From Verrucomicrobia bacterium IMCC26134 (lineage in GTDB: Bacteria > Verrucomicrobiota > Verrucomicrobiia > Opitutales > Opitutaceae): a DNA stretch of 64,000 nucleotides. The stretch lies in the NCBI GenBank assembly GCA_000972765.1, contig CP011265.1:2155501-2219500 (forward strand), read 5' to 3'. Every line of letters starts with the position of its first letter. Within the stretch, counting starts at the first letter, position 1. A model generated the notes under the pieces. That model was not told the origin of the DNA. It saw nothing but the letters and a program-made list of their open reading frames with translations, and made no database searches. Shown here piece by piece: positions 1-64,000 of the stretch. The position numbers and the translations under genes are program-made.

Positions 1-713
<713 letters not shown>

Positions 714-912
714 GGCTGTCATGCCCGAGCCGCGCCCGCCTTCCCTGCCCCCTGGGAACGCCGAGCTCCAGCTCGGATCTGTCTCCCTGATCCGTCCCGC
801 CTTCGCCCTCATTTGCGTCCGGGAATAAACCGCACCCGCTCCCTGCGCCCAACGCGCCCAACGCCCTTGCCCGCTCCCGGCACCTCATAGTTATGCCCTG
901 CCCTCCCGGGAC

Positions 913-939
913 ACAGAGTAACCTATTAGGTTACTTTGT
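913..939. repeat. Palindromic element, copy 1
   Basis: Arms ACAGAGTAACCT (913-924) and AGGTTACTTTGT (928-939) surround a 3-nt centre ATT. There is one mismatch, which would be a G-U pair in RNA. The right arm and following bases match copy 2 at 989-1021. It could be a regulator operator, a hairpin in the msrA leader, or a small intergenic repeat. It has no T-run placed like a classical terminator. Confidence 0.8.
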
Positions 940-988
940 CTTCCGGCAAACGGCCCATCTCACAAGCGTAATTCGCCATCGCGACCCC

Positions 989-1021
989 AAGACAAAGTAA
1001 CCTAATAGGTTACTTTGTCTT
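989..1021. repeat. Palindromic element, copy 2 (perfect 15-bp arms)
   Basis: Arms 989-1003 (AAGACAAAGTAACCT) and 1007-1021 (AGGTTACTTTGTCTT) are perfectly complementary around a 3-nt centre AAT. The core AGTAACCT/AGGTTACT is shared with copy 1; the centres lie 79 bases apart. It ends 85 bases before the msrA start, so it could be an operator pair or a leader hairpin for msrA. Confidence 0.85.
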
Positions 1022-1071
1022 CCCACCGCTTTCCTGAAAGCGATGAGCGATTTAGCCCCCTTATTGCTTTC

Positions 1072-1080
1072 GGGAATAAA
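1072..1080 (+). promoter_or_regulatory. Recurring GGGAATAAA motif before msrA
   Basis: GGGAATAAA followed by CGC or GCGC also occurs at 821-829, 4911-4919 and 4974-4982, always within about 5 kb of the left edge. This copy lies 26 bases before the msrA start. It vaguely resembles the GGAA-type -35 element used by ECF sigma factors, but no partner -10 element was established, and the 4974 copy lies inside a coding region. Function unknown. Confidence 0.25.
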
Positions 1081-1106
1081 GCGCGCAGGTTTGCGCCCCC
1101 AAGATC

Positions 1107-1754
1107 ATGCGCCTTCCGTCTCCTTTCACCCGCCTGCTCCCGTTCCTCACCCTCTGCACCCTCGCCATGACCGCCTGCGCCGACTCCTCCTCCGATCCCG
1201 TCAAACCCGCCGCCCCCGTCGTCATTCCTGCCAACGCCGAGACCCTCATCCTCGGCGGCGGTTGTTTCTGGTGCGTCGAGGCCGCCTACGAACTCGTCCC
1301 CGGCGTGCTCGCCGCCGAGAGCGGCTACGCCGGCGGCACTCGCCCCAACCCGTCCTACGAGCAGGTCTGCACCGGCGCCTCCGGTCACGCCGAGGTGGTC
1401 AAGATCACCTTCGACCCCGCCAAGGTCACCCGCGCCCAGTTGGTCGACTTTTTCTGGGATATCCACGACCCCACCACCCTCAACCGCCAGGGCAACGACG
1501 AGGGCAGCCAGTATCGCTCGGTGATCTACTATGCCAACGAAGCCGAACACGCGCTCCTCCTCGCCTCCCGCGACCGCGCCTCCTCCGCTTGGGGCGGCAA
1601 GATCGTGACCGAGATTTCAGCGCTTCCCGCCTTCTATCCCGCCGAAGCCTATCATCAGGATTACTACCGCCACAACCCCTCCGCGGGCTACTGCCGAGTC
1701 GTCATTAAACCCAAGATCGATAAGCTTAAAAAAGCACCGTTGGTGAATCCCTAG
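1107..1754 (+). CDS. msrA: Peptide methionine (S)-S-oxide reductase MsrA, probable lipoprotein
   Basis: This enzyme reduces the S-epimer of methionine sulfoxide in proteins. The catalytic motif GGGCFWC puts the nucleophilic Cys at about residue 53, followed by VEAAYE. The family signatures [18 protein letters not shown] and EAYHQDYY are all present. A C-terminal Cys in GYCRVVIKP (about residue 196) may act as the recycling cysteine. The first 24 residues form a signal peptide with a hydrophobic stretch ending LAMTAC, which looks like a lipobox. That suggests export and lipid anchoring, where it would repair envelope proteins. It is a stand-alone MsrA with no fused MsrB domain and no msrB neighbour. 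The start is the first ATG before the signal sequence. Confidence 0.93.
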
Positions 1755-1810
1755 ATTTTTTTGACCACTCGACTGTTTTGGCCCGCTTTACGCTCTTTTT
1801 ACGGGGACGC

Positions 1811-2047
1811 ATGAACATCCCCGCCAAACCCAAAGGAAAACACACCGCCACCAAGCCCATTTCCGTCGGTCTGAGCTGCTGGTTTTGGGAACGAGGCCAC
1901 ACCCAGAAAATCCAAACCCTCGGGGCACGGATCGGCGTAAACCTGCAAATCACCGAGCATATTCACGGACTGCGGCGAGATATACAGTGTCAGGTCACGG
2001 GGAAAAATGTGGACCAGTTCATCGGTGAGTTCGCCCGTAACTACTGA
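1811..2047 (+). CDS. Small conserved-looking protein of unknown function
   Basis: A 78-residue protein starting MNIPAKPKGKH and ending GEFARNY. I recognise no family. It has a basic N-terminus, a central segment with Cys and Trp (LSCWFWERGHTQKIQTLG) and a mixed alpha/beta C-terminal half. A GGGGA sequence lies a few bases before the chosen ATG, and a strong terminator (2079-2103) follows the stop codon by about 30 bases. Both support a real, independently terminated gene. An in-frame ATG at 1778 would add 11 residues but lacks a ribosome site. Confidence 0.6.
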   Translation: MNIPAKPKGKHTATKPISVGLSCWFWERGHTQKIQTLGARIGVNLQITEHIHGLRRDIQCQVTGKNVDQFIGEFARNY

Positions 2048-2078
2048 GCTTATTCGATCACACAGCTGATCAAAATCG

Positions 2079-2103
2079 ACCGCCCGGCCCGGGCGGTTTT
2101 TTT
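2079..2103 (+). terminator. Rho-independent terminator
   Basis: ACCGCCC (2079-2085) pairs with GGGCGGT (2091-2097) around GGCCC and is followed by a run of Ts. It ends transcription of the small gene at 1811-2047. Confidence 0.85.
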
Positions 2104-2305
2104 ACGTTCCGAGAAAGGCGCCCCTGCCCGCGTCCATTTCGCCTCCACTCGACTCGCAACCGAGCAGAGTGCTAGTCTGCACGAGCGTCCCCGCTTGTGC
2201 GATTTGGCCTGAGTTCACCTCGCGACGCTCAGCATTCAAGTAGCTGCAGAATACGCTATCCAACCCGCAGACGAAGAATTTAAAAACAAAGTATCGAAAG
2301 GATAC

Positions 2306-2334
2306 TTGACACCCCCCGCGCTGGTCCATCTGTT
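2306..2334 (+). promoter_or_regulatory. Probable tRNA-Asp promoter
   Basis: A consensus TTGACA lies at 2306-2311. With a 17-base spacer the -10 position reads TCTGTT, a poor match. The expected transcription start is about 10 bases before the tRNA. The -35 match and location support it; the -10 weakens it. Confidence 0.45.
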
Positions 2335-2352
2335 CACCGCTCTTTCCTATTC

Positions 2353-2429
2353 GGGGTGATAGCTCAGCTGGTTAGAGCGTCTGCCTGTCACGCAGAAGGT
2401 CGCGGGTTCGAGTCCCGTTCATCCCGCCA
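2353..2429 (+). tRNA. tRNA-Asp (anticodon GTC)
   Basis: This 77-nt gene folds into a full cloverleaf. The acceptor stem GGGGTGA pairs with TCATCCC (one G-U pair), and the D arm contains AGCTCAGCTGGTTAGAGC. The anticodon stem TCTGC/GCAGA carries loop CTGTCAC with anticodon GTC, and the T arm has GGTTCGAGTCC. The 3' CCA is encoded. A terminator follows at once. It lies at the edge of the polysaccharide locus, a common position for genomic-island boundaries, although no integrase is visible. Confidence 0.98.
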
Positions 2430-2435
2430 GTTTTT

Positions 2436-2464
2436 AAGCCTCGGTTTCACAACCGAGGCTTTTT
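2436..2464 (+). terminator. Rho-independent terminator after tRNA-Asp
   Basis: AAGCCTCGGTT (2436-2446), loop TCAC and AACCGAGGCTT (2451-2461) form a perfect stem followed by Ts, seven bases after the tRNA CCA end. Confidence 0.92.
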
Positions 2465-2614
2465 CGTTTTCGCCTTCATCAAACGAATAGTCAGTAACGG
2501 GTTTCGCACCTCGACGCCGCTGTTATCGGGCAATGGCACGCTGTCTTGCCACGCACCTTTGGCCCCTTGCGTGCGCTGGTTGGGCCGGAGAAAGCTAGGC
2601 CCACCGTGCAACGT

Positions 2615-3604
2615 TCAACCTACCCGCTGATAAAACTCCGCCGAGCGGGCTAACCAGGTGTCAAACGTCCCCCACTGCCGGTGCGGAAATACCTCCTGCA
2701 TACGCTCGACTTGCACCGTTGTTGAAGTGGTGAGCTTGCGGATGTTAATGCTCGTCAGCGGAAAGTTCTTTTTTGCCAGTGCGATCCCGTCCCCGGCCAG
2801 GGCTGCCATTCGCAGCAGTGGCAAAGGCACCTCTCTGGGGGACGTAAAACCACACTGCGCGACGTAGGCCGCGCATATTTCAGCCAAGGTCGGCGTATGC
2901 GGCAAAGCCAGATTCAGCAAACGATGGGGCGGCGCGGCCAGCTGACTTAGCTCCACCAGCAACTCCGCCGCCAGCTCGACCGGGAGCACGCTCTTACGCG
3001 CGCTTCCACGCCCCGGCACCACAAAGCGTCCACGCGCCAGAGCCCCTGCCAGCTTGGAGAAATTAGCCCGGTCCCCGGTCCCGAAGACCGTCCCCAGTCG
3101 CGCCACCCGCCAGTCGAGCCCACTTTCCGTCCAAAGGCGCTCCCCGTCGAGCTTGGACGCGGCATAGGCAGTCGGACGCGCCAGAGGGCTATTTTCATCA
3201 AAATCCGTCCCTTGCGACCAGTCGTAGAATGCGATCGAACTCAGATAGACTACTCGAGCGATGCCCGCGCGCTTGGCCAAGGCCAGCACCCGCGCCGTGC
3301 CATCGCGATTGATCGAGTAGAAACGCTCCACCTCCTCCGGGGTCTCGATTGGCCGGTGCGCATAGCCCGCGCAGTGGATCAATGCACCCGCCTCTGCCAC
3401 TCTCGGATCCTCGCCCAGCACCTCCACCCCGTCGCGCCCGATATCCGCTTCGATCGCATGATCCCAAGGGCCACCCGCTCCAAAAGTCCGATCAAGCGCG
3501 ACCACGGCAAATCCAGCCGCTTGTGCCTGCGCGCACACCGCCCGCCCCAGCCAGCCAGCCGCACCGGTTACGATTAATGTCCCTCGATTCTGGTTAGGCT
3601 CCAT
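2615..3604 (-). CDS. NAD-dependent epimerase/dehydratase (extended SDR family)
   Basis: This 329-residue protein has the nucleotide-binding GxxGxxG motif (TGAAGWLGRA) at the N-terminus, an acidic residue after beta-2 (ALDRTFG) and the active-site pair YAASK (Tyr and Lys) near residue 150. A Ser lies upstream in VYLSSIAFYDW. It resembles WcaG/GalE-type enzymes that epimerise, reduce or dehydrate nucleotide sugars; the exact substrate cannot be read. It is the last gene of the polysaccharide locus in transcription order, next to a GT4 gene, so a role in making a sugar donor or a terminal sugar modification is likely. Confidence 0.85.
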   Translation of the reverse strand: MEPNQNRGTLIVTGAAGWLGRAVCAQAQAAGFAVVALDRTFGAGGPWDHAIEADIGRDGVEVLGEDPRVAEAGALIHCAGYAHRPIETPEEVERFYSINRDGTARVLALAKRAGIARVVYLSSIAFYDWSQGTDFDENSPLARPTAYAASKLDGERLWTESGLDWRVARLGTVFGTGDRANFSKLAGALARGRFVVPGRGSARKSVLPVELAAELLVELSQLAAPPHRLLNLALPHTPTLAEICAAYVAQCGFTSPREVPLPLLRMAALAGDGIALAKKNFPLTSINIRKLTTSTTVQVERMQEVFPHRQWGTFDTWLARSAEFYQRVG

Positions 3605-3648
3605 GTTTTGCAGTATAAAACGTATGCCGGTCCGCAGCGGTCAAACCC

Positions 3649-4890
3649 TCACACGGTTTCGACTGGCAACGAGTTGCAGCCGGCCTGTTCAGCATTAACC
3701 AAATTCACAAAGTCACGCACCACTCGTTCACGCGAATACCTCTTCTCCGCCGACGCGCGGGCACGGCCTCGCATGGCCAGCAGTTTCTGGTCGTTGGAAA
3801 GGGCCTCCCCCACCGCAAGGGCCATTCCTTCTATGTTACCGGGAGCAATGACCCAGCCTATTTCCTCCTCCTCGACCACCATGGCCAATTCAGAGTTGTC
3901 TCCCGCGACCGCGAGCACCGGATTTCCAGCGGCCAGAACATTGTAGAGGCGCGACGGCACCGAAATGCCCTCCATGCCCGCTTTGAAGGGCAGGAAAAAC
4001 AAATCACACGCGTTTAAATACTCAGCCAGCTCGTCGCGCTCGCAGGGCGGCAGCAACGTGAGATTAGGCAACGCACCACTGGCCACCGCTTGTTCGATCA
4101 ACGGCCTTCCCGCGCCCCATCCATAGACGAGGAAATGCACCCGCGGTTCGCCTTGCATTCTCGCTGCGAGCGCCAGCAGATCATCCACCCCGTGAGTGCG
4201 CCCCAGATTACCCGAGAACTGCACCACGAACGCCTGCTGGATTCCGAGACGCTCCCGCAGTCGATTCCCTCTCCGGGGCAGACTGGGCACCGCGTTCAGG
4301 TCGCCCCAATTCGGGATGATGTGCACCCGCCCGTCCAATTGCGGACACTTGCACAGCACCCGCGCGCGCATGTCGCGCCCGAGGACCACCACCGCGTCAA
4401 AGCGCGGCCACGCCCACCGCTGCAAGGCATCGATCAAGCGGAAAACAAAACTCCCCTTCTTGGCCAAGCCGGTCGGCACCAACACATCCGGATACACGTC
4501 ATGCACCAGCAGATGCGCCTTCGCACCCCGCCGGTGCGCAAGCCAGGCCACGACCCAAGGTAAAGTGGGCGGATTCGTCACCACCAGCACCACTTCGCCT
4601 GCGCGCAACTCCTCGCGGATCGCCAAGGCGAAGCGCCACGTGAGTCCGAGCGCCAGCCATGCCCGGTGCCAGAGCTTGTTTTTATCTCCCGCCGGTGCCC
4701 GCACCCGGCGAATGGCAACCCCTGCCCGCATCTCCAATTCCGGCGCTTCCACGCCCTTGAGACGATACGAGGGCTGCGCACACAGCACTCGCACCGGCAC
4801 GCCGGCTGCCGCCAAGCCCTCCGCGATCCCGGTCAAGAAATACCCCGTCGAAGTATCCTCAGGATAATATAACTCTGTAATAATAAGCAT
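3649..4890 (-). CDS. Glycosyltransferase family 4, WcaI/WbuB-like
   Basis: A 413-residue GT-B fold enzyme. The N-terminus MLIITELYYPEDTSTGYF is typical of the WcaI/WbuB branch, where the loop after beta-1 holds the acceptor side. The C-terminal GT4 region shows VQFSGNLGRTHG, then a run ending FLPFKAGMEGISVPSRLYN with the Glu and the SRLYN segment that bind the nucleotide-sugar donor, and LAVAGDNSELA. It probably transfers a hexosamine or deoxyhexosamine to a lipid-linked oligosaccharide at the inner face of the membrane. Donor and acceptor cannot be told from sequence. Confidence 0.85.
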   Translation of the reverse strand: MLIITELYYPEDTSTGYFLTGIAEGLAAAGVPVRVLCAQPSYRLKGVEAPELEMRAGVAIRRVRAPAGDKNKLWHRAWLALGLTWRFALAIREELRAGEVVLVVTNPPTLPWVVAWLAHRRGAKAHLLVHDVYPDVLVPTGLAKKGSFVFRLIDALQRWAWPRFDAVVVLGRDMRARVLCKCPQLDGRVHIIPNWGDLNAVPSLPRRGNRLRERLGIQQAFVVQFSGNLGRTHGVDDLLALAARMQGEPRVHFLVYGWGAGRPLIEQAVASGALPNLTLLPPCERDELAEYLNACDLFFLPFKAGMEGISVPSRLYNVLAAGNPVLAVAGDNSELAMVVEEEEIGWVIAPGNIEGMALAVGEALSNDQKLLAMRGRARASAEKRYSRERVVRDFVNLVNAEQAGCNSLPVETV

Positions 4891-4952
4891 CAGCGTCAGG
4901 ATGTGCCCGTGGGAATAAACCGCAGCGAGGGATGATCTTCGCGATCAAATCC

Positions 4953-6089
4953 TCAGGTTCGGGTTTCGAGTTTGGGAATAAAGCGCCCCCATGCACGGCT
5001 GATTTCCTGATGCCCATACCGTGTCTCCGCCGCCTGTCGCGCACACCGCCGCGCCTCTCGAACCGTTTCGGGCTTTGCCATCAACTCACGCACCACATCC
5101 GCAAACCCTTGCCCGGTTTCCAGCGCGCTTGCGTTCGTGTTATCCACCACCCATCCCGCCCCCGTCTCGCGCATCAAGGCCGCCAGATCACTCCGCTCCG
5201 GACAGATCGCAATGATCGCCATTCCCGCCGCCATCATCGCGTAAACCTTGCTCGGCAGGCACACGTGCATACCCGCGGGAGTTAAAGCGACGAGGCCCAC
5301 CTGATGCCGGGCCGCCTCCTCGCGCCAGACCGGCGAGGCTACCGTTCCACGCAGAGTCACACCTGCACCGCCCGCGAGGCTCTCCAACCGGCGCACGCCG
5401 ACTCCTCCCGCCATAAAATCAAAGGCCACCTCTCCGGCGGCACGCTCAACCGCCAAGGCCGCCACGCCTTCCACCAACCCAGCCGCATCATGCATCGCGC
5501 CTAGCTGCCCGCCATAATGCAGCCGTAGGGGCACCGCCGGCAAGGCCTCCAACTTGGCTGGCAAGAACTCCCGCTCGTCGGCCGCAACCGGGATCACTGC
5601 CGCATAACGCGCTTTCCCGTATCTCTCCTCGGTATGCCGCTTCAATTCGCCGCCCAGATAAACCGCCCCGGCCGAGACCCGTTGCGTAAACCGTGTCCAC
5701 GCCGCGATCAATCGGGAGCCGGCCCCGCCAACCCTGAGCGCTCCCGCCGCCTCCAGCGCATCAGGATAAAGATCAAACACATAGTGCACCACCCGCTGCC
5801 CTCGCAGCCTCGCCGCACAAGCAGCAAGCCCCGGCACGAAGAACGGATTCGTAGTCACCACCCAGAGGGTGCCGCGCTTCGCCCCCAGAATCTTCCCTAG
5901 CAATTGAAAGGCATAGGCCCCGCTCATCAACCAGCGCAACCAAAGCCGCGACCATTTACCACCACAGGACAACTCACGATAACGAGTCTCCGAAAGGGTC
6001 GAGTATACGGTCGTCCCACCGCCTATGCGTGCAGCCACTGAACGCACAAGATCGGAATCGACAGAACTACATACGACCACATTTAGCAT
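4953..6089 (-). CDS. Glycosyltransferase, GT4-like
   Basis: From the ATG at 6089 the protein has 378 residues and begins MLNVVVCSSVDSDLVRSVA. An ATG at 6119 would add ten residues that do not fit the usual first beta strand. The middle part contains HYVFDLYPDALEAAGAL, as in other GT4 enzymes, and the C-terminal donor site region shows LRLHYGGQLGAMHD and VCLPSKVYAMMAAG (PSKxY motif). It is neighboured by another GT4 gene (3649-4890) with the same PSR/KxY type motif, so the two may be related paralogues acting in sequence. Specificity unknown. Confidence 0.78.
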   Translation of the reverse strand: MLNVVVCSSVDSDLVRSVAARIGGGTTVYSTLSETRYRELSCGGKWSRLWLRWLMSGAYAFQLLGKILGAKRGTLWVVTTNPFFVPGLAACAARLRGQRVVHYVFDLYPDALEAAGALRVGGAGSRLIAAWTRFTQRVSAGAVYLGGELKRHTEERYGKARYAAVIPVAADEREFLPAKLEALPAVPLRLHYGGQLGAMHDAAGLVEGVAALAVERAAGEVAFDFMAGGVGVRRLESLAGGAGVTLRGTVASPVWREEAARHQVGLVALTPAGMHVCLPSKVYAMMAAGMAIIAICPERSDLAALMRETGAGWVVDNTNASALETGQGFADVVRELMAKPETVREARRCARQAAETRYGHQEISRAWGRFIPKLETRT

Positions 6090-6155
6090 AGGAAATACGA
6101 CGGCGTAACAGAAAAACAACCTAACGCGCTCCGGGCAGAATATAAGATACTCAAA

Positions 6156-6995
6156 TCAAAGGGGTAATCCTCTTTTTTTCCTGCGTATTTCCACAACCTT
6201 CACCACGGTCATCAACTCATAAAAAAAGTAGAGCAGACAAAATGTAAACGCGGCACGTCCCTCCAAAAAGCCGCATCGAAAAACGTATGTCTGCACAAAA
6301 CGCGCCCACGGGCGCAAGGGCCAACAACGCGCCGCCCAGCGCCGGAGCGCCAATTTTCGCTTGGTGCCAAAAGACGCGTCATCACGACTTTCGAGATATT
6401 TCACGATCTTTTCCGCATCCCAACTGGAGTAGCGGTCATGTCTAGCCAGCCAATCCGATAAACCCTTCGAATTCGCAAAATGGTCGTAGGGAATATCAAC
6501 CCGGCCCACCTTCGCTCCCGTGGCGAAGTGCTCCCAGACCCCGCCTTCGAAGTGCGTTCGCCCGCAGCGCACAACTCGCGGGTGCCAGTTTGGATAGCCC
6601 TGGGTGCGCTTCAGCCAAGTTCCCCAAAAAAGGTATCTCGGAGTCAATTCATACGCATCCAGTTCATTGTCCGGATCGCCCGCGACGCGAATCAGCTCAT
6701 GCGCAAGGTTTTCCGGAATCGTTTCATCCGCATCCAAAAAGACTACCCACGGGGTGTTAATACCGCCCTCCGTCAGTGCCCAATTGCGCTGTTCCGAAAT
6801 CTTAAAGGGTGGCGGTTGGACATGAACCAGCACCCGAGCACCCAGTCGCTCGGCCTCGGCCTGCGTTCCATCCGTGCTGCCTGAATCAACCACCAGAATC
6901 TCCGAGCACCAGCCCAGGGAAGCAAAACAACGCGGCAGGTTCGCTACTTCGTTTTTTGTTAAAACAACGGCGGTTAAATGCGATTTTGTAGCCAT
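6156..6995 (-). CDS. Glycosyltransferase family 2, WaaE/KdtX-like
   Basis: This 279-residue GT-A enzyme starts LTAVVLTKNEVANLPRC. It carries VVDSGSTDGT (nucleotide binding) and the metal-binding VFLDADE near residue 95. The central part YLFWGTWLKRTQGYPNWHPR matches the WaaE/KdtX branch, which adds glucose to the LPS inner core. A hydrophobic C-terminal stretch (FTFCLLYFFYELMTVVKVVE) suggests membrane association. In this locus it probably glycosylates the growing unit or the LPS core. Confidence 0.82.
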   Translation of the reverse strand: MATKSHLTAVVLTKNEVANLPRCFASLGWCSEILVVDSGSTDGTQAEAERLGARVLVHVQPPPFKISEQRNWALTEGGINTPWVVFLDADETIPENLAHELIRVAGDPDNELDAYELTPRYLFWGTWLKRTQGYPNWHPRVVRCGRTHFEGGVWEHFATGAKVGRVDIPYDHFANSKGLSDWLARHDRYSSWDAEKIVKYLESRDDASFGTKRKLALRRWAARCWPLRPWARFVQTYVFRCGFLEGRAAFTFCLLYFFYELMTVVKVVEIRRKKRGLPL

Positions 6996-7040
6996 TCTTA
7001 TTTATACTCTAACTTAGTGCAGACCGTCCTTTATGCCGCC

Positions 7041-7814
7041 TTAAACAGACTCCATTTCATTAAGACGCCGACACATCAAATACCCCAAAACGCCATGCGG
7101 ATACTGCTTAACCTCAAAACCATGCGCCGTAATGATTTTATTTAAGCGCGCACCCTCTTCCCACGTGCCATGATACTCCAAGCTAATCTTACGGACTTTG
7201 CGCAGCCAAGTCGATTTATCAGTAATAAGACTGTATTCCGCACCTTCTATATCACATTTTAAAAAATCACATACACCCACCTTATCCATATAATCAAAAG
7301 GATTAAAGGCATTTAATTCTGGATTAGCTGCGATCAACCCGGCGATAAAGTCATTTTTCTCTCCCGCATACGCATTCCGCAAGTCCACCCGATCGGCATA
7401 GCCGTTACTTGCAATGTTTTGCCGAGCGATCGCCGTCATATGGGGCTGGGCCTCCACCGAGACCAAGCGCGCAGCCGGCGCATTCGCCAAAGCGAACAAA
7501 GTAAAGACACCACAATTCGCGCCAAGATCTAAAATCGTCTTAGCTTCAGCCAAATTAGACGGCTCAACGTAACAATGAGCAGCTACGATCTCGCGCACTA
7601 CACCAAGAGAGCCATCTTCAATCACCACCCAGATTCCCCCAGTCTTGAATCGGACCCGCGAGCCGTAGGCATCATCGACTGGACCTAGGCTCCCCTTGCG
7701 CAACACTTGGACCGAACATCCAAGCAGTAAACCGAACCAGCGCATAAAGTCGGCCGCACCTAGAACCCGCCGCACTCCAGCTATTTCTTGCAGCAATTTC
7801 TTAATTTTATTCAT
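7041..7814 (-). CDS. FkbM-family methyltransferase
   Basis: A 257-residue SAM-dependent methyltransferase. The SAM-binding motif is ILDLGANCGVFTLFALA, followed by VSVEAQPHM (acidic residue contacting the ribose), then FLKCDIEGAEYSLI, the FkbM hallmark (K-x-D-I-E-G-x-E). FkbM enzymes O-methylate sugars in antibiotics and surface polysaccharides. Lying between glycosyltransferases, it most likely methylates a sugar of the repeat unit, which can cap chains or change antigenicity. Its AT-richer sequence is like its neighbours to the left in transcription order. Confidence 0.85.
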   Translation of the reverse strand: MNKIKKLLQEIAGVRRVLGAADFMRWFGLLLGCSVQVLRKGSLGPVDDAYGSRVRFKTGGIWVVIEDGSLGVVREIVAAHCYVEPSNLAEAKTILDLGANCGVFTLFALANAPAARLVSVEAQPHMTAIARQNIASNGYADRVDLRNAYAGEKNDFIAGLIAANPELNAFNPFDYMDKVGVCDFLKCDIEGAEYSLITDKSTWLRKVRKISLEYHGTWEEGARLNKIITAHGFEVKQYPHGVLGYLMCRRLNEMESV

Positions 7815-7904
7815 TATATGATTTAGATAACGTAACTATTCCCAACCTGAGTTTAGCGTATAGATTATAAGTGAAATCTTTTGAGAGGTATCAGTGGGAA
7901 GTTG

Positions 7905-9059
7905 CTACAAACACATCTCATAAGCATTGATCATTAATTCAGCTACACGTTCAGTTGAAAAGCGATTAACCACCGGCTCTCGCGGCGGTTTTTCTGGATC
8001 TGACAACTGCCTGTCTATGGCCCTTATCCAATTGGCTGGAAGCCGGGGCACCACCGTTACTCCCGGTATATCCTGTATTTGATCGGCCACGCCTACAGCG
8101 TCCGAGATAATCACGGGGCACCCGCAGGCCATTGCCTCTACCACTACGTTCCCGAAATTCTCATGGCGGCTAGGAAGCAAAAATAAATCCGCTGCAGCGT
8201 AGGCCGCACGCAGCCCTGTGGCGTCAGTCGCTGGCAATCGGGTCAGTCGACTTCCCTCCCCGCGCAAAGCAGTCTCGAGCGCGGCGCCCGCCCCATCTTC
8301 ATCATCGCCCACCAGCACCAAATGCCAATTTTTAATTGTCAAACCAGCCAATACTTCAGGGAGCAAATCCAAGCCCTTCTTATGATGCAAACGACCGGCA
8401 TAGAGCAAAACTTTTGTCGATTCGGTAATACCCAAGGCCCGCAAGCTTTCGCGCCAGGCCAAACCAGCGACCTGATCATGCCACCATGCCGTCAAATCGA
8501 TAGCATTGGGTATAACCACCTGACGTGCTCGTAGTCCAAGCCGCTTACCCTCGGCTTTCTCCATGGTCGCCGTATAATGTATCACTGCCGCCCGATCGCA
8601 ATTGCGACGCTCGTAGAGCCACCAATAAGGCCACTTTTTCCATGGTTTTTGCGTAAATGAATAAGGACTGAGCGCGCCGCGCGGCGAGATAACATAAGGC
8701 ACATTGGCTGCTTCGCAGGCTCGGCAAGCTGCGACACTGGTCGGCTGCCAAACACCGGTGATATGCACGATGTCAAACTCCGCCACCCGTTCTCGCACCG
8801 CAGCCTCCAATTCACTGCTTTGGAGTCCCAGCAAATTCATTCGAGCGGGAAAGTAATGAACTTCCACTCCGTTTCTCTGCACCGCCCGGTCCGTCGGTAT
8901 AGTCGCGTCATTTTCCAAGCCCGCATTCGTAGTAAAGACCGTCACGCTATGCCCCTGCGCCGCCGTCCCCTCGGCCAGATTGGCGCTGCTTCGCGGAGGT
9001 CCACCCCACTTCCACGCCGGTGCATAAACCCCAGTATAATGCAAAATCTTGAGTTTCAA
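7905..9059 (-). CDS. Glycosyltransferase family 4
   Basis: A 384-residue GT4 enzyme. The N-terminal domain has GVYAPAWKWGGPPRSSANLA, a glycine-rich loop common in GT4 capsule enzymes, and YVISPRGALSPYSF. The C-terminal domain has VLLYAGRLHHKKGLDLL, the nucleotide-binding loop. LLPSRHENFGNVVVEAMAC carries the E-x7-E type catalytic/donor motif in the form expected for retaining GT4 enzymes. It belongs to the polysaccharide locus and is cytoplasmic, loosely membrane bound. Substrates unknown. Confidence 0.85.
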   Translation of the reverse strand: MKLKILHYTGVYAPAWKWGGPPRSSANLAEGTAAQGHSVTVFTTNAGLENDATIPTDRAVQRNGVEVHYFPARMNLLGLQSSELEAAVRERVAEFDIVHITGVWQPTSVAACRACEAANVPYVISPRGALSPYSFTQKPWKKWPYWWLYERRNCDRAAVIHYTATMEKAEGKRLGLRARQVVIPNAIDLTAWWHDQVAGLAWRESLRALGITESTKVLLYAGRLHHKKGLDLLPEVLAGLTIKNWHLVLVGDDEDGAGAALETALRGEGSRLTRLPATDATGLRAAYAAADLFLLPSRHENFGNVVVEAMACGCPVIISDAVGVADQIQDIPGVTVVPRLPANWIRAIDRQLSDPEKPPREPVVNRFSTERVAELMINAYEMCL

Positions 9060-9220
9060 AGGGACAATACGCTAACTAAGTTAATAAAAAATCCTTACGC
9101 TCGTTCAATGAATGATGATTACTGAATAGCTGTAGCATTTCGTGTATGTAGTTTAATGCCGCAGCCTACTGCAAGTTACGACCGCACGTGATAGTTTCGC
9201 CTCAAACTACTCTCCTAAAC

Positions 9221-10219
9221 TTAGCGTGCATTCGCAACTTCACGGTAAACTTGTGCATAGCGTTCGGCGATGACCTCAGGCGTATAGCGTGCAGCATTCA
9301 CTAATCCTCGTGCAATCAGTTCCTGCCGATACGGTAAATTCTCAACCACCTTCTTGAACCCTTCGTGCATGGCCGCGACATCATACGGATCCACCAGACA
9401 GGCGGCGTCCCCGGCCACTTCTGGCAAAGAGGAGATCGAGCTCGTCACCACAGCTCGTCCGGTCGCCTGAGCCTCGAGCACCGGCATCCCAAAACCCTCC
9501 AGGGTTGAACAGAAGGCCAATACATCACACCGCCGGTAAACCTCTTCAACCTCTGCGTTTGATATATAGCCGAGCTCACGGATCGGCACTTTATGCAGGG
9601 CGAAAAGATCACGCTGCTCCTGAGTCAAGATGCCCACCACTTCGACCTTTACCGACAGGCCCGCCAAAGCAGCGGTCATACGCTCGACGTTTTTATTCGG
9701 CTTCGTTCCGATCATCATCACCCGCACAAAGCCTGTTTGGGGCTCAAGCGGGGTGTAAACAAATTCCTTCGAAACACAATTAGGGATCACCCGGATGTCC
9801 ACCGCCCGGCCCCCTGCAAGCGTGATTAACTCCCGCTTAGTCGCCTCAGAGATGGTCGTGACAATCCGCACGTGACGTAAGGGCCAAGTGAACCAAAGAA
9901 ACTTGAGTAATGCACGTCTGATTCCTTTGAGTCGGTGTAAATTACCACAATCATGAATGGTGAGAATAGTGTCTTTTGCAGGCAAACCGAGCACTAGAAA
10001 ATGCAAGTCACCCGTCACGTGGTTCACGCGAGCTCGCCTTAATCGTGCTTCAAGAATATTGTATAATCGAGCAAACACCCCCTTGCTATCAAAACGCGAA
10101 TTGCAGAGCCGGAAAGCAATATCAGCAGGCATGGCGCTTCGCACGTCGTCGAAAAGTCGTTCCATACTGAAAGCGACCGGAACCCGCCTGCGCTCAAAAT
10201 GCGTTACAGTTAACCGCAT
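9221..10219 (-). CDS. Glycosyltransferase family 4
   Basis: A 332-residue GT4 protein. It has DTILTIHDCGNLHRLKG and the central helix TTISEATKRELI. The donor-site segment VMMIGTKPNKNVERM is followed by LAFCSTLEGFGMPVLEAQA (E-x7-E motif). This pattern resembles mannosyl- or galactosyltransferases of O-antigen loci. It is co-directional with, and 44 bases from, the wzy gene. Start is an ATG giving MRLTVTHFERRRVPVA. Confidence 0.85.
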   Translation of the reverse strand: MRLTVTHFERRRVPVAFSMERLFDDVRSAMPADIAFRLCNSRFDSKGVFARLYNILEARLRRARVNHVTGDLHFLVLGLPAKDTILTIHDCGNLHRLKGIRRALLKFLWFTWPLRHVRIVTTISEATKRELITLAGGRAVDIRVIPNCVSKEFVYTPLEPQTGFVRVMMIGTKPNKNVERMTAALAGLSVKVEVVGILTQEQRDLFALHKVPIRELGYISNAEVEEVYRRCDVLAFCSTLEGFGMPVLEAQATGRAVVTSSISSLPEVAGDAACLVDPYDVAAMHEGFKKVVENLPYRQELIARGLVNAARYTPEVIAERYAQVYREVANAR

Positions 10220-10263
10220 GTAAAAATTAGCCTGAAATGTTTATGATAGGGGCCCACCGTTCA

Positions 10264-11790
10264 CTAGCTCTTTTTCAGATAGGTTGAGGCACCGCAAACT
10301 CGCGTTACATGCCCAGTATTCTTGAGCAACCAATACCCTGCATACAATAAAACAAGATGCTTAGGTATTTCATAAAAAAAGATCCACCAAGTTGTCAGCA
10401 CAGTTGAAAAGGGCCTCGCCTGAAAAAATGAAAACGTGAAAAGAAGTAATAAAATTCCGAGCAATGCATTTTTTTCAAAATAAATACGGTAACACCACCC
10501 GCAAAATCGCCCGTAAACCCAAAAAGCAGCCGCAACCCCGAAGGGAATTGCAAACCACCCAAAGCGGCGATAAAGATCTGCTGGCAAGGTGATGGCCTTT
10601 CCCGTGCGGGTAAAAACACCTCCTGTGTAGTCGATCAGAATGCTATTCGCATCATAAAGAATAGGGCGGTCACGATAAAGAAAATACGGAACCCATGTAT
10701 ACAATACGCCAGAGAAGTTCTCGGCACCGGCATGAGGAATAGGAGACGGCGTCATTTCATAAACCGTCGCATCCATGACACCAACGAGTGCCCGCCCCAA
10801 AAGGAGCGTATTTGCGCCCTCCTCACCGGTCGAGGATGCTTCGCTTGAACGTGACTTTGCTTCTGTAATTGCCGACAATCTATTCTTCAAATCAAGGGTT
10901 CGACTCGCTTTATAACCCTCAGTATTTCTAAAATGATCCATGAAAATCACCAATGGAAAGATTGCGATCGAGACCACAATAGCACTGATATCAATTTTCA
11001 TAGAGCGTAATACCCGAAAGAAAAAAAGTCCTACCATTATAAATAAGATGGGGAAAAACACATTGCCACGTGCACCCGCGGCAAACGCCAGGACCATGTA
11101 ATACGCCATAAGACCGGCCAAAATCCACTTGCCGAAAACCTGAGTCCGGGAAAAGACTAGCGGCAGTAAGAAGAAACCGAGTGTGCTTAGTCGCGGGAAA
11201 AGATTAAAATAAGTCGCGATGCCAAAGTATTCATCTTTGGCGACCATACTGAAATCACCTCTATCCTCAGCCCCCGTTGCAGCAAATACAGTCAACTGAA
11301 TAACCCGCCATGAAAACATGATCCAACCGACTGTAACCAGCGGTCGTATAACCTCGTTCTCAAACTGTGGATTCTTATCCGGAAAAATCATTTTACGCAC
11401 CGGACCATGACCCAATCGAAAAGCACCATACATGATAGGAAACATGAGCAGATAGACAATTTGCATCTTGAGCGTGCCCGGATCCACTTCACCCTTGGCT
11501 TGTAAGGCAATCAACGATGCACCTACGCCCAAACCCATTGCCTCCCAAGCAATCACGACACTAAATGGGGGGAGTAATATCCGATCCAAAGTGCCACGTT
11601 CCAATGAAAACGAAAAAATCGCAGTCCATATAATCATGAGACTTAATGCATAATGAATAGAAAAGGCCGCGAGGGGTAGTGCCAGCACTATGGCAAATCC
11701 CAGTGAAATCCATGGATTCAGAACCAGTGATGCTACCAATGGTAAATGTTGTTTAAATCTAGTAGGAAATGTATCCAGATTGCTTTTCAT
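10264..11790 (-). CDS. wzy: Oligosaccharide repeat-unit polymerase (Wzy-like)
   Basis: A 508-residue polytopic membrane protein with ten or more hydrophobic segments spread along its length. There is a large loop in the middle-to-C-terminal part (about residues 275-370) that contains charged sequence such as SSEASSTGEEGANTLLLG and the Tyr/Arg-rich WVPYFLYRDRP. This topology and the position beside the flippase gene fit Wzy polymerases, which join lipid-linked repeat units in the periplasm. Wzy proteins share little sequence, so the call rests on topology and context. It is AT-rich relative to the flanks. Confidence 0.75.
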   Translation of the reverse strand: MKSNLDTFPTRFKQHLPLVASLVLNPWISLGFAIVLALPLAAFSIHYALSLMIIWTAIFSFSLERGTLDRILLPPFSVVIAWEAMGLGVGASLIALQAKGEVDPGTLKMQIVYLLMFPIMYGAFRLGHGPVRKMIFPDKNPQFENEVIRPLVTVGWIMFSWRVIQLTVFAATGAEDRGDFSMVAKDEYFGIATYFNLFPRLSTLGFFLLPLVFSRTQVFGKWILAGLMAYYMVLAFAAGARGNVFFPILFIMVGLFFFRVLRSMKIDISAIVVSIAIFPLVIFMDHFRNTEGYKASRTLDLKNRLSAITEAKSRSSEASSTGEEGANTLLLGRALVGVMDATVYEMTPSPIPHAGAENFSGVLYTWVPYFLYRDRPILYDANSILIDYTGGVFTRTGKAITLPADLYRRFGWFAIPFGVAAAFWVYGRFCGWCYRIYFEKNALLGILLLLFTFSFFQARPFSTVLTTWWIFFYEIPKHLVLLYAGYWLLKNTGHVTRVCGASTYLKKS

Positions 11791-11836
11791 GTATTTTGTA
11801 AGAGATTTAACTCACTTGTTATCTAAAGTAAAGAAC

Positions 11837-13363
11837 TTAGCTTCTTGCTATATGGCGAGGACCCAAAAGCGCTAAAAGCTTGTTTTTAATCTCCGGCGCC
11901 AGCGCCGTCCATTGCATAATTGCAATCACGAGACAGCCAATCAACGAAGAAATAAATAACGGGTTAATAATATTTTCAAAAAACGCGAACGAGCCCAGGC
12001 CCAAACTACAAGCGAGCGCGGAGAAACCGGCGCTAATGATATCTTTTTTGGGTAAATCACCTTCCATCTCATTAAATTCAATCCGCGTAAAATAATAGGG
12101 AATAAGGATGGAACATACAAGCTCGGCGACTGCCAGACTTGAAGCGATACCCGCCAGACCGAAACGTGAAAGCAATAGCAGCGAAAGAACGAGTGCAATC
12201 GTTCCGCGTAAGAACGAGATGATAAACTGGACCCGTAATCTATTGAGCGACTGAAGCAATACCGAAAAAGGTGCCCCCGCTGTTCTGAATATGACGCCGA
12301 TCACAAGCCACACAAATATGGATCGGTCAAAAGCGAGTTTACCTTGGGTCCATGCCTTGTAAACTGGTTCGATAAAAAACAATCCTGCAAGCAAACCAAA
12401 ATTAATAAAAAGCCCGGTGGTAAACCAAAAGAGCTGAAATGTCGCGGTTAACTTCCTCCATTCTTTACCGACATGAAATCGAACTAAATCAGGAGTGATG
12501 GGATTTAGCAAAAACATAGTGCTTTGCATAGCTGTGTTTGCCACTGTCCTTAAAGTGGCAAAGATAGGTAAAACGGCCACCCCTAGAAACCCGGTTATTA
12601 ATAAATTTACCCCCTGCAAAGTAAACCCATCCAATAAACTGGTGAAGGTGAGCACAATTGATTTCGAAAAATTCCTGAATCCAACACGTAGGTTTCCGCA
12701 GTTCCACCACGGCCAGAACTGCGGCATGATACGAGCTATATCCCAAAAAAGCACTAGATTTAATAAAATGGTGCCGCCCCCGTAATAACAGGCAGTCGAA
12801 ATCAACCCACAGTTAGAATATGCACATAAGGCCAAGATGATAAACTGAGACAAGCGCATGGCGATATTCCACCAAGTTGACCTGACATAATAACCACAGG
12901 GCGTAAATAACCGGACAATAATCGAACCTATCGAACCAACACTAATCCAAGACCAAGTGTAGATTACCAAAGCGGGTCCGAATTGATCGTGATAAGCCTT
13001 TGGGAAGTCAAATGCGCGATCTAAAAGACCTGACATTGCCAAAAATAAAACGACAATTGCCTGAATACTTCCCAGAAATACTGCTACCCTAACGCCCCCG
13101 CCCAAGACTGCTTTGAAAGCCGTCATGTCGGATACATATAGTTTATTGAACAGATTTCCTATATAATTTTGATGTCCGCCATCAAGTGCAGTCAGTAAGG
13201 TTGAAATTGATAATAGAGCCAACCAAGCGCCATACTGATCCGGTGACCAGTATTTCAACAGCACTGTCACCTGCAGCATATTTGTGCCCATTGTGAGCAA
13301 AAAGGACAGACCTCCGATTCCACCCCCTTTCAAAGCTCGCGACCATATGCTTTCCTTATTCAT
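11837..13363 (-). CDS. wzx: Oligosaccharide flippase Wzx (MATE/MOP superfamily)
   Basis: A 508-residue membrane protein with about a dozen hydrophobic helices and no large soluble domain. The N-terminus GGIGGLSFLLTMGTNMLQV and the following YWSPDQYGAWLALLSI are typical of RfbX/Wzx flippases. These move undecaprenyl-PP-linked repeat units from the cytoplasmic to the periplasmic face. It is adjacent to wzy, as in Wzx/Wzy-dependent loci, and shows the low GC typical of such genes. Confidence 0.82.
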   Translation of the reverse strand: MNKESIWSRALKGGGIGGLSFLLTMGTNMLQVTVLLKYWSPDQYGAWLALLSISTLLTALDGGHQNYIGNLFNKLYVSDMTAFKAVLGGGVRVAVFLGSIQAIVVLFLAMSGLLDRAFDFPKAYHDQFGPALVIYTWSWISVGSIGSIIVRLFTPCGYYVRSTWWNIAMRLSQFIILALCAYSNCGLISTACYYGGGTILLNLVLFWDIARIMPQFWPWWNCGNLRVGFRNFSKSIVLTFTSLLDGFTLQGVNLLITGFLGVAVLPIFATLRTVANTAMQSTMFLLNPITPDLVRFHVGKEWRKLTATFQLFWFTTGLFINFGLLAGLFFIEPVYKAWTQGKLAFDRSIFVWLVIGVIFRTAGAPFSVLLQSLNRLRVQFIISFLRGTIALVLSLLLLSRFGLAGIASSLAVAELVCSILIPYYFTRIEFNEMEGDLPKKDIISAGFSALACSLGLGSFAFFENIINPLFISSLIGCLVIAIMQWTALAPEIKNKLLALLGPRHIARS

Positions 13364-13389
13364 TATTATTTCTGACTAACAGATTTCTG

Positions 13390-14247
13390 TTATACCGTTT
13401 TTCGCCCCTGCATATAGATATCCCGCCCATCCAGTTTCGCGTCAATTGGTTCAAATATAATTTGATTAGCTAGACACGCTTCAATTTCCGGTCTATAAGT
13501 CAGATAGACTGCATCATAATCAGGTTGAAACACTTTGTGAAAACATACTGGGTTTACATTAATATAAAACTTATATCCCTGTCCGATAGCATTTCTACAT
13601 ATATAAGCCATGGCTGGAATACGGAATTTCCTATCATAGCCAGTGACTAAAGCGTCCCATATACGACCTTGCTGAAGCTTGTCCCTTCCGGATCCATCCG
13701 AGAAGCCCGCAACTTGTGAGGTCATCTTATCCTTTTCCAGAAAATTCGGAAACCGTAGTGCGAGTATTCCACCAGGTGCGAGAACACGAAGACACTCCTT
13801 TAAAAAAAGTTCGGGGAACACCACATGTTCGAGAACATAGACTGAAAACACAAAATCAAAAGCGCCATCTGGAAAGGGTAACTTATTAGGTGTAGTCAAA
13901 GGAACAAATTTTGCTTTGGGATATTTACTCGTATTATTTTCAAGTAGAGCCGTCGAAAAATCACATCCGGTGTAGTTTTCTTCGACTTCATTTTCATAGC
14001 GGAGTATATTAGCCGCTCCACATCCCACTTCTAACGCATGATGAGCCCCCCTCAACAATTCTCTTATGCGTAAATACGGGACATCAGCTTCCCAAGCACT
14101 GTGCGTAAAATCTATCGCTGAATAATAATCTGTATTCGTTGAATAATAATTAGCCATTTTGGCTTCAAATTCTTCAAGTTCCTTTATGTTATTATTTTCA
14201 ACGGAAGAAATCCAACGTATATCGCGCGAATATGGAAGTGAGTGCAT
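13390..14247 (-). CDS. Class I SAM-dependent methyltransferase
   Basis: A 285-residue protein with the SAM motif ALEVGCGAANILRYE (motif I), GCDFSTALLENN (motif II), FDFVFSVYVLEHVVFP (motif IV region) and LAPGGILALRFPN (motif VI). This is the Methyltransf_11/UbiG-like fold. Substrate unknown; a sugar or lipid-linked intermediate is likely from the context between wzx and a GT2 gene. Low GC matches its neighbours. Confidence 0.8.
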   Translation of the reverse strand: MHSLPYSRDIRWISSVENNNIKELEEFEAKMANYYSTNTDYYSAIDFTHSAWEADVPYLRIRELLRGAHHALEVGCGAANILRYENEVEENYTGCDFSTALLENNTSKYPKAKFVPLTTPNKLPFPDGAFDFVFSVYVLEHVVFPELFLKECLRVLAPGGILALRFPNFLEKDKMTSQVAGFSDGSGRDKLQQGRIWDALVTGYDRKFRIPAMAYICRNAIGQGYKFYINVNPVCFHKVFQPDYDAVYLTYRPEIEACLANQIIFEPIDAKLDGRDIYMQGRKTV

Positions 14248-14279
14248 AATTATATTTTACAAGACATACTAAATACTTT

Positions 14280-15278
14280 TTATATTTTTAGCAACTTTCG
14301 ATAAAAAGCTCCGACCTTCGAAATATGGCTATAGATTTTTATTAAACTATAGATAATGAATCGAGTAAATAGGTCTGGGTTGCTAATGGAAAATTGAGGC
14401 AGTCCTGATACCCCTTCCTGCAAGAAGTGCTGTCGAGCCTCTTCCCAAGCCTCCCACCAAATTGGATCAAACTTAAACTGCTTGACCCCATGTTCCGCGA
14501 ATAAACGCAATACCCTAAGATGGAATGCATTAAAACGCGAACTGGTGAATCCTAAGATATCCACCCCTGCTTCCAAGTAACCCGCGGTCCACTCAAGTGG
14601 AACCGCCACGCACGAATCTGAACCGAAGCGGGTAAAGAACTCGGGGGCGTAATAGCAAGTTCTAACGCGATGGCTTTTGGTTTTTCGTATATTTTCGATC
14701 ATACAATATACAACTTGTCGGGCGCAATACTCTTGCCAACGAACCCGGGCAAAATGCATAAGAATTATGGATGATGAGTAATAATGAGGGTTCGCGGGAT
14801 TCCCTGGTGTTCGCCTGCTGTGTATGAGACATCCCTCCATGGGACTTCCATCATCGATAAAACCATAAGGGAAGGTGCCAACTGTGCGAACACACCTGTT
14901 GGGTAAACTCAATATTTCGGGCTTTTCAAAGCAAATGTGTGTTCCAGCGGACAACTTCTTTAAATTTGTCCAAACTCGCTCGTCGAGCGACGGATATGTC
15001 GGGATTTCATCCGCATCAAATGCGACTAAAAGATTTCCCTCACCAAATAGTCGTCGAGCACCTTCTACCAATAATTTTGAACGTGAGGATTCATCATACT
15101 GGGTGGACGGATTAGAAAGAACCGTCACCTTGGGGTATCGAGAGCATATTTCGAGACTTTTATCCGTGGATTGTTGATCCAAGATCAAAATATGATCAGC
15201 AAAGCGCGAGCACGCCCATAAGAAACGGTCTAACACCCACTCTTCATCTTTAACTGGAGTTATCACTACTATTTTCAT
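14280..15278 (-). CDS. Glycosyltransferase family 2-like protein
   Basis: A 332-residue protein starting MKIVVITPVKDEEWVLDRFL. LILDQQSTDKSLEIC is the first acidic nucleotide-binding segment and LLVAFDADEIPTY carries the DxD-type metal motif, so the GT-A fold is likely. The C-terminal half (LHRVLRL and later) has no recognised signature and the protein may be a distant GT2. It sits 113 bases from the next gene upstream. Confidence 0.72.
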   Translation of the reverse strand: MKIVVITPVKDEEWVLDRFLWACSRFADHILILDQQSTDKSLEICSRYPKVTVLSNPSTQYDESSRSKLLVEGARRLFGEGNLLVAFDADEIPTYPSLDERVWTNLKKLSAGTHICFEKPEILSLPNRCVRTVGTFPYGFIDDGSPMEGCLIHSRRTPGNPANPHYYSSSIILMHFARVRWQEYCARQVVYCMIENIRKTKSHRVRTCYYAPEFFTRFGSDSCVAVPLEWTAGYLEAGVDILGFTSSRFNAFHLRVLRLFAEHGVKQFKFDPIWWEAWEEARQHFLQEGVSGLPQFSISNPDLFTRFIIYSLIKIYSHISKVGAFYRKLLKI

Positions 15279-15382
15279 ATTATATTATGTGAATGCAATC
15301 GGCAGCGCATTAGGATTAAGGCAACGGTTCTTATACTTAGTTACACCCGAAAACACTGGCAGTGCCTCAACAAGCCCCCCCG

Positions 15383-15392
15383 CCCCCCCCCC
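15383..15392. repeat. Homopolymer C10 tract (G-run on the coding strand)
   Basis: Ten Cs at 15383-15392, preceded by a G and another seven Cs at 15375-15381. On the minus strand it reads as a G-run starting with the G of the GT2 stop codon TAG (15392-15394). Slippage here would not change the protein, since the stop codon precedes the run, but it may change spacing of the downstream gene. Confidence 0.9.
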
Positions 15393-16306
15393 TAAAGCTT
15401 GGTCGAAGGTTTAAACGGTCTTAGAATAAATTTAAGCGTAGCGTTTGACACTACATATAGGGCTTGTGCGAGCCAGAACAGCGAGCGATAAATCAGTATT
15501 AATGCACCTTGGACTAGAGACGGAGCTGATACCAAGGTGGAATGAAGAAGCCCAGGTAAGTAGCTTACCTTCACTGGATCGCCAAAGGAATCCTGATAGA
15601 ATTCTTTGATCGTCATTGTGCGACAGGACTTGTTTCTGGTTAGCGGACCATGCACGTGGTCTGCCATTGCATCATGTGTAATTAAAAAGCTTGCCCCGGC
15701 TTTCCTAATTGCCGCCGATAACAATACATCATAACGATTGTGTGGATGGAGCTTAAGATTGATGCGTGATATCTTTTTTAATAATGCACAGGGATACAAG
15801 GTTGCGGTGGTTGAAACCGCATCCACGCTGACAAACTTTTGATCTTTTGTTTGATTCCAATCAGGAAGCCAAGATACTCCAATGAGGCCCTTGGTCCCCT
15901 TCCACATAAATCCCGCGGTGCTAAATTGCCCTGTATCCTCTTCGTCATAGCCTGCCCCCACCACGGTTAACGAATTTGCTGCGCTCACCATGATATCGAT
16001 CGCACCAGGGCGTAAAAACATATCGTTATTAAGCGTCATCACATAATCAAATTGATCATTTTTTAAGCTGTGGTCGATGCCTAGTTGAGTCGCTCCCCCA
16101 AACCACAGACTTCCATTGCCCACTATTATAATCACTTCAGGATAGTGCTCGATTAAATAGTTACCGGTTCCATCCGTAGATCCATCATCCACTACTATTG
16201 GTCTAATCGTGTGTAAAACAGAACTTAAACGCAATGCATCTAGGCACCGTTTCGTAAATTCCAGTCTGTTATGGACCGCGATGACTACAGCTATGTTTTT
16301 TTTCAT
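15392..16306 (-). CDS. Glycosyltransferase family 2 (rhamnosyltransferase-like)
   Basis: From the ATG at 16306 (MKKNIAVVIAVHNRLEFTKRC) the protein has 304 residues. A TTG at 16333 would add nine residues but is unlikely. IVVDDGSTDGTGNYL and VMTLNNDMFLRPGAID carry the nucleotide-binding and metal-binding acidic residues (NND in place of the more usual DxD), as in GT2 rhamnosyl- or galactofuranosyltransferases. A hydrophobic C-terminal segment (LILIYRSLFWLAQALYVV) suggests membrane association. Confidence 0.8.
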   Translation of the reverse strand: MKKNIAVVIAVHNRLEFTKRCLDALRLSSVLHTIRPIVVDDGSTDGTGNYLIEHYPEVIIIVGNGSLWFGGATQLGIDHSLKNDQFDYVMTLNNDMFLRPGAIDIMVSAANSLTVVGAGYDEEDTGQFSTAGFMWKGTKGLIGVSWLPDWNQTKDQKFVSVDAVSTTATLYPCALLKKISRINLKLHPHNRYDVLLSAAIRKAGASFLITHDAMADHVHGPLTRNKSCRTMTIKEFYQDSFGDPVKVSYLPGLLHSTLVSAPSLVQGALILIYRSLFWLAQALYVVSNATLKFILRPFKPSTKL

Positions 16307-16662
16307 TGTAGTGCTTTTTACTTTTGAGACCAAGGAACTATGAATTCGCCTGAAAATTAACCTGATTTATCGATATAGCAGTCTTTACCGACTAAAAATC
16401 GAAAGGACTCAAGGACGCAATTACGTAAAATTCATTGAAGCAATTTACAGATAGCTTTTAAATATCTTATAAAGAGACCGTTAGGATTGCTGCTATCATG
16501 AATAAAAACATCAATCGAATATCAGCGTCCAGGGGTCACGCTTTGCCTATGAACTAGAGCCTAAAGCTATAGGATAATGGGCAATAATCTATGCGTATCT
16601 GTGACTCGCTGAGTCGTTTCGTTAAAGTCTGAAATTTACTGGCACTTGATATTAATACAACT
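16307..16662. other. AT-rich intergenic gap within the polysaccharide locus
   Basis: About 350 bases between two minus-strand genes. No frame here looks like a gene and no clear promoter or terminator was found. It separates two parts of the locus, so the genes 15392-16306 and onwards may have their own promoter here. Confidence 0.5.
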
Positions 16663-17715
16663 TTACGCGAAAACAAGAGGATGCTGCGATACCCCACCGG
16701 AATTAACTTTTAGAATATCCTGAATAATCGCATCGTTGGAGAGTTGCCAGGCCTCAACACGTCGACGACCATTGACCACTATTCGTCTTTGTAATGTTTC
16801 GTCTCCAATCAGGCGAAAGCATTGCGTCGCACATTCATCAACATTCTCCCAGAAAACCGCTTCCTCATTTTCTTTATACATGTAGCTATGCTCGCGGGTG
16901 CGTTCGGCACAAAACACTGGACCAGCAATATAGGGAACTTCCGCTGACCGTGTCGTATGCAGATCGCGGTTTCCCTTGGAGAGTAGTCCCAGCGCAACTT
17001 TGCTGCACTGCGTAGCGGCAACAAAATCGCGACCATAAATGCCATAGCCTCGCCACACTTTTTGAATAACCGGCCATTCGGGCGCTTTCTGCCACCAATC
17101 GCCCCATATCGATAATGGCACCCCCTGCTTAATCAAGGAAGCCATGAACGGCCCCCGCTCCGGCATCCACGTGCCAATAAAAGAGACCTTCGAATTCCAC
17201 TTGATCCGATCGCCTTCAGTCAATTCCACTGGACTATGCGCCACAGGGTCAAAGGAGCGATAGACGCGAAGCACCCGTCTGGCACCAGCTGCCTTTGCTT
17301 CAGCCACATTTTCTTCCCGAACTACAACCGTGAGATCCTGCAAAGAAACACTCTTACGATACAAATTCCACTTACGCCCATCCCGTGAACTAAACGGATC
17401 ATCCACGTTATAGTTGATTATTCTCAGACCAGAACGGCGCAGCAGGTGGTAAACGGCAGGACCGAGTTCAGATCCGGCATCTATCCAAGCGAGATCGAAC
17501 GTCTGCCGAGTGAGCGCCTTTTTGACCACCTGATTGATCAAGGGCGCAAAAATCCCATAGCCCAAGCGAACGGAAAGCCCGCCAACGATCCGCCAGTGTG
17601 GTAAGGTTGCACGCGGATTAATATGTGTAATCTCATGCCCCAGACGCCTTAAAGCGTTAGCTCGGTGCGTGCTGGTGCTATGCTGAAAGGCATCGCCAAT
17701 GTAGAGTATTTTCAT
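16663..17715 (-). CDS. CgeB-like glycosyltransferase
   Basis: A 350-residue protein. MKILYIGDAFQHSTSTHRA, DLAWIDAGSELGPAVYHLL and IINYNVDDPFSSRDG match the CgeB/DUF3880 family, which are GT-B enzymes related to spore-coat and capsule glycosyltransferases. A donor-site region around VSFIGTWMPERGPFMASL and PYIAGPVFCAERTREH supports this. It overlaps by 4 bases the next upstream gene (17712-18965), indicating translational coupling. Confidence 0.75.
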   Translation of the reverse strand: MKILYIGDAFQHSTSTHRANALRRLGHEITHINPRATLPHWRIVGGLSVRLGYGIFAPLINQVVKKALTRQTFDLAWIDAGSELGPAVYHLLRRSGLRIINYNVDDPFSSRDGRKWNLYRKSVSLQDLTVVVREENVAEAKAAGARRVLRVYRSFDPVAHSPVELTEGDRIKWNSKVSFIGTWMPERGPFMASLIKQGVPLSIWGDWWQKAPEWPVIQKVWRGYGIYGRDFVAATQCSKVALGLLSKGNRDLHTTRSAEVPYIAGPVFCAERTREHSYMYKENEEAVFWENVDECATQCFRLIGDETLQRRIVVNGRRRVEAWQLSNDAIIQDILKVNSGGVSQHPLVFA

Positions 17716-18965
17716 TTCTTTAAATGTGCATTATTTGCAGCGCGTCGAATCGCCATGGTCAGACCTTCAGCGGCAGCTTCTATCGAAACGCTGCGCACCT
17801 TCGCCTCGACGTTAGCCCGTATCCGCAGCCGGTTGGAATCGCTGGTCTCCGCCCACTGGCGCAATGCAAGTGCCAAACCTGCACCATCGTTAGAAGCGAA
17901 TACCCAGCCGGTTTCACCTTCTACAATAAGATCTGAATGGCAGCCGACACCGTCGCTTACCATGCATGGCAATCCGTATTGCATGGCCTCATTGACGACC
18001 AAGCCCCAGGTCTCGCCTGTTCCCTTGCCCGAGGGCAACACCAGACAATCCCCACATGCGTATGCTCGGCCCATCTCGCGCTGATTCAAAAACCCTAAAA
18101 TGTGCGCTCGATTACCTAGGAGATGAGTAAACTGCGCCTCGGCTTCAGCCCGAAGCTCCCCATCGCCGGCTACTATGACATGAATCCTGTTCACAATGTC
18201 TGAGTGTCCGGCTTCGTTTAACGCCGCAAGAGCACGGGCGATCAGGAGCGGATTTTTTTTGGAAATCAATTTCCCTGAAAAAACCAACGCCAGTTCGTTA
18301 GCGCCAATGCCAAGTTCAAGTCTAAGACTAGCCCTGCGTTCTGCCCAAATTTTTACCTGTTCGCCGACAAAAGCCGAATCGACACAGTAAGGAGATACGA
18401 TCAGGCGTGAATCCGTTACACCTAAGCGTGCTAAGTGGCGACGAGCCTCAACGCCAATATAAGCAAATTGATCAATCCGGGCGTAAAATCTGCGCAGCAT
18501 GAAGTCGCGTAACTGTGCTTTCCACCCCTTACGAGCGTGCGCTACATCACTCGCTTCATGCCGCATGACAATCGGAATACCCATACGCCGCAAAGTCCAC
18601 CATGACTCCAGATGAAAACGGGAAAAATACGCCGTCATCACGGCAACATCTGGTTTGAATTTTATTATATGATCACGGATACCACTTGCCGTGGGACTGC
18701 TGAAATTCACCTGCTGTATGCGTGGATCCTTGGATAAAAAAACGCTATTATAACCTTCAAGTAAGGGAGTATCCCAGGCCAGGGAGACCCCAAACTCACG
18801 GTCTTTATAACCGCGAACGCTCATATCCGTTCCGAAGCAGGCAAGTAACTCAAAGCCCGGTTGAGTCGAAAGCAACCGCCAAAGCGGCGCTTGATACTGG
18901 ATCGGATGAGTGGCCAATACGAGCACGCGCACGGGAGGGCATGACATAGGAGTATTTTTTTCCAT
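17712..18965 (-). CDS. Glycosyltransferase family 4
   Basis: From the ATG at 18965 the protein has 417 residues and begins MEKNTPMSCPPVRVLVLA. This start lies 8 bases after the stop codon of the upstream gene; earlier in-frame starts would run far into that gene. N-terminal motif THPIQYQAPLWRLL is typical of GT4. C-terminal part has LALVFSGKLISKKNPLLIA (donor loop) and CLVLPSGKGTGETWGLVVNEAMQY, with the expected E-x7-E placed as GETWGLVVNE. Overlap of 4 bases with the CgeB-like gene. Confidence 0.83.
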   Translation of the reverse strand: MEKNTPMSCPPVRVLVLATHPIQYQAPLWRLLSTQPGFELLACFGTDMSVRGYKDREFGVSLAWDTPLLEGYNSVFLSKDPRIQQVNFSSPTASGIRDHIIKFKPDVAVMTAYFSRFHLESWWTLRRMGIPIVMRHEASDVAHARKGWKAQLRDFMLRRFYARIDQFAYIGVEARRHLARLGVTDSRLIVSPYCVDSAFVGEQVKIWAERRASLRLELGIGANELALVFSGKLISKKNPLLIARALAALNEAGHSDIVNRIHVIVAGDGELRAEAEAQFTHLLGNRAHILGFLNQREMGRAYACGDCLVLPSGKGTGETWGLVVNEAMQYGLPCMVSDGVGCHSDLIVEGETGWVFASNDGAGLALALRQWAETSDSNRLRIRANVEAKVRSVSIEAAAEGLTMAIRRAANNAHLKK

Positions 18966-18972
18966 CGCAGAT

Positions 18973-20172
18973 TTAGCGTGAACGGGCATTTTGCGCGATG
19001 AGTCGAGTGTAAAGTTCGATGTTTCCCTTCGCGTAGCGAGCCCAGCTAATATCTTGGTCACGCAAGGCAATTGCAGCTGCCTGCTTTTGCGCCATAAGCA
19101 CTGGATCACATTGCAATCGTTTTAGACAAATCGAGATCGCCGCAACGGAACCGGTGGGAACCAGAAAACCAGCCGGAAACTCTCGTATGCCATTGGCGTC
19201 GGCAGCGGTGCCTTCCCCGCCTAAAGCCAGTAAATCTTCTCCTCCTGTGCTTTGCGTGCAAATAAGCGGCAGTCCGCACGCAAGCGCCTGAAATTGCACC
19301 ATAGCCTGACCTTCCTCCACGCTGGGCATCACAAAGACACTGGAATCTCTGTAATATCGCACTAGCTCCGCTTGCGGTTGGTGCCCAGGTAAGCGAATAG
19401 AAGGACAAGAGTCTCCCACCAGTAGTCGAGTTTCAGGAGTAGCTCCGCCGACTAATACTAATTCAGCGTTGGGCAAAGCCGCAAGATGAAACGCCTCTAC
19501 CAAGTGACCTATACCTTTGCGGACAGAGAGTGATCCGGCGAATATAACACGAAATACATTATCCGAACGAACCCCCGGCGTGAAGTTTTCGAGATTAACG
19601 CCGAATCCGTTGCGATTCAAACGACCCGATGGGAAACCGCGTGCTAAAAAACTTCTTTCTACAAACAAACTGGGAACCGCCACTGCATCAGCCAGATTGT
19701 ATTCCCTTAATTCGCGTTCGATCGTGCGAGCAGGCGTCTCGGTCCATTTGAGTCCCAACCTAGAATACTCCGCCCGCAAAATGCGGCACTGCTCCTCCAT
19801 ATGCGCTGAACTGCGCTCCAGCACACAGGGCACGCCCAGACTCTTTGCCCTACTAAACGAAGGTTCGGCTGAACCCGACCAAGCGTGAACCAGATTTGCA
19901 CCTGCGATATGTCGAGCGGCGGCACGAGCAAACACATCATTTATTCTAAACTGCAAACGCATCGCCAATTTTTCTCCGCCCAACTTCCAAGCCAGACGCG
20001 TAAGAACCAATTGTATAGGCAAGCTTACCACCTTGTCGTCAGGCACACCCCAAAGTCGTGTGCGTGACTTGGGGTAGGAAGTGACGATGCGCTGCAAGGC
20101 ACCATCCTTCAGTAATCCGGCAGCCAGATCAAATGCATGCCATCGACCAGGAACTACGACAGTTATGTTCAT
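18973..20172 (-). CDS. Glycosyltransferase family 4
   Basis: A 399-residue GT4 enzyme. N-terminal MNITVVVPGRWHAFDLA is followed by LVHAWSGSAEPSFSRAK. The C-terminal domain has FRVIFAGSLSVRKGIGHLVE (nucleotide-sugar binding loop) and SSVFVMPSVEEGQAMVQFQA, where the family Glu-x7-Glu is replaced by E-G-Q-A-M-V-Q-F-Q, so the second acid is Gln. Such replacements occur in some GT4 enzymes but deserve a check. Spacing of 6 bases to the methyltransferase gene upstream suggests one transcript. Confidence 0.82.
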   Translation of the reverse strand: MNITVVVPGRWHAFDLAAGLLKDGALQRIVTSYPKSRTRLWGVPDDKVVSLPIQLVLTRLAWKLGGEKLAMRLQFRINDVFARAAARHIAGANLVHAWSGSAEPSFSRAKSLGVPCVLERSSAHMEEQCRILRAEYSRLGLKWTETPARTIERELREYNLADAVAVPSLFVERSFLARGFPSGRLNRNGFGVNLENFTPGVRSDNVFRVIFAGSLSVRKGIGHLVEAFHLAALPNAELVLVGGATPETRLLVGDSCPSIRLPGHQPQAELVRYYRDSSVFVMPSVEEGQAMVQFQALACGLPLICTQSTGGEDLLALGGEGTAADANGIREFPAGFLVPTGSVAAISICLKRLQCDPVLMAQKQAAAIALRDQDISWARYAKGNIELYTRLIAQNARSR

Positions 20173-20178
20173 CTCAAG

Positions 20179-21036
20179 CTAAACCTTAACCAACACTACC
20201 AATTCAGAGCCTCTAAGATCACCTTTCGCACTCTGTCGTGCAGCAGCCCAAGCTTTGACCGCATCACCGGAGACCGGCGTAGAGGCCAAGAATGACTGGC
20301 GACCAGCTAACTGGCGGACAAAGAATTTGTCATCCAAAAAGTTAGGATGATCCAATCCCCATAGCTGATGCCAGCTTTCGTAATCAGCCTCGCGAAACGC
20401 CTCGGAGCCATTGGGTATGAAGGAGAGAAAAATTCCGCCTTTATTCAACTTGGAAAAGGCAAAAGCCAGCGTGGAAGTGATCGACGGCACATGTTCGAGC
20501 ACATGACTCGAAAAGAACACATCAAAAGTCCCGGTGATGGCGTCTAGGTCATCGTGCGCGTTTACGCCCACCTTATCACGGGCATAAGCGCAGCGCGGCT
20601 TGGAAATCTCAAAGCCAACGGTGTCCCAACCGGCTTGTTGCAACTGCCAGGTTCCATAACCCCAAGAGCAGCCAAAATCCAACAAACGGCCACGTTTATC
20701 TCCAGTTGCAGCTTTTAGCAGTTGGATTCGCTCCGTGTAGTCTTTTTCCGTTCCATTGAACCTGTTTTTCTTGAGTTCAGTCAAACTAGCAGAATCGGGG
20801 AGGTCTGTTGTAAAACCATGTTTATAGGCATCTTGATAGTATCTTGCCTGCTCCTCCGCAGAAGAGATGGGAGTTCTATATAATAAATCACATTCCAAAC
20901 AACGCTCCAGCCGCGCCACGACATACTTACGGTCGGCTGTCGTGGATTTGACGCTTCCACACGATGGACAGGCCTGGTGAGCCCTTGTTAGACGTTTTAT
21001 TGAGCAATCGATTAGGAATTTTAGGCGAGCATTCAT
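20179..21036 (-). CDS. SAM methyltransferase with N-terminal zinc ribbon
   Basis: A 285-residue protein. The N-terminus carries CPSCGS and LERCLECDLLYRTP, four Cys that form a zinc ribbon, seen in many sugar methyltransferases of polysaccharide loci. The SAM motif is RLLDFGCSWGYGTWQLQ; FEISKPRCAYA is motif II; FFSSHVLEHVPS and LNKGGIFLSFIPNG follow. The fold and N-terminal ribbon are shared with methyltransferases acting on dTDP- or GDP-linked sugars. Substrate unknown. Confidence 0.8.
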   Translation of the reverse strand: MNARLKFLIDCSIKRLTRAHQACPSCGSVKSTTADRKYVVARLERCLECDLLYRTPISSAEEQARYYQDAYKHGFTTDLPDSASLTELKKNRFNGTEKDYTERIQLLKAATGDKRGRLLDFGCSWGYGTWQLQQAGWDTVGFEISKPRCAYARDKVGVNAHDDLDAITGTFDVFFSSHVLEHVPSITSTLAFAFSKLNKGGIFLSFIPNGSEAFREADYESWHQLWGLDHPNFLDDKFFVRQLAGRQSFLASTPVSGDAVKAWAAARQSAKGDLRGSELVVLVKV

Positions 21037-21063
21037 GGGTTGATTTTACAATTGGAGTTAAGT

Positions 21064-21924
21064 TTAGCGGAAAGCTTCTAAATTATAATAACGGAAACCG
21101 TCTTTAAATCGGCGCCAATCACGATGAATAAAACCTCCTAAAATCCACCTCCACCAAAGTTTACGCCACAAACAATGCTGACGATTAAGGCCTGCGACGC
21201 GGTCCTCTCCAGTGAGCAACTTTTCAATATTGGTGATCACCATCATCTGAACCAAGGCGTTTTTTGAAAACGTGAATTCACGCACCGGCGTCGGGGAGTT
21301 GTCCAACTCGATGAGCGTTTCATCTATGAAGGCAATGTCCCCCTCCCCACACGCTCGCATCCACATGTCGACATCGGCCCAATTTTTATACAGTGAATTA
21401 AACGGCAGCAATTTTTGGTATGTTTCTCGGCGCATCATCACCGTGCCCCATATTATTGAGTCCAAACGTCCCAGGTAAAATCTTTCAAAAAACTCACGAC
21501 CGGGAGTGACTAATGCCGGAGCATCTGCCCATGCCGCTACAAATCGCGGATTCAACCACCGAGAGTCGCGGCAAAAAGCCAATACCGCCTTGGGATGAGT
21601 TTCCAGAGCGGACTCCCATTTCTCCAGCAACGTTGGCGCGAATACATCCGCATCATGGAGATTCGCCACGTAATCCCCCGTAGCCTGCGCAATCACGGCA
21701 TTCAGGTTTCCAGGCATCCCTAGATTAACCTCGTTGCGGTGATAGACAAAATGAGGAAAGCGCGCCTTCCACTCCTCGATGACGTAGGTTGGATCATTCG
21801 GCGAACAATCGTCCCACACAAAAACCTCGTCCGGCACGCGTGTTTGCAGCGCAAGAGACTCCAGGGTCGCCCCGAGTTTATCGGGACGATTGTAGTGCGT
21901 GAGGCAGACACTAATACGCGGCAT
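21064..21924 (-). CDS. Glycosyltransferase family 2
   Basis: A 286-residue GT-A protein beginning MPRISVCLTHYNRPDKLGAT. FVWDDCSPND is the first acidic segment and YVANLHDADVFAPTLLEK carries the metal-binding motif. The C-terminal helix is basic (RRFKDGFRYYNLEAFR). It is about 40 bases from its neighbours on both sides, consistent with one operon. Donor sugar unknown. Confidence 0.8.
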   Translation of the reverse strand: MPRISVCLTHYNRPDKLGATLESLALQTRVPDEVFVWDDCSPNDPTYVIEEWKARFPHFVYHRNEVNLGMPGNLNAVIAQATGDYVANLHDADVFAPTLLEKWESALETHPKAVLAFCRDSRWLNPRFVAAWADAPALVTPGREFFERFYLGRLDSIIWGTVMMRRETYQKLLPFNSLYKNWADVDMWMRACGEGDIAFIDETLIELDNSPTPVREFTFSKNALVQMMVITNIEKLLTGEDRVAGLNRQHCLWRKLWWRWILGGFIHRDWRRFKDGFRYYNLEAFR

Positions 21925-21945
21925 GACGGCAAAGGAGCAAATCGA

Positions 21946-23157
21946 TTATGTATGCTGTAACGATTCCGAAACCCAATCCTTCGCCGTTAGTTTTCTCGGA
22001 CTCTTCATCACCAAATTTGCCAGTTGTGTCAAAGGGCGCGTAAAACCGAACCATTGCAAGCGGGCCGATTGGCGCAGCACCATCTGATCCCTGAATCCAT
22101 CATTATTAGCTAGTTTTTGAGCCACACGAACCGCATCGACTGGTGCCGTAACCGCCAATTCTGGAACGACTAGGTAAGGATTCCACAAGCGCTTAGGATT
22201 TCCAATCAAAAGTAAACCGGCCGAGGCTGCGTCCAACATAGCCAGTCCACCCAAGGGCCTCGTCGGAGATGAAAATACAAGCGCGGATGATTTGAGTAGA
22301 ACCTCAAAATAGCCAGCCAAGGTCGAACAGCATCCTTTCGCATACGGAATACTTGAGTTCTTAAAGGCTAGCTCGACCGCTGGGTTTTGATTATCTTCTA
22401 ACAGCACAGTGAATGGCTTGGCTGTGCTGTCACGGGCATCCTGTGACGCAGGGGTGGCTTTCGATCTTGGGTGCATCGTCCGCTTTAACGCGCCCGGAGT
22501 GGTGAAATTGTATGGCCAATCAATCACATGCTCTCTGCGAACTAGTGATTGTGGGTTAGGACCATAGCGCAGGTTTAAAAAGGCATCATACCCGCTGGGG
22601 GGATGCGCGAGATAGGATTTATAAGGACGCATCTTATGGTGCTCCAGTAGCGTCGCCCAAACAACACCGGGATAAGCCCGCGTAATCCGACCAGGCACGG
22701 CGTTTTCGATCGCGATGACCAAATCAAAGCGACTCCAATCCACCTCATGACTCCAGACCGCAACCTTTTCCTGAACCCCGTGACGGAAACGATCATCTTT
22801 TTCCCTGACTGGATTGTTTTTCCAGTATGCTTTTTTTTCCTCCCAGACCCGGCATTCCGTATCCAACTCGGGGTGAACAATCAAAAAGGTAGTATTAAAC
22901 TCCGTAAAAAGGCCAAGCGGTCCCGTGCGATGCCAACTTGAGCAGATTATGTCGGCAATCACGGTCGAATCCGGTTTGGAATACAGATCACAATAAGTGC
23001 TTTGTTTAACCAGCGCGATTCTTAGTCCAGGTTCAAAGGGTGGCCTTTGAGCAACAGACTCTGGTAACCCTTGGAACCTGCCCCGCTCAAACCATGCCAG
23101 ACTTGAACAGGCCCGAGACCACGCGCATACCGACAGAGATGCAGCCATTTCCCTCAT
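21946..23157 (-). CDS. Protein of unknown function, possible GT-B-type glycosyltransferase
   Basis: A 403-residue protein for which I recognise no exact family. Segments such as RIALVKQSTYCDLYSKPDSTV, FDLVIAIENAVPGRITRAYPG and AMLDAASAGLLLIGNPKRLW (a late glycine-rich, donor-site-like region) suggest a GT-B fold. Position among glycosyltransferases and common orientation support a role in polysaccharide assembly. The first 40 residues look poorly ordered; a later start is possible. Confidence 0.5.
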   Translation of the reverse strand: MREMAASLSVCAWSRACSSLAWFERGRFQGLPESVAQRPPFEPGLRIALVKQSTYCDLYSKPDSTVIADIICSSWHRTGPLGLFTEFNTTFLIVHPELDTECRVWEEKKAYWKNNPVREKDDRFRHGVQEKVAVWSHEVDWSRFDLVIAIENAVPGRITRAYPGVVWATLLEHHKMRPYKSYLAHPPSGYDAFLNLRYGPNPQSLVRREHVIDWPYNFTTPGALKRTMHPRSKATPASQDARDSTAKPFTVLLEDNQNPAVELAFKNSSIPYAKGCCSTLAGYFEVLLKSSALVFSSPTRPLGGLAMLDAASAGLLLIGNPKRLWNPYLVVPELAVTAPVDAVRVAQKLANNDGFRDQMVLRQSARLQWFGFTRPLTQLANLVMKSPRKLTAKDWVSESLQHT

Positions 23158-23231
23158 TATATATTACTCATCAGGTGCTCTAGGCGCAAACCCGGTGAGT
23201 AGGACCAGCAATAATTAAATCGGTCATGGTG

Positions 23232-23245
23232 CTAGAAGCTAGAAT
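23232..23245. repeat. CTAG heptamer block 5 (2 units)
   Basis: CTAGAAG CTAGAAT at 23232-23245, two units of the CTAGNNN period-7 repeat seen at 24316-25265. The first unit supplies the TAG stop codon of the epimerase on the minus strand. Confidence 0.7.
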
Positions 23246-24302
23246 CTTTGCGGCTTATCGTCGCTTCCACGATCTGTCGGATCGTTTCTTCTAACGATTG
23301 GGTGATCTCCCACTGGGGATAGTGAGTCCGCATTTTGCGCAGATCAGAGTAATAACAAATGTGATCCCCGGCGCGGTTTCGATCTAGGTAGGTATAAACC
23401 TGCGCCTTGCCGCTGAATTTCTCCGTGATTTTAAAGGCTTCCCAGATGGATGTGCTGTTCGCCTTGCCGCCGCCAAGATTATAAACTTCGCCCGCCCTTG
23501 GAGCCGCGACAAACGCCGCCATGAATCGCGCCACGTCGAGTGAGTGTATATTATCGCGAACCTGTTTTCCTTTATAACCGAATACCTTGTATTCACGCCC
23601 ATCCAGGTTGCACTTCACCAGATGAGACAGGAAGCCATGCAACTCGACACCGCTGTGATTGGGCCCGGTCAGGCATCCCCCACGCAGGGCACAGGTGGGC
23701 AGATTAAAATAGCGTCCATACTCCTGCACCATCACATCGGCCGCGACCTTGGATGCGCCAAAGAGCGAGTGCTTGGATTGATCGATAGTAAACGTCTCGG
23801 CGATGCCCTGTTCGTAAGCGGTATCAGCGTAATCCCAACGCGTTTCCAGCTCCTTGAGTGCGATACGGTTGGGCGCGTCCCCATACACCTTGTTCGTGCT
23901 CATGTGCACAAAGGGGGATTCGGGACAGGCCTGGCGTGCGGCTTCGAGTAAGTTCAGTGTGCCGACCGCGTTGGTATCGAAGTCGTCGAAAGGAATGGCC
24001 GCAGCGCGATCGTGGGAGGGCTGGGCGGCGGAGTGGACGATGGCCGAAGGCTTCAGCTCTTTTACCAAGGCCAGCACGGCGGCACGGTCGCGAATATCGA
24101 GTTCGTGGTGCTGAAACCCGGGTAACTCAGCGAGGAGGCGTTTCTGATTCCACCGCGTATCGCCTTGGGGCCCAAAGAAGACGGCTCGTTGATTATTATC
24201 CACCCCATGCACGGTATAACCGAGCTCGCGAGTAAAGTAGCTACTGACCTCCGAGCCGATCAAGCCAGAGGAGCCGGTGACTAGGAGGGTTTTAGGCATC
24301 AA
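23232..24302 (-). CDS. CDP-paratose/tyvelose 2-epimerase-like NAD-dependent epimerase
   Basis: A 356-residue extended [14 protein letters not shown] is the NAD-binding motif; [10 protein letters not shown] has the acidic residue for ribose; [13 protein letters not shown] and [15 protein letters not shown] match the RfbE/CDP-tyvelose epimerase branch. The active-site segment is [11 protein letters not shown], so Phe stands where Tyr of YxxxK is expected. It is the first gene of the long minus-strand polysaccharide locus and so lies closest to the regulatory module. It would supply a rare dideoxyhexose or epimerised sugar; the exact reaction is not certain. Confidence 0.75.
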
Positions 24303-24315
24303 AGATGAAAAGTTG

Positions 24316-24343
24316 CTAGATACTAGTTACTAGGGACTAGATG
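24316..24343. repeat. CTAG heptamer repeat, block 1 (4 units)
   Basis: CTAGATA, CTAGTTA, CTAGGGA and CTAGATG run at exact 7-base period from 24316 to 24343, directly upstream of the epimerase start on the minus strand. Confidence 0.88.
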
Positions 24344-24406
24344 CTTGGTGCGATGCCTAAACCGAGCTTCGCCCCGTCGCGTCCCACAGAGGGAGGCAAC
24401 TTTGAT

Positions 24407-24435
24407 TGTATAAAAGACTTTTCTGACCGGACCAA
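24407..24435 (-). promoter_or_regulatory. Candidate promoter of the polysaccharide operon
   Basis: On the minus strand TATACA is at 24412-24407 within TTTTATACAATC, a fair -10 match. The -35 zone (about 24435-24430) reads TTGGTC, weak. It would drive the epimerase gene and the genes beyond. Poor -35 boxes are common in activator-dependent promoters, but no activator site is shown. Confidence 0.3.
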
Positions 24436-24442
24436 AGTGAGG

Positions 24443-24485
24443 CTAGTCACTAACTGCTAGTGGCTAGTGACTGGTTGATAGCTAG
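24443..24485. repeat. CTAG heptamer repeat, block 2 (5-6 units)
   Basis: CTAGTCA, CTAACTG, CTAGTGG, CTAGTGA, CTGGTTG then ATAGCTAG follow a 7-base period from 24443. The final CTAG (24482-24485) provides the TAG stop codon of the adjacent regulator gene on the minus strand. Confidence 0.85.
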
Positions 24486-25018
24486 CGAAGGATGCGCTGG
24501 AGCAGGGGAAGGAAGGTGGAGATGCGCTTTTGCCAGGCCCCGAGCATCTCAATACGCTCCTGGCGGAATTTTTTGACCTGAGGGGTAACAGTGGCATCCG
24601 CCTCGTTTTTGAGCTGGCCCAAGGCGCCGCTACTCCGTTCCAAGTGCGGCCGCAAACGCTCCGCCAGCAAACGCCCGACGAGCACCCGCATCTTGATCTC
24701 AGGTTGAAAAAAGTCGCGGCGGTCGCCCGCCACATACACCGGCTTGAGCGCACCGAGATCACGCAAGGTGCGCAACCCCTGGCTGGCCGAGCCTTTACTC
24801 ATCTTTAACCGTTCGCAAACCTCAGCTAAATGAATGGGTTGCGGAGAAATGTAAGCCAGGCCGTAAAGCTCGCCCAAGGAGCGGGGAAACCCAAGGACAT
24901 CCGCCGCTGAGACAAACATCTCAATGACTCCGCGCTCACACTCGTCGAGCGGCAGGAACTCCACGCCCTCCAAAGGCGGAGCTGCAACCGTGGCTTCGAT
25001 GGGGGGCGACGAATCCAT
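24482..25018 (-). CDS. GbsR/MarR-family transcriptional regulator
   Basis: From the ATG at 25018 the protein has 178 residues and starts MDSSPPIEATVAAPP; an ATG at 25087 would add 23 residues. It has a winged helix-turn-helix: LGELYGLAYISPQPIHL, then LAEVCERLKMSKGSASQGL (recognition helix) and LRDLGALKPVYVAGDR (wing). A long C-terminal helix region (VGRLLAERLRPHLERSSGA) would form the dimer interface. GbsR-type regulators repress or activate neighbouring transport and envelope genes. It is placed at the head of the polysaccharide locus, opposite in orientation to the NusG-like gene. Confidence 0.78.
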   Translation of the reverse strand: MDSSPPIEATVAAPPLEGVEFLPLDECERGVIEMFVSAADVLGFPRSLGELYGLAYISPQPIHLAEVCERLKMSKGSASQGLRTLRDLGALKPVYVAGDRRDFFQPEIKMRVLVGRLLAERLRPHLERSSGALGQLKNEADATVTPQVKKFRQERIEMLGAWQKRISTFLPLLQRILR

Positions 25019-25088
25019 TGATAAAGCCGGATAATCCAGTCTCCGATTCGGAAAGTTCAATCTTTTTTGAACAATCTCACGAAACAAT

Positions 25089-25138
25089 CTAGTGACGCAG
25101 TGGCTAGTAGCTAGTAACTAGAGGCTCGTGGCTCGTGT
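25089..25138. repeat. CTAG heptamer repeat, block 3
   Basis: CTAGTGA at 25089, then CTAGTAG, CTAGTAA, CTAGAGG, CTCGTGG, CTCGTGT at 7-base period from 25104 to 25138. The first unit is one base out of phase. The last unit runs into the REP-like element that starts at 25135. Confidence 0.8.
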
Positions 25139-25204
25139 AGCCACGCCCGTGCCGGTCGAGCTCCGACGGATCGAAAAAAACGTCCGACACGGACGTTGCT
25201 ACAC
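25135..25204. repeat. REP-like palindromic element A
   Basis: GTGTAG (25135-25140) and CTACAC (25199-25204) bracket two inverted half-elements. The right half contains CGTCC-GACAC-GGACG, a perfect hairpin, and the left half ACGCCCGTGCCGG is a degenerate match. The GTAG heads facing each other are the classical form of paired REP elements associated with RAYT (TnpA-REP) transposases. Related copies lie at 25815-25883 and 25896-25965. Confidence 0.82.
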
Positions 25205-25232
25205 AAAACCCGGATGAACCGTAAACCGACTA

Positions 25233-25265
25233 CTAGTCGCCTGCGGCCAGAAGCGAGTTGCTAGC
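25233..25265. repeat. CTAG heptamer repeat, block 4 (degenerate)
   Basis: CTAGTCG at 25233, then CCTGCGG, CCAGAAG, CGAGTTG and CTAGCCT at 25261: the first and last units keep the 7-base phase (28 bases apart) with degenerate units between. It lies just upstream of the NusG-like gene. Confidence 0.6.
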
Positions 25266-25295
25266 CTCGTCGCTTCCGCCCTTTCCTCCCCCATC

Positions 25296-25820
25296 ATGCA
25301 AACCGGCTCCCCTCCTCTTCCGCCCTCCGATGCGACGGATCTGCGTTGGCATGTGGCGCATACCAAGCCCCGCTGCGAAAAGAAGTTCGCTGCGTTGCTG
25401 ACGGCCGAGGGTTTCGCCCATGAGCTCCCGCTCGGAAAGGTGCAGCGTCGCTACGGGGTGCGTATTCGGGTGCACACCAAGCCGATTTTTCCCGGCTACG
25501 TATTCATTCAGGTGCCGGAAACTGCCCGGGCCCGCTGCTACCAGCAAAATCTCATCGTGCGGCTTATCCCCGTGAGCGACGAAAAAACCTTTCTCACCCA
25601 ACTGGAGGCGGTGCGTCGCATCGTGGCCTCCGGACTCGAAACTGCGGTGCGACCGCTTTTCCCAAAAGGTCAGCTGGTGCAGGTGGTGAGCGGTCCGCTG
25701 CGCGGCATGCAAGGCGTGGTGGACGACCCCAACCGCCCCGGAGGCGTGATCATCATGATAGACGCGCTCCAGCAGGGCCTGCTGGTCAAAATCCCCGCAG
25801 TCGATCTTCGCCTGATGTAG
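25296..25820 (+). CDS. Specialised NusG paralogue (UpxY/RfaH-like transcription antiterminator)
   Basis: A 174-residue protein. Residues about 17-110 form the NGN domain: RWHVAHTKPRCEKKFAALL, GVRIRVHTKPIFPGYVFIQVPET and ARCYQQNLIVRLIPV. About 122-174 is a KOW motif: PKGQLVQVVSGPLRGMQGVV. A separate NusG paralogue beside a capsule or O-antigen locus is typical of UpxY (Bacteroides), RfaH and LoaP, which let RNA polymerase read through long polysaccharide operons. It is divergent from the operon. No ops-like element was found by eye. The stop codon TAG falls inside REP-like element B. Confidence 0.88.
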   Translation: MQTGSPPLPPSDATDLRWHVAHTKPRCEKKFAALLTAEGFAHELPLGKVQRRYGVRIRVHTKPIFPGYVFIQVPETARARCYQQNLIVRLIPVSDEKTFLTQLEAVRRIVASGLETAVRPLFPKGQLVQVVSGPLRGMQGVVDDPNRPGGVIIMIDALQQGLLVKIPAVDLRLM

Positions 25821-25883
25821 CGGCGCCCCTGCCAGACGTGTTCCGCTGCTTCGGAAAAACGTCCGTCACGGACGTTACTACAT
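25815..25883. repeat. REP-like palindromic element B
   Basis: ATGTAG (25815-25820) and CTACAT (25878-25883) bracket a palindromic unit with CGTCC-GTCAC-GGACG on the right and a degenerate left half. It is related to elements A and C. Its GTAG also forms the ATG TAG end of the NusG-like gene. Confidence 0.78.
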
Positions 25884-25895
25884 GCTCTGCGTCTC

Positions 25896-25965
25896 GTGTA
25901 GCCACGCCCGTGCCGGGCTTGTTCCGACGGCTCGAAAAAAACGGCCGACACGGCCGTTGCTGCAT
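25896..25965. repeat. REP-like palindromic element C
   Basis: GTGTAG (25896-25901) and CTGCAT (25960-25965) bracket a unit nearly identical to element A. Hairpins are GCCCG-TGC-CGGGC on the left and CGGCC-GACAC-GGCCG on the right. Its last base is the first base of the stop codon triplet of the DUF2017-like gene on the minus strand. Confidence 0.8.
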
Positions 25966-26507
25966 CAAGCACCCTCGCGGTCTCCGCCTTCATCGCCAGT
26001 CGCATCGTCGTCGTCATCCCCGTCTTCGTCAGACATCTCCCCGGCTGGGCCCTTCAAAATCGCCCCGTCCAAGTGCTGGATAATCAGCTCCTGGATCGTC
26101 GCCAGAAACAGGTAGCACATGAAGGGCTTTCGCAAGGGTTCGGGAAGCGTCTCCACGTCGATGCCGCCACCTTCGAGCTGTTCATCGCCCAAGCGGCGCA
26201 GATCGTGCCGGCGCAAACGCAGGCGGAGCGCGGAACAAGCACGCACGATGATCTCGGCGTTGTCCTCGTCGAAGGCCACCACCGCGTTCTCATAAAAATC
26301 GCTGTTAAACAACCCCATCAGCGCACTCAACTCTTCCTGCTGGCCGGCGAGCAGCTCGGCGCGCCACTCGTCGCGGAAATCGGCATCGATGTCGTCCAGC
26401 GTCAAAGGGGCCGCGATCTGCGCCTGCAACACGTCGGCCGAGTCCTTCATCAGGTCGAGAAGCGGCGCGACGACGGTGAGGCTGAGCTTTACTTCAATGC
26501 GTTTCAT
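25965..26507 (-). CDS. clpS-linked DUF2017-like protein with acidic tail
   Basis: A 180-residue protein that I place, by context more than by motif, near DUF2017, which is found next to clpS in Actinobacteria. It is mostly helical. Notable segments are LLDLMKDSADVLQAQ, DFYENAVVAFDEDNAEIIV and FMCYLFLATIQELIIQHL. The last 20 residues are almost all Asp/Glu/Gly (GDDDDDATGDEGGD), a strongly acidic tail. It overlaps clpS by 14 bases, so the two are probably translated together. Function not known; a link to N-end-rule proteolysis is plausible. Confidence 0.55.
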   Translation of the reverse strand: MKRIEVKLSLTVVAPLLDLMKDSADVLQAQIAAPLTLDDIDADFRDEWRAELLAGQQEELSALMGLFNSDFYENAVVAFDEDNAEIIVRACSALRLRLRRHDLRRLGDEQLEGGGIDVETLPEPLRKPFMCYLFLATIQELIIQHLDGAILKGPAGEMSDEDGDDDDDATGDEGGDREGA

Positions 26508-26805
26508 CGGATTCGAGGACGGCCGTCAGGTGCCATTGTTGGAGGGTGAAGGCATAAAACTCCGCCTTCTCGCGCAGACCGGACCAGACGACGGAGCGCC
26601 CCTGCTCATGAACCTCGAGCATGTGGCGCCGCGCGATGGTCTCGTCGAACCCGAACACCTTGCGAAACACCAGCACGACGTAGCTCATGGAGTTCACCGG
26701 GTCGTTGAGCACGACGACTTTCCACGGGCCACTGACGGCAAGCGCAGTCTCGGACTCGGCGACTTCTTCCGGCGCGACTCCGGTGCGGGCGAACTCGAAT
26801 CTCAT
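26494..26805 (-). CDS. clpS: ATP-dependent Clp protease adaptor ClpS
   Basis: From the ATG at 26805 the protein has 103 residues. ClpS signatures are present: WKVVVLNDPVNSMSYVVLV (NDxxxxxxYV core), RHMLEVHEQGRSVVW (HxxG) and LREKAEFYAFTLQ. ClpS brings N-degron substrates to ClpA and binds the bulky first residue in a pocket formed around these motifs. The first codon overlaps the proS stop codon by the 4 bases ATGA and its end overlaps the next gene by 14 bases, so proS-clpS-DUF2017-like form one tightly coupled unit. Confidence 0.9.
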   Translation of the reverse strand: MRFEFARTGVAPEEVAESETALAVSGPWKVVVLNDPVNSMSYVVLVFRKVFGFDETIARRHMLEVHEQGRSVVWSGLREKAEFYAFTLQQWHLTAVLESDETH

Positions 26806-28598
26806 GAAGCAGACAAGGACTTGGCGGTGTTCTCCCTCACACGGGAGACGAGCGTCGCGGCAGCGTCGGCGACGGGGACTTTGAGAACGTCCTTCGAGTT
26901 GCGCGCCTTGAGCTCGATGATGCCGTCCTTGAGGCCCTTGCCGCCGATCGTGACGCGCAGGGGAATGCCGATGAGGTCGGCATCCTTGAACTTGATGCCG
27001 GGGCGCTCCTCGCGGTCGTCGATGAGCACGTCCGCACCGGCCGCCTCGGCGGCGGCGGCGAGTTCCTCGGCGAGCTGCACCGCCTCGGGCAACAGCGGAT
27101 CGAGCAGGGTGACGATAATCTGGAAAGGCGCGGTCGCCCAAGGCCACACGATGCCGTCGCCGTCGTGGCTCTGCTCGATGATGGCCTGCAGGGTGCGACT
27201 GATGCCGATGCCGTAGCAGCCCATGACCATCGGGTGATTCTGCTTCTGATCGTCGGTGTAAACGGCGCCGAACTTGTCGGCGTATTTGGTGCCGAGCTTG
27301 AAAATGTGGCCGACCTCGATGCCGCGCTTCGATTGCAAAGGCTGGCCGGAAACCGGACAGGGCTCGCCGGTGCGCACGCGGCGGAAGTCGCCGAACCGCG
27401 TGATCGCGAGGTCGCGGCTCACGTTGACGTTGCGCAGATGGAAGCCGTCCTCGTTCGCACCGGTCACGCCGTTGCCAATGAGGCGGATGGCGTGGTCGGC
27501 GAACACGCCGGCGAGGGCGTCGGGGTTCTTGATCGTGCCTTTGACCGAGCCAAGCGAGCCGGGTTTGGCCCCGAGCACGGGCTCGATCTCCTCGGCGGTG
27601 GCGGCGCGGAAGAGGGTGAAGCCGAGCGAGCCGAGCTTCGCCTCCTCGAGCTCGTCGTTGCCGCGCAGGATGACGAGGAAGGGCTTGCCGTCGCCGACAT
27701 AGACCAGGGTCTTGAACTGCGCGTCTCCGGGAACCGAATACGGAGCGGCCGCGAGCGCGGCGATGGTGACGGCGCCGGGGGTGGCGAACTTCTCGATCGC
27801 ACCGGCGGGAGCGGCGTCGGCGAGGTCTTTCGGCACGAGGGCGCTGGTGGCCTTCTCGCGGTTGGCGGCGTAGCCGGAATCGGAGTAGATGACGTCGTCG
27901 TCGCCGATCTCGGCGGGGACCATGAACTCATGGGAGAAACTGCCGCCCATGACACCGGTGTCGGCCTCGACTGCGATGGCCTGCACGCCGATGCGGCGGA
28001 AGAAGGCCTCGTAGGCGGTCTTCATCGCGAGGTAGCTCTTGATCGCGCCCTCGTCGTTGGCGTCGAAGGAGTAGGCGTCCATCATGACAAACTCGCGGGC
28101 GCGCATGAGTCCGTAGCGGGGGCGGATCTCGTTACGGAACTTGGTCGCGATCTGGTAAAAGTTTTTCGGCAGGTCGCGGTAGCTGGTGATCTCCTGCTTT
28201 ACGAGCGGGGTGATGACCTCCTCGTGGGTCGGCCCGAGCACGAACTCGGGCTCCCTGGAGCGGCCTTTGCCGGCGCCGGCGTGGTCGGTGCGAAACATGA
28301 TCTCGCGGGCGGCGGCCCAGCGCGGGCCCTGCTCCCAGAGGTCGGCCGGGTGGAGATGCGGCATCCAAAGCTCGATGGCGCCGCCGCGCTGGTGGGCGGG
28401 CTGGGCGCGCTCGAGCTCTTCGCGGCAGATGGCGGAGAGCTTTTGCATGACGCGCAGACCGAGCGGCATGAAGGTGTAGAGGCCGCCGCTCAATTTGCGC
28501 ACGAGGCCGGCGCGGACGAGGAGCTTGTGGGACGCGATTTCCGCGTCGGACGGGCTTTCTTTGAGAGTCGGGATGAAAAATTGGGACCAGCGCTTCAT
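26802..28598 (-). CDS. proS: Prolyl-tRNA synthetase (class II, bacterial type)
   Basis: This enzyme charges tRNA-Pro. From the ATG at 28598 it has 598 residues and starts MKRWSQFFIPTLKESPSD, the usual beginning. Class II motifs: KLSGGLYTFMPLGLRVM and ELWMPHLHPADLWEQ, the motif 2 region PEFVLGPTHEEVIT, and motif 3 GCYGIGISRTLQAIIEQ. A long insertion (about residues 230-400) is the INS editing domain that removes misacylated Ala. The C-terminal anticodon-binding domain begins near FQIIVTLLDPLLPEA and includes DVLIDDREERPGIKFKDAD. A far upstream start (28688) is not used by the family. Confidence 0.96.
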   Translation of the reverse strand: MKRWSQFFIPTLKESPSDAEIASHKLLVRAGLVRKLSGGLYTFMPLGLRVMQKLSAICREELERAQPAHQRGGAIELWMPHLHPADLWEQGPRWAAAREIMFRTDHAGAGKGRSREPEFVLGPTHEEVITPLVKQEITSYRDLPKNFYQIATKFRNEIRPRYGLMRAREFVMMDAYSFDANDEGAIKSYLAMKTAYEAFFRRIGVQAIAVEADTGVMGGSFSHEFMVPAEIGDDDVIYSDSGYAANREKATSALVPKDLADAAPAGAIEKFATPGAVTIAALAAAPYSVPGDAQFKTLVYVGDGKPFLVILRGNDELEEAKLGSLGFTLFRAATAEEIEPVLGAKPGSLGSVKGTIKNPDALAGVFADHAIRLIGNGVTGANEDGFHLRNVNVSRDLAITRFGDFRRVRTGEPCPVSGQPLQSKRGIEVGHIFKLGTKYADKFGAVYTDDQKQNHPMVMGCYGIGISRTLQAIIEQSHDGDGIVWPWATAPFQIIVTLLDPLLPEAVQLAEELAAAAEAAGADVLIDDREERPGIKFKDADLIGIPLRVTIGGKGLKDGIIELKARNSKDVLKVPVADAAATLVSRVRENTAKSLSAS

Positions 28599-28744
28599 TT
28601 TGTAGAGTGGGGCAACGAAGCACCCGTGCCGCGCCCCCGCAACCCGTATTTGCAACCGAGGCCAAAAGGGGGAGGGGGTGACCGCCACAAGTTCGATGCA
28701 TCCCCGCTTGCGCCGCCGCCGGAGGCCGCCCAGCCTCCGCCGCC

Positions 28745-29368
28745 ATGTCCGCCGCCAGCCGCAAACCTTGGCCTCTACGCTGGATCGTTGCCGCGATCCT
28801 GATCTTCATCGTGCCCTATACCTTCATCACGTTGAAGTATCGGAAAACCGGCCATGCGTTCGAGCCCTACGCCGACATGAAGGCCCAGGCGAACGTCAAC
28901 CGCCTGCTCGACGCCGGCTACCGTCGCCTGAGCCTGACCGCCGAGCGCCCCGCCGTCCCCTACTCCGCGTCCAAGCTCGCTGGCGGAGCTCCCGCCGAGG
29001 CAAGTCACACGGCGGGCGGCCTGCCCTCCCCGCTCGACACAACCTTGGTGGATGCCCCCCGCCTGCCTGCCGGTTATCAAAATCTGATCGCGCCCGCAGC
29101 GATCAACATGCTGCTGCCCTCGCAAATCCAGTTCGTCTGCAAACTCGACTCCGACAAGGAGCAGCTCGGCGGCGCCGAGATTTTTATCCGCGAAGGCGCG
29201 GTCGTGATCGTGCCGGTGTTTGAGACCATCAGCGGTGGCCTTCAAACGCGCACCAAGGAATCAGTCGTATTACTCACTTTGCCAGCCGGCCTGCTGACGT
29301 CCGGCACCCACACAGTCACCTTGGTCGGAGCCAAGGAATCTCTTTATTGGAAGCTCATCGTTCGATAG
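28745..29368 (+). CDS. Membrane-anchored protein of unknown function
   Basis: A 207-residue protein divergent from proS. One N-terminal hydrophobic helix (WIVAAILIFIVPYTFITL) follows a basic start, and about 180 residues lie outside the membrane. The outer part has a linker rich in Ala, Gly and Pro, then segments such as VDAPRLPAGYQNLIAPAAIN and GTHTVTLVGAKESLYWKLIV, which read like a beta-rich domain. I recognise no family. Single-pass signal-anchor proteins like this often act in the periplasm. Confidence 0.55.
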   Translation: MSAASRKPWPLRWIVAAILIFIVPYTFITLKYRKTGHAFEPYADMKAQANVNRLLDAGYRRLSLTAERPAVPYSASKLAGGAPAEASHTAGGLPSPLDTTLVDAPRLPAGYQNLIAPAAINMLLPSQIQFVCKLDSDKEQLGGAEIFIREGAVVIVPVFETISGGLQTRTKESVVLLTLPAGLLTSGTHTVTLVGAKESLYWKLIVR

Positions 29369-29414
29369 GATAATCGATATATCGCAGTAAAAATGCGTTA
29401 ATTAATTATTAATC

Positions 29415-29432
29415 ACTGGGTTACAACCCAGT
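29415..29432. repeat. Perfect palindrome ACTGGGTT/AACCCAGT
   Basis: Arms of 8 bases separated by AC at 29415-29432, in the 112-base gap before the gene at 29481. It could be an operator, or a stem of a terminator for the preceding gene; it is not followed by a T-run. Confidence 0.7.
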
Positions 29433-29480
29433 ATTTGATCTTTGGCGTTTGGGTCGTAACCTCATAAACAGGTCTACGTC

Positions 29481-29828
29481 ATGAATACCATGCGCATACT
29501 AAACGTTGACGGATACCAGCCCGTAACGACCCGTATTTTTAAGCCATGGGTTATGGGAACGGCAGGCGGATTATGCATCGGTTGCGCCTTGTTAACCCTC
29601 ACTAATCCAGAACGGAGCGGCGGCTATACGGACATGGCCACGAGAGCGGCGTTCTATGAAGCCTCACGCTTTACTCAGGATTACTCGCAGGACGCAGACC
29701 TTGAGACCCAAGGCGACCTTTCACTCCCGCTTGGAACCGAGTTCACCGCCGAGGAGATGAACGTATTGTCGGCGGAGACAGGCTCCATGATCGAAGACGA
29801 AGAGACCGAAACGACCGCTGTTGAATGA
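29481..29828 (+). CDS. Small membrane-anchored protein of unknown function
   Basis: A 115-residue protein. Near the N-terminus one hydrophobic segment (VMGTAGGLCIGCALLTL) could span or anchor in the membrane. The rest is hydrophilic and acidic, ending EEMNVLSAETGSMIEDEE. I recognise no family. An in-frame ATG at 29490 is an alternative start. It is convergent with the spermidine-synthase-like gene, 48 bases away. Confidence 0.5.
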   Translation: MNTMRILNVDGYQPVTTRIFKPWVMGTAGGLCIGCALLTLTNPERSGGYTDMATRAAFYEASRFTQDYSQDADLETQGDLSLPLGTEFTAEEMNVLSAETGSMIEDEETETTAVE

Positions 29829-29876
29829 GAAACCAGATTTGAAAGTGGACCCGAGGGGCGCCCCAGAGCGGAGGGA

Positions 29877-30557
29877 CTAGGCTGCCGGTTTGTCTCCAAC
29901 ATAAATCACATAGGCACTGCGCTTGGCGGTGGGAAACAGACGCGCCGGCACCGCCTCGGCGATAAAGCCAGCGGTGCGCAAACGAGCCTCAAACGAGCGA
30001 TCCGGCGCGGCCGACCAGATGGCGAGACGGCCTCCCGGGCGAAGTTTGCTCTTCATCACCGCCAGACCGTGGGGACCGTAGAGACGGACATTGCCGGCGC
30101 GAACCATCGGAGTCGGGCCGTTGTCCACATCGAGCAGGATGGCGTCGTAGGATTCCGCCCTCGCCCGGGCGAGGGTCTCCACCACGTCGCCAAGCCGGAC
30201 TTTGACGCGCGGATCGTGGAGGAGTTTGCCATTGAGGGTGGCCATGTGGTTGCGGTTCCAATCGACGACCTCGGGCATGAGTTCGCCCACTTCGACCACG
30301 GCCTTCGGTCCTGCCTTGGCGAGCACGGCCTTGAGGGTGTAGCCGAGCCCCATGCCGCCTATCAGCACCCGCACCGGACCGGGTTTGGCGAGTTGGGCGG
30401 AGGCCAGTTCGCCGAGTAAAATCTCGGAGGCGCTGGTGTCCGAGTGCATGAGATCCTGCCCGTCGAGCCGGATGCAGTAGCTGCCGTCGTGCTCGTGCAA
30501 CGTGAGGCGCGCGCCGTCGGGCGTGCGGGTTTCCGCCAGTTTAATGTGTGGTTTCAA
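29877..30557 (-). CDS. Spermidine synthase-like SAM-binding protein
   Basis: A 226-residue protein. RVLIGGMGLGYTLKAVLAK is the SAM/decarboxylated-SAM motif, VVEVGELMPEVVDWNR has the acidic adenosine contact, and YDAILLDVDNGPTPMVR is like the aminopropyltransferase active-site region. The full polyamine-binding residues of SpeE are not all evident, and the N-terminal beta domain is short, so it may be a related methyltransferase. It is one gene with mazG on the same strand, 11 bases apart. Confidence 0.68.
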   Translation of the reverse strand: MKPHIKLAETRTPDGARLTLHEHDGSYCIRLDGQDLMHSDTSASEILLGELASAQLAKPGPVRVLIGGMGLGYTLKAVLAKAGPKAVVEVGELMPEVVDWNRNHMATLNGKLLHDPRVKVRLGDVVETLARARAESYDAILLDVDNGPTPMVRAGNVRLYGPHGLAVMKSKLRPGGRLAIWSAAPDRSFEARLRTAGFIAEAVPARLFPTAKRSAYVIYVGDKPAA

Positions 30558-30568
30558 AGGATGAGAAA

Positions 30569-31264
30569 TTAAACGCCCGAGCGGGTTGCACTGCTGGCGG
30601 CCGCTTCGGCGACCTTGGCCTCGACCGCGCGCATCACCCCATCGGCATGGCGGCGAAGCGCACCCTCCGGGTCCAGTCCTTTGGCCCGCGCGGCGGCACT
30701 GAGTTCAAACAAATACCTGCCCAGCGTGGCATCGTCGAGACGCTGCCCGAGCGCAGCCACCTGGGCGGAGTCCACCGCGCCGTCAGCGGGGAGCTTTTTC
30801 TTCTCAATCTGCTTCCACACCGTCTCGGCATACATGAGCGCGGGCAGTCGCGGGGGCAGGTCCTTGAACAGGCCGCTCTGCGCAGGACCATTCTTTTTTT
30901 CCTGCGCCTTGATCTGCTCCCACTTCACGATCACGTCGTCGGCCGTGCCCAGTTTGACCTCGTCACCGAAGACATGCGGATGCCGGCGGATGAGCTTGTC
31001 GTTCACTTCGCGCGCCACCGCCTCGAGATCGAAATGCCCCTCTTCCTCGGCGATCTGGGCGTGGAAAACCACCTGGATTAACACGTCGCCCAACTCCTCG
31101 CGCATGTGGGGCTTGTCATCGCGGTCGATGGTGTCGAGCAGCTCGCTCACTTCGTCCACCAGGCAGCGGGTGAGAGACTGGTGGGTTTGCTCGATATCCC
31201 ACGGGCAGCCGCCGGGAGCCCGCAGACGGGCAATGGTTTGGCGAAGGTCTTGAAGCGCACTCAT
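30569..31264 (-). CDS. mazG: Nucleoside triphosphate pyrophosphohydrolase MazG
   Basis: MazG hydrolyses (d)NTPs to monophosphate and PPi and limits stress-related nucleotide pools. From the ATG at 31264 (MSALQDLRQTIARL) the protein has 231 residues. Motifs: RAPGGCPWDIEQTHQSL and LVDEVSELLDTID in the first MazG unit, then REELGDVLIQVVFHAQIAEE (EExxD metal site), HPHVFGDE, and a second, more degenerate unit (AKGLDPEGALRRHADGVM). Gene order next to a SAM-binding protein has no clear functional meaning. An ATG at 31282 would add six residues. Confidence 0.93.
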   Translation of the reverse strand: MSALQDLRQTIARLRAPGGCPWDIEQTHQSLTRCLVDEVSELLDTIDRDDKPHMREELGDVLIQVVFHAQIAEEEGHFDLEAVAREVNDKLIRRHPHVFGDEVKLGTADDVIVKWEQIKAQEKKNGPAQSGLFKDLPPRLPALMYAETVWKQIEKKKLPADGAVDSAQVAALGQRLDDATLGRYLFELSAAARAKGLDPEGALRRHADGVMRAVEAKVAEAAASSATRSGV

Positions 31265-31417
31265 GCCTAGGGTGAAACCCAAGAATCACGCGAAACACAC
31301 GCTCAAACGCCGCCCCTCCGTGCTTTACTGGCGCGCAATCCTTGAGGACGAGAAACCCGCCCCGCCCCACTCCGTTCTGGTTTTCGCCGTGCTCGTGTGT
31401 TTGTTGGTGCGGTTCAC

Positions 31418-32218
31418 ATGTCCGACAAGCTCACCGAAATCATGGCCTGGAAGCGCAAGGAGGTCGCCGCGCGCGCCCGCCCCGTCTCCCTTGAGGAACT
31501 CGCCGCGCTCGACCTCCGCCTGCCCCGCCCCGTCTCCTTCGCCCGCGCGCTTCGCCGGACCGACGACACCCTCGCCGTCATCGCCGAGATCAAGCGCCGC
31601 TCACCCTCCGCCGGCGACATCGTGGCCGGTGTCTCCGCCCCCGCCCAGGCCCTGCGTTATCAAACCGCCGGGGCCGACGCCCTCTCGGTGCTGACCGACG
31701 AGAAGTTTTTCGGCGGCACGCTCGACGACCTCCACGCCGTCACCACCGCCTTCGCCGCCAACCCGCCAGCCCGCCCCTGCATCCGCAAGGACTTCATGGT
31801 CCATCCGATCCAGATCCACGAGGCCCGCGAGGCCGGGGCGAGCGCCATCCTGCTCATCGTGCGTGCCCTCGATGACACCGAGCTAGGGACCCTTTTCGCC
31901 TGCGCCAGCGCCGCCGGGCTCGACTCCCTTTTCGAGATTCACAACCAAGCCGAACTCGACCGCGCCCTCGCGCTAGGCGCCCAGATCATAGGGGTCAACA
32001 ACCGCGACCTCGCCATTTTCAAGTGCGACCTCGGCCTCAGCGAACGCCTCATCCCCCGCTTCCCGAAGCACATCACCGCCATCAGCGAGAGCGGTATTTT
32101 CAGCGCCGCCGACGCCGCCCGCGTCCGCGCCTGCGGAGCCCACGCCATCCTCTGCGGCGAGGCCCTCATGAAGGCCCCCGATCCCGCCGCCCTGATCGCC
32201 TCTTTCCGCTCCGCCTGA
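31418..32218 (+). CDS. trpC: Indole-3-glycerol phosphate synthase
   Basis: TrpC closes the indole ring in tryptophan synthesis, turning CdRP into indole-3-glycerol phosphate. The 266-residue TIM barrel from the ATG at 31418 (MSDKLTEIMAWKRKEVAAR) shows IAEIKRRSPSAGDI (Lys and Ser of the active site), LSVLTDEKFFGGTLDDL, CIRKDFMVHPIQI, SAILLIVRAL, IIGVNNRDLAIFK, AISESGIFSAAD and AILCGEALM (phosphate binding). No other trp gene is adjacent, so the pathway is dispersed. An ATG at 31397 would add seven residues. Confidence 0.95.
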   Translation: MSDKLTEIMAWKRKEVAARARPVSLEELAALDLRLPRPVSFARALRRTDDTLAVIAEIKRRSPSAGDIVAGVSAPAQALRYQTAGADALSVLTDEKFFGGTLDDLHAVTTAFAANPPARPCIRKDFMVHPIQIHEAREAGASAILLIVRALDDTELGTLFACASAAGLDSLFEIHNQAELDRALALGAQIIGVNNRDLAIFKCDLGLSERLIPRFPKHITAISESGIFSAADAARVRACGAHAILCGEALMKAPDPAALIASFRSA

Positions 32219-32233
32219 CCTTTTGCCGTCTCC

Positions 32234-32605
32234 ATGAACCTCTTCGACCTCGTCCAAGCCCAACAGATTCACGCCGCCGAGGTTTCCGCCGAGCGCGCGG
32301 GAAACAAAGTCATCGGGGTCGAAGGCCGCCTCGGCGAACTCGAATCACGCTTCAATCGTCTCGCGCTCGTCACCCACTCCCTCTGGGATTTGCTCAAGGA
32401 TCGCCACGGCTACACCGGGGAGGAGCTTCGCGACTGGGTCACTCTCACCGACCTGAAGGACGGCAAACTCGACGGCCGCTTGCGGCAGACCACCGCCCCG
32501 CTCAATTGCCACAAGTGCAACCGCGTCATCTCCCGCGCCTTCGCCCGTTGCATGTATTGCGACGAGCCTGCGGCGGAAGGCGATATTTTCGACCGCGTTC
32601 ACTAA
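32234..32605 (+). CDS. Small zinc-ribbon protein of unknown function
   Basis: A 123-residue protein 15 bases after trpC. The first half looks helical (MNLFDLVQAQQIHAAEVS to LESRFNRLALVTHSLWDLL) and may form a coiled coil. The C-terminal half has CHKCNRVISRAFARCMYC, two CxxC pairs that would bind zinc. I do not recognise the family. Close spacing to trpC suggests cotranscription. Confidence 0.6.
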   Translation: MNLFDLVQAQQIHAAEVSAERAGNKVIGVEGRLGELESRFNRLALVTHSLWDLLKDRHGYTGEELRDWVTLTDLKDGKLDGRLRQTTAPLNCHKCNRVISRAFARCMYCDEPAAEGDIFDRVH

Positions 32606-32689
32606 AAAACCACCGCTCCACTTCTTCACCGGCCGACCCCGCAACATTGGGAATTGGTCATTCGTCATTTGTCCGTTAGCGAAGTCTCC

Positions 32690-33544
32690 ATGCCTCTCAC
32701 CATTTCCGAAACCCGCGACATCCTCGCCAAGATGGGCATCCACCCGAAGAAGGCGTTCGGGCAAAACTTCCTCATCGACGGCAACATCGTCCGCAAGTCC
32801 CTCGAACTCGCCCAGATCGCCCCGGGCGACCGTGTCGTCGAGGTCGGCCCCGGTCTGGGCACTCTGACGCGCACCTTGCTCGAAGCCGGCGCCGAGGTCT
32901 GGGCGGTCGAGCGCGATGCCATGCTCGCCCGCTACCTCGTCGAGGAAGTCGGCCCGCTCCACCCCGGCCGCCTGCATCTCCTCGAGGCCGACGCGATGGA
33001 TCACCCCATCGCCGACATCCCCGCCGATCAGCCCTTCAAGGTCGTCGCCAACCTCCCCTACGCCATCTCCACACCCTGGATGGACCGCCTGCTCGAAGGC
33101 CCCCTGCCTGAACGTCTCGTGCTCATGCTGCAGTTCGAGGCCGCGCAACGCTACATGGCCAAACCCGGCTCCAAGCTCTTCGGCTCCATCTCGATTTTCC
33201 TCCAGAGTGCCTTCGATATTGCCCCCGGCCACAAGGTCTCCGGCCACTGCTTCCACCCGCGCCCCGACGTCGATTCCTACCTCTTCAACATCGTCCGCAA
33301 ACCAAACCCGCTGTTCTTCCCGCGTCGCACCAAGCTGCTCATCCGGCATTGTTTTCAACAACGCCGCAAACAGATCGGCACCCTCTTGAAAGGCCACCTG
33401 CCCGACAACGGTCGCGCCTGGATCGACTCGCTCGTCGCGGCCGGGCTCTCCCCCACTGTGCGTCCGGAGGACATCCCGCTCGCCCTCTGGCAAACCGTCC
33501 CTCGTCTCGCTGAGCCGGGCGCCGCCGTCGAGCCCTCCGCCTGA
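32690..33544 (+). CDS. rsmA: 16S rRNA dimethyladenosine transferase RsmA (KsgA)
   Basis: RsmA dimethylates two adjacent adenosines (A1518, A1519 in E. coli numbering) near the 3' end of 16S rRNA. From the ATG at 32690 (MPLTISETRDILAKMG) it has 284 residues. It has KKAFGQNFLIDGNIV, then VVEVGPGLGTLTRTLLEAG (SAM motif I), VWAVERDAMLA, LLEADAMDHP and KVVANLPYAISTPW with the NLPY catalytic motif. The C-terminal helical domain includes ISIFLQSAFDIAPGHKVSG. A start at 32654 would add 12 residues and is less likely. Confidence 0.95.
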   Translation: MPLTISETRDILAKMGIHPKKAFGQNFLIDGNIVRKSLELAQIAPGDRVVEVGPGLGTLTRTLLEAGAEVWAVERDAMLARYLVEEVGPLHPGRLHLLEADAMDHPIADIPADQPFKVVANLPYAISTPWMDRLLEGPLPERLVLMLQFEAAQRYMAKPGSKLFGSISIFLQSAFDIAPGHKVSGHCFHPRPDVDSYLFNIVRKPNPLFFPRRTKLLIRHCFQQRRKQIGTLLKGHLPDNGRAWIDSLVAAGLSPTVRPEDIPLALWQTVPRLAEPGAAVEPSA

Positions 33545-33546
33545 CC

Positions 33547-33810
33547 ATGACCTTCGAGCAATTCTGCCTTTTCCTGCTGGTCGGCGCGGTCGCCGGCTGG
33601 CTCGCCGGGCTCATCCTCGGGCGCCGCGGCTTCGGTCTCGCCGGCAATCTCATCATCGGCGTCGCGGGCTCTTTCCTCGGCCGCTACGCCCTCGGTCTGG
33701 TCGGCTTCTACGCCACCACGACGCTCGCCCGACTCATCACCGCCATCCTCGGCGCCCTGCTTCTGCTCTGGCTGTTTTCCCTGCTCCCGCATCGCGGCAA
33801 ACGAAACTAA
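33547..33810 (+). CDS. GlsB/YeaQ/YmgE-family small membrane protein
   Basis: An 87-residue protein with three hydrophobic helices. The glycine-rich AGWLAGLILGRRGFGLAGNL, IIGVAGSFLGRYAL and ITAILGALLLLWLFSLL are the usual three parts of this transglycosylase-associated (stress-linked) family. No enzymatic activity is proven for the family. It lies 3 bases after rsmA. Confidence 0.85.
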   Translation: MTFEQFCLFLLVGAVAGWLAGLILGRRGFGLAGNLIIGVAGSFLGRYALGLVGFYATTTLARLITAILGALLLLWLFSLLPHRGKRN

Positions 33811-33836
33811 TCCCGCCCCCGCTCCGCCCCCACGCC

Positions 33837-34082
33837 ATGAATCTCGCCCCCGACGACGACACCTTCCTCCGCACCTTGATCAAAGGCTCACGCCAGCGCA
33901 CCGTGCACCTCAAGTGGACCGATCGCGACGGCACCGCCCGCGTCACGACGCTCCTCCCCGCCGAGGCCAGTCGCGTGAATACCCTCGCCCGCGCCCTCGG
34001 CCTCGCGCCCGAGGCCTTGTTGCGCGAGGCGGCGCACCTGCCTGCCGCCGGCAAGACACCGCCCCCGACCCAGCCGGAGTAA
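33837..34082 (+). CDS. Small protein of unknown function
   Basis: An 81-residue protein in line with the rsmA-GlsB-like genes, 26 bases after them. Segments VHLKWTDRDGTARVTTLLP and LARALGLAPEALLREAAHL suggest a beta-hairpin followed by a helix. No family recognised. Convergent with the GH4 gene, 16 bases away. Confidence 0.5.
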   Translation: MNLAPDDDTFLRTLIKGSRQRTVHLKWTDRDGTARVTTLLPAEASRVNTLARALGLAPEALLREAAHLPAAGKTPPPTQPE

Positions 34083-34098
34083 AACCCGCCGCACGCGC

Positions 34099-35598
34099 TC
34101 AGCGGTAGTCTGGCAAGTAAGCCTTCTCAGCGTCGAAGAGTTCCAGCGTCATCGCGCGAATCTGCGACGGTGTGCAGACTGCCGCGCAAAGCGGATCGAG
34201 CATCAGGGCATGGATCGCCGCTTCCTTGCTGCGCTCGATCGCGGACTGCGCGCCGAGGTCGAACATGCCGAGGTTGGTCGCGCACAGGTTCGCCATCTGC
34301 CGAGGCAAGGCGCCGTAACGCGTGGGATGCACGCCATTGCCATCGATCATACAGGCCACCTCCACGCAGGCGTCGGCGGGCAGGTTGGTGATGACCTGCC
34401 CGGCGCCGCCGCGGTTGTTCATCACGTTGCCGTGAATGCGGAAGAGCACGTCCTTCTCACGCGCCTCGATGATCCACGAGGCATATTCCCAGGAACGCTC
34501 CCAATCGATGGACTCGGCGCCCTTGAGCATGGCGCTTCGCGAGGCGTCGACCTGCTTGCGCCACTCCGGCCAGTTGGTCGCGTAGAACCGCGTGCCGCCG
34601 TCGTAGCCCTGCCGCAGCAAGGCGCGGCCGGCCTCGCTCTTGCGGTAGTAGGGCAGATACTCGGACAGGTGGCCCGAACTCTCGGTGATGAAAGCGCCGA
34701 AATTCACGCACATGTCTTTGCGCACGAGGTCGGTTTGCGTGTAAGTGCGCGGCTGCGACTTCCCCCAGTCCTTCACATCGGCGCTGTCGTAGGACGTGAT
34801 ACCTGCGAAGCGCTCGGCCTCGGCATCCGCCAGATCGACGGCGAACTTTTTAAACAGGCGGTCGGCGTAGAGGTTGACGCCCTTATGCTCCAGCGTGGTG
34901 AACCAGGCGAGGTGGTTGATGCCGGCGCACTCCCAATCCATCTCCGCGTAGGGCACCCCCGCATAGTTGGCCAGCAGATGGCTCGTGCCCTGCACGCTGT
35001 GGCAGAGACCGACGACCTGCATCGAGGAAACCCGGCCGGCGGCGGTGCACATCATCGCCATCGGGTTGGTGTAGTTGAGCACGAGGGCCTGCGGGCAAAG
35101 CCGCTCGCAGTCCCGCAGCACGGCGAGAAACACCGGGATGGTGCGGAGCGATTTGAACAAGCCGCCCGGGCCGATGGTGTCTCCGATGCACTGGTCGATC
35201 CCGTAGCTGAGCGGGATGTCGTTGTCGTGCCGCACGCACTCAACACCGCTGACCTCAATGCAGTTCACGACGTAGTCGCTGCCCTTGAGAACCTGGGTGC
35301 GGTCCGGCGAGGCGACCACCTTCCACTTCTTTTCCTGGCCTAGTTTCGCGATGAGCTTGGTGATGAGCTGGCGCATCGTCCTTAGTCGGCCGAGGTCGAT
35401 ATCGACCAGCGCGATCACGCCGCCCTGGTTGCCGGGGATGCGCAGCACATCGTTGACCAGACGCGGCGTGAAGCCGGAGCCGGCGCCCAGCATGGTAATC
35501 CGGATCGGGCGCTGCACGGTGCCGGCGAGGCCTTGCGCGGCGGAGTCCTGCGTGTGGGCGGCATGGCCGGAGAGTTTTGATTTTTTGGGCGTGGTCAT
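34099..35598 (-). CDS. GH4 family glycosidase (alpha-galactosidase/galacturonidase-like)
   Basis: GH4 enzymes cleave glycosides by an NAD-dependent redox/elimination route with a divalent metal. From the ATG at 35598 the protein has 499 residues. RITMLGAGSGFTPRLVNDV is the NAD-binding region; VLNYTNPMAMM and GLCHSVQGTSHLLANY give the Cys and His that bind the metal; GINHLAWF follows. The HSVQGT form is seen in alpha-galactosidases and alpha-galacturonidases rather than 6-phospho-glucosidases. The AraC-type gene (frameshifted) is divergent and 91 bases away, and may have controlled it. Substrate is likely a pectin- or galactan-derived sugar. Confidence 0.82.
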   Translation of the reverse strand: MTTPKKSKLSGHAAHTQDSAAQGLAGTVQRPIRITMLGAGSGFTPRLVNDVLRIPGNQGGVIALVDIDLGRLRTMRQLITKLIAKLGQEKKWKVVASPDRTQVLKGSDYVVNCIEVSGVECVRHDNDIPLSYGIDQCIGDTIGPGGLFKSLRTIPVFLAVLRDCERLCPQALVLNYTNPMAMMCTAAGRVSSMQVVGLCHSVQGTSHLLANYAGVPYAEMDWECAGINHLAWFTTLEHKGVNLYADRLFKKFAVDLADAEAERFAGITSYDSADVKDWGKSQPRTYTQTDLVRKDMCVNFGAFITESSGHLSEYLPYYRKSEAGRALLRQGYDGGTRFYATNWPEWRKQVDASRSAMLKGAESIDWERSWEYASWIIEAREKDVLFRIHGNVMNNRGGAGQVITNLPADACVEVACMIDGNGVHPTRYGALPRQMANLCATNLGMFDLGAQSAIERSKEAAIHALMLDPLCAAVCTPSQIRAMTLELFDAEKAYLPDYR

Positions 35599-35689
35599 GG
35601 TAAGAAGCGCGTCGATCAAGTCCCCGCGTTGAAGAAACGCAAAAGAGCCAAAGCTTGATGCGAACTACGCATTTTGTGATGTTAGCCAA

Positions 35690-36491
35690 ATGGCCGTCAC
35701 CCTGCCCGACCCCTTCTCCACCGTCACGGGCCTGCAGGAGGAAACACGCACCCACGCCGGTTATTTTTGGGACAACCGCCACCGCGACCGGCCCGATGAA
35801 GCAGTGGTGCAGCAGACCCTTTTCGGTGCGGGCTTTTTCGAGGACGCCACCGGACGCGCGGCGGTGCCCGAAGGGCACGCGATGTTGTTCACCCACGCCG
35901 AAGCCTCGTCCTACGGCTATCCACCGGGAGTGACCGAGCCCTATCGCCTGCGCTACGTATCTTTTCGACTCGCCGGTCTGCGCGGCTGGTTTGAACGCCT
36001 GCGGGGAGAGTTCGGCGCGGTGGTGCGCATGCCGGTCGACGGCGAAGCGGCGGCGGTGTTGCAAGAGATCGGCCGGCGATTCAACGCGCGAACGTTTCGC
36101 GACCGTTTTCAAGAGACGGAGTTGCTGCACCAGTTGCTCGTCGCGCTCTACCGCGAGCAGGTGGCGGCGAGCCGGAGCCTCGACCCGATCGAATACGGCC
36201 ACCACTACCTGCGGGATCATTTCCGTTCGCCGGTGAACCTGAAAGGAGTGGCCGCGCGCAGCGGAGTCAGCCGGGAGCATTTCATACGCGAGTTTGGCCG
36301 CCGCTACGGCGAACCGCCGGGCGAGCTGTTGCGCCGCTTGCGCTTGGAGCACGCCCACCGCATGCTACGCGCCACGCAGTTGCCGGTGCAGGACGTGGCC
36401 CTCGCGTGCGGCTTCGCCCGACGCCAACAGCTTCTGCCGCGCCTACCGCCGACGCTACGCCACCACCCCCGCCGCCTCGCGCAAAGCCTAA
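35690..36491 (+). pseudogene. AraC-family regulator with C-terminal frameshift
   Basis: The reading frame from 35690 gives a sugar-sensing N-terminal domain (residues about 20-150) and a first helix-turn-helix: LKGVAARSGVSREHFIREF. After LPVQDVALACGFA, at about 36411-36420, the frame becomes unrelated (RRQQLLPRLPP and so on) and would overrun into the erpA gene. The correct continuation is in another frame: SPDANSFCRAYRRRYAT then TPAASRKA, ending at 36491. Loss of five bases (CTTCG duplicated once) explains it. Without that loss the second AraC helix and its recognition sequence would be intact. It is either a pseudogene or an assembly error. It is divergent from the GH4 gene. Confidence 0.85.
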
Positions 36492-36578
36492 TCGCCCCCC
36501 GCCAGAGAAAGGCCCACTGGAGTGATCGCTTGGACAACAGATTGACAGGAAGCGCCGCGTGGCGACCTTACCGCACTG

Positions 36579-36896
36579 ATGATCACCCTCACCCCCAGAG
36601 CCGCGCTGCAGATCCGCGCCATGCAAAAGGAAAGCGCCTGCGAAGCTAAAATCCTGCGTGTCCTGGTGGAATCAGGCGGCTGCTCGGGCTTTCAATACGG
36701 GATGTCGTTCGACGAGATGAAGGCGGAGGATCAGCGCTTCGAAAGCGAAGGCGTGGCCGTGATCCTGGACCCGGCCAGCCTGGCTTATCTCAACGGTTCG
36801 AACATCGATTTTGACGATGGCTTGCAGGGCAAGGGCTTCGAAATCAAGAACCCCAACGCGCAGAGCACCTGCGGATGCGGCAAGTCCTTCAGCTAG
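36579..36896 (+). CDS. erpA: Iron-sulfur cluster insertion protein ErpA (HesB/IscA family)
   Basis: A-type carrier that delivers Fe-S clusters to apo-proteins. This 105-residue protein has ESGGCSGFQYGMSFD with the first cluster Cys, and NAQSTCGCGKSFS with the CGC pair near the C-terminus, so all three conserved Cys are present. The usual start is MITLTPRAALQIRAM. Size is typical. The preceding gene is the frameshifted AraC gene, whose mutant frame would overlap this one. Confidence 0.93.
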   Translation: MITLTPRAALQIRAMQKESACEAKILRVLVESGGCSGFQYGMSFDEMKAEDQRFESEGVAVILDPASLAYLNGSNIDFDDGLQGKGFEIKNPNAQSTCGCGKSFS

Positions 36897-36944
36897 GCGT
36901 AACAAGCGTGGTTAGTGTCCAAAGCCCACCGGAAGCCGGTCTGT

Positions 36945-37640
36945 TCAGGCCTGCCCGCTGTGCAGGGCGACGATGCCGCACGTCATGCGGACGACGTTTA
37001 CCTTCGTAAAGCCGGCGCGAGTGAGTTCGCCGCTCATTTCCTGATGGCCGGGGTAGGATTCGATGGAGGCGTTGAGATAATCATACGCTCCACGGTCGCC
37101 GGTGATCACCCCGGCAATGCGCGGAAGAATGCGCCGCAGGTAAAAGTAGTAGATAGGCCTGAACCACTTGTAAGGCTGGGAAAACTCCAGCACATGAACG
37201 TGCCCGCCGGGGCGGAGGGCGCGCCGCATTTCCGTCAAAGCGAGATGCCGGTCAGCCATATTGCGCAAACCAAAGGAGACCGTAACGGCGTCAAAAGTCC
37301 TATCCGCCACCGGCAACGCAAGCCCGTCGCCTTGCTTAAACACAATGCGGGCACCGGACGAATCCGCCGAGCGTTTCGCAATCGCCTCGTCGAGCATGGG
37401 TTGGCAAAAATCCATGCCGGTGATGTGGGACGCCGGCGGAAGAACCTTGGCCAGTGCGAAAGCCACATCGCCACTCCCGGTGGCCAGATCAAGCACGTCC
37501 CCGGGGGCGGATTGCTTCACCTTCCCGACAAGGCGACGCCGCCACCACAAATCGACTCCCCCGCTCAGCAACCGGTTGGCGGTATCATAACGGCCGGCAA
37601 TCCGGGCGAACATTGAATTTACGGCGTGGGGATCTGGCAT
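36945..37640 (-). CDS. ubiE: Demethylmenaquinone/ubiquinone methyltransferase UbiE (MenG)
   Basis: Methylates demethylmenaquinone in menaquinone synthesis. From the ATG at 37640 it has 231 residues. FARIAGRYDTANRLLSGGVD is the UbiE motif A region, VLDLATGSGDVAFALAK is SAM motif I, FDAVTVSFGLRNMADR is the family signature, and LRPGGHVHVLEFSQP is the final motif. An ATG at 37718 is too far upstream to fit. It is convergent with erpA, with a small hairpin ACCGG-AAG-CCGGT between them. Confidence 0.93.
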   Translation of the reverse strand: MPDPHAVNSMFARIAGRYDTANRLLSGGVDLWWRRRLVGKVKQSAPGDVLDLATGSGDVAFALAKVLPPASHITGMDFCQPMLDEAIAKRSADSSGARIVFKQGDGLALPVADRTFDAVTVSFGLRNMADRHLALTEMRRALRPGGHVHVLEFSQPYKWFRPIYYFYLRRILPRIAGVITGDRGAYDYLNASIESYPGHQEMSGELTRAGFTKVNVVRMTCGIVALHSGQA

Positions 37641-37945
37641 TTTGAAGTCGGTGGAACGAGTGGGGAAACAGGAAAGGGATAAACCATGCGACTCAACTTG
37701 GAATGCGCAATTACGCATACGTCAGCTTGGCATTCCCCCCTACTCTCGAAAAAGGGGGAAAAAGGCCTGCCGGCGAGTTATAGAAAAATAATAAGCGCTA
37801 CTTGTTGCCCCATAAGTAAATAATAATTATAAGTAGGTGTTTTCCACAAAACATATCACATGGAATTGACCTAATCATCCATAAGTAAGTAAGTTGAGAG
37901 AGATAAACCAACTTCCAGCCTAAACCTAACCCCCCAATAAACCAA
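37641..37945. other. AT-rich control region upstream of the HU/IHF gene
   Basis: A region of markedly lower GC than its surroundings, between the divergent ubiE and HU-like genes. It holds a direct repeat CCATAAGTAA at 37810-37819 and 37879-37888, and several TAAGTA sequences. A candidate promoter is at 37866-37895. A T-run or stem for termination was not seen. AT-rich leaders are common before DNA-binding protein genes. Confidence 0.6.
37866..37895 (+). promoter_or_regulatory. Candidate promoter of the HU/IHF gene
   Basis: TTGACC at 37866-37871, an 18-base spacer, then TAAGTT at 37890-37895. The -35 is strong (5 of 6); the -10 is weak and the spacer is one base longer than ideal. Position, 51 bases before the ATG at 37946, fits a normal leader. 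Confidence 0.35.
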
Positions 37946-38254
37946 ATGCCTGCCAACCTCACCAAAAGAGAGATCGTCCTCGAGATTTACGAAAAGACCG
38001 GCTTCCCCCAGAAGGAAATCGTCGGCACCGTTCAGATGACGCTAGACATCGTAATGCGCGCCTTGTCCGAAGGACGTAACGTAGAACTCCGCAATTTCGG
38101 CGTTCTTGAGGTGCAAAAGCGCAAGTCCCGTATCGGCCGCAATCCGAACAAGCCCGATGCCGAGGTCGTCATTCCCGAGCGTGCCGTGGTCAAGTTCAAG
38201 TCCGGCAAGATCCTCAAACAGATGCTGAAAAAGCTGGATATCAACCAGCTTTGA
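37946..38254 (+). CDS. HU/IHF-family DNA-binding protein
   Basis: A 102-residue nucleoid protein that bends and compacts DNA. LTKREIVLEIYEKTGFPQ and QKEIVGTVQMTLDIVMRAL form the helical base; VELRNFGVLEVQKRKSRIG leads to the beta-arm tip GRNPNK, and VKFKSGKILKQML ends it. The arm carries the proline-containing turn that intercalates in the minor groove. It could be HU or one IHF subunit; sequence alone does not decide. A good terminator follows. Confidence 0.92.
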   Translation: MPANLTKREIVLEIYEKTGFPQKEIVGTVQMTLDIVMRALSEGRNVELRNFGVLEVQKRKSRIGRNPNKPDAEVVIPERAVVKFKSGKILKQMLKKLDINQL

Positions 38255-38291
38255 GTCTGCTTCGCCGCTCGCTCACTGCGTGGCGGCTTTT

Positions 38292-38328
38292 AAAAAAACC
38301 GGCTGGCCTCTTGGCCGCCGGTTTTTTT
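38292..38328 (+). terminator. Rho-independent terminator after the HU/IHF gene
   Basis: AAAAAACCGG-C-TGGCC, loop TCTT, GGCC-G-CCGGTTTTTTT: a long stem with a T-run, about 40 bases after the stop codon. Confidence 0.9.
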
Positions 38329-38406
38329 GTTTTTTGGATGGCGGATTCGGGGGCAAAACCACCAGCGTAATCCTTTGTCCGAGATCAATCATCCACGTTA
38401 CACGCC

Positions 38407-39720
38407 ATGGCCCAGTTCCAATCCCTGCCCGGCTTCCGGGAATTTTATCCCGAAGCGTTTGCGCGCCGCAGTCACATCTTCCGCGGCTGGCGGCGGGCGG
38501 CCCATGCGTATGGTTTTTCCGAATACGACGCGCCGGTGCTCGAGCCCTTGGATCTTTATAAGCGCAAGTCTGGCGACGAGATAGAGGCCCAGCTGTTTGC
38601 CTTCACCGACAAGGGCGGCCGGGAAGTGGCCTTGCGCCCCGAGATGACGCCCACGGTCTGCCGCCTGGTCGGCGCCAAAGCCAACGCGCTCAAACGCCCC
38701 GTAAAGTGGTGCAGCATCGGCGAGTTCTATCGTTACGAGCGGGCTCAAAAAGGCCGCGAGCGGGCGTTTTTCCAATTTAACTGCGACATCTTCGGCGAGC
38801 CCGGACCGGAGGCGGAAATAGAGCTCATCGGCCTGCTGATCCAGTCGATCGCCGGCTTTGGACTGGGGCCGGAGGATTTTTATGTGCGGCTGAGCGACCG
38901 CACGCTGTGGATCCACTACCTCGCATCGCTTGGGCTGGATGCCGAGCAGACCAAGTCAATCCTCGGAGCGGTTGATAAATACGAAAAAAGCGGCGATGGC
39001 GCGTTTGCGGATTACACCAAGACTCACGGCGAACTGCAGGGAGACGTAAAGGCCAAGGTGCTCTCCTTCCTCGGGATCAAGAGCCTGGCCGCGCTCGAAG
39101 CCGTTTTGTCGCCGCTGGGCGGAGAAGCTTTGACCGCGCGTTTGGCGGACTGGCGCAAACTGCTGGCCGGCCTGAGTGCGATGGGGTTGGCGGAGTTTGT
39201 GGAGGTTGATTTCGGGGTGGTGCGCGGACTGGCGTATTACACCGGCTTCGTATTCGAAGCCTTTGATCGCAAAGGTGAACTGCGCGCCATCGCCGGGGGC
39301 GGACGCTATGACGATCTGGTGGCCAAGCTGGGCGGCCCCGATTTCCCCGCCGTCGGGTTCGCAATCGGCGATGTCACCATGGGGCTTTTACTCGAGCAGC
39401 GAGGTCTGATGCCCGCCTTCGGGCCTACGGCCGACGTCTATATGGTGATCGGCGGCGAAGCGGAACGAGCCGCTGCGTTTGCCGACATCCGTGCGCTGCG
39501 CGCCGGCGGTTACCGCGTTGAGTATCCCCTGAAGGATCTGGCCTTTGGCAAACAGTTCAAGGCCGCCGCCGAGTCGGGTGCAAAACTCGCCCTTATCTAC
39601 GGCGGGGATGAACTCGCGCGCGGCATGGTCAAGATACGCGACCTCACGGATCGCAGCGAACACGAGGTGCCGCGCGAGAAAGTGGCCGAGGCGGTGCGCG
39701 ATTGCTTTGCCGGCGCGTAA
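38407..39720 (+). CDS. hisS: Histidyl-tRNA synthetase
   Basis: Charges tRNA-His. This 437-residue class II enzyme starts MAQFQSLPGFREFYPEAFAR. Motif 2 region shows LRPEMTPTVCRLV, YRYERAQKGRERAFFQF then FNCDIFGEPG. GGGRYDDLVAKLGGPDFP carries the conserved Gly-rich histidine A motif, with VGFAIGDVTMGLLL next, and the C-terminal anticodon domain runs from PTADVYMVIGGEAERAA. Length is usual. About 80 bases from the HU terminator, so it likely has its own promoter. Confidence 0.95.
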   Translation: MAQFQSLPGFREFYPEAFARRSHIFRGWRRAAHAYGFSEYDAPVLEPLDLYKRKSGDEIEAQLFAFTDKGGREVALRPEMTPTVCRLVGAKANALKRPVKWCSIGEFYRYERAQKGRERAFFQFNCDIFGEPGPEAEIELIGLLIQSIAGFGLGPEDFYVRLSDRTLWIHYLASLGLDAEQTKSILGAVDKYEKSGDGAFADYTKTHGELQGDVKAKVLSFLGIKSLAALEAVLSPLGGEALTARLADWRKLLAGLSAMGLAEFVEVDFGVVRGLAYYTGFVFEAFDRKGELRAIAGGGRYDDLVAKLGGPDFPAVGFAIGDVTMGLLLEQRGLMPAFGPTADVYMVIGGEAERAAAFADIRALRAGGYRVEYPLKDLAFGKQFKAAAESGAKLALIYGGDELARGMVKIRDLTDRSEHEVPREKVAEAVRDCFAGA

Positions 39721-39963
39721 CCAAGGGTTTGCAACGGCCGCTCCCCGATCTGGTCGCCGGGTGAGTTTACCCTTGCGGAAGTGGGGCGTTTTGGGCGATT
39801 CTGACCATTCGCGACATTTTCTTTGGTCCGGCCGGTGTCGTCGCGGCGCTCCCATCGGCCTTTAAAAGTCAGTCAACCATCAACCCGCGGTCCGCAAGGA
39901 TCGTTCAAGGGCGGGTGACGTTTTCGGAGCGGAATGACACCATGCCCCTAGTCCCACACGCAC

Positions 39964-41634
<1,671 letters not shown>

Positions 41635-41670
41635 GCTCCCGCCTTAACCGGCCCGCCCTTCGCGTTTCTG

Positions 41671-41706
41671 AGCGCCCGTCCTCGCAAGAGGGCGGGCGCT
41701 TTTTTG
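41671..41706 (+). terminator. Rho-independent terminator after rpsA
   Basis: AGCGCCCGTCCTC pairs with GAGGGCGGGCGCT (one T-G wobble) around the tetraloop GCAA, followed by a T-run. A very stable stem, 37 bases after the rpsA stop codon. Confidence 0.92.
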
Positions 41707-41876
41707 TGGGCACGACTTGCGGCCGGTATTCCGCGTCGACTATCCGGATGCGGAAACGGGCTGAGGTGCTTGAAACAACTCGTGGCTTCCGCTCTGTGCA
41801 TCCCTTGCGAATCCATACACAAATAATTGCATGGCCTTGATCTTAACTTCGGCACGCCATTAGCTTCTATCCCTGT

Positions 41877-44800
41877 ATGAATCCAGTAGCTGCCGACTCC
41901 TTCACTGCATCGCCTGCCTCCATCGCCGCCAAGCTCCTGCCTGCTGTCGCTGATCCGAGAGACCCCCGACTTCTCACTTATCTGAATCTCAAGCTACGAG
42001 AAATCGGACAGCCTGGAGTCACGCTCCCCGCCGCCGCCGCCGGCACTGATGTCGCTGGTCTCGCCGATCTCGTTGACCACTTTCTCTCCATCGGACGCGA
42101 AAAAGACCGTCTGCTCACCAAGCACCTTTGTCCCGTCGACCAGCGCATCCAGAACTATCTCTATTCCGCCTTGGAGGAGCATGCCGAGGTGCCGCGCATG
42201 CCCACTGCCACCTTGGTTCTGGATCGTCCGGGACTGGCCCGCGCCCTCTCGCTGCCCCCATCGGCCGACGAGCATAAAAGCTCTATTCTCACCTCCACCC
42301 GCCTACACAACGGCATCCTGCACAACCCCAAGTCCGACCGTCGCACCACCCAGGGGATTTTTCACGTCGCCGAGGGCGGATTACCCATTCCCGATGATAA
42401 GAAGGCCGTGCCGGCCGCGGTTTTTGCACGTCTCCTCATTAGCGCCCTGAATCCGCCCGACGAGCTCCTCGCCCTGCCCTACACCGCTGCCGAGGAGAAA
42501 CCAGCGCACACCTTTGTCTCGCTTTACCTCCGGCCCGTGGTGGTGCCAGCGGTCCCCGGTTACTCTCCGGCGCGCAGCATGGAGACTCGTTTCTTCATCC
42601 CCGGAGCCTTGGTAGCCAACCTCGACTTCGTCGAAAACATCTTCGGCAACGCCGGCGACCCCGCGCTGCCCGCCCTAGATGCCGCCCTCGATCCCGAGGA
42701 ATGGACCGGCCACACCGGGTGCATCGTGCTCGCCCCGCATCTAAACGGCATCACCAAGAAATCCCTCGGCCTGCCCACCTGGGCAGAGGCGACCGAGCGC
42801 CAGCGCCGGGACGGCATGTGCTGGAAGGACGAGAACGAAGCCTACAACGACGGCGTGGCGTTCAAGATCACCTGTCGTGATGCCTCGGGCATCGTTATCA
42901 CGGTCATATCCGACAACTACTTCGGCTACTGCAAAAAAGAGGTCAAAACCCAGATTTCTTTTTCCGCCAATCTACTCGGTAACGCCGAGGAAGAGCACGC
43001 CGGCGGCGCCCTCGCCTTCCCGAGCTACGATCTCGGCGAGGAATTCCAGCTTTCCGCCCTCGCCCCCGTAGTCGACCACGCCTTCGAAGACGCGGTCAGC
43101 CTGCTGGGCCAGCGCGCCGTTCTACAGGCCGGCGGATGGGCGCGAGATAGTGAGTATCCAAATATTTGCTACGTTCCAGCGGATTCCCGTTTTGATCTCC
43201 GCACCCAGCGCATCGTCTGGGGACCGGCTAACTCTCCCTCGCACTCCATCAAGCTCCTTCCTTCCGTAACCTACATTCTACCTTCAGGTTACAAGGTTGA
43301 AATGGTTCGCTCCGAGGCAGGGGGGCGATGGCGTTTGCGCGGCACCACCGCCGAAGGCCTGCTGTGCCACAAACCCTGCACCGTTTCCGGCGGAGGAAAA
43401 TCGGAGATATCAAAATCCATCGCCGACGCCACTTTTTCCGGTCCGGTTTTCGTGTCCGACGCCGCCCGTGATCTCGAGCTGGTGGATGCCCTCCTGGCTC
43501 GTAACTATAACAACCGCTACCGCAACCCGGCGGCCAACAAACCCACCGGTCAGAGCCGCCCCATACTTTCTGCGGACCGCTCGTTGGGATCCGTGGTCAA
43601 ACTTCTCTCCCGCAGCCCCGATTATACCGACGAATACAATGCCTGGCTGGGCTCGATCCCGCGCTACTTGCGCGACTTGGTCCTGCTCGTCAAACGACTC
43701 CACCGTCCCGAGTGGGGCTCGGACTGGCGTCGTCATTTTTCAGTGGATACGATCAACGGCCGGCCGGGCAACGAGCTCAAATACCACGGTCTGCGCACGT
43801 CGACCCAGTTCCTCCGCATCGGCTACACCCCCGAGGGTGGCTGGCGCACCTTCTCCCTGCGCACCGATTTCATGCCCGCGGTGAAAATCCAGGCCGAGGA
43901 CGACATCACCGCATCCGCCGTCGCCCCGGCCCGCCTGGTCCGGGGCCTGCCCGCCGCCGAGCGCACCGAAGCCTCGGTGAAACTCGTCCACAACTGCGAG
44001 ACCCGTCTCTTTCAGAGGCCTGACGACGCCATCGTGCGCGGCTATGACAAACACGCCGAACGCGATTTCGCCGGCTCCGGCAGTTTCTTCTCCAACTACG
44101 AACCCCTCTCCGCCGCCGCCGCCGCCGAGATCATCGACGACGCCCTTGGTTTTGACGCCTACACCGAACCGGTTAAAAACCTCTTCCGTGACTTTACGGC
44201 CAATCCCCGGGCCGCGTTCATGGTCACGCCCTCCCATCCCCGTATCGTTGATGGCAAGCCCACCAAAAACCCCCGCTACCTGCAGGTTCGCCCGGATCTT
44301 CTGGATCCTCGCGCGACCACCCTCGCGCAGATCGGGGCCCGTCTCTATCGCCGCATCCCCTCGAACCTTCCGGTCACTTTCCCCGTGGGCGCAGTCCTTA
44401 TGGGACGTCGCCAGAATCCGCCGGAAAAGGGAGTTCGCGCCCTCTGTGTGTTCAGTCCGATTCATTACCAGGAGCTGCCCGAGGCCTTCATGGATCTTAT
44501 CGCCAGCCTCACCGGCAAATCCCCGTCCACCACCGGTGCCGGTTCCGAAGGCGCGCTGACCAAGGGGCCGTTCAACGCGCTGCCTCCGATTTATGACCTC
44601 AACGCGGCGCTGGTATCGTTTCTTCTGACCGACTTGCCCGCCTTCTCCACCGCCGCCGGTTGGGTGGGCCCGAAGCTTCGCGTAGATCACGACGTATCCC
44701 TGCTCGTTCCCGAGCTCTGGTGCCGCATGTCGCGGGCTGAGCGCGACCCGAAATATCTGATCGCCAATGGTTATCTTGAGCGTTGCACAGATTGGGTGCA

Positions 44801-45404
44801 CGACGGCAAGGCCGTGCTCGCGTCCCGTCTCGGCTGGCGCATCACCGAGCGTTTTGTCCAAACCTTTTTCGGCCGCGTGCTGAGCAATCCATCGACAGTG
44901 TTTGACGAAGATCTGCTCCGGCCCGAGCTCCAGGGTGCCGACGTTTTTGCCGATGGCATGGACAACATTGTCGCCGCCATGAAGTCAGCCGCTGATAATT
45001 ACTTTGCCGACGGCTCGATCGAACAAGCCTGTCCTCCCTTGCAAGCCTTGCTCCATATCATGCGTGATGGCACGTGGCAGGGACACGGCACCGAGGCACC
45101 GGAATTCCGCCGGCTCTTCGACCGCGCCGAGATGCTCAAGAGCGACTGGTATCTGGCCCGCCTGGAGGCCAAACGCCAGATCGACGCCGCCACCTGGGAA
45201 GCGCACGCGCGCTATTTGGAGAAGTTCCTTCGCCGAGCCAACTACGCCGACATCGCACTGCAGCTCGATATCAAGGGGCGGCTTGAACGTGTCGCCGGCA
45301 ACGCCCGCGCGGCCAGGCTTCCCACCTACACCCAGCAACTCGTCGGCACGCTGGGCGGCGAACCGGCGGTCGCCCCTGCAATCGTCCGTGCGCAAAAGGC
45401 CTGA
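41877..45404 (+). CDS. Very large protein, candidate PPi-type phosphoenolpyruvate carboxykinase
   Basis: A 1175-residue soluble protein with no signal peptide or membrane helices. My proposal, from memory of that family, is a PPi-dependent PEPCK, which makes oxaloacetate and PPi from PEP, CO2 and phosphate; known members run about 1100-1200 residues. Visible supports are a P-loop-like [15 protein letters not shown] near residue 500, a Lys-rich [18 protein letters not shown] near 345-360 and [19 protein letters not shown] near 370, the His of which could be a metal ligand. I cannot confirm the fold. Starts [19 protein letters not shown]. The gene stands alone, 170 bases after the rpsA terminator; the alternative is an uncharacterised large family. 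Confidence 0.5.
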
Positions 45405-45562
45405 GTCGCTCTCCGGTTAGGCTTCGCACGCTCCCTACCCGCGTCACCTCTGTGTGGCCGGGTGGGTTTAAGGGTGCACTGAGTGAAACCCGCCTAAATC
45501 CTTTGGAGCGCAGTGCTCTGCGGCTTGACCATTTTCACCCGCACGCGTTTTGTCTCCGCACC

Positions 45563-46297
45563 ATGCAAAACAGCCAGGTCAGCGCCGCCGTTAAATACAA
45601 ACGCATCGTTCTAAAGCTGAGCGGTGAGGTGCTTCGCGGTCAGTCGAATGATCCGATCGATTCCGGAGTTCTCGAGCGCATGTGCTCACAGGTTAAGGAA
45701 ATCCACGAGATGGGCGTCGAGGTCTGTGTAGTTATTGGTGGGGGTAATATTTTCCGCGGACTTCAAGGGGAGAAACGCGGAGTCGACCGCACCACTGGCG
45801 ACTACATGGGCATGCTAGCCACCGTCATCAACGCCCTCGCCATCATGGACGGCCTAGAAAAAATGGGCGTCTCCACCCGGGTGCAGTCCGCCATTCCCAT
45901 GAACCAGGTGGCCGAGCCGTTCATCCTGCGGCGCGCTATCCGGCATCTCGAAAAGGGCCGTGTCGTCATCTTCGCCGCCGGCACCGGCAATCCGTATTTC
46001 TCGACCGATACCACCGCCGCACTCCGCGCATCGGAAATCGGCGCCCAGGTCATCATGAAGGCCACCAAGGTGGACGGGATCTACGACAAAGATCCGAAAA
46101 AGTTCCCCGACGCCGTCAAATACGAATCACTGACCTTCATCGACTGCCTGCGGCAGCGTCTCAACGTCATGGATTCCACCGCGTTCTCGCTCTGTCTCGA
46201 TAATAACGTGCCCATCCTCGTTTTCGATCTCAACGATCCTCACGCCATCCGCAAAGCCGCCCTCGGCGAGAAGATTGGCACTCTCGTCCACGGCTGA
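45563..46297 (+). CDS. pyrH: UMP kinase
   Basis: Phosphorylates UMP to UDP and is regulated by UTP/GTP. From the ATG at 45563 ([18 protein letters not shown]) it has 244 residues. [72 protein letters not shown] and [15 protein letters not shown] are all UMP-kinase signatures of the amino-acid kinase fold. A start at 45452 would add 37 residues. It is followed by frr, the usual order pyrH-frr. Confidence 0.95.
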
Positions 46298-46341
46298 TCC
46301 TTCCCCTCTTCGATTTTTTAAAGCCCTACCATTTTACCGTC

Positions 46342-46890
46342 ATGTCATCATCCTTCACCAACGACGCCCAAGTTCGCATGAAAAAAGCCGTGGATCATAC
46401 CCTCCACGAGTTTTCCAACATCCACACCGGCAAGGCCAGCCCCTCCATGGTCGAGGGCATCATGGTCGAGGCCTACGGTGCCATGTCCCGCATCAAGGAT
46501 TGCGCGGCCATCAGCACGCCAGACCCGCGCATGATTCTCATCACGCCTTGGGATCGCAGCCTCACCCAGTCTATCGCCAAGGGTATCCAGATCGCCAATC
46601 TCGGCTTTAATCCTTCGGTCGATGGCCAGGTGGTCCGCGTGCCCTTGGCCGATATGAGCCGCGAGCGTCGCCAAGAGTTTGTCAAAGTCGCCCAACGCCT
46701 GGCCGAAGAGGGCCGCGTTCATGTGCGCAATGTCCGCCGCGATGTGATGGAGGCGGTGAAAAAAGCAAAGCTCCCGGAAGACGACGCCAAACGAACCGAG
46801 AAAGAGATTCAAACGCTTACCGACAAGTCCATCGAGGAGATCAACAAGCACCTCGCCACAAAGGAAAAGGATCTGCTCACCGTAGGCTGA
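46342..46890 (+). CDS. frr: Ribosome recycling factor
   Basis: RRF splits terminated ribosomes together with EF-G. This 182-residue protein has the two-domain L shape: domain I helices (MKKAVDHTLHEFSNIHTGKA; SPSMVEGIMVEAYGAMS) and the connecting KDCAAISTPDPRMILITPWD and YDRS-like region, then domain I again with RRDVMEAVKKAKLPEDDAKR. Size and order (44 bases after pyrH) are normal. Confidence 0.95.
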   Translation: MSSSFTNDAQVRMKKAVDHTLHEFSNIHTGKASPSMVEGIMVEAYGAMSRIKDCAAISTPDPRMILITPWDRSLTQSIAKGIQIANLGFNPSVDGQVVRVPLADMSRERRQEFVKVAQRLAEEGRVHVRNVRRDVMEAVKKAKLPEDDAKRTEKEIQTLTDKSIEEINKHLATKEKDLLTVG

Positions 46891-46900
46891 GCTTTGGAGT

Positions 46901-46918
46901 GCGGAGCCCGGGCTCCGC
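46901..46918. repeat. Perfect palindrome GCGGAGCC-CG-GGCTCCGC
   Basis: Eight-base arms around CG between frr and proB, followed by Ts and then a second inverted repeat (GGCGAG...CTCGCC, 46927-46944). It may reduce readthrough into proB, or form a leader hairpin. It lies inside the frame if the proB start were at the GTG at 46899. Confidence 0.6.
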
Positions 46919-46970
46919 TTTCGCTGGCGAGCCTCCACTCGCCGCCGCCGCACCCCCTCCTCCACCAGCC

Positions 46971-48080
46971 GTGCCCTCACCGGTAAATCCTGCCCCCCGC
47001 CGCATCGTCGTGAAGTTGGGGACCGGCGTCCTCACGCACGGGATCGGTCAACTCAATACGGCCCGCATCTCCGCCCTTGCCGCCGCCATCTCCGCCATGC
47101 GCAGCGCGGGCACCGAGGTCATCGTGGTGTCCTCTGGCGCCGTTGGCCTCGGCATGGGCCGTCTCGGTCTCAAAAAGAAGCCTTCCGACGTCTCCCGCAA
47201 GCAGGCCTGCGCAGCCATCGGCCAATCCTTGCTGATGCAAACCTGGCAAGCCGCGTTCGACCCGCAGCAGGCCACCGTGGCCCAGGTGTTGCTGACGCAC
47301 GAAGACCTCCGTTCCCGCGCCAGACACTTGGGCGTCAAAGCCTGCCTCGAGGAACTCCTTCGCTACGGTGTCATCCCGGTTATAAACGAAAACGACACCG
47401 TCTCCGCCGCCGAAATCAAATTCGGCGACAACGACACCCTTTCCGCCCTCGTCGCCGGTCTCGTCGGTGCCCAGCACCTCGTCATCCTCTCCACCGCGCC
47501 CGGCCTCATCGATATGAAGGGCACGGGAAAGATCCTCCCCGTGGTGGAAAAAATAACACCCGAGATCGAAGCCATGGCCGGCGGCACCACGGACATCACC
47601 GCCACCGGCGGCATGATTTCAAAAATCACCGCAGCGAAAATCGCCCTGCGCGCCGGTTGCGGTGTGTTTATCGCCAGCGGGGCTGAACCTGATATCCTCG
47701 CCCGCATCTTTTCCGGACAAAATCCCGGCACTTACTTCGTGCCTTCGGGAGTGCCCTTGGAGTCCAAAAAACGCTGGATCGCCTACTACCAGCGCCCCAC
47801 CGCATCTCTAATGGTAAACGCGGATGCCGTGCCCGCCATCTGTAACCAAGGCCGGAGCCTTCTAGCCATCGGTATTGCCGAGGTGCGAGGTGCTTTTTCC
47901 CCCGGCGATATCGTTAATGTCCTCGCGCCCGACGGCAGCGTTATAGCCCGTGGCGAGGTCACCTTTGCCGACGGCGATGTCCGGCGCATCGCGGGACGTC
48001 CCAGCGAAGCCATCCAGCCCCTGTATCCGGCCCGTCGTCATCTCGAGGTGATCCACCGTGACAATCTGGTGGTGCTGTAA
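46971..48080 (+). CDS. proB: Glutamate 5-kinase with PUA domain
   Basis: First step of proline synthesis, phosphorylating glutamate. From the GTG at 46971 (MPSPVNPAPRRIVVKLGTG) it has 369 residues; the GTG at 46899 would add 24 Pro/Ala-rich residues and seems less likely. KLGTGVLTHGIGQLNTARI, VVSSGAVGLGMGRLGL, PVINENDTVSAAEIKFGDND and LSTAPGLIDMKGTG are the kinase motifs. The C-terminal PUA domain begins near VPLESKKRWIAYYQ and ends RRHLEVIHRDNLVVL. ProA is not seen in the window. Confidence 0.92.
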   Translation: MPSPVNPAPRRIVVKLGTGVLTHGIGQLNTARISALAAAISAMRSAGTEVIVVSSGAVGLGMGRLGLKKKPSDVSRKQACAAIGQSLLMQTWQAAFDPQQATVAQVLLTHEDLRSRARHLGVKACLEELLRYGVIPVINENDTVSAAEIKFGDNDTLSALVAGLVGAQHLVILSTAPGLIDMKGTGKILPVVEKITPEIEAMAGGTTDITATGGMISKITAAKIALRAGCGVFIASGAEPDILARIFSGQNPGTYFVPSGVPLESKKRWIAYYQRPTASLMVNADAVPAICNQGRSLLAIGIAEVRGAFSPGDIVNVLAPDGSVIARGEVTFADGDVRRIAGRPSEAIQPLYPARRHLEVIHRDNLVVL

Positions 48081-48228
48081 GTTACCGCCCCATTTCCAAT
48101 CTTTTTTTGGCGACGGCCCTTCATTGGATTCAAGTTTTTTTTCGCACGCGGTTATAGCCTTTAGCGCGGAGTAATCTGTCCTTGCCAGTTAAGTTAAGTA
48201 GGTTTTTAACCCTATAGAGGAATCTTGT

Positions 48229-49347
48229 ATGCAACAACTCGCTCCCGATGATTCTAACGGTGTGACTAAGTGCCAATCCTACCCGGAAGCTAGGCTGCGT
48301 TCGGAATCACTCGGACACTACTTTGATTGCCTGCCCACAATGGTGCTCTTGTTAGATGACTCTCGGCGTATCGTTTTTCGCAATCAGGCTTTTATAACTT
48401 ATGCGAGGGAGCATGACTTGCCGTTTACTGATATGGGTTTCTTCACCGAGGGTCTGCATTGTCCCCATGGCATCAGATCCTCTGATCGCTGTGAGTTTGC
48501 CGAGGACTGCAATCTCTGCTCGTTGCACAAGATTGCCGACGCAGCCTACCAAGGTGCCTCCCTTGGACAAAATTGCCGCTTTATCGCCACGGACCGTGAA
48601 ACCATCGAATTGCGTTTTCACGCCACGCCCGCCTCGGTCGACGACGTGAGTGGTCACGTGCTCGTTTCAGCTCAGGACATCACCGTGGAGTGTCGCAATC
48701 AACTGCTGGCGCAGCTTTTTTTTCACGACCTGCTCAATACCGCCGGCGGACTCCATGGAATGGCTCAACTAATCTACTCCGCCCCTGATTGTGCAGCCGA
48801 GTTGAAGGATGACTTGTGCAGCATAGCCGAGTCGCTGGTCGAAGAACTTCATCAGTATCGTCTGCTACTCGACCAAGATAATGAGAAGCTCGAGCTATTG
48901 CTCCAACCCGCTTCGGCCGCAGCCCTTCTGCACGATGTGACGCAGACCTACTTGCATCATTCCGCCTGCCTAAATCGGCACATTGTGATCGCGCCAAGTT
49001 CGATCGATTTTACTTTTGAGACCGATCTGACCTTGATGCACCGAATCCTGGGTAATCTGGTCAAAAACGCCCTCGAGGCGTGCGCTGCCGGCGACACTAT
49101 TGAGCTAGGCGCAAGGCGCGAACACGGGTTCAACCTCTTCTGGTGCCACAACCCCCAGATCATACCTCCGTCCATGCAACGACACCTCTTCCTGCGTAGT
49201 TTCTCCACCAAGGGCGCAGGGCGGGGTCTTGGCACCTACAGCGTTAAGCTACTCACCGAGCATTACTTGGGTGGCCACGTCACCTTGCAATCGGAGGCCG
49301 GCACCGGCACCCGTTTCGAACTCGCCTTTCCCTGTGCAGGTGCGTGA
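48229..49347 (+). CDS. Orphan sensor histidine kinase with Cys-rich PAS domain
   Basis: A 372-residue soluble kinase. Residues about 35-150 form a PAS domain (LPTMVLLLDDSRRIVFRNQ) with four Cys in a cluster: HCPHGIRSSDRCEFAEDC then NLC, spacing C-x9-C-x5-C-x2-C. This could bind metal or an Fe-S cluster, or sense redox. The dimerisation/phosphoacceptor region is FFHDLLNTAGGLHG; the His is the likely phosphorylation site. The ATPase domain has LGNLVKNALEAC (N box), STKGAGRGLGTYSVKLL and ETG-type G box SEAGTGTRFELAF. No response regulator is beside it. A GAGGAA ribosome site precedes the ATG. Confidence 0.85.
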   Translation: MQQLAPDDSNGVTKCQSYPEARLRSESLGHYFDCLPTMVLLLDDSRRIVFRNQAFITYAREHDLPFTDMGFFTEGLHCPHGIRSSDRCEFAEDCNLCSLHKIADAAYQGASLGQNCRFIATDRETIELRFHATPASVDDVSGHVLVSAQDITVECRNQLLAQLFFHDLLNTAGGLHGMAQLIYSAPDCAAELKDDLCSIAESLVEELHQYRLLLDQDNEKLELLLQPASAAALLHDVTQTYLHHSACLNRHIVIAPSSIDFTFETDLTLMHRILGNLVKNALEACAAGDTIELGARREHGFNLFWCHNPQIIPPSMQRHLFLRSFSTKGAGRGLGTYSVKLLTEHYLGGHVTLQSEAGTGTRFELAFPCAGA

Positions 49348-49353
49348 GCGAGG

Positions 49354-50049
49354 CTAGCCGCGCTCCATTGCCGCCAGTAACTTGGCCAGAAGCGCGCTCG
49401 CCGAGCGTGCGTGCTCATAGGCGCCGGCAGTGATCGTCTCCGCTCCTTGAATCCAGCGCCCGCGTCCACTCAACTCGTTCGCGCAGGCAGCGACTATATT
49501 TTCCACGGCTGCAGCTCCCATCTCGAGGTGAAACTGCAGGCCGAGCACTCGCTCGCCAAAGCAGAACGCCTGCTGTGCGCAACCGGTGCTCTCCGCCAAC
49601 CGTGTCGCCCCCTGAGGCAGGGTAAAGGTGTCCCCGTGCCAGTGCAGCACCATGGTTTCGGAAGGAAACGCATAACGTGAGGCAGCGCCTTCAGGCACCG
49701 CTCCGACCGGCCACCAGCCGATTTCGCGCTGCGGGTTTTGCATCACCTTGCCGCCTAGCACATCCGCGATGAGTTGCGCTCCGAGGCACACCCCCAAGAC
49801 CCGGACTCCACGATCAACCGCGGCTGCGATCGCGGCCTTTTCCGCTATCAACCAGGGGTGGTCACGGTGCTGATAGATGTTCATCGGTCCGCCCATCACG
49901 ATCAACCACTCGCACGCCGCCGCCTCCTCTCCGGCGCCTTCGCCCGCCCACCAGCGCGTCGCGCTCGTCTCATGACCACGCGCCCTCAGCCAGGCCTCGA
50001 TTAAACCAAGCCCCTCGAACTCCACGTGTTGAAACCAGTGCACCTTCAT
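49354..50049 (-). CDS. Class I glutamine amidotransferase (GMP synthase-like domain)
   Basis: From the ATG at 50049 (MKVHWFQHVEFEGLGLIEAW) it has 231 residues; an earlier ATG at 50076 would add nine. Nucleophile Cys is in GVCLGAQLIADVLGG and the catalytic His-x-Glu is in GLQFHLEMG; oxyanion-region GGPMNIYQHRDHPW is present. The enzyme removes ammonia from glutamine or acts as a related gamma-glutamyl hydrolase. Its start is divergent from the helicase gene. Confidence 0.82.
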   Translation of the reverse strand: MKVHWFQHVEFEGLGLIEAWLRARGHETSATRWWAGEGAGEEAAACEWLIVMGGPMNIYQHRDHPWLIAEKAAIAAAVDRGVRVLGVCLGAQLIADVLGGKVMQNPQREIGWWPVGAVPEGAASRYAFPSETMVLHWHGDTFTLPQGATRLAESTGCAQQAFCFGERVLGLQFHLEMGAAAVENIVAACANELSGRGRWIQGAETITAGAYEHARSASALLAKLLAAMERG

Positions 50050-50168
50050 AGGCGGATCAGAGTTGGTCCGGCTCAAATGGCCAATCGCTTTCCATGCCTT
50101 CCCTGAATTTCACCTGCTTTGGGCTTTGCCTAGCGCCGCGCTTCACCGACTTTGTCACCAAACGCTCC

Positions 50169-52181
50169 ATGGATTATCCCCTCGATCATACGCCCGATAC
50201 CGGCCCCGGATTTCCGCCCATCGATTTTCGTGCCGAGCTTAACGACGAGCAATTCGCCGCCGTCACCGCCGAGCCCGGTCCTTTGCTCGTGCTCGCCGGC
50301 GCGGGCTCGGGCAAGACCCGAACCCTGACTTATCGCGTCGCCTACCTGCTCTCCATGGGCGTGCGCCCCGGCGACATTCTGCTGCTCACCTTCACCAACA
50401 AGGCCGCCAAGGAAATGCTAGCCCGGGTCGAGCACCTCACCGGAGTCGAACCCCGCCGCTTCTGGGGTGGCACATTCCACTCCATCGGGGCCCGTATCCT
50501 CCGCATGTATGGCGACGCCCTCGGTCTGCCGAAAAACTCCACCATCCTCGACGCCGACGAATCCGAGTCTCTGCTCAAGTCCGCCGTGGAGGCGTCAGAC
50601 AAGATTTTCTTCAAGGACAAGACCCACCCCAAGCCCGGCCCGCTGTTTTCCGTCATCTCCCTCGCCCGCAATACCCGCCAGAGCATCGCCGAGACCATTT
50701 CGCGCAACTTCCCCCAATACAACGAGCTCGCCGGGCGCATCCCCGCTTTCGCCGCCGCCTACGCCGCGAGCAAGCGCGAGCAGAACGTGCTCGATTACGA
50801 CGATCTGCTCGAGCTCTGGCTGGAGCTTCTCATCAAGGCCCCCGACATCGCCACCTACTTCTCCACCCGGTTCCGCCATGTGCTGGTGGATGAGTATCAG
50901 GATACGAATACGCTCCAGTCCGAAATCGTGGACCGCATGGGCGCCCACCACTGCATTATGGCCGTCGGCGATGACGCCCAGTGCATCTACTCATGGCGCG
51001 GGGCGAATTTCGAAAACATCATGACTTTTCCCGACCGGCACGCGGACACCGCCTTGCACCGGATCGAGACCAACTACCGCTCCACCCCGCAGATCCTCGC
51101 CCTCGCCAACGGCGTGCTCGAGGCCCAGCCCAAGGGCCGCCACTTCGAGAAGGAGCTCCGGGCCGCCCGGGGCAACTCCAAGAAGCCCTACCTCGTCCAG
51201 GCGATGGATGACCGCGAACAGGCCGAGTTCATCATCAAACGCGTGCGCTCCCTGATAGAAGACGACGGCGTGTCTCCATCCGAAATCGCCGTGCTCTACC
51301 GTTCGCACTTCATCGCGCTCGAAACCCAGCTTTCCCTCTCCCGGGCCGGTGTGCCCTACACCATCACCAGCGGCGTGAAGTTTTTTGAACGCCAGCACGT
51401 GCGCGATCTCATCGCGTTGATAAACTTCGTCTACAATCCGGCCAACACCCTCGCGTGGGAACGCCTCGTTTCACTGCTCCCCAAGGTCGGAGAAAAGGGC
51501 GCGGCTAAAATCCACGCCGCCGCGCTCGACCACGCCAAGCTTCTCCGCCTCGACTTCGTGGACGCCCTCGCCAGCGACGACGTAGCGGCCAAGGTGCCCA
51601 AGGATGCGAAGGAAGACTGGCCCCAGTTTTGCGCCTCCCTGCGCGAAGTCGCCCAGGCCATGCGCGAGGCCAAACCCGCCCGCGCCATCGAACTCGCGAT
51701 CGATGGCTGGTATGGCGACCACATGAAGGGCGCCTACGCAGACTACACCGACCGGCTCGATGAGTTGAAGGCCTTGGTCGGCTTCGCCTCCCGCTACGAC
51801 GAGATGCAGGAACTTCTGTCCCAGATCGTTCTGCTCAACGGCGAGACCAGCGACCGCTCCGTCGCGCCGGATTTGGAAAGCATCAAACTCACCACCGTGC
51901 ATCAGGCCAAGGGGCTGGAATACGATGTGGTGTTTGTCATCGGCCTTGCCGACGGCATGTTTCCCGGACGCCGCTCCATCGAGGACAACGACGTGGAGGA
52001 GGAGCGCCGACTCTTTTACGTGGCGGTTACCCGCGCGAAAAACGAGCTCTACCTCTGCTACCCCAAGATCGCCTCGCGCGCAGGTCCCGGCGGCATGATG
52101 CTAAACCCCAGCCGCTTCCTCACCGAGCTACCCTCGCACCTTTACGACACCCTGCGCATCAAACGACAGTTCGGCTGGTGA
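50169..52181 (+). CDS. UvrD/PcrA/Rep-family ATP-dependent DNA helicase
   Basis: A 670-residue superfamily 1 helicase unwinding DNA in repair or replication restart. Motifs in order: Q motif LNDEQFAAVTAEPGP, Walker A LAGAGSGKTRTLTYRV (about residues 40-55), TFTNKAAKEM, Walker B VLVDEYQDTN, DDAQCIYSWRGA (III), ETNYRSTPQIL (IV), LTTVHQAKGLEYDVVFV (V) and EERRLFYVAVTRAK (VI). Start at 50169 (MDYPLDHTPDTGPG); a start at 50094 would add 25 residues lacking support. UvrD, PcrA or Rep cannot be distinguished here. Confidence 0.92.
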   Translation: MDYPLDHTPDTGPGFPPIDFRAELNDEQFAAVTAEPGPLLVLAGAGSGKTRTLTYRVAYLLSMGVRPGDILLLTFTNKAAKEMLARVEHLTGVEPRRFWGGTFHSIGARILRMYGDALGLPKNSTILDADESESLLKSAVEASDKIFFKDKTHPKPGPLFSVISLARNTRQSIAETISRNFPQYNELAGRIPAFAAAYAASKREQNVLDYDDLLELWLELLIKAPDIATYFSTRFRHVLVDEYQDTNTLQSEIVDRMGAHHCIMAVGDDAQCIYSWRGANFENIMTFPDRHADTALHRIETNYRSTPQILALANGVLEAQPKGRHFEKELRAARGNSKKPYLVQAMDDREQAEFIIKRVRSLIEDDGVSPSEIAVLYRSHFIALETQLSLSRAGVPYTITSGVKFFERQHVRDLIALINFVYNPANTLAWERLVSLLPKVGEKGAAKIHAAALDHAKLLRLDFVDALASDDVAAKVPKDAKEDWPQFCASLREVAQAMREAKPARAIELAIDGWYGDHMKGAYADYTDRLDELKALVGFASRYDEMQELLSQIVLLNGETSDRSVAPDLESIKLTTVHQAKGLEYDVVFVIGLADGMFPGRRSIEDNDVEEERRLFYVAVTRAKNELYLCYPKIASRAGPGGMMLNPSRFLTELPSHLYDTLRIKRQFGW

Positions 52182-52396
52182 TCCCTGGCAGGGACTTCAG
52201 GTTGGGCATAAGCCCTCCCCTGCTCTACCCGCAGGGACCTTTGACGATACACGACAGGTCTCTTCAGCAATGGAACTTGAGCCCTACCTTGGCAGTATGC
52301 ACGCAACACCCAGCGATAGAGCCTGGGAGTCAGCTTAGGCCAGAGGGTCATTTTCATCCCGGCCGAGTGCATCCTCGCAGTCGCCCCAAAACACAG

Positions 52397-52451
52397 TGAA
52401 GCAGGTTTTATGCTCACCGCTAATATACCCGCTTGCCAGAAACCTGCTTCA
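52397..52451 (+). promoter_or_regulatory. 12-bp inverted repeat hiding the kinase start codon
   Basis: TGAAGCAGGTTT (52397-52408) and AAACCTGCTTCA (52440-52451) are perfectly complementary around 31 bases. The last base of the right arm is the A of the ATG chosen for the Ser/Thr kinase. In RNA this could sequester the start region, which also lacks a clear ribosome site. It may therefore be a translational or transcription control hairpin, or an operator. Confidence 0.5.
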
Positions 52452-53401
52452 TGGTTTGGTGTTTTCTCGTGGCCGCGATAAAACACATATTCAACGAGCT
52501 TCACTACGAGATGGTTAGGACTGTCGCCGAGGGCGGCATGGGCGTCGTATACGAGGCCGTTCAACACGGAGCAGGGCAATTCAGCAAGACGGTGGCAGTG
52601 AAGCTCATTCGCGAGGAATACTCCACTATACCGGAGTTCCAAAACAACTTCATCGGTGAGGCCCGTCTGGTCGCCGACCTTATCCACACCAATATCGTCC
52701 AGACCTACCATCTTGGCATGATCGGAGGTCAGTATTTCATGGTGATGGAATACGTGAATGGCGTGAATCTCGAGCAATTGCTTGAACGCCATGCCGCGAA
52801 GAACCGGGTGATACCGGTCGATCTGGCCGTGTTCATCGTTTCCCGCGTTGCCCGCGGTCTCGCCTATGCCCACATCAAGTGCGACCGCGAAGGTCGTTTA
52901 CTGGGGATAGTCCATCGTGACATCGGTCCGAAGAACATCATGATCGCCCATGAGGGAGACGTAAAGCTGACCGACTTCGGCATCGCGAAGGCTCTTGACC
53001 TGATGTATAACGAGGAAGGCCAGGTGATCGCAGGCAAAGACGAATACCTTTCCCCTGAACAAGCCAACTACGCGGTTACCGACGCTCGCGCAGACCTTTT
53101 CCCCCTGGGCATCGTGCTCACCGAACTGCTCTTGGGGCGTAATATTTTCCGCAGTCACGACCGCCTCGAATCGCGCCACAACATACTTTCGCTGCCTATC
53201 CCGAAATTCTCCAGCCTGCGCCCGGAGATCGACCCCAAGCTTGAAGAGATTATCCAGAAAGCGCTGCAACGTGATCGCAATGATCGCTACCAAAGCGCCC
53301 ACGAAATGCTCAACGCCCTCGAGGTCTATCTCTACAGCGACGGCTACGGGCCTACCAACGAAAAACTCGGCGCCTACCTCCGAGAGTTGATGGCCCGCTA
53401 A
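52451..53401 (+). CDS. Serine/threonine protein kinase
   Basis: A eukaryote-like kinase of 316 residues from the ATG at 52451 (a TTG at 52433 would add six). Hanks motifs: glycine loop [17 protein letters not shown]-like [10 protein letters not shown] with the catalytic Lys, [15 protein letters not shown], catalytic loop [11 protein letters not shown] (HRD with Asn two later than usual), LTDFGIAKA, and [10 protein letters not shown] (Asp replaces the usual Thr or Ser in the activation segment). No transmembrane helix or PASTA domain. Lies 49 bases before rpoN and may be coregulated with it. Confidence 0.85.
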
Positions 53402-53450
53402 ACGGACCGCGCGCCACCCCTGCGCGCACCGTCTCCCTGCCACATCGATC

Positions 53451-54965
53451 ATGTGTGCCTCCGGTTTCAACCAGGATCTGCGCCAGCGCCAGAGCCAGTC
53501 TCTCGTCCTCGCGCCCCAGCTCAGGCAATCCCTGAAAATACTTCAGGTGGCCGCCTTGGATTTGCGCTCGGTAATCCAGGAAGAACTGGAAAGCAACCCC
53601 ACGCTCGAAGACGTCTCCAGCGAAACCGACAGTCTGGACGCCGCCGCTGATTCGTCGCAGGACGGCATTGACCAAGGCGCTGATGCCGACGACGGCTCGG
53701 ACGCATCGCCCGCACCCGATGCCGACGGCGATTCGGACGCCCCTGAATCACTCGATTTCAGCAAAGAATTCGACGTCCTCACCAAACTGGGCGACGACTG
53801 GCGCGACTACATGTCGGAAAATGCCGGCGCACAGCCGCACACCTCCGAAGACGCCGAACGCCGCCAGCACTTCTTCGATTCACTCGTCTCGGTTACCTCC
53901 TTGCAAGAGCACCTGCTCCGTCAGGCCGAGCTCATCGATACCACTCCGGATATTATCGCGGCGATTCAACACCTGGTAGGAGGCCTGGATGAACGCGGCT
54001 TCCTCACCCAGACCCCGGCCGACGCCGCACTTCAGGCCGGATTGCCGCTCGAAGCGACCCAAGAGGCCGCACGCCTGATCACCACCTTCGAACCCACCGG
54101 CATAGGCGCAGCCAACCTCGCGGAATGCCTGGTCCTTCAACTTATAGCCGCGGGCAAAGGCGATACGCTCGCCGCCAGGATCGTGCGCGACCACTTCGAC
54201 CTTCTCACGCGCCGCCGCATCCCCGATATCGCGCGCAAGACCGGGGTTCACACCGACGACGTCCAGGACGCCATCGAAGACATCGCCCGTCTCGACCCCG
54301 CCCCCGGCCGCAAGTTTGCCGACGACAACAATCGCGTGGTCATTCCCGACGTCACAATTGAGCAGGATGGTGATGAGTGGAAAATACACCTCAACAACGA
54401 CTACATCCCACGACTCCGTATTTCCAACACCTACAAGGAGATGATTGCCCGCGGCAGCATCACCAAGCAGGAAAGGGATTACCTGCGCGAGCGCATGCGC
54501 TCGGGCAAGTTCATCATCAACTCCATCGAGCAACGCCAGCAAACCATCGAACGCATCACCCGCGAGATCCTCAAGGTCCAGCGCGAGTTCTTTGAGGAGG
54601 GCGTGCATAAGCTGCGCCCCCTCACCATGACCCAGATTGCGGATGTAGTGGGTGTGCACGAAACGACCGTCAGTCGCGCCATCGCCAATAAATACATCCG
54701 CACTCCGCACGGCGTCTTCGACATGAAGTTTTTCTTCACCCCCGGCTATGCGAACGCCACCGGTGAATCGGTCTCGAACAAGAGCGTAAAGGAGATGCTC
54801 AACGAGCTCATCACTCTCGAGGACAAATCCCGCCCTCTCAGCGATCAGGAGCTCGTCGCCAAGCTTATGGCGAAGGGCATCAAAATCGCACGCCGCACGG
54901 TCGCCAAATATCGCGAGGAACTAGGTCAGCTGCCCAGTAACTTGCGCCGCGACTACACCGGTTAA
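53451..54965 (+). CDS. rpoN: RNA polymerase sigma-54 factor
   Basis: Directs RNA polymerase to -24/-12 promoters and needs AAA+ activators. This 504-residue protein has region I Gln-rich [19 protein letters not shown] near the N-terminus, then an acidic linker ([17 protein letters not shown]), the core-binding domain, the cross-linking and helix-turn-helix domain, and the RpoN box [10 protein letters not shown] near the C-terminus. The start at 53451 ([16 protein letters not shown]) is in keeping with family spacing. The upstream Ser/Thr kinase is 49 bases away. Confidence 0.93.
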
Positions 54966-55020
54966 CAGGCTATTGCACCGTGACACGCCAAGCGCACGCG
55001 CAACGTGCCCTCCCCACTCA

Positions 55021-55041
55021 CCAACCTATGCGTTAGGTTGG
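55021..55041. promoter_or_regulatory. Inverted repeat CCAACCTA/TAGGTTGG before the GH3 gene
   Basis: Perfect 8-base arms (55021-55028, 55034-55041) with a 5-base centre, 45 bases before the GH3 ATG. There is no following T-run, so an operator is more likely than a terminator; the regulator is not known. Confidence 0.4.
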
Positions 55042-55086
55042 ACCCCACTCCGACTGCCCGCCCTGCCACTCACCGCTCCGCGCTCC

Positions 55087-57009
55087 ATGCTCTTCGCTAA
55101 GCCTGCATATTGTTCCGTCGCCAGACCCGCCGCCCTGTTCATCGGCCTGTGCGCTCTGTCATCCGCCACCTTCGCCGCATCCCCGGGGTGGCTAACCGCC
55201 CACGACGCCGAGATTAAACTTCTGGTTGCCGACATGTCCCTGGCCGAAAAAGCCGGCCAGATGACCCAGCCCGACGCCTCAGCCATCAAGGATCTTTCCG
55301 ACATCGAGACACTCGCACTTGGCTCAGTCTTGAGCGGCGGCAGCACCGATCCGGTCTCGGGGAATACCCTCGCCGACTGGACAACCCACGTCGCGCTGCT
55401 TGGCAGCCACGCGCTCAAAACCCGCCTCGCCATACCGCTCCTCTACGGCATCGATGCGGTCCACGGGCACAACAATGTCCTCGGTGCCGTGGTGTTCCCG
55501 CATAACATAGGCCTCGGCTGCACCCGCGACCCCGAGCTCGTGCAACGCGTGGCCGCCGTAACCGCCGCCGAAGTGCGGGCCACCGGCATACAGTGGACCT
55601 TCTCACCCTGCATAACCGTGCCAAGAGATCTCCGCTGGGGGCGCACCTACGAGGGCTTCTCAGAGGATCCCCTTGTGGTCGCCGCCTTGGGCGTGGCCGT
55701 TGTGCGCGGGCTCCAGGGCGACGCCCTGGCCGGCCCGACTGCCACCCTCGCCTGCGCAAAACATTTTATAGGAGATGGCGGCACCAGCTATGTGATCCAA
55801 AAGGGCAAGGGGCATCTCGACCAGGGCGACACACAGGTGGACGAGGCTACGCTCCGCGCCATCCACCTCGCCGGCTACCCCGTCGCGATCGACGCCGGCG
55901 TAGGCACCATCATGCCCTCTTACAGCAGTTGGAACGGCGTCAAATGCTCAGGCAACCGCGCCCTGCTCACCGATCTCCTGAAAAAAGAGCTGGGGTTCGA
56001 GGGCTTCCTGATCTCCGACTACAACGCCATCGACCAACTGCTTCCCGCCGCCACAACCAGTGCCGACAACACCCTCGCGAGCAATAATGCCTCGGGCCAG
56101 GTGCGCACCGAGCACTACAAAAAGTGCATCGAACTCTCTATCAACGCCGGCATGGACATGGTCATGGTCACGGGGCGTTACAAAGATTACATCCGGCAAC
56201 TCCAGGAGCTCGTTAACGAAGGTAAAATTCCCCTCTCCCGAATCGATGACGCCGTCACACGCATCCTGCGCGTGAAGTTCGCCCTCGGTCTGCGACCGCA
56301 CACGCCCGCGTTCCCTCCCGACGCAGCGCTTCAGCTTTCCTTCGGTTCGGCGGCTCATCGCGCCGTCGCCCGCGAAGCCGTCCAGAAATCCCTCGTCCTG
56401 CTAAAAAACAAGGCCGGGCTTCTCCCGCTCGCCCGAGCCGCGAAGCGCATCCATATCACAGGTCTTGGCTCCGACGATCTTGGCCGGCAGTGCGGTGGCT
56501 GGACCATAGATTGGCAGGGACGCCTAGGCCGGGTGACGCCCGGCGGCACCACGCTGCTCACCGCTTTACGCCAGGCCGCGGGTCCGGCCACCACGATCAC
56601 CACCTCGGCCGACACCACCGACGCCACTGGCGCGGACGTCGCCATCGTTGTCGTCGGCGAGTCACCTTATGCCGAAGGACACGGTGATCGCTCCAGTCTG
56701 GAACTATCCACCGAAGATACGGCAGCCGTCGCCGCCGCCCACGCCACAGGGGTGCCCGTGCTGGTCATTGTGCTGTCGGGTCGGCCGCTCATCCTGGGGG
56801 CCGTAGCCGATCAAGCAGCTGCGATCCTCGCCGCGTGGTTGCCTGGCACCGAGGGCGGTGGCGTCATCGACGTGCTCTACGGCGTAGTGCCGCCAACCGG
56901 CAAACTCTCCTTCACGTGGCCGCGAACCATGGAGCAACTTCCGCTCGGTCACAAAGCAGCCCGTCCTGAAAACCCGCTCTACGAACTTGGTCACGGCCTA
57001 GGCTACTGA
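55087..57009 (+). CDS. Glycoside hydrolase family 3 (beta-glucosidase-like), secreted
   Basis: A 640-residue enzyme that hydrolyses beta-linked glucose or related sugars from the non-reducing end. From the ATG at 55087 there is a signal peptide: [20 protein letters not shown] continuing to cleavage after [68 protein letters not shown] and the nucleophile region [13 protein letters not shown] (Asp) are GH3 signatures; [10 protein letters not shown] follows. The second, C-terminal (alpha/beta) domain from [19 protein letters not shown] ends with [12 protein letters not shown]. No fibronectin III domain is apparent. It would work in the periplasm or outside the cell. Confidence 0.9.
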
Positions 57010-57045
57010 GGCAAAGGTCTTCTAGCAGCACGTGACTGTTCCCCT

Positions 57046-57075
57046 GTTTTTGCATCCGTCACCTGATGCAAAAAC
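57046..57075. repeat. Perfect 11-bp inverted repeat between convergent genes
   Basis: GTTTTTGCATC (57046-57056) and GATGCAAAAAC (57065-57075) around CGTCACCT. It lies between the convergent GH3 and pectate lyase genes. The stem is followed by A-tracts on both strands rather than a T-run, so it is an imperfect bidirectional terminator at best. Confidence 0.6.
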
Positions 57076-57084
57076 GACGCAGTC

Positions 57085-58506
57085 CTAGACCTTGCCGCGC
57101 TTGCGTTTCGGGGTCACAACCACTCCGGAATCGTCCGGTTTTGTCTTCATCAGCTCAGGTTGCGTGAGGCCGTTAAGGTAAAGTTCCAGCTCGGAGTAGC
57201 TGGATGCAGTAATGCGGGCGCCATCGGCCGGGTTTTTCAGATCGAGCTTATGGGCGGTTTCCCAGGAGTCTGGCATGCCATCGCGGTCGGTATCCAGCGG
57301 AACCGTGCCGCCTATGACGGCCCCTTGGCCACCGACAAGGGCTTCGCCACGATCGTCGGTATGCGGCACGCAGGCCCCCTTGGTCCCGAGCGAGTTGAGT
57401 TCTGCGATCAGGCGGCGATCCACCGCGTCGCGTCGCAGCGAACAGCCCGCACCGGCCGCCACCGTAGCGAAGGCGTCGGCGGCGGACTGCACCGTCACCG
57501 GGATCTCGGCGTGCATCGAGACGCGACCAAGGAAGGTCGGCAGGGAGTATTTTTCCGACCCCTTCATGGGTTTGGCTTCGTGAAAATCCGCATTGGCCAC
57601 GATATGACCGTTCAGCTTTCCGTCGCGGTCGAGGTCCACGATATTATCGCTCTGATAGACGTGGTCGGTGGTGGTGAATTGACCGGCAAAATTATTATTT
57701 GAAGAAGGTCCCTTGATGAAGGTGTTGCCGACCACGTCTAGAAGGTGAACCGCGCCGGAATGCCCGCCGCACAGGCCGGTGCCTCCCCAATTGTAGACCA
57801 CGTTGTTGATGTATTCCACGGTCCCCTTGGCCTTCGGATTACGGCTCTCATTGCTCATCCAGAGATTATGACTGAGCGTGATGTTTTCCACGCTGTCGAT
57901 CAGTGCGCCGAAGCTCTGGGGATGAATGGCCTCCGCCATAATGCAGTGCTGCACCGTGATGTCTTTGCTGCCGACGGTGATTCCAAGATTATCCCAGCGG
58001 CCCCACTCGATGGAGCAGTGGTCGATGATTACACGCTCGGCTTTGCTCATGCCCAGCGGCTTCTTTCCGCGGTCGCTGACCATGCCACCGCGCAGACGGA
58101 GGTAGCGGACGATGATATTGGAATGCTCGCTCAATGAAAGACTGCCACCAAAGAGGCAGATACCCTCGCCTGGAGCGGTTTGTCCGGCGATGGTGAGATT
58201 GTTCTCCGCGGACACGTTGGACTTGAGCGTGATAACACCGCCCACGTCGAACACCACCGTGCGCCCGGGCTGGCTCACCGCGTCGCGAAAAGAGCCCGGA
58301 CCGGCGTCATCCAACGTGGTCACATGATATACCTCGCCACTCCGACCGCCAGATACTCTGGCGCCAAACCCTTCGGCACCTGGAAATGCTGGGATGGTCG
58401 GTATCAAAACAGGCTCTGCGGCGAATAACGGTCGCAGGCATGCGATAGACACGAGGACACATAGAGTCAGAACACGGGGTAACGGATGGGGCATCGCCAG
58501 ATACAT
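57085..58506 (-). CDS. Secreted pectate lyase (polysaccharide lyase family 1)
   Basis: Cleaves pectate by beta-elimination with Ca2+. From the ATG at 58506 the protein has 473 residues (58494 is an alternative start). A signal peptide (LPRVLTLCVLVSIACLRPLF) precedes AFPGAEGFGARVSGG, the typical PL1 start. The parallel beta-helix carries RYLRLRGGMV, IIDHCSIEWGRWDN, ITLSHNLWMSNESRNPKAKG (Lys/Arg and Asp loops) and VEYINNVVYNWGG. DTDRDGMPDSWE near the C-terminus is a thrombospondin type 3-like Ca2+-binding motif, a hallmark of secreted Verrucomicrobiota and Bacteroidota enzymes. The tail KPDDSGVVVTPKRKRGKV is very basic and may not be a sorting signal. Confidence 0.9.
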   Translation of the reverse strand: MYLAMPHPLPRVLTLCVLVSIACLRPLFAAEPVLIPTIPAFPGAEGFGARVSGGRSGEVYHVTTLDDAGPGSFRDAVSQPGRTVVFDVGGVITLKSNVSAENNLTIAGQTAPGEGICLFGGSLSLSEHSNIIVRYLRLRGGMVSDRGKKPLGMSKAERVIIDHCSIEWGRWDNLGITVGSKDITVQHCIMAEAIHPQSFGALIDSVENITLSHNLWMSNESRNPKAKGTVEYINNVVYNWGGTGLCGGHSGAVHLLDVVGNTFIKGPSSNNNFAGQFTTTDHVYQSDNIVDLDRDGKLNGHIVANADFHEAKPMKGSEKYSLPTFLGRVSMHAEIPVTVQSAADAFATVAAGAGCSLRRDAVDRRLIAELNSLGTKGACVPHTDDRGEALVGGQGAVIGGTVPLDTDRDGMPDSWETAHKLDLKNPADGARITASSYSELELYLNGLTQPELMKTKPDDSGVVVTPKRKRGKV

Positions 58507-58558
58507 CCCGCACGAAAGGTCACGGTCAACCTCCATACGGGCTAACGCGGTTTGCGCT

Positions 58559-59125
58559 TCACGCGTAGTCGTAAAGCTGCGGATCGCGGCGCGGCGCGGC
58601 GGCGCGGCGAAGTTTGTAACGCATACGCGCCTCCTTGAGGAGGGCTTCGTTTTGGGCGTCGGGCGGACCGCCGGGCGACTCGCCGTAAGGGTCTTGCTCG
58701 CCACCTTCACTGCAGGAGTCACCGCCGCCGAGTTTTTCGTCAAGAGCTTCGGGATCGGTCCCTTCCTCCAGTTTGCGAACGACCTCCTCCATCTCACCGT
58801 CCAGTTTCTCGCCGGTCAGCTCCGCCATACGGCGCATCATGCGTCCCATCGCGCGAGGGTCGTTTTCATCAACCGAAGAAAATTCTTTCTCCATGGCCTG
58901 CATCGCGGCTTCCGTGCGAGAGTCGTCACCGCCGCCATCCGCGCCCGGCACGGTGGTGGAGGGCTCGGCGGCGCGGCCGGTGAAGGCGAATTGCGACACC
59001 GTTTTTTGCAGCGTCCACTTGGGGTTGTCCGGACACTTTGGAAGAAGTTTTCCCTGCGTCAGGGTCTTGGCGTAGAACTGGTAGATCGTGTGGTTGTGCG
59101 AACAATAATACTCGTAGATCGGCAT
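58559..59125 (-). CDS. FmdB-like zinc-ribbon protein
   Basis: From the ATG at 59125 it has 188 residues and begins MPIYEYYCSHNHTIYQFYAK, matching FmdB regulatory domains in start and length of the ribbon, although only the first Cys of the usual CxxC pairs is clear (C at 8, and KCPDNPKW with a second Cys). The rest is helical and charged (AMQAMEKEFSSVDENDPRAM; GRMMRRMAELTGEKLD) with an acidic and Gly-rich part near the end. Function is unknown. It is 23 bases from dinB on the same strand. Confidence 0.6.
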   Translation of the reverse strand: MPIYEYYCSHNHTIYQFYAKTLTQGKLLPKCPDNPKWTLQKTVSQFAFTGRAAEPSTTVPGADGGGDDSRTEAAMQAMEKEFSSVDENDPRAMGRMMRRMAELTGEKLDGEMEEVVRKLEEGTDPEALDEKLGGGDSCSEGGEQDPYGESPGGPPDAQNEALLKEARMRYKLRRAAAPRRDPQLYDYA

Positions 59126-59147
59126 GTGGTAAAAATGTGCTATTTCT

Positions 59148-60338
59148 TCACTCGTGTCCATCCGTGCCGCGGCGGATTTGGTGGCCATATTTCACCTTTG
59201 CGCCGGAGGCGGTGCGGTTGAGTAGATCGAGCACGGAGGCAAGTTTCCTGCGCTTGGTATCGGCCTCGTTTTCAATCGAGAATAGATCAAGCTGCCTCGC
59301 AGGTTCCTCTATGCCGGAGAAGCGCACGCTGACCAAACGCAAGGCGCTCCGGCGCGTCCAGGCCTTGCGCAGCAGCGGGGCGACCAGCGGGTAAAAAGGC
59401 ATCTCCAGGTCGCTCGCCTCGGCAAGACTGCGTCCCGCGCTCTCTTGAGAAAAATCCCCGTAACGCACTTTCACCGTCATGGTGCGTGCGCGTTTTCCAT
59501 CCGTTCTGATCTGCGGCATGAGTTCATCGATCATACCCTTGGCGATGCGTTCAATTTCAGCGGGGTCGGCGATATCCGCGGCAAAGGTTTCCTGCTGCGA
59601 GTAGCTCTTGGCGTCGTCGTGGTCCACCTCGACAGGTCGGTCATCTTCACCTCGCGCACTGGAGACCACAGAACGCCAGTCGCGACCGAAAATCGAGGCG
59701 AGATCGTCCTCAGGTCGCTTCGCAATGTCGCTTATGAAGGCAAGGCCTCGCTCCTTCAACGCGGCCTCGGTCTTGGCGCCGATTCCGGGGAGTTTACCAA
59801 TATCGAGCGGGGCTAGAAAGGCGGTCTCGGTGCCGGACGGCACCACGACAAAGCCGCGCGGCTTGCGCAGCTTGCTCGCGATTTGGGAAACGAGTTTATT
59901 GCGCGCGATTCCCATGGAAACCGGGATGCCCAGTTCATCCCAGATGCGGCGCTGCAAGCCGCGGACCGCCACCTCGAGTTGAACATCATCGGAATAACCA
60001 CATGGTCCGAGATCGAGGTAACCCTCGTCGATCGAGTTGCGTTGCACGAGCGGCGTAAGCGTTTCGCAAAGGGCGAACATCTTGCGCGAGATAATCCCGT
60101 AAAGCCCCGTGGTATGCGGGAGCAGGATCAAGTCGGGACACACACGAAGGGCCCGGGTAGTCGGCATGGGCGTATAAACACCGCACGCCCTGGCCTCGTA
60201 ACTGGCGGATGATATGATGCCGCGTTCGCGTCCGCCCACCGCACACTTGGTGCCGCGCAGCTCAGGTTTCGATGCGAGCTCGCATGAAACGAAAAACGCA
60301 TCGGCATCAAGGTGGACGATGGTGGTGGTCGCAGGCAT
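59148..60338 (-). CDS. dinB: DNA polymerase IV (Y family)
   Basis: Low-fidelity translesion polymerase. The 396-residue protein has HLDADAFFVSCELASKPEL (motif I with metal-binding Asp), VYTPMPTTRALRVCPDLILL, SIDEGYLDLG (motif III; DE catalytic pair), VSMGIARNKLVSQIASKLR and LPGIGAKTEAALKERG (HhH), as in DinB. The C-terminal little finger ends with LRLVSVRFSGIEEPARQLDLF, but the final beta-clamp binding motif (QLxLF-like QLDLF) is present in that segment. An HU-like gene order is not seen; it is 9 bases from the GT4 gene. Confidence 0.93.
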   Translation of the reverse strand: MPATTTIVHLDADAFFVSCELASKPELRGTKCAVGGRERGIISSASYEARACGVYTPMPTTRALRVCPDLILLPHTTGLYGIISRKMFALCETLTPLVQRNSIDEGYLDLGPCGYSDDVQLEVAVRGLQRRIWDELGIPVSMGIARNKLVSQIASKLRKPRGFVVVPSGTETAFLAPLDIGKLPGIGAKTEAALKERGLAFISDIAKRPEDDLASIFGRDWRSVVSSARGEDDRPVEVDHDDAKSYSQQETFAADIADPAEIERIAKGMIDELMPQIRTDGKRARTMTVKVRYGDFSQESAGRSLAEASDLEMPFYPLVAPLLRKAWTRRSALRLVSVRFSGIEEPARQLDLFSIENEADTKRRKLASVLDLLNRTASGAKVKYGHQIRRGTDGHE

Positions 60339-60346
60339 GGCGGCTC

Positions 60347-61564
60347 TCAGCCTCCGGCGCGGGGTAGATGGAGGCGATAGAGGTCGGCCAAACGACTGGC
60401 GTTATGACTGGCGTTGAAGTTCACCTCGACCCAGGCACGGGCGGCGCGGCGTAGCCGCTCCGCTAGCACATCGTCATCCCGCAACTCGCGAAGGCACTCC
60501 ACCCATTGCTCGGGACGATCCGGTGCGATCACCCGCCCCGTCACGCCATCCGTGATCGCCTCGGTTGTCGCCGCGGCGGGAGACGTCACCACAAGCACTC
60601 CGGCCGCCATCGCCTCAGGGATGACATTGGGCAGGCCGTCGCGGTCGCCATCCGGCGCGACGACCCCGGTGTGCAGGAGCACATCAGCCCACGCCCGCAA
60701 CTCGGCCACCCCGGACTGCGGCACGTGACCGAGGAAAATCACATCGGAACCCACCCCAAGTTTGCCCGCGAGTTTCTCAAGTTCGGCGCGCAGCGGGCCC
60801 GCACCGGCTAGACGCGCCTCGAAGGCGATGCCGGCGCTCCGCAGCGCGGCGTAAATACGGAGCTGGTGTTCCAGTCCCTTCTTCGGCACGAGACGCGCGA
60901 CGCAGAGCAGGCGCAAGGGCGTGCGCACCGGCCGCAACGGCCTCAATGCCGGCCACTCGCCGAGTCCGCGCCGGATGACATGGATGCGGGCATCTTCGAG
61001 GCCCTTGAGCAACAAAGTCCGCCGCCCCATCTCGGTCGAGGTATGGATGAAAAGCGCGGTGAAAAGCTTTTCACGCAACCAGCCGTCACCGCCGTCTTGA
61101 TACAGGTCATAGGCATGGCCCGCCGCGCTGTAAGCATGACCATCGATGCGCCAGAGCAGCCAGGCGGCGGCGGCGGGTCCCCCGCCCCATACAGCGTGGA
61201 TATGAGCCGGGCGCTCGCGTCGAAAATGCGCAGCGTAAACTAGCGCGAAACCGAGCCCGAGCAGATTCTCAAACAGGTTTAACGCCGACGGCGGAAGACG
61301 GCGGACCACCCCCCGCATGAGTTCGCCGATGACGCGCGGATGGCACACCCACAGCCAGGGCAACCACCAGAGGAGAGTCAGCAGTTTCCACTTTTTAAAA
61401 GTTGTGACGGGCCGGCCCTGGAACTCCCCTCCCCCGCCCCACATCGAGTAGAGCCGCAACTCGACTCCGAGCCCCAGCAAGCCGGCCACCTCGCGTTGGA
61501 GGAAAGTTTCCGTAGGCTTCGGAAACGTGGTGAAAACATACGCGATGGACGGACGGGGCGGCAT
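60347..61564 (-). CDS. Glycosyltransferase family 4
   Basis: From the ATG at 61564 (MPPRPSIAYVFTTFPKPTET) the protein has 405 residues. The N-terminal domain has FTTFPKPTETFLQREVAGL, a pattern of GT4 colanic/exopolysaccharide enzymes, and HAVWGGGPAAAAWLL. The C-terminal domain has RLLCVARLVPKKGLEHQL, and the donor part DGDRDGLPNVIPEAMAAGV carries the Glu of E-x7-E. It is part of the minus-strand set with SDR and ketosynthase, suggesting glycosylation of a lipid or polyketide-like product. Confidence 0.82.
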   Translation of the reverse strand: MPPRPSIAYVFTTFPKPTETFLQREVAGLLGLGVELRLYSMWGGGGEFQGRPVTTFKKWKLLTLLWWLPWLWVCHPRVIGELMRGVVRRLPPSALNLFENLLGLGFALVYAAHFRRERPAHIHAVWGGGPAAAAWLLWRIDGHAYSAAGHAYDLYQDGGDGWLREKLFTALFIHTSTEMGRRTLLLKGLEDARIHVIRRGLGEWPALRPLRPVRTPLRLLCVARLVPKKGLEHQLRIYAALRSAGIAFEARLAGAGPLRAELEKLAGKLGVGSDVIFLGHVPQSGVAELRAWADVLLHTGVVAPDGDRDGLPNVIPEAMAAGVLVVTSPAAATTEAITDGVTGRVIAPDRPEQWVECLRELRDDDVLAERLRRAARAWVEVNFNASHNASRLADLYRLHLPRAGG

Positions 61565-61591
61565 ACGGGCGGGGCAGACTCGCAAGTGGCT

Positions 61592-62422
61592 TCAACGCAG
61601 ATCGAAGTAACGGGCATGCAGGGCAAGTTTCCACGACCAAGGTGCGATACGAGCAAGTGCCGGGGCGAAGCGCGTCTGGAAAAACGAGCCCGTGCGAACG
61701 AAGCCGGAACGTCCTCGGCGAATGGCCCGTAGCAGGTCCGCCACCGCGCGCTCAGGCGGCGGCGCGATATCCAGGTTGCGGCCGAGGCGACGCCAGACAC
61801 GGTCGAACCGGGGCTCGTCGGCACCGGGGTCGCGGGTGGCGACACGATTAAAATCCGTGCGGAAATCACCGGGCCTGAAATCGATGACCGACACCCCGGT
61901 GCCGTGCACCTCATAGGCGATAGTCTCGCTCCAGGCGGAGAGACCGGCCTTGGCGACATTATAGCCGCTCATATAGGGCAGCGGAAACTCCACCGCGAGA
62001 GAGCTGACATTAACGATCGAGCCTGAGTCACGCGCCTGTAAATCTCGCAAGCCGAGCCGGGCCAGGCGCAAAGTGGCCTGCAGCATATCTTCGATCTGAC
62101 GGTGCCACAGCCCGGCGACGGCGCGAGCGGCGTCAGCGAAAACGCCATAGCGGGCTTGGTTGATGATCAGCGCGAAACCACCCGCTTCGCCCGAGGCACG
62201 CGCATAGGCGGCCTCGGCTGCGTCCCCATCGGAAAGGTCCAGTGCGACCGCCGTGAAACCATCGCGTCCCGCAAACGGAGCGGGTCGGGAGACATCACGC
62301 GCAGTGCCCCAGACGCGCACCCCAGCCGCGAGCAGGCCCTCGGCGAAAGCGCGCCCCAGGCCGGCGCTGACAACGGTGATGAACGCGGTTGGGTATCGCG
62401 ATGCGAGCAGTTCAGACGGCAT
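61592..62422 (-). CDS. Short-chain dehydrogenase/reductase (unusual nucleotide motif)
   Basis: A 276-residue SDR from the ATG at 62422 (MPSELLASRYPTAFITVVSA). The catalytic triad region shows IVNVSSLAVEFPLPYMSGYN with Ser and Tyr, and YNVAKAGL for the Tyr-x3-Lys. The Rossmann motif, usually TGxxxGxG, reads TVVSAGLGRAFAE, so Val stands for the first Gly. VWGTARDVSRPAP suggests NADP preference through the Arg. It lies 14 bases from the ketosynthase stop codon, so one operon is likely. In this set a ketoreductase role is plausible. Confidence 0.78.
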   Translation of the reverse strand: MPSELLASRYPTAFITVVSAGLGRAFAEGLLAAGVRVWGTARDVSRPAPFAGRDGFTAVALDLSDGDAAEAAYARASGEAGGFALIINQARYGVFADAARAVAGLWHRQIEDMLQATLRLARLGLRDLQARDSGSIVNVSSLAVEFPLPYMSGYNVAKAGLSAWSETIAYEVHGTGVSVIDFRPGDFRTDFNRVATRDPGADEPRFDRVWRRLGRNLDIAPPPERAVADLLRAIRRGRSGFVRTGSFFQTRFAPALARIAPWSWKLALHARYFDLR

Positions 62423-62436
62423 TGATAAGGAATCGG

Positions 62437-63699
62437 TCAAGCTACGCGACGCAGGGCCACACAGACGTTGGCCCCGCCGAATCCACTGCTGTTGTTTAAA
62501 ACGATGGCGGGAGCGACTGAGGAGGTGGTGCGCACGATATTGAGCCCGGCGCACTCGGGATCGAGTTCGCTGATGTGCGCGGACCCTGGCGTAAAACCAC
62601 TGCGGATCGCCAGCGCACAAAATGCAGACTCCATCGCACCGGCGAGAGAAAGACCGTGGCCGGTGAGGGCTTTGGTGCTGCTCACGGCGACGCGCGAGGC
62701 GTGCTCCCCGAGCACGGCGCGAAGGGCTCTGCATTCGGAAACATCGCCAATGGGAGTGGAGGTGGCGTGAGCGTTGATGTAATCGATCTGGGCTGCTTTG
62801 AGGCCCGAATCGGTCAGGGCGCGCCGCATGGCTTGGGCGAGACCGAGGCCCTCCGGATGGGAAATGGCTACGTTATGGCCATCCGAGGCCTGACCCCAGC
62901 CGAGCACCTCGGCATAGGGCGTGACTCCACGCCGCATCACCTCCGCTTCGCTCTCCAGAACGAGCACGGCGCCGCCGCCGGTTCCGACAAAACCATCGCG
63001 GCCCTTGTCGAACGGGCGTGAAGCGGTCTCGGGATCGGGATTGAGGGACAGGGCGCGCATGGAGGCAAAAGGCAGGATGGTATCGGCGTCGCCATCTTCG
63101 GCACCGACCACAAACATGCGTTTTTGCCGTCCCCATTTGATTTCATCGCAGGCGAAACCCAGCGCATGGGCAGAGGAAGCGCAGGCGGAGGAGAAGCCGG
63201 TCGAGGCCCCTTTGATTTTAAACTGAGCGACGAGGTTGAACTGCACCGTGCCGGCGATGCTGGCGACCACGCCCAAGGGAGGGCAGCGCATCGGACCGAG
63301 CTCGTGGAGGCGGTTGAGATACCGCGTCATGATACCGGGCGAACCGGCCGACGCGGCGTAGAGGCCGGTATCTTCATTGGAGACATCTTCCGGCTGGAGG
63401 CGGGCGTCAGCCACAGCCTGCTGCATCGCGCAAAGGGCATAGAGGGCGTTGGGGCCGAGGCTGCGCAAGACCTCGCGCTTCACGTAGTAGGGAGCGGGGA
63501 TGGTCCAGTCTTCGGCATCAGGTGCGGAGGTCGTGAACTCGCGCACCGGCGCGGCAACTTTGACCGGAATGCTATCCTTTTGAAAGGGCGGATAGGTAAT
63601 GAGGCCGTGCCGCAGTTCGCGCAGGCTCGTCTCCACGCAAGAGGCATCGTTGCCAATACTGGTTATGAAACCAAGGCCGGTGATAAATACTCGGGACAT
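62437..63699 (-). CDS. Beta-ketoacyl-ACP synthase (KAS II/FabF-like)
   Basis: A condensing enzyme that joins malonyl-ACP to an acyl chain. From the ATG at 63699 (MSRVFITGLGFITSIGNDA) it has 420 residues. The catalytic Cys is in GFSSACASSAHALGFA and the His residues in NAHATSTPIGD and SSTKALTGHGLSLAGA. GGGAVLVLESEAEVMRRG and NNSSGFGGANVCVAL complete the fold. The first thiolase domain is divergent from classical FabF (LRELRHGLITYPPFQKD). With the SDR and the partial dehydratase beside it, it seems to belong to a dedicated acyl-chain pathway rather than central fatty acid synthesis. An ATG at 63717 would add six residues. Confidence 0.88.
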   Translation of the reverse strand: MSRVFITGLGFITSIGNDASCVETSLRELRHGLITYPPFQKDSIPVKVAAPVREFTTSAPDAEDWTIPAPYYVKREVLRSLGPNALYALCAMQQAVADARLQPEDVSNEDTGLYAASAGSPGIMTRYLNRLHELGPMRCPPLGVVASIAGTVQFNLVAQFKIKGASTGFSSACASSAHALGFACDEIKWGRQKRMFVVGAEDGDADTILPFASMRALSLNPDPETASRPFDKGRDGFVGTGGGAVLVLESEAEVMRRGVTPYAEVLGWGQASDGHNVAISHPEGLGLAQAMRRALTDSGLKAAQIDYINAHATSTPIGDVSECRALRAVLGEHASRVAVSSTKALTGHGLSLAGAMESAFCALAIRSGFTPGSAHISELDPECAGLNIVRTTSSVAPAIVLNNSSGFGGANVCVALRRVA

Positions 63700-63746
63700 G
63701 TGGCAAACCCCAACCATAACGCCGCCATCGCGCGCACCGCAAGGTT

Positions 63747-64000
63747 TCAGCTGGCGGAGGCCAACACGGGTTCGACACCCGAAGAAAGTCCCAGGCCCGG
63801 CACTTCCGCAACGGGGGCGATTTCATCCACCAAGCCGAAGGTCAAAGTAATCTCCTCCGCGACAACGGCCTTCTCCTTCTCGACATGGACATACCCCTCG
63901 AAGGTCACCAGGGGAGCCTTAATGCGTTTGGGCTTGAGTGTGAGCGTAAGCACATCACCGGGTCTGCACACCCGACTGCATCGCACGCCATCGGTAGAGG
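63747..64000 (-). CDS. Hotdog-fold dehydratase (FabZ-like), partial
   Basis: The frame is open to the right edge and codes for the C-terminal part of the protein: about 84 residues visible. DGVRCSRVCRPGDVLTL near its start resembles the FabZ/FabA region where DGVRFRRPVVPGD is typical; the rest (APLVTFEGYVHVEKEKAVV, AEEITLTFGLV) fits a hotdog beta sheet. The active-site His/Glu lie in the missing N-terminal half. It is upstream of the ketosynthase and should be read first. It probably removes water from the 3-hydroxyacyl intermediate. Confidence 0.6.
   Translation of the reverse strand, partial: STDGVRCSRVCRPGDVLTLTLKPKRIKAPLVTFEGYVHVEKEKAVVAEEITLTFGLVDEIAPVAEVPGLGLSSGVEPVLASAS

Follow-up and report, generated by a model that had tools for sequence, protein, structure and literature searches.

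We identified arrays of a heptanucleotide unit, CTAGNNN, that lie mostly between co-directional genes in a genus of Verrucomicrobiota, including several within the window analysed here (the whole stretch of 64,000 nucleotides). The arrays follow a strand rule and have a characteristic spacer composition. Heptamer repeats between the genes of operons occur in unrelated bacteria and have no accepted cause. Of the seven bases of CTAGNNN, four form a kept palindrome and three are free, which separates the conserved from the drifting part, and the same gaps in related species show an array present, absent or changed in motif, with a gene gained or lost between the two array halves at one locus. These features allow slippage, selection on leader RNA and recombination to be tested against each other. 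On balance, we favour the reading that these are genus-restricted, heterogeneous heptanucleotide arrays of co-directional gaps that grow by errors of replication and recombination, are tolerated between genes, have their leader kept open and occasionally serve as seams.

Period-seven blocks in the window

Pairs of CTAG seven bases apart occur seven times in the window and triples three times, against a mean of 0.135 pairs, a maximum of one pair and no triples in 200 Markov-2 simulations. A scan of CTAG spacings from lag 4 to lag 39 gave seven pairs at lag 7, four at lag 14 and 0-2 at each remaining lag. The first-pass annotation, made from the letters of this DNA, had described five blocks of this period around three genes. 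The pattern stands far above the simulations and four blocks are clear, but the fifth, at 25233, is weak and decayed. The blocks and neighbouring genes are listed below, where G000 is the genome of the window (4.0 Mb, and the reference for our counts of gene order) and G001 and G004 are relatives.

23232..23242, minus strand: block A, two CTAGs (23232 and 23239)
23232..24299, minus strand: NAD-dependent epimerase/dehydratase gene (Pfam PF01370)
24316..24347, minus strand: block B, four CTAGs (24316, 24323, 24330 and 24337) and a decayed CTTG, ending 16 nt before the ATG of the epimerase gene
24360..24437, minus strand: conserved stretch between two arrays, common to G000, G001 and G004, leader of the polysaccharide operon
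24443..24474, minus strand: block C, downstream of gbsR, with plus-strand units CTAG, CTAA (24450), CTAG (24457), CTAG (24464) and CTGG (24471)
24482..24485, minus strand: gbsR stop CTAG, 18 bases from 24464 and hence off the phase of block C
24482..25018, minus strand: MarR/GbsR-like regulator gene (PF12802, score 27.7 bits, cut-off 27)
25089..25135, minus strand: block D, upstream of gbsR, with CTAG at 25104, 25111 and 25118 and decayed CTCG at 25125 and 25132
25233..25264, no strand: block E, decayed lattice CTAG, CCTG, CCAG, CGAG, CTAG (25233 to 25261), upstream of the nusG-like gene
25296..25820, plus strand: NusG-paralogue gene (Pfam PF02357)

Two of the CTAGs had been taken as stop codons supplied by the repeat. 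The one in block A (23232-23235) indeed terminates the epimerase gene, the partner CTAG of that pair being read as sense; the one at 24482 also terminates its gene, the gbsR-like one, but does not share the phase of block C. The counterpart site of block B holds a CTAG array in G004 and a decayed array in G001, and that of block D an eight-unit array in G001 and none in G004. Block D also has an out-of-phase CTAG at 25089. An Rfam scan of 22800-26300 returned three matches up to E 1, all below the gathering score, and none within 24300-24500. REP-like palindromes adjoin block D (about 25137-25202) and are separate from the CTAG lattice. REP elements are tagged imperfect palindromes that occur with a RAYT transposase.

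Abundance and taxonomic spread

The triple pattern occurs at six positions in the whole genome (none for the reversed control), and the pair pattern at 20 positions in about eight places, seven of these positions being in the window. The reversed pair control (GATCNNNGATC) gave 75 positions and is a poor one, because GATC is about seven times commoner than CTAG (2038 versus 288 in a genome sample). A systematic 400-kb sample of the genome (387.5 kb once N positions are excluded) contained one lag-7 CTAG pair and hence no excess, so the arrays are rare and local in this genome; 277 kb of another genome of the genus, G012, likewise had no general lag-7 CTAG excess. The first-pass annotation had raised the question of whether the pattern recurs in this genome and its relatives. 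It does recur in both, but within the genome of the window only at about eight places.

Four-unit arrays are present in 11 of 15 genomes of the genus, compared with 2 of the 80 from outside it, with matches to the reversed control in 1 of 95. CTAG arrays thus mark the genus, though they are sparse in G000. Overlapping four-unit matches number 84 in G012 and 20 in G009. Outside the genus, a five-unit CTAG pattern is found in many phyla, in at least 131 arrays; among the 131 listed, 61 contain one unit type, 46 two, 17 three and 7 four or five. Within the genus (loci L045-L080), four or more spacer types are present in 21 of the 26 arrays with five or more consecutive CTAGs.

Placement of the arrays relative to genes

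Placement was analysed for 64 non-redundant arrays of three or more CTAGs, taken from genus loci chosen because they bear arrays; sampling independent of arrays covered G000 and G012 only. Fifty arrays lie in co-directional gaps, three in convergent gaps and two in divergent gaps, and the nine at contig edges were excluded from placement. The co-directional share (50 of 55 placed arrays) exceeds that of gaps in the G012 sample (108 of 154; P = 2e-4), which was not drawn at random but comprised the first contigs, some of the late contigs and three regions near arrays. Gene calls came from a small script based on codon scores, and start positions may be inaccurate.

An array CTAG forms the stop codon of the upstream gene in 21 of the 50 co-directional gaps; the array begins within 10 nt past the stop in 15 more, and neither applies in 14. 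By subtraction, 63 of 882 other genes end in a CTAG stop, a far lower share (P = 8e-11). From the array end to the first possible start, the distance is 0-20 nt in 34 of the 50, 21-40 nt in seven and greater in nine. These counts bear out the proposal that the blocks are located at the edges of genes and provide stop codons. Annotated genes beside the arrays include flgK and flgN, an exbD-like gene, a sulfatase, sugar enzymes, a GspF-like gene, an NADH dehydrogenase subunit, lpxK and an ABC transporter ATPase, and have no common function.

Unit composition, decay and sister heptamers

On the coding strand the spacers are mostly rich in C and T, with a pyrimidine fraction above 0.6 in 33 of 44 arrays and below 0.4 (purine-rich) in five. 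The 360 spacer bases of G012 are 69% C, 22% T, 8% A and 0.3% G; the corresponding shares in ordinary gaps between co-directional genes are 43, 18, 13 and 25%. This G-free rule is strong in G012 alone, the spacers of G009 containing 24% G.

Units next to each other do not resemble one another more than expected: their spacers are identical in 13 of 159 cases, versus 16.5 expected from permutation within arrays. We therefore reject slippage as the sole cause, since it would predict like neighbours and adjacent units are at the permuted level. The rule of unlike units is broken by a run of CTAGCCA in contig C136 of G012. An apparent avoidance of like neighbours, counted against between-array pairs, was dropped when permutation within arrays, with more arrays included, gave P = 0.18.

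Among 42 lattice units with one mismatch, a tally in which flanking units include chance matches, CCAG (10), CTGG (8), CTCG (7) and four others lose both stops. Both are kept in CTAA (5) and TTAG (2), the sense stop alone in none (ATAG/GTAG) and the antisense stop alone in six (CTAC/CTAT). Vsr repair was considered as a candidate cause of changes from CTAG to CTGG or CCAG; matches to Vsr were found in 10 of the 15 genus genomes (those in G007 and G012 are short) and not in G001, the species with CTGG units.

Period 7 is enriched in the sampled G012 gaps through CATTGGW and its kin, with nine strong windows against none at lags 4, 5, 8, 10, 11 and 13; CTAGNNN is therefore one of several heptamer families in the genus. 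Tetramer triples at lag 7 number 160 in the G012 gaps versus 3-27 at other lags, and 12 versus 3-9 in G000, a slight difference. Across all gaps, autocorrelation at lag 7 was hardly above that at other lags.

RNA folding and the translation start

In all 18 G012 arrays, the RNA is less paired than that of the same array after its spacers are flipped at random. Folding is also weaker in 18 leaders with arrays (median -11.7 kcal/mol) than in 68 controls (median -17.1 kcal/mol; P = 1.5e-4), because the G012 spacers are nearly without G on the coding strand. Compared with mononucleotide shuffles of themselves, array leaders are slightly more folded (mean z -0.9); the openness thus comes from base composition alone and not from the order of the bases.

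Shine-Dalgarno (SD)-like words before the ATG are not in excess in G000 (10 of 211; shuffle 13) or G012 (10 of 189; shuffle 10), with one shuffle each, compared with 103 of 321 against a shuffle of 54 in a mixed set from other phyla. A search for 16S rRNA in G000 gave no match, probably owing to masking, as one sampled stretch contains 12.5 kb of N. Where two arrays face each other in a single gap (G000 and G006), each of the four pairs that were folded forms a long hairpin (z -3.3, -5.2, -7.5 and -3.8). Those of L027 and L077 have a G+C stem and a T-run inside and are terminator-like.

Orthologous gaps and gene order

Ten sets of orthologous gaps were compared in addition to the window locus. 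In sets 1, 2, 3, 4 and 9 an array is present in G012 or G009 and the orthologous gap of G000 or G004 is array-free, the gap sizes with and without array being 41 and 27, 26 and 24, 90 and 21, 47 and 36, and 85 and 7 nt, respectively. Set 8 has facing arrays in G006 and none in G000, set 11 an array in G001 and none in G004, and set 6 an array in G002 where G003 has 365 nt including at least one extra ORF. One species is thus without a CTAG array between the two genes in eight of the ten sets. In the other two, sets 5 and 7, both compared species have arrays, which differ in spacers and partly in unit number. The first-pass annotation had asked whether lengths differ between strains; between species, unit numbers and spacers do vary.

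In sets 1, 3, 5 and 9 the stop codon has the same position in the aligned gene ends and is TAG in the array species (G002 in set 5) and TGA or TAA in the other. The stop codon itself is not the conserved element. Three hand-aligned homologous arrays have 0 differences in 40 core positions and 8 in 30 spacer positions; a fourth pair differs at 4 of 12 core and 3 of 9 spacer positions. Core conservation is biased in these figures, as arrays were found through exact CTAGs. Neutral decay, as far as these alignments indicate, does not explain the constancy of CTAG amid changing spacers.

With G000 loci as the target, eight of ten distinct array gaps keep their gene order, as do 16 of 37 array-free gaps between co-directional genes; the numbers are small, and both of the array gaps with changed order are at the window locus. 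In the main, therefore, the arrays are spacers within ordinary operons, and they coincide with gene exchange only in some cases. In comparisons among other genomes with one neighbour matched, which have no baseline, order differs in L058/L064, L067/L060, L070/L274, L050/L241 and L050/L271 (the last involving a second copy within G012). In L056/L211 order is kept and the orthologous genes are separated by 804 nt with an array in G009, versus 27 nt in G000.

The window locus in related genomes

The gbsR and epimerase genes are adjacent in G000 and G001, and G004 has between them a gene for an AbiEii-like nucleotidyltransferase (PF08843, just over the cut-off), with an array of seven CTAGs to its left and one of four to its right. 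Searches for this gene in G000 and G001 found none; homologues are present in G005, G008 and G003. The unit order TCC-TAA-TAT-CAA of G000 is split in G004, with CTC-TAA on the left and TAT-CAA on the right, the last core being CTAA. The TAT spacer occurs in 2 of 226 spacers overall, apparently those of G000 and G004. Downstream of gbsR the core, read on the coding strand, is mostly CTAG in G000, CTGG in G001 and CTAA in G004. Drift would account for such a change in step less well than a reader of the lattice or gene conversion would.

On the upstream side of gbsR, G000 carries block D, the REP-like palindrome and nusG; G001 has the eight-unit array and a different gene, which in G004 stands there without an array. 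The nusG genes of G001 and G004 are on a different contig from gbsR, and no arrays were seen within 1.5 kb on either side of them. G003 carries, between arrays, a nucleotidyltransferase (NTase)/substrate-binding pair and a PIN-domain gene.

Origin and role of the arrays

We propose that the arrays arise and lengthen through errors of replication and recombination, as heptamer repeats may do in many bacteria. They would persist only between genes, because a seven-base unit with TAG in every frame would be ruinous inside a gene. Selection probably keeps arrays close to a start unpaired, and repeated DNA at gene edges may now and then act as a seam for the gain or loss of a small gene.

Alternatively, the arrays may act in post-transcriptional control, a possibility we hold tentatively and consider rather unlikely: the CUAG lattice before the start would be bound by an RNA-binding protein or the ribosome and set translation of the downstream gene, a role also proposed for TAACTGA repeats. 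The strand bias follows gene direction, the arrays adjoin starts that have no SD sequence, the core is kept while spacers vary in three of the four hand-aligned homologous arrays, and the same gaps carry arrays in different species (sets 5 and 7 and the window locus). On the other hand, the annotated flanking genes share no function, most orthologous sets (8 of 10) include a species without the array, and the core differs between species at one site. It seems more doubtful that the arrays are seams at which small genes, chiefly toxin-antitoxin-like modules, are inserted and excised by recombination between arrays. The AbiEii-like gene of G004, not found in G000 or G001 and flanked by arrays that split the G000 unit order, speaks for this; the different location of nusG in G001 and G004, the NTase pair and PIN gene between arrays in G003, the 804-nt gap of G009 against 27 nt in G000 with orthologous neighbours, and the five one-sided comparisons with changed order point the same way. 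Breaks of gene order are not in excess at arrays, however (order kept in 8 of 10 versus 16 of 37 gaps, G000 target), and any insertion into an array-filled gap necessarily borders an array. The suggestion in the first-pass annotation that the genes look like cassettes inserted or tagged by the repeat has some support at the window locus, where gene content does change at the arrays, but is not supported as a rule.

Three units suffice to place TAG in all six frames, because seven is two codons plus one base and CTAG is self-complementary, and an array CTAG is the upstream stop in 21 of 50 gaps. We nevertheless regard selection for such a stop barrier as very improbable: decayed units show no preference for forms that keep a stop (n = 42), a spectrum that disfavours it, and the sister families CATTGGW and CTGGNNN have no such lattice of stops. 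We give almost no credence to the idea that the arrays form G-quadruplexes on the template strand, like GGGAATC of Xanthomonas. The placement and strand rule do match those given in the sections consulted of Rehm et al. (2015, PMC4692102), yet a three-tetrad pattern is present in 1 of 41 arrays and a two-tetrad pattern in 13 of 41, which disfavours this reading. It is likewise improbable, about as much so as recombination between arrays as their main role, that two processes act together, with the lattice read by a lineage-specific factor of shifted specificity, such that all units of an array change together (CTAG, CTGG and CTAA at one orthologous site) while spacers drift, and the arrays serving as landing sites where toxin-antitoxin-like cassettes enter operons without breaking genes.

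Comparison with known heptamer repeats

The resemblance to cyanobacterial heptamer repeats noted in the first-pass annotation is apt. The STRR heptamers of cyanobacteria, and the long simple sequence repeats attributed to Mrazek et al. 2007, reportedly favour a heptanucleotide period, are intergenic and consist of largely uniform tandem units. Among the five-CTAG arrays listed from other organisms, 124 of 131 have one to three unit types. In the arrays of the genus, identical neighbours (13 of 159) give no sign of slippage.

Closer parallels are the heterogeneous heptamer repeats GGGAATC, or (GGGANTN)n, of Xanthomonas and GGGGA(C/T)T of Nostoc (Rehm et al. 2015, PMC4692102). From the parts of that paper drawn on here, these share with the CTAG arrays the period of seven and a partly variable unit, the location mostly between aligned ORFs, overlaps with stop codons and the occurrence of inverted pairs. 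They also share the strand rule, by which the purine-rich strand is antisense near a start and sense near a stop. In both, the gene context is kept while length and sequence differ between species, and there is no functional class of neighbouring genes (PMC4692102). The CTAG arrays differ from the repeats as described there in their motif, in the palindromic CTAG core with three of seven positions free and in their host, a genus of Verrucomicrobiota; they also have little quadruplex potential and, as far as counted, fewer arrays per genome (PMC4692102). The quadruplex-forming unit of GGGAATC thus has no equivalent here, given the three-tetrad pattern in 1 of 41 arrays.

The TAACTGA direct repeats of Beggiatoaceae and some Cyanobacteria and Bacteroidetes, for which roles in translation and gene rearrangement have been suggested, are also similar in the portions of the account considered here (MacGregor 2015, PMC4679880). 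They end just before starts, overlap upstream stops, contain stops in all frames, are rarely accompanied by SD sequences and share no function among the genes beside them (PMC4679880); CTAG arrays, too, end a few nucleotides before a start that has no SD sequence. The TAACTGA unit is described as fixed, with related heptamers rarely repeated (PMC4679880), whereas CTAG arrays have no fixed unit and combine three variable positions with a palindromic core. Among the best matches listed in a literature search of one collection, none concerned CTAG heptamers or heptamers of Verrucomicrobiota. We judge the CTAGNNN arrays to be a new sequence family within the known class of heptamer repeats.

The NusG-paralogue gene nusG (25296-25820, + strand) is flanked by REP-like palindromes, of the form GTAGC ... 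CGTCCGACACGGACG ... GCTAC and kin. One group lies at about 25137-25202, between nusG and the array of CTAG heptamers (CTAG plus three free bases) at 25089-25135, and another at 25860-25970, 3' of the gene. A further palindrome, GTTCAATCTTTTTTGAAC, is found at 25055-25072, upstream of gbsR, which encodes a MarR/GbsR-like regulator (24482-25018, - strand). Read on the coding strand, it is GTTCAAAAAAGATTGAAC in the genome of the window (G000) and in G001 of the same genus, and GTTCAAAAAGGATTGAAC in a third genome, G004. We suggest that this palindrome is likely an operator. The stretch at 24360-24437, between gbsR and the epimerase gene (23232-24299, - strand), is kept in three species and is a candidate leader RNA near the NusG paralogue.

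At a locus of G003 (L067:3950-6381), CTAG arrays separate a PIN-domain gene from an NTase/substrate-binding pair; the open reading frame of the PIN-domain gene extends into an array that supplies its stop codon. The same locus carries a direct repeat of a stretch of more than 100 bp with CACGGAT words. The gap between one pair of orthologous genes measures 804 nt in G009 (L056), where a CTAG array lies at the edge of the gap, versus 27 nt in G000 (L211). Degenerate ATTGGTC heptamers at 32646-32680, 9 nt upstream of a gene start, form an array in G000 similar to CATTGGW, a heptamer family enriched in sampled gaps of G012.

Neither the G000 sample, with 10 hits among 211 ATG starts, nor the G012 sample, with 10 among 189, shows a Shine-Dalgarno signal above that of shuffled sequences; the leaders are C-rich.

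The tetramer GTAC is absent from the window (103 expected), from 400 kb of G000 (601 expected) and from 277 kb of G012 (370 expected). The 4.0-Mb G000 genome contains CCATGG 1165 times and GGTACC not once. Across the genus, GGTACC occurs 0-15 times per genome in 11 of 15 genomes, the exceptions being G003, G005 and G008 (about 160 each) and G014 (40). For Helicobacter and Campylobacter, GTAC avoidance has been linked to PabI-type restriction glycosylases (PMC10273834).
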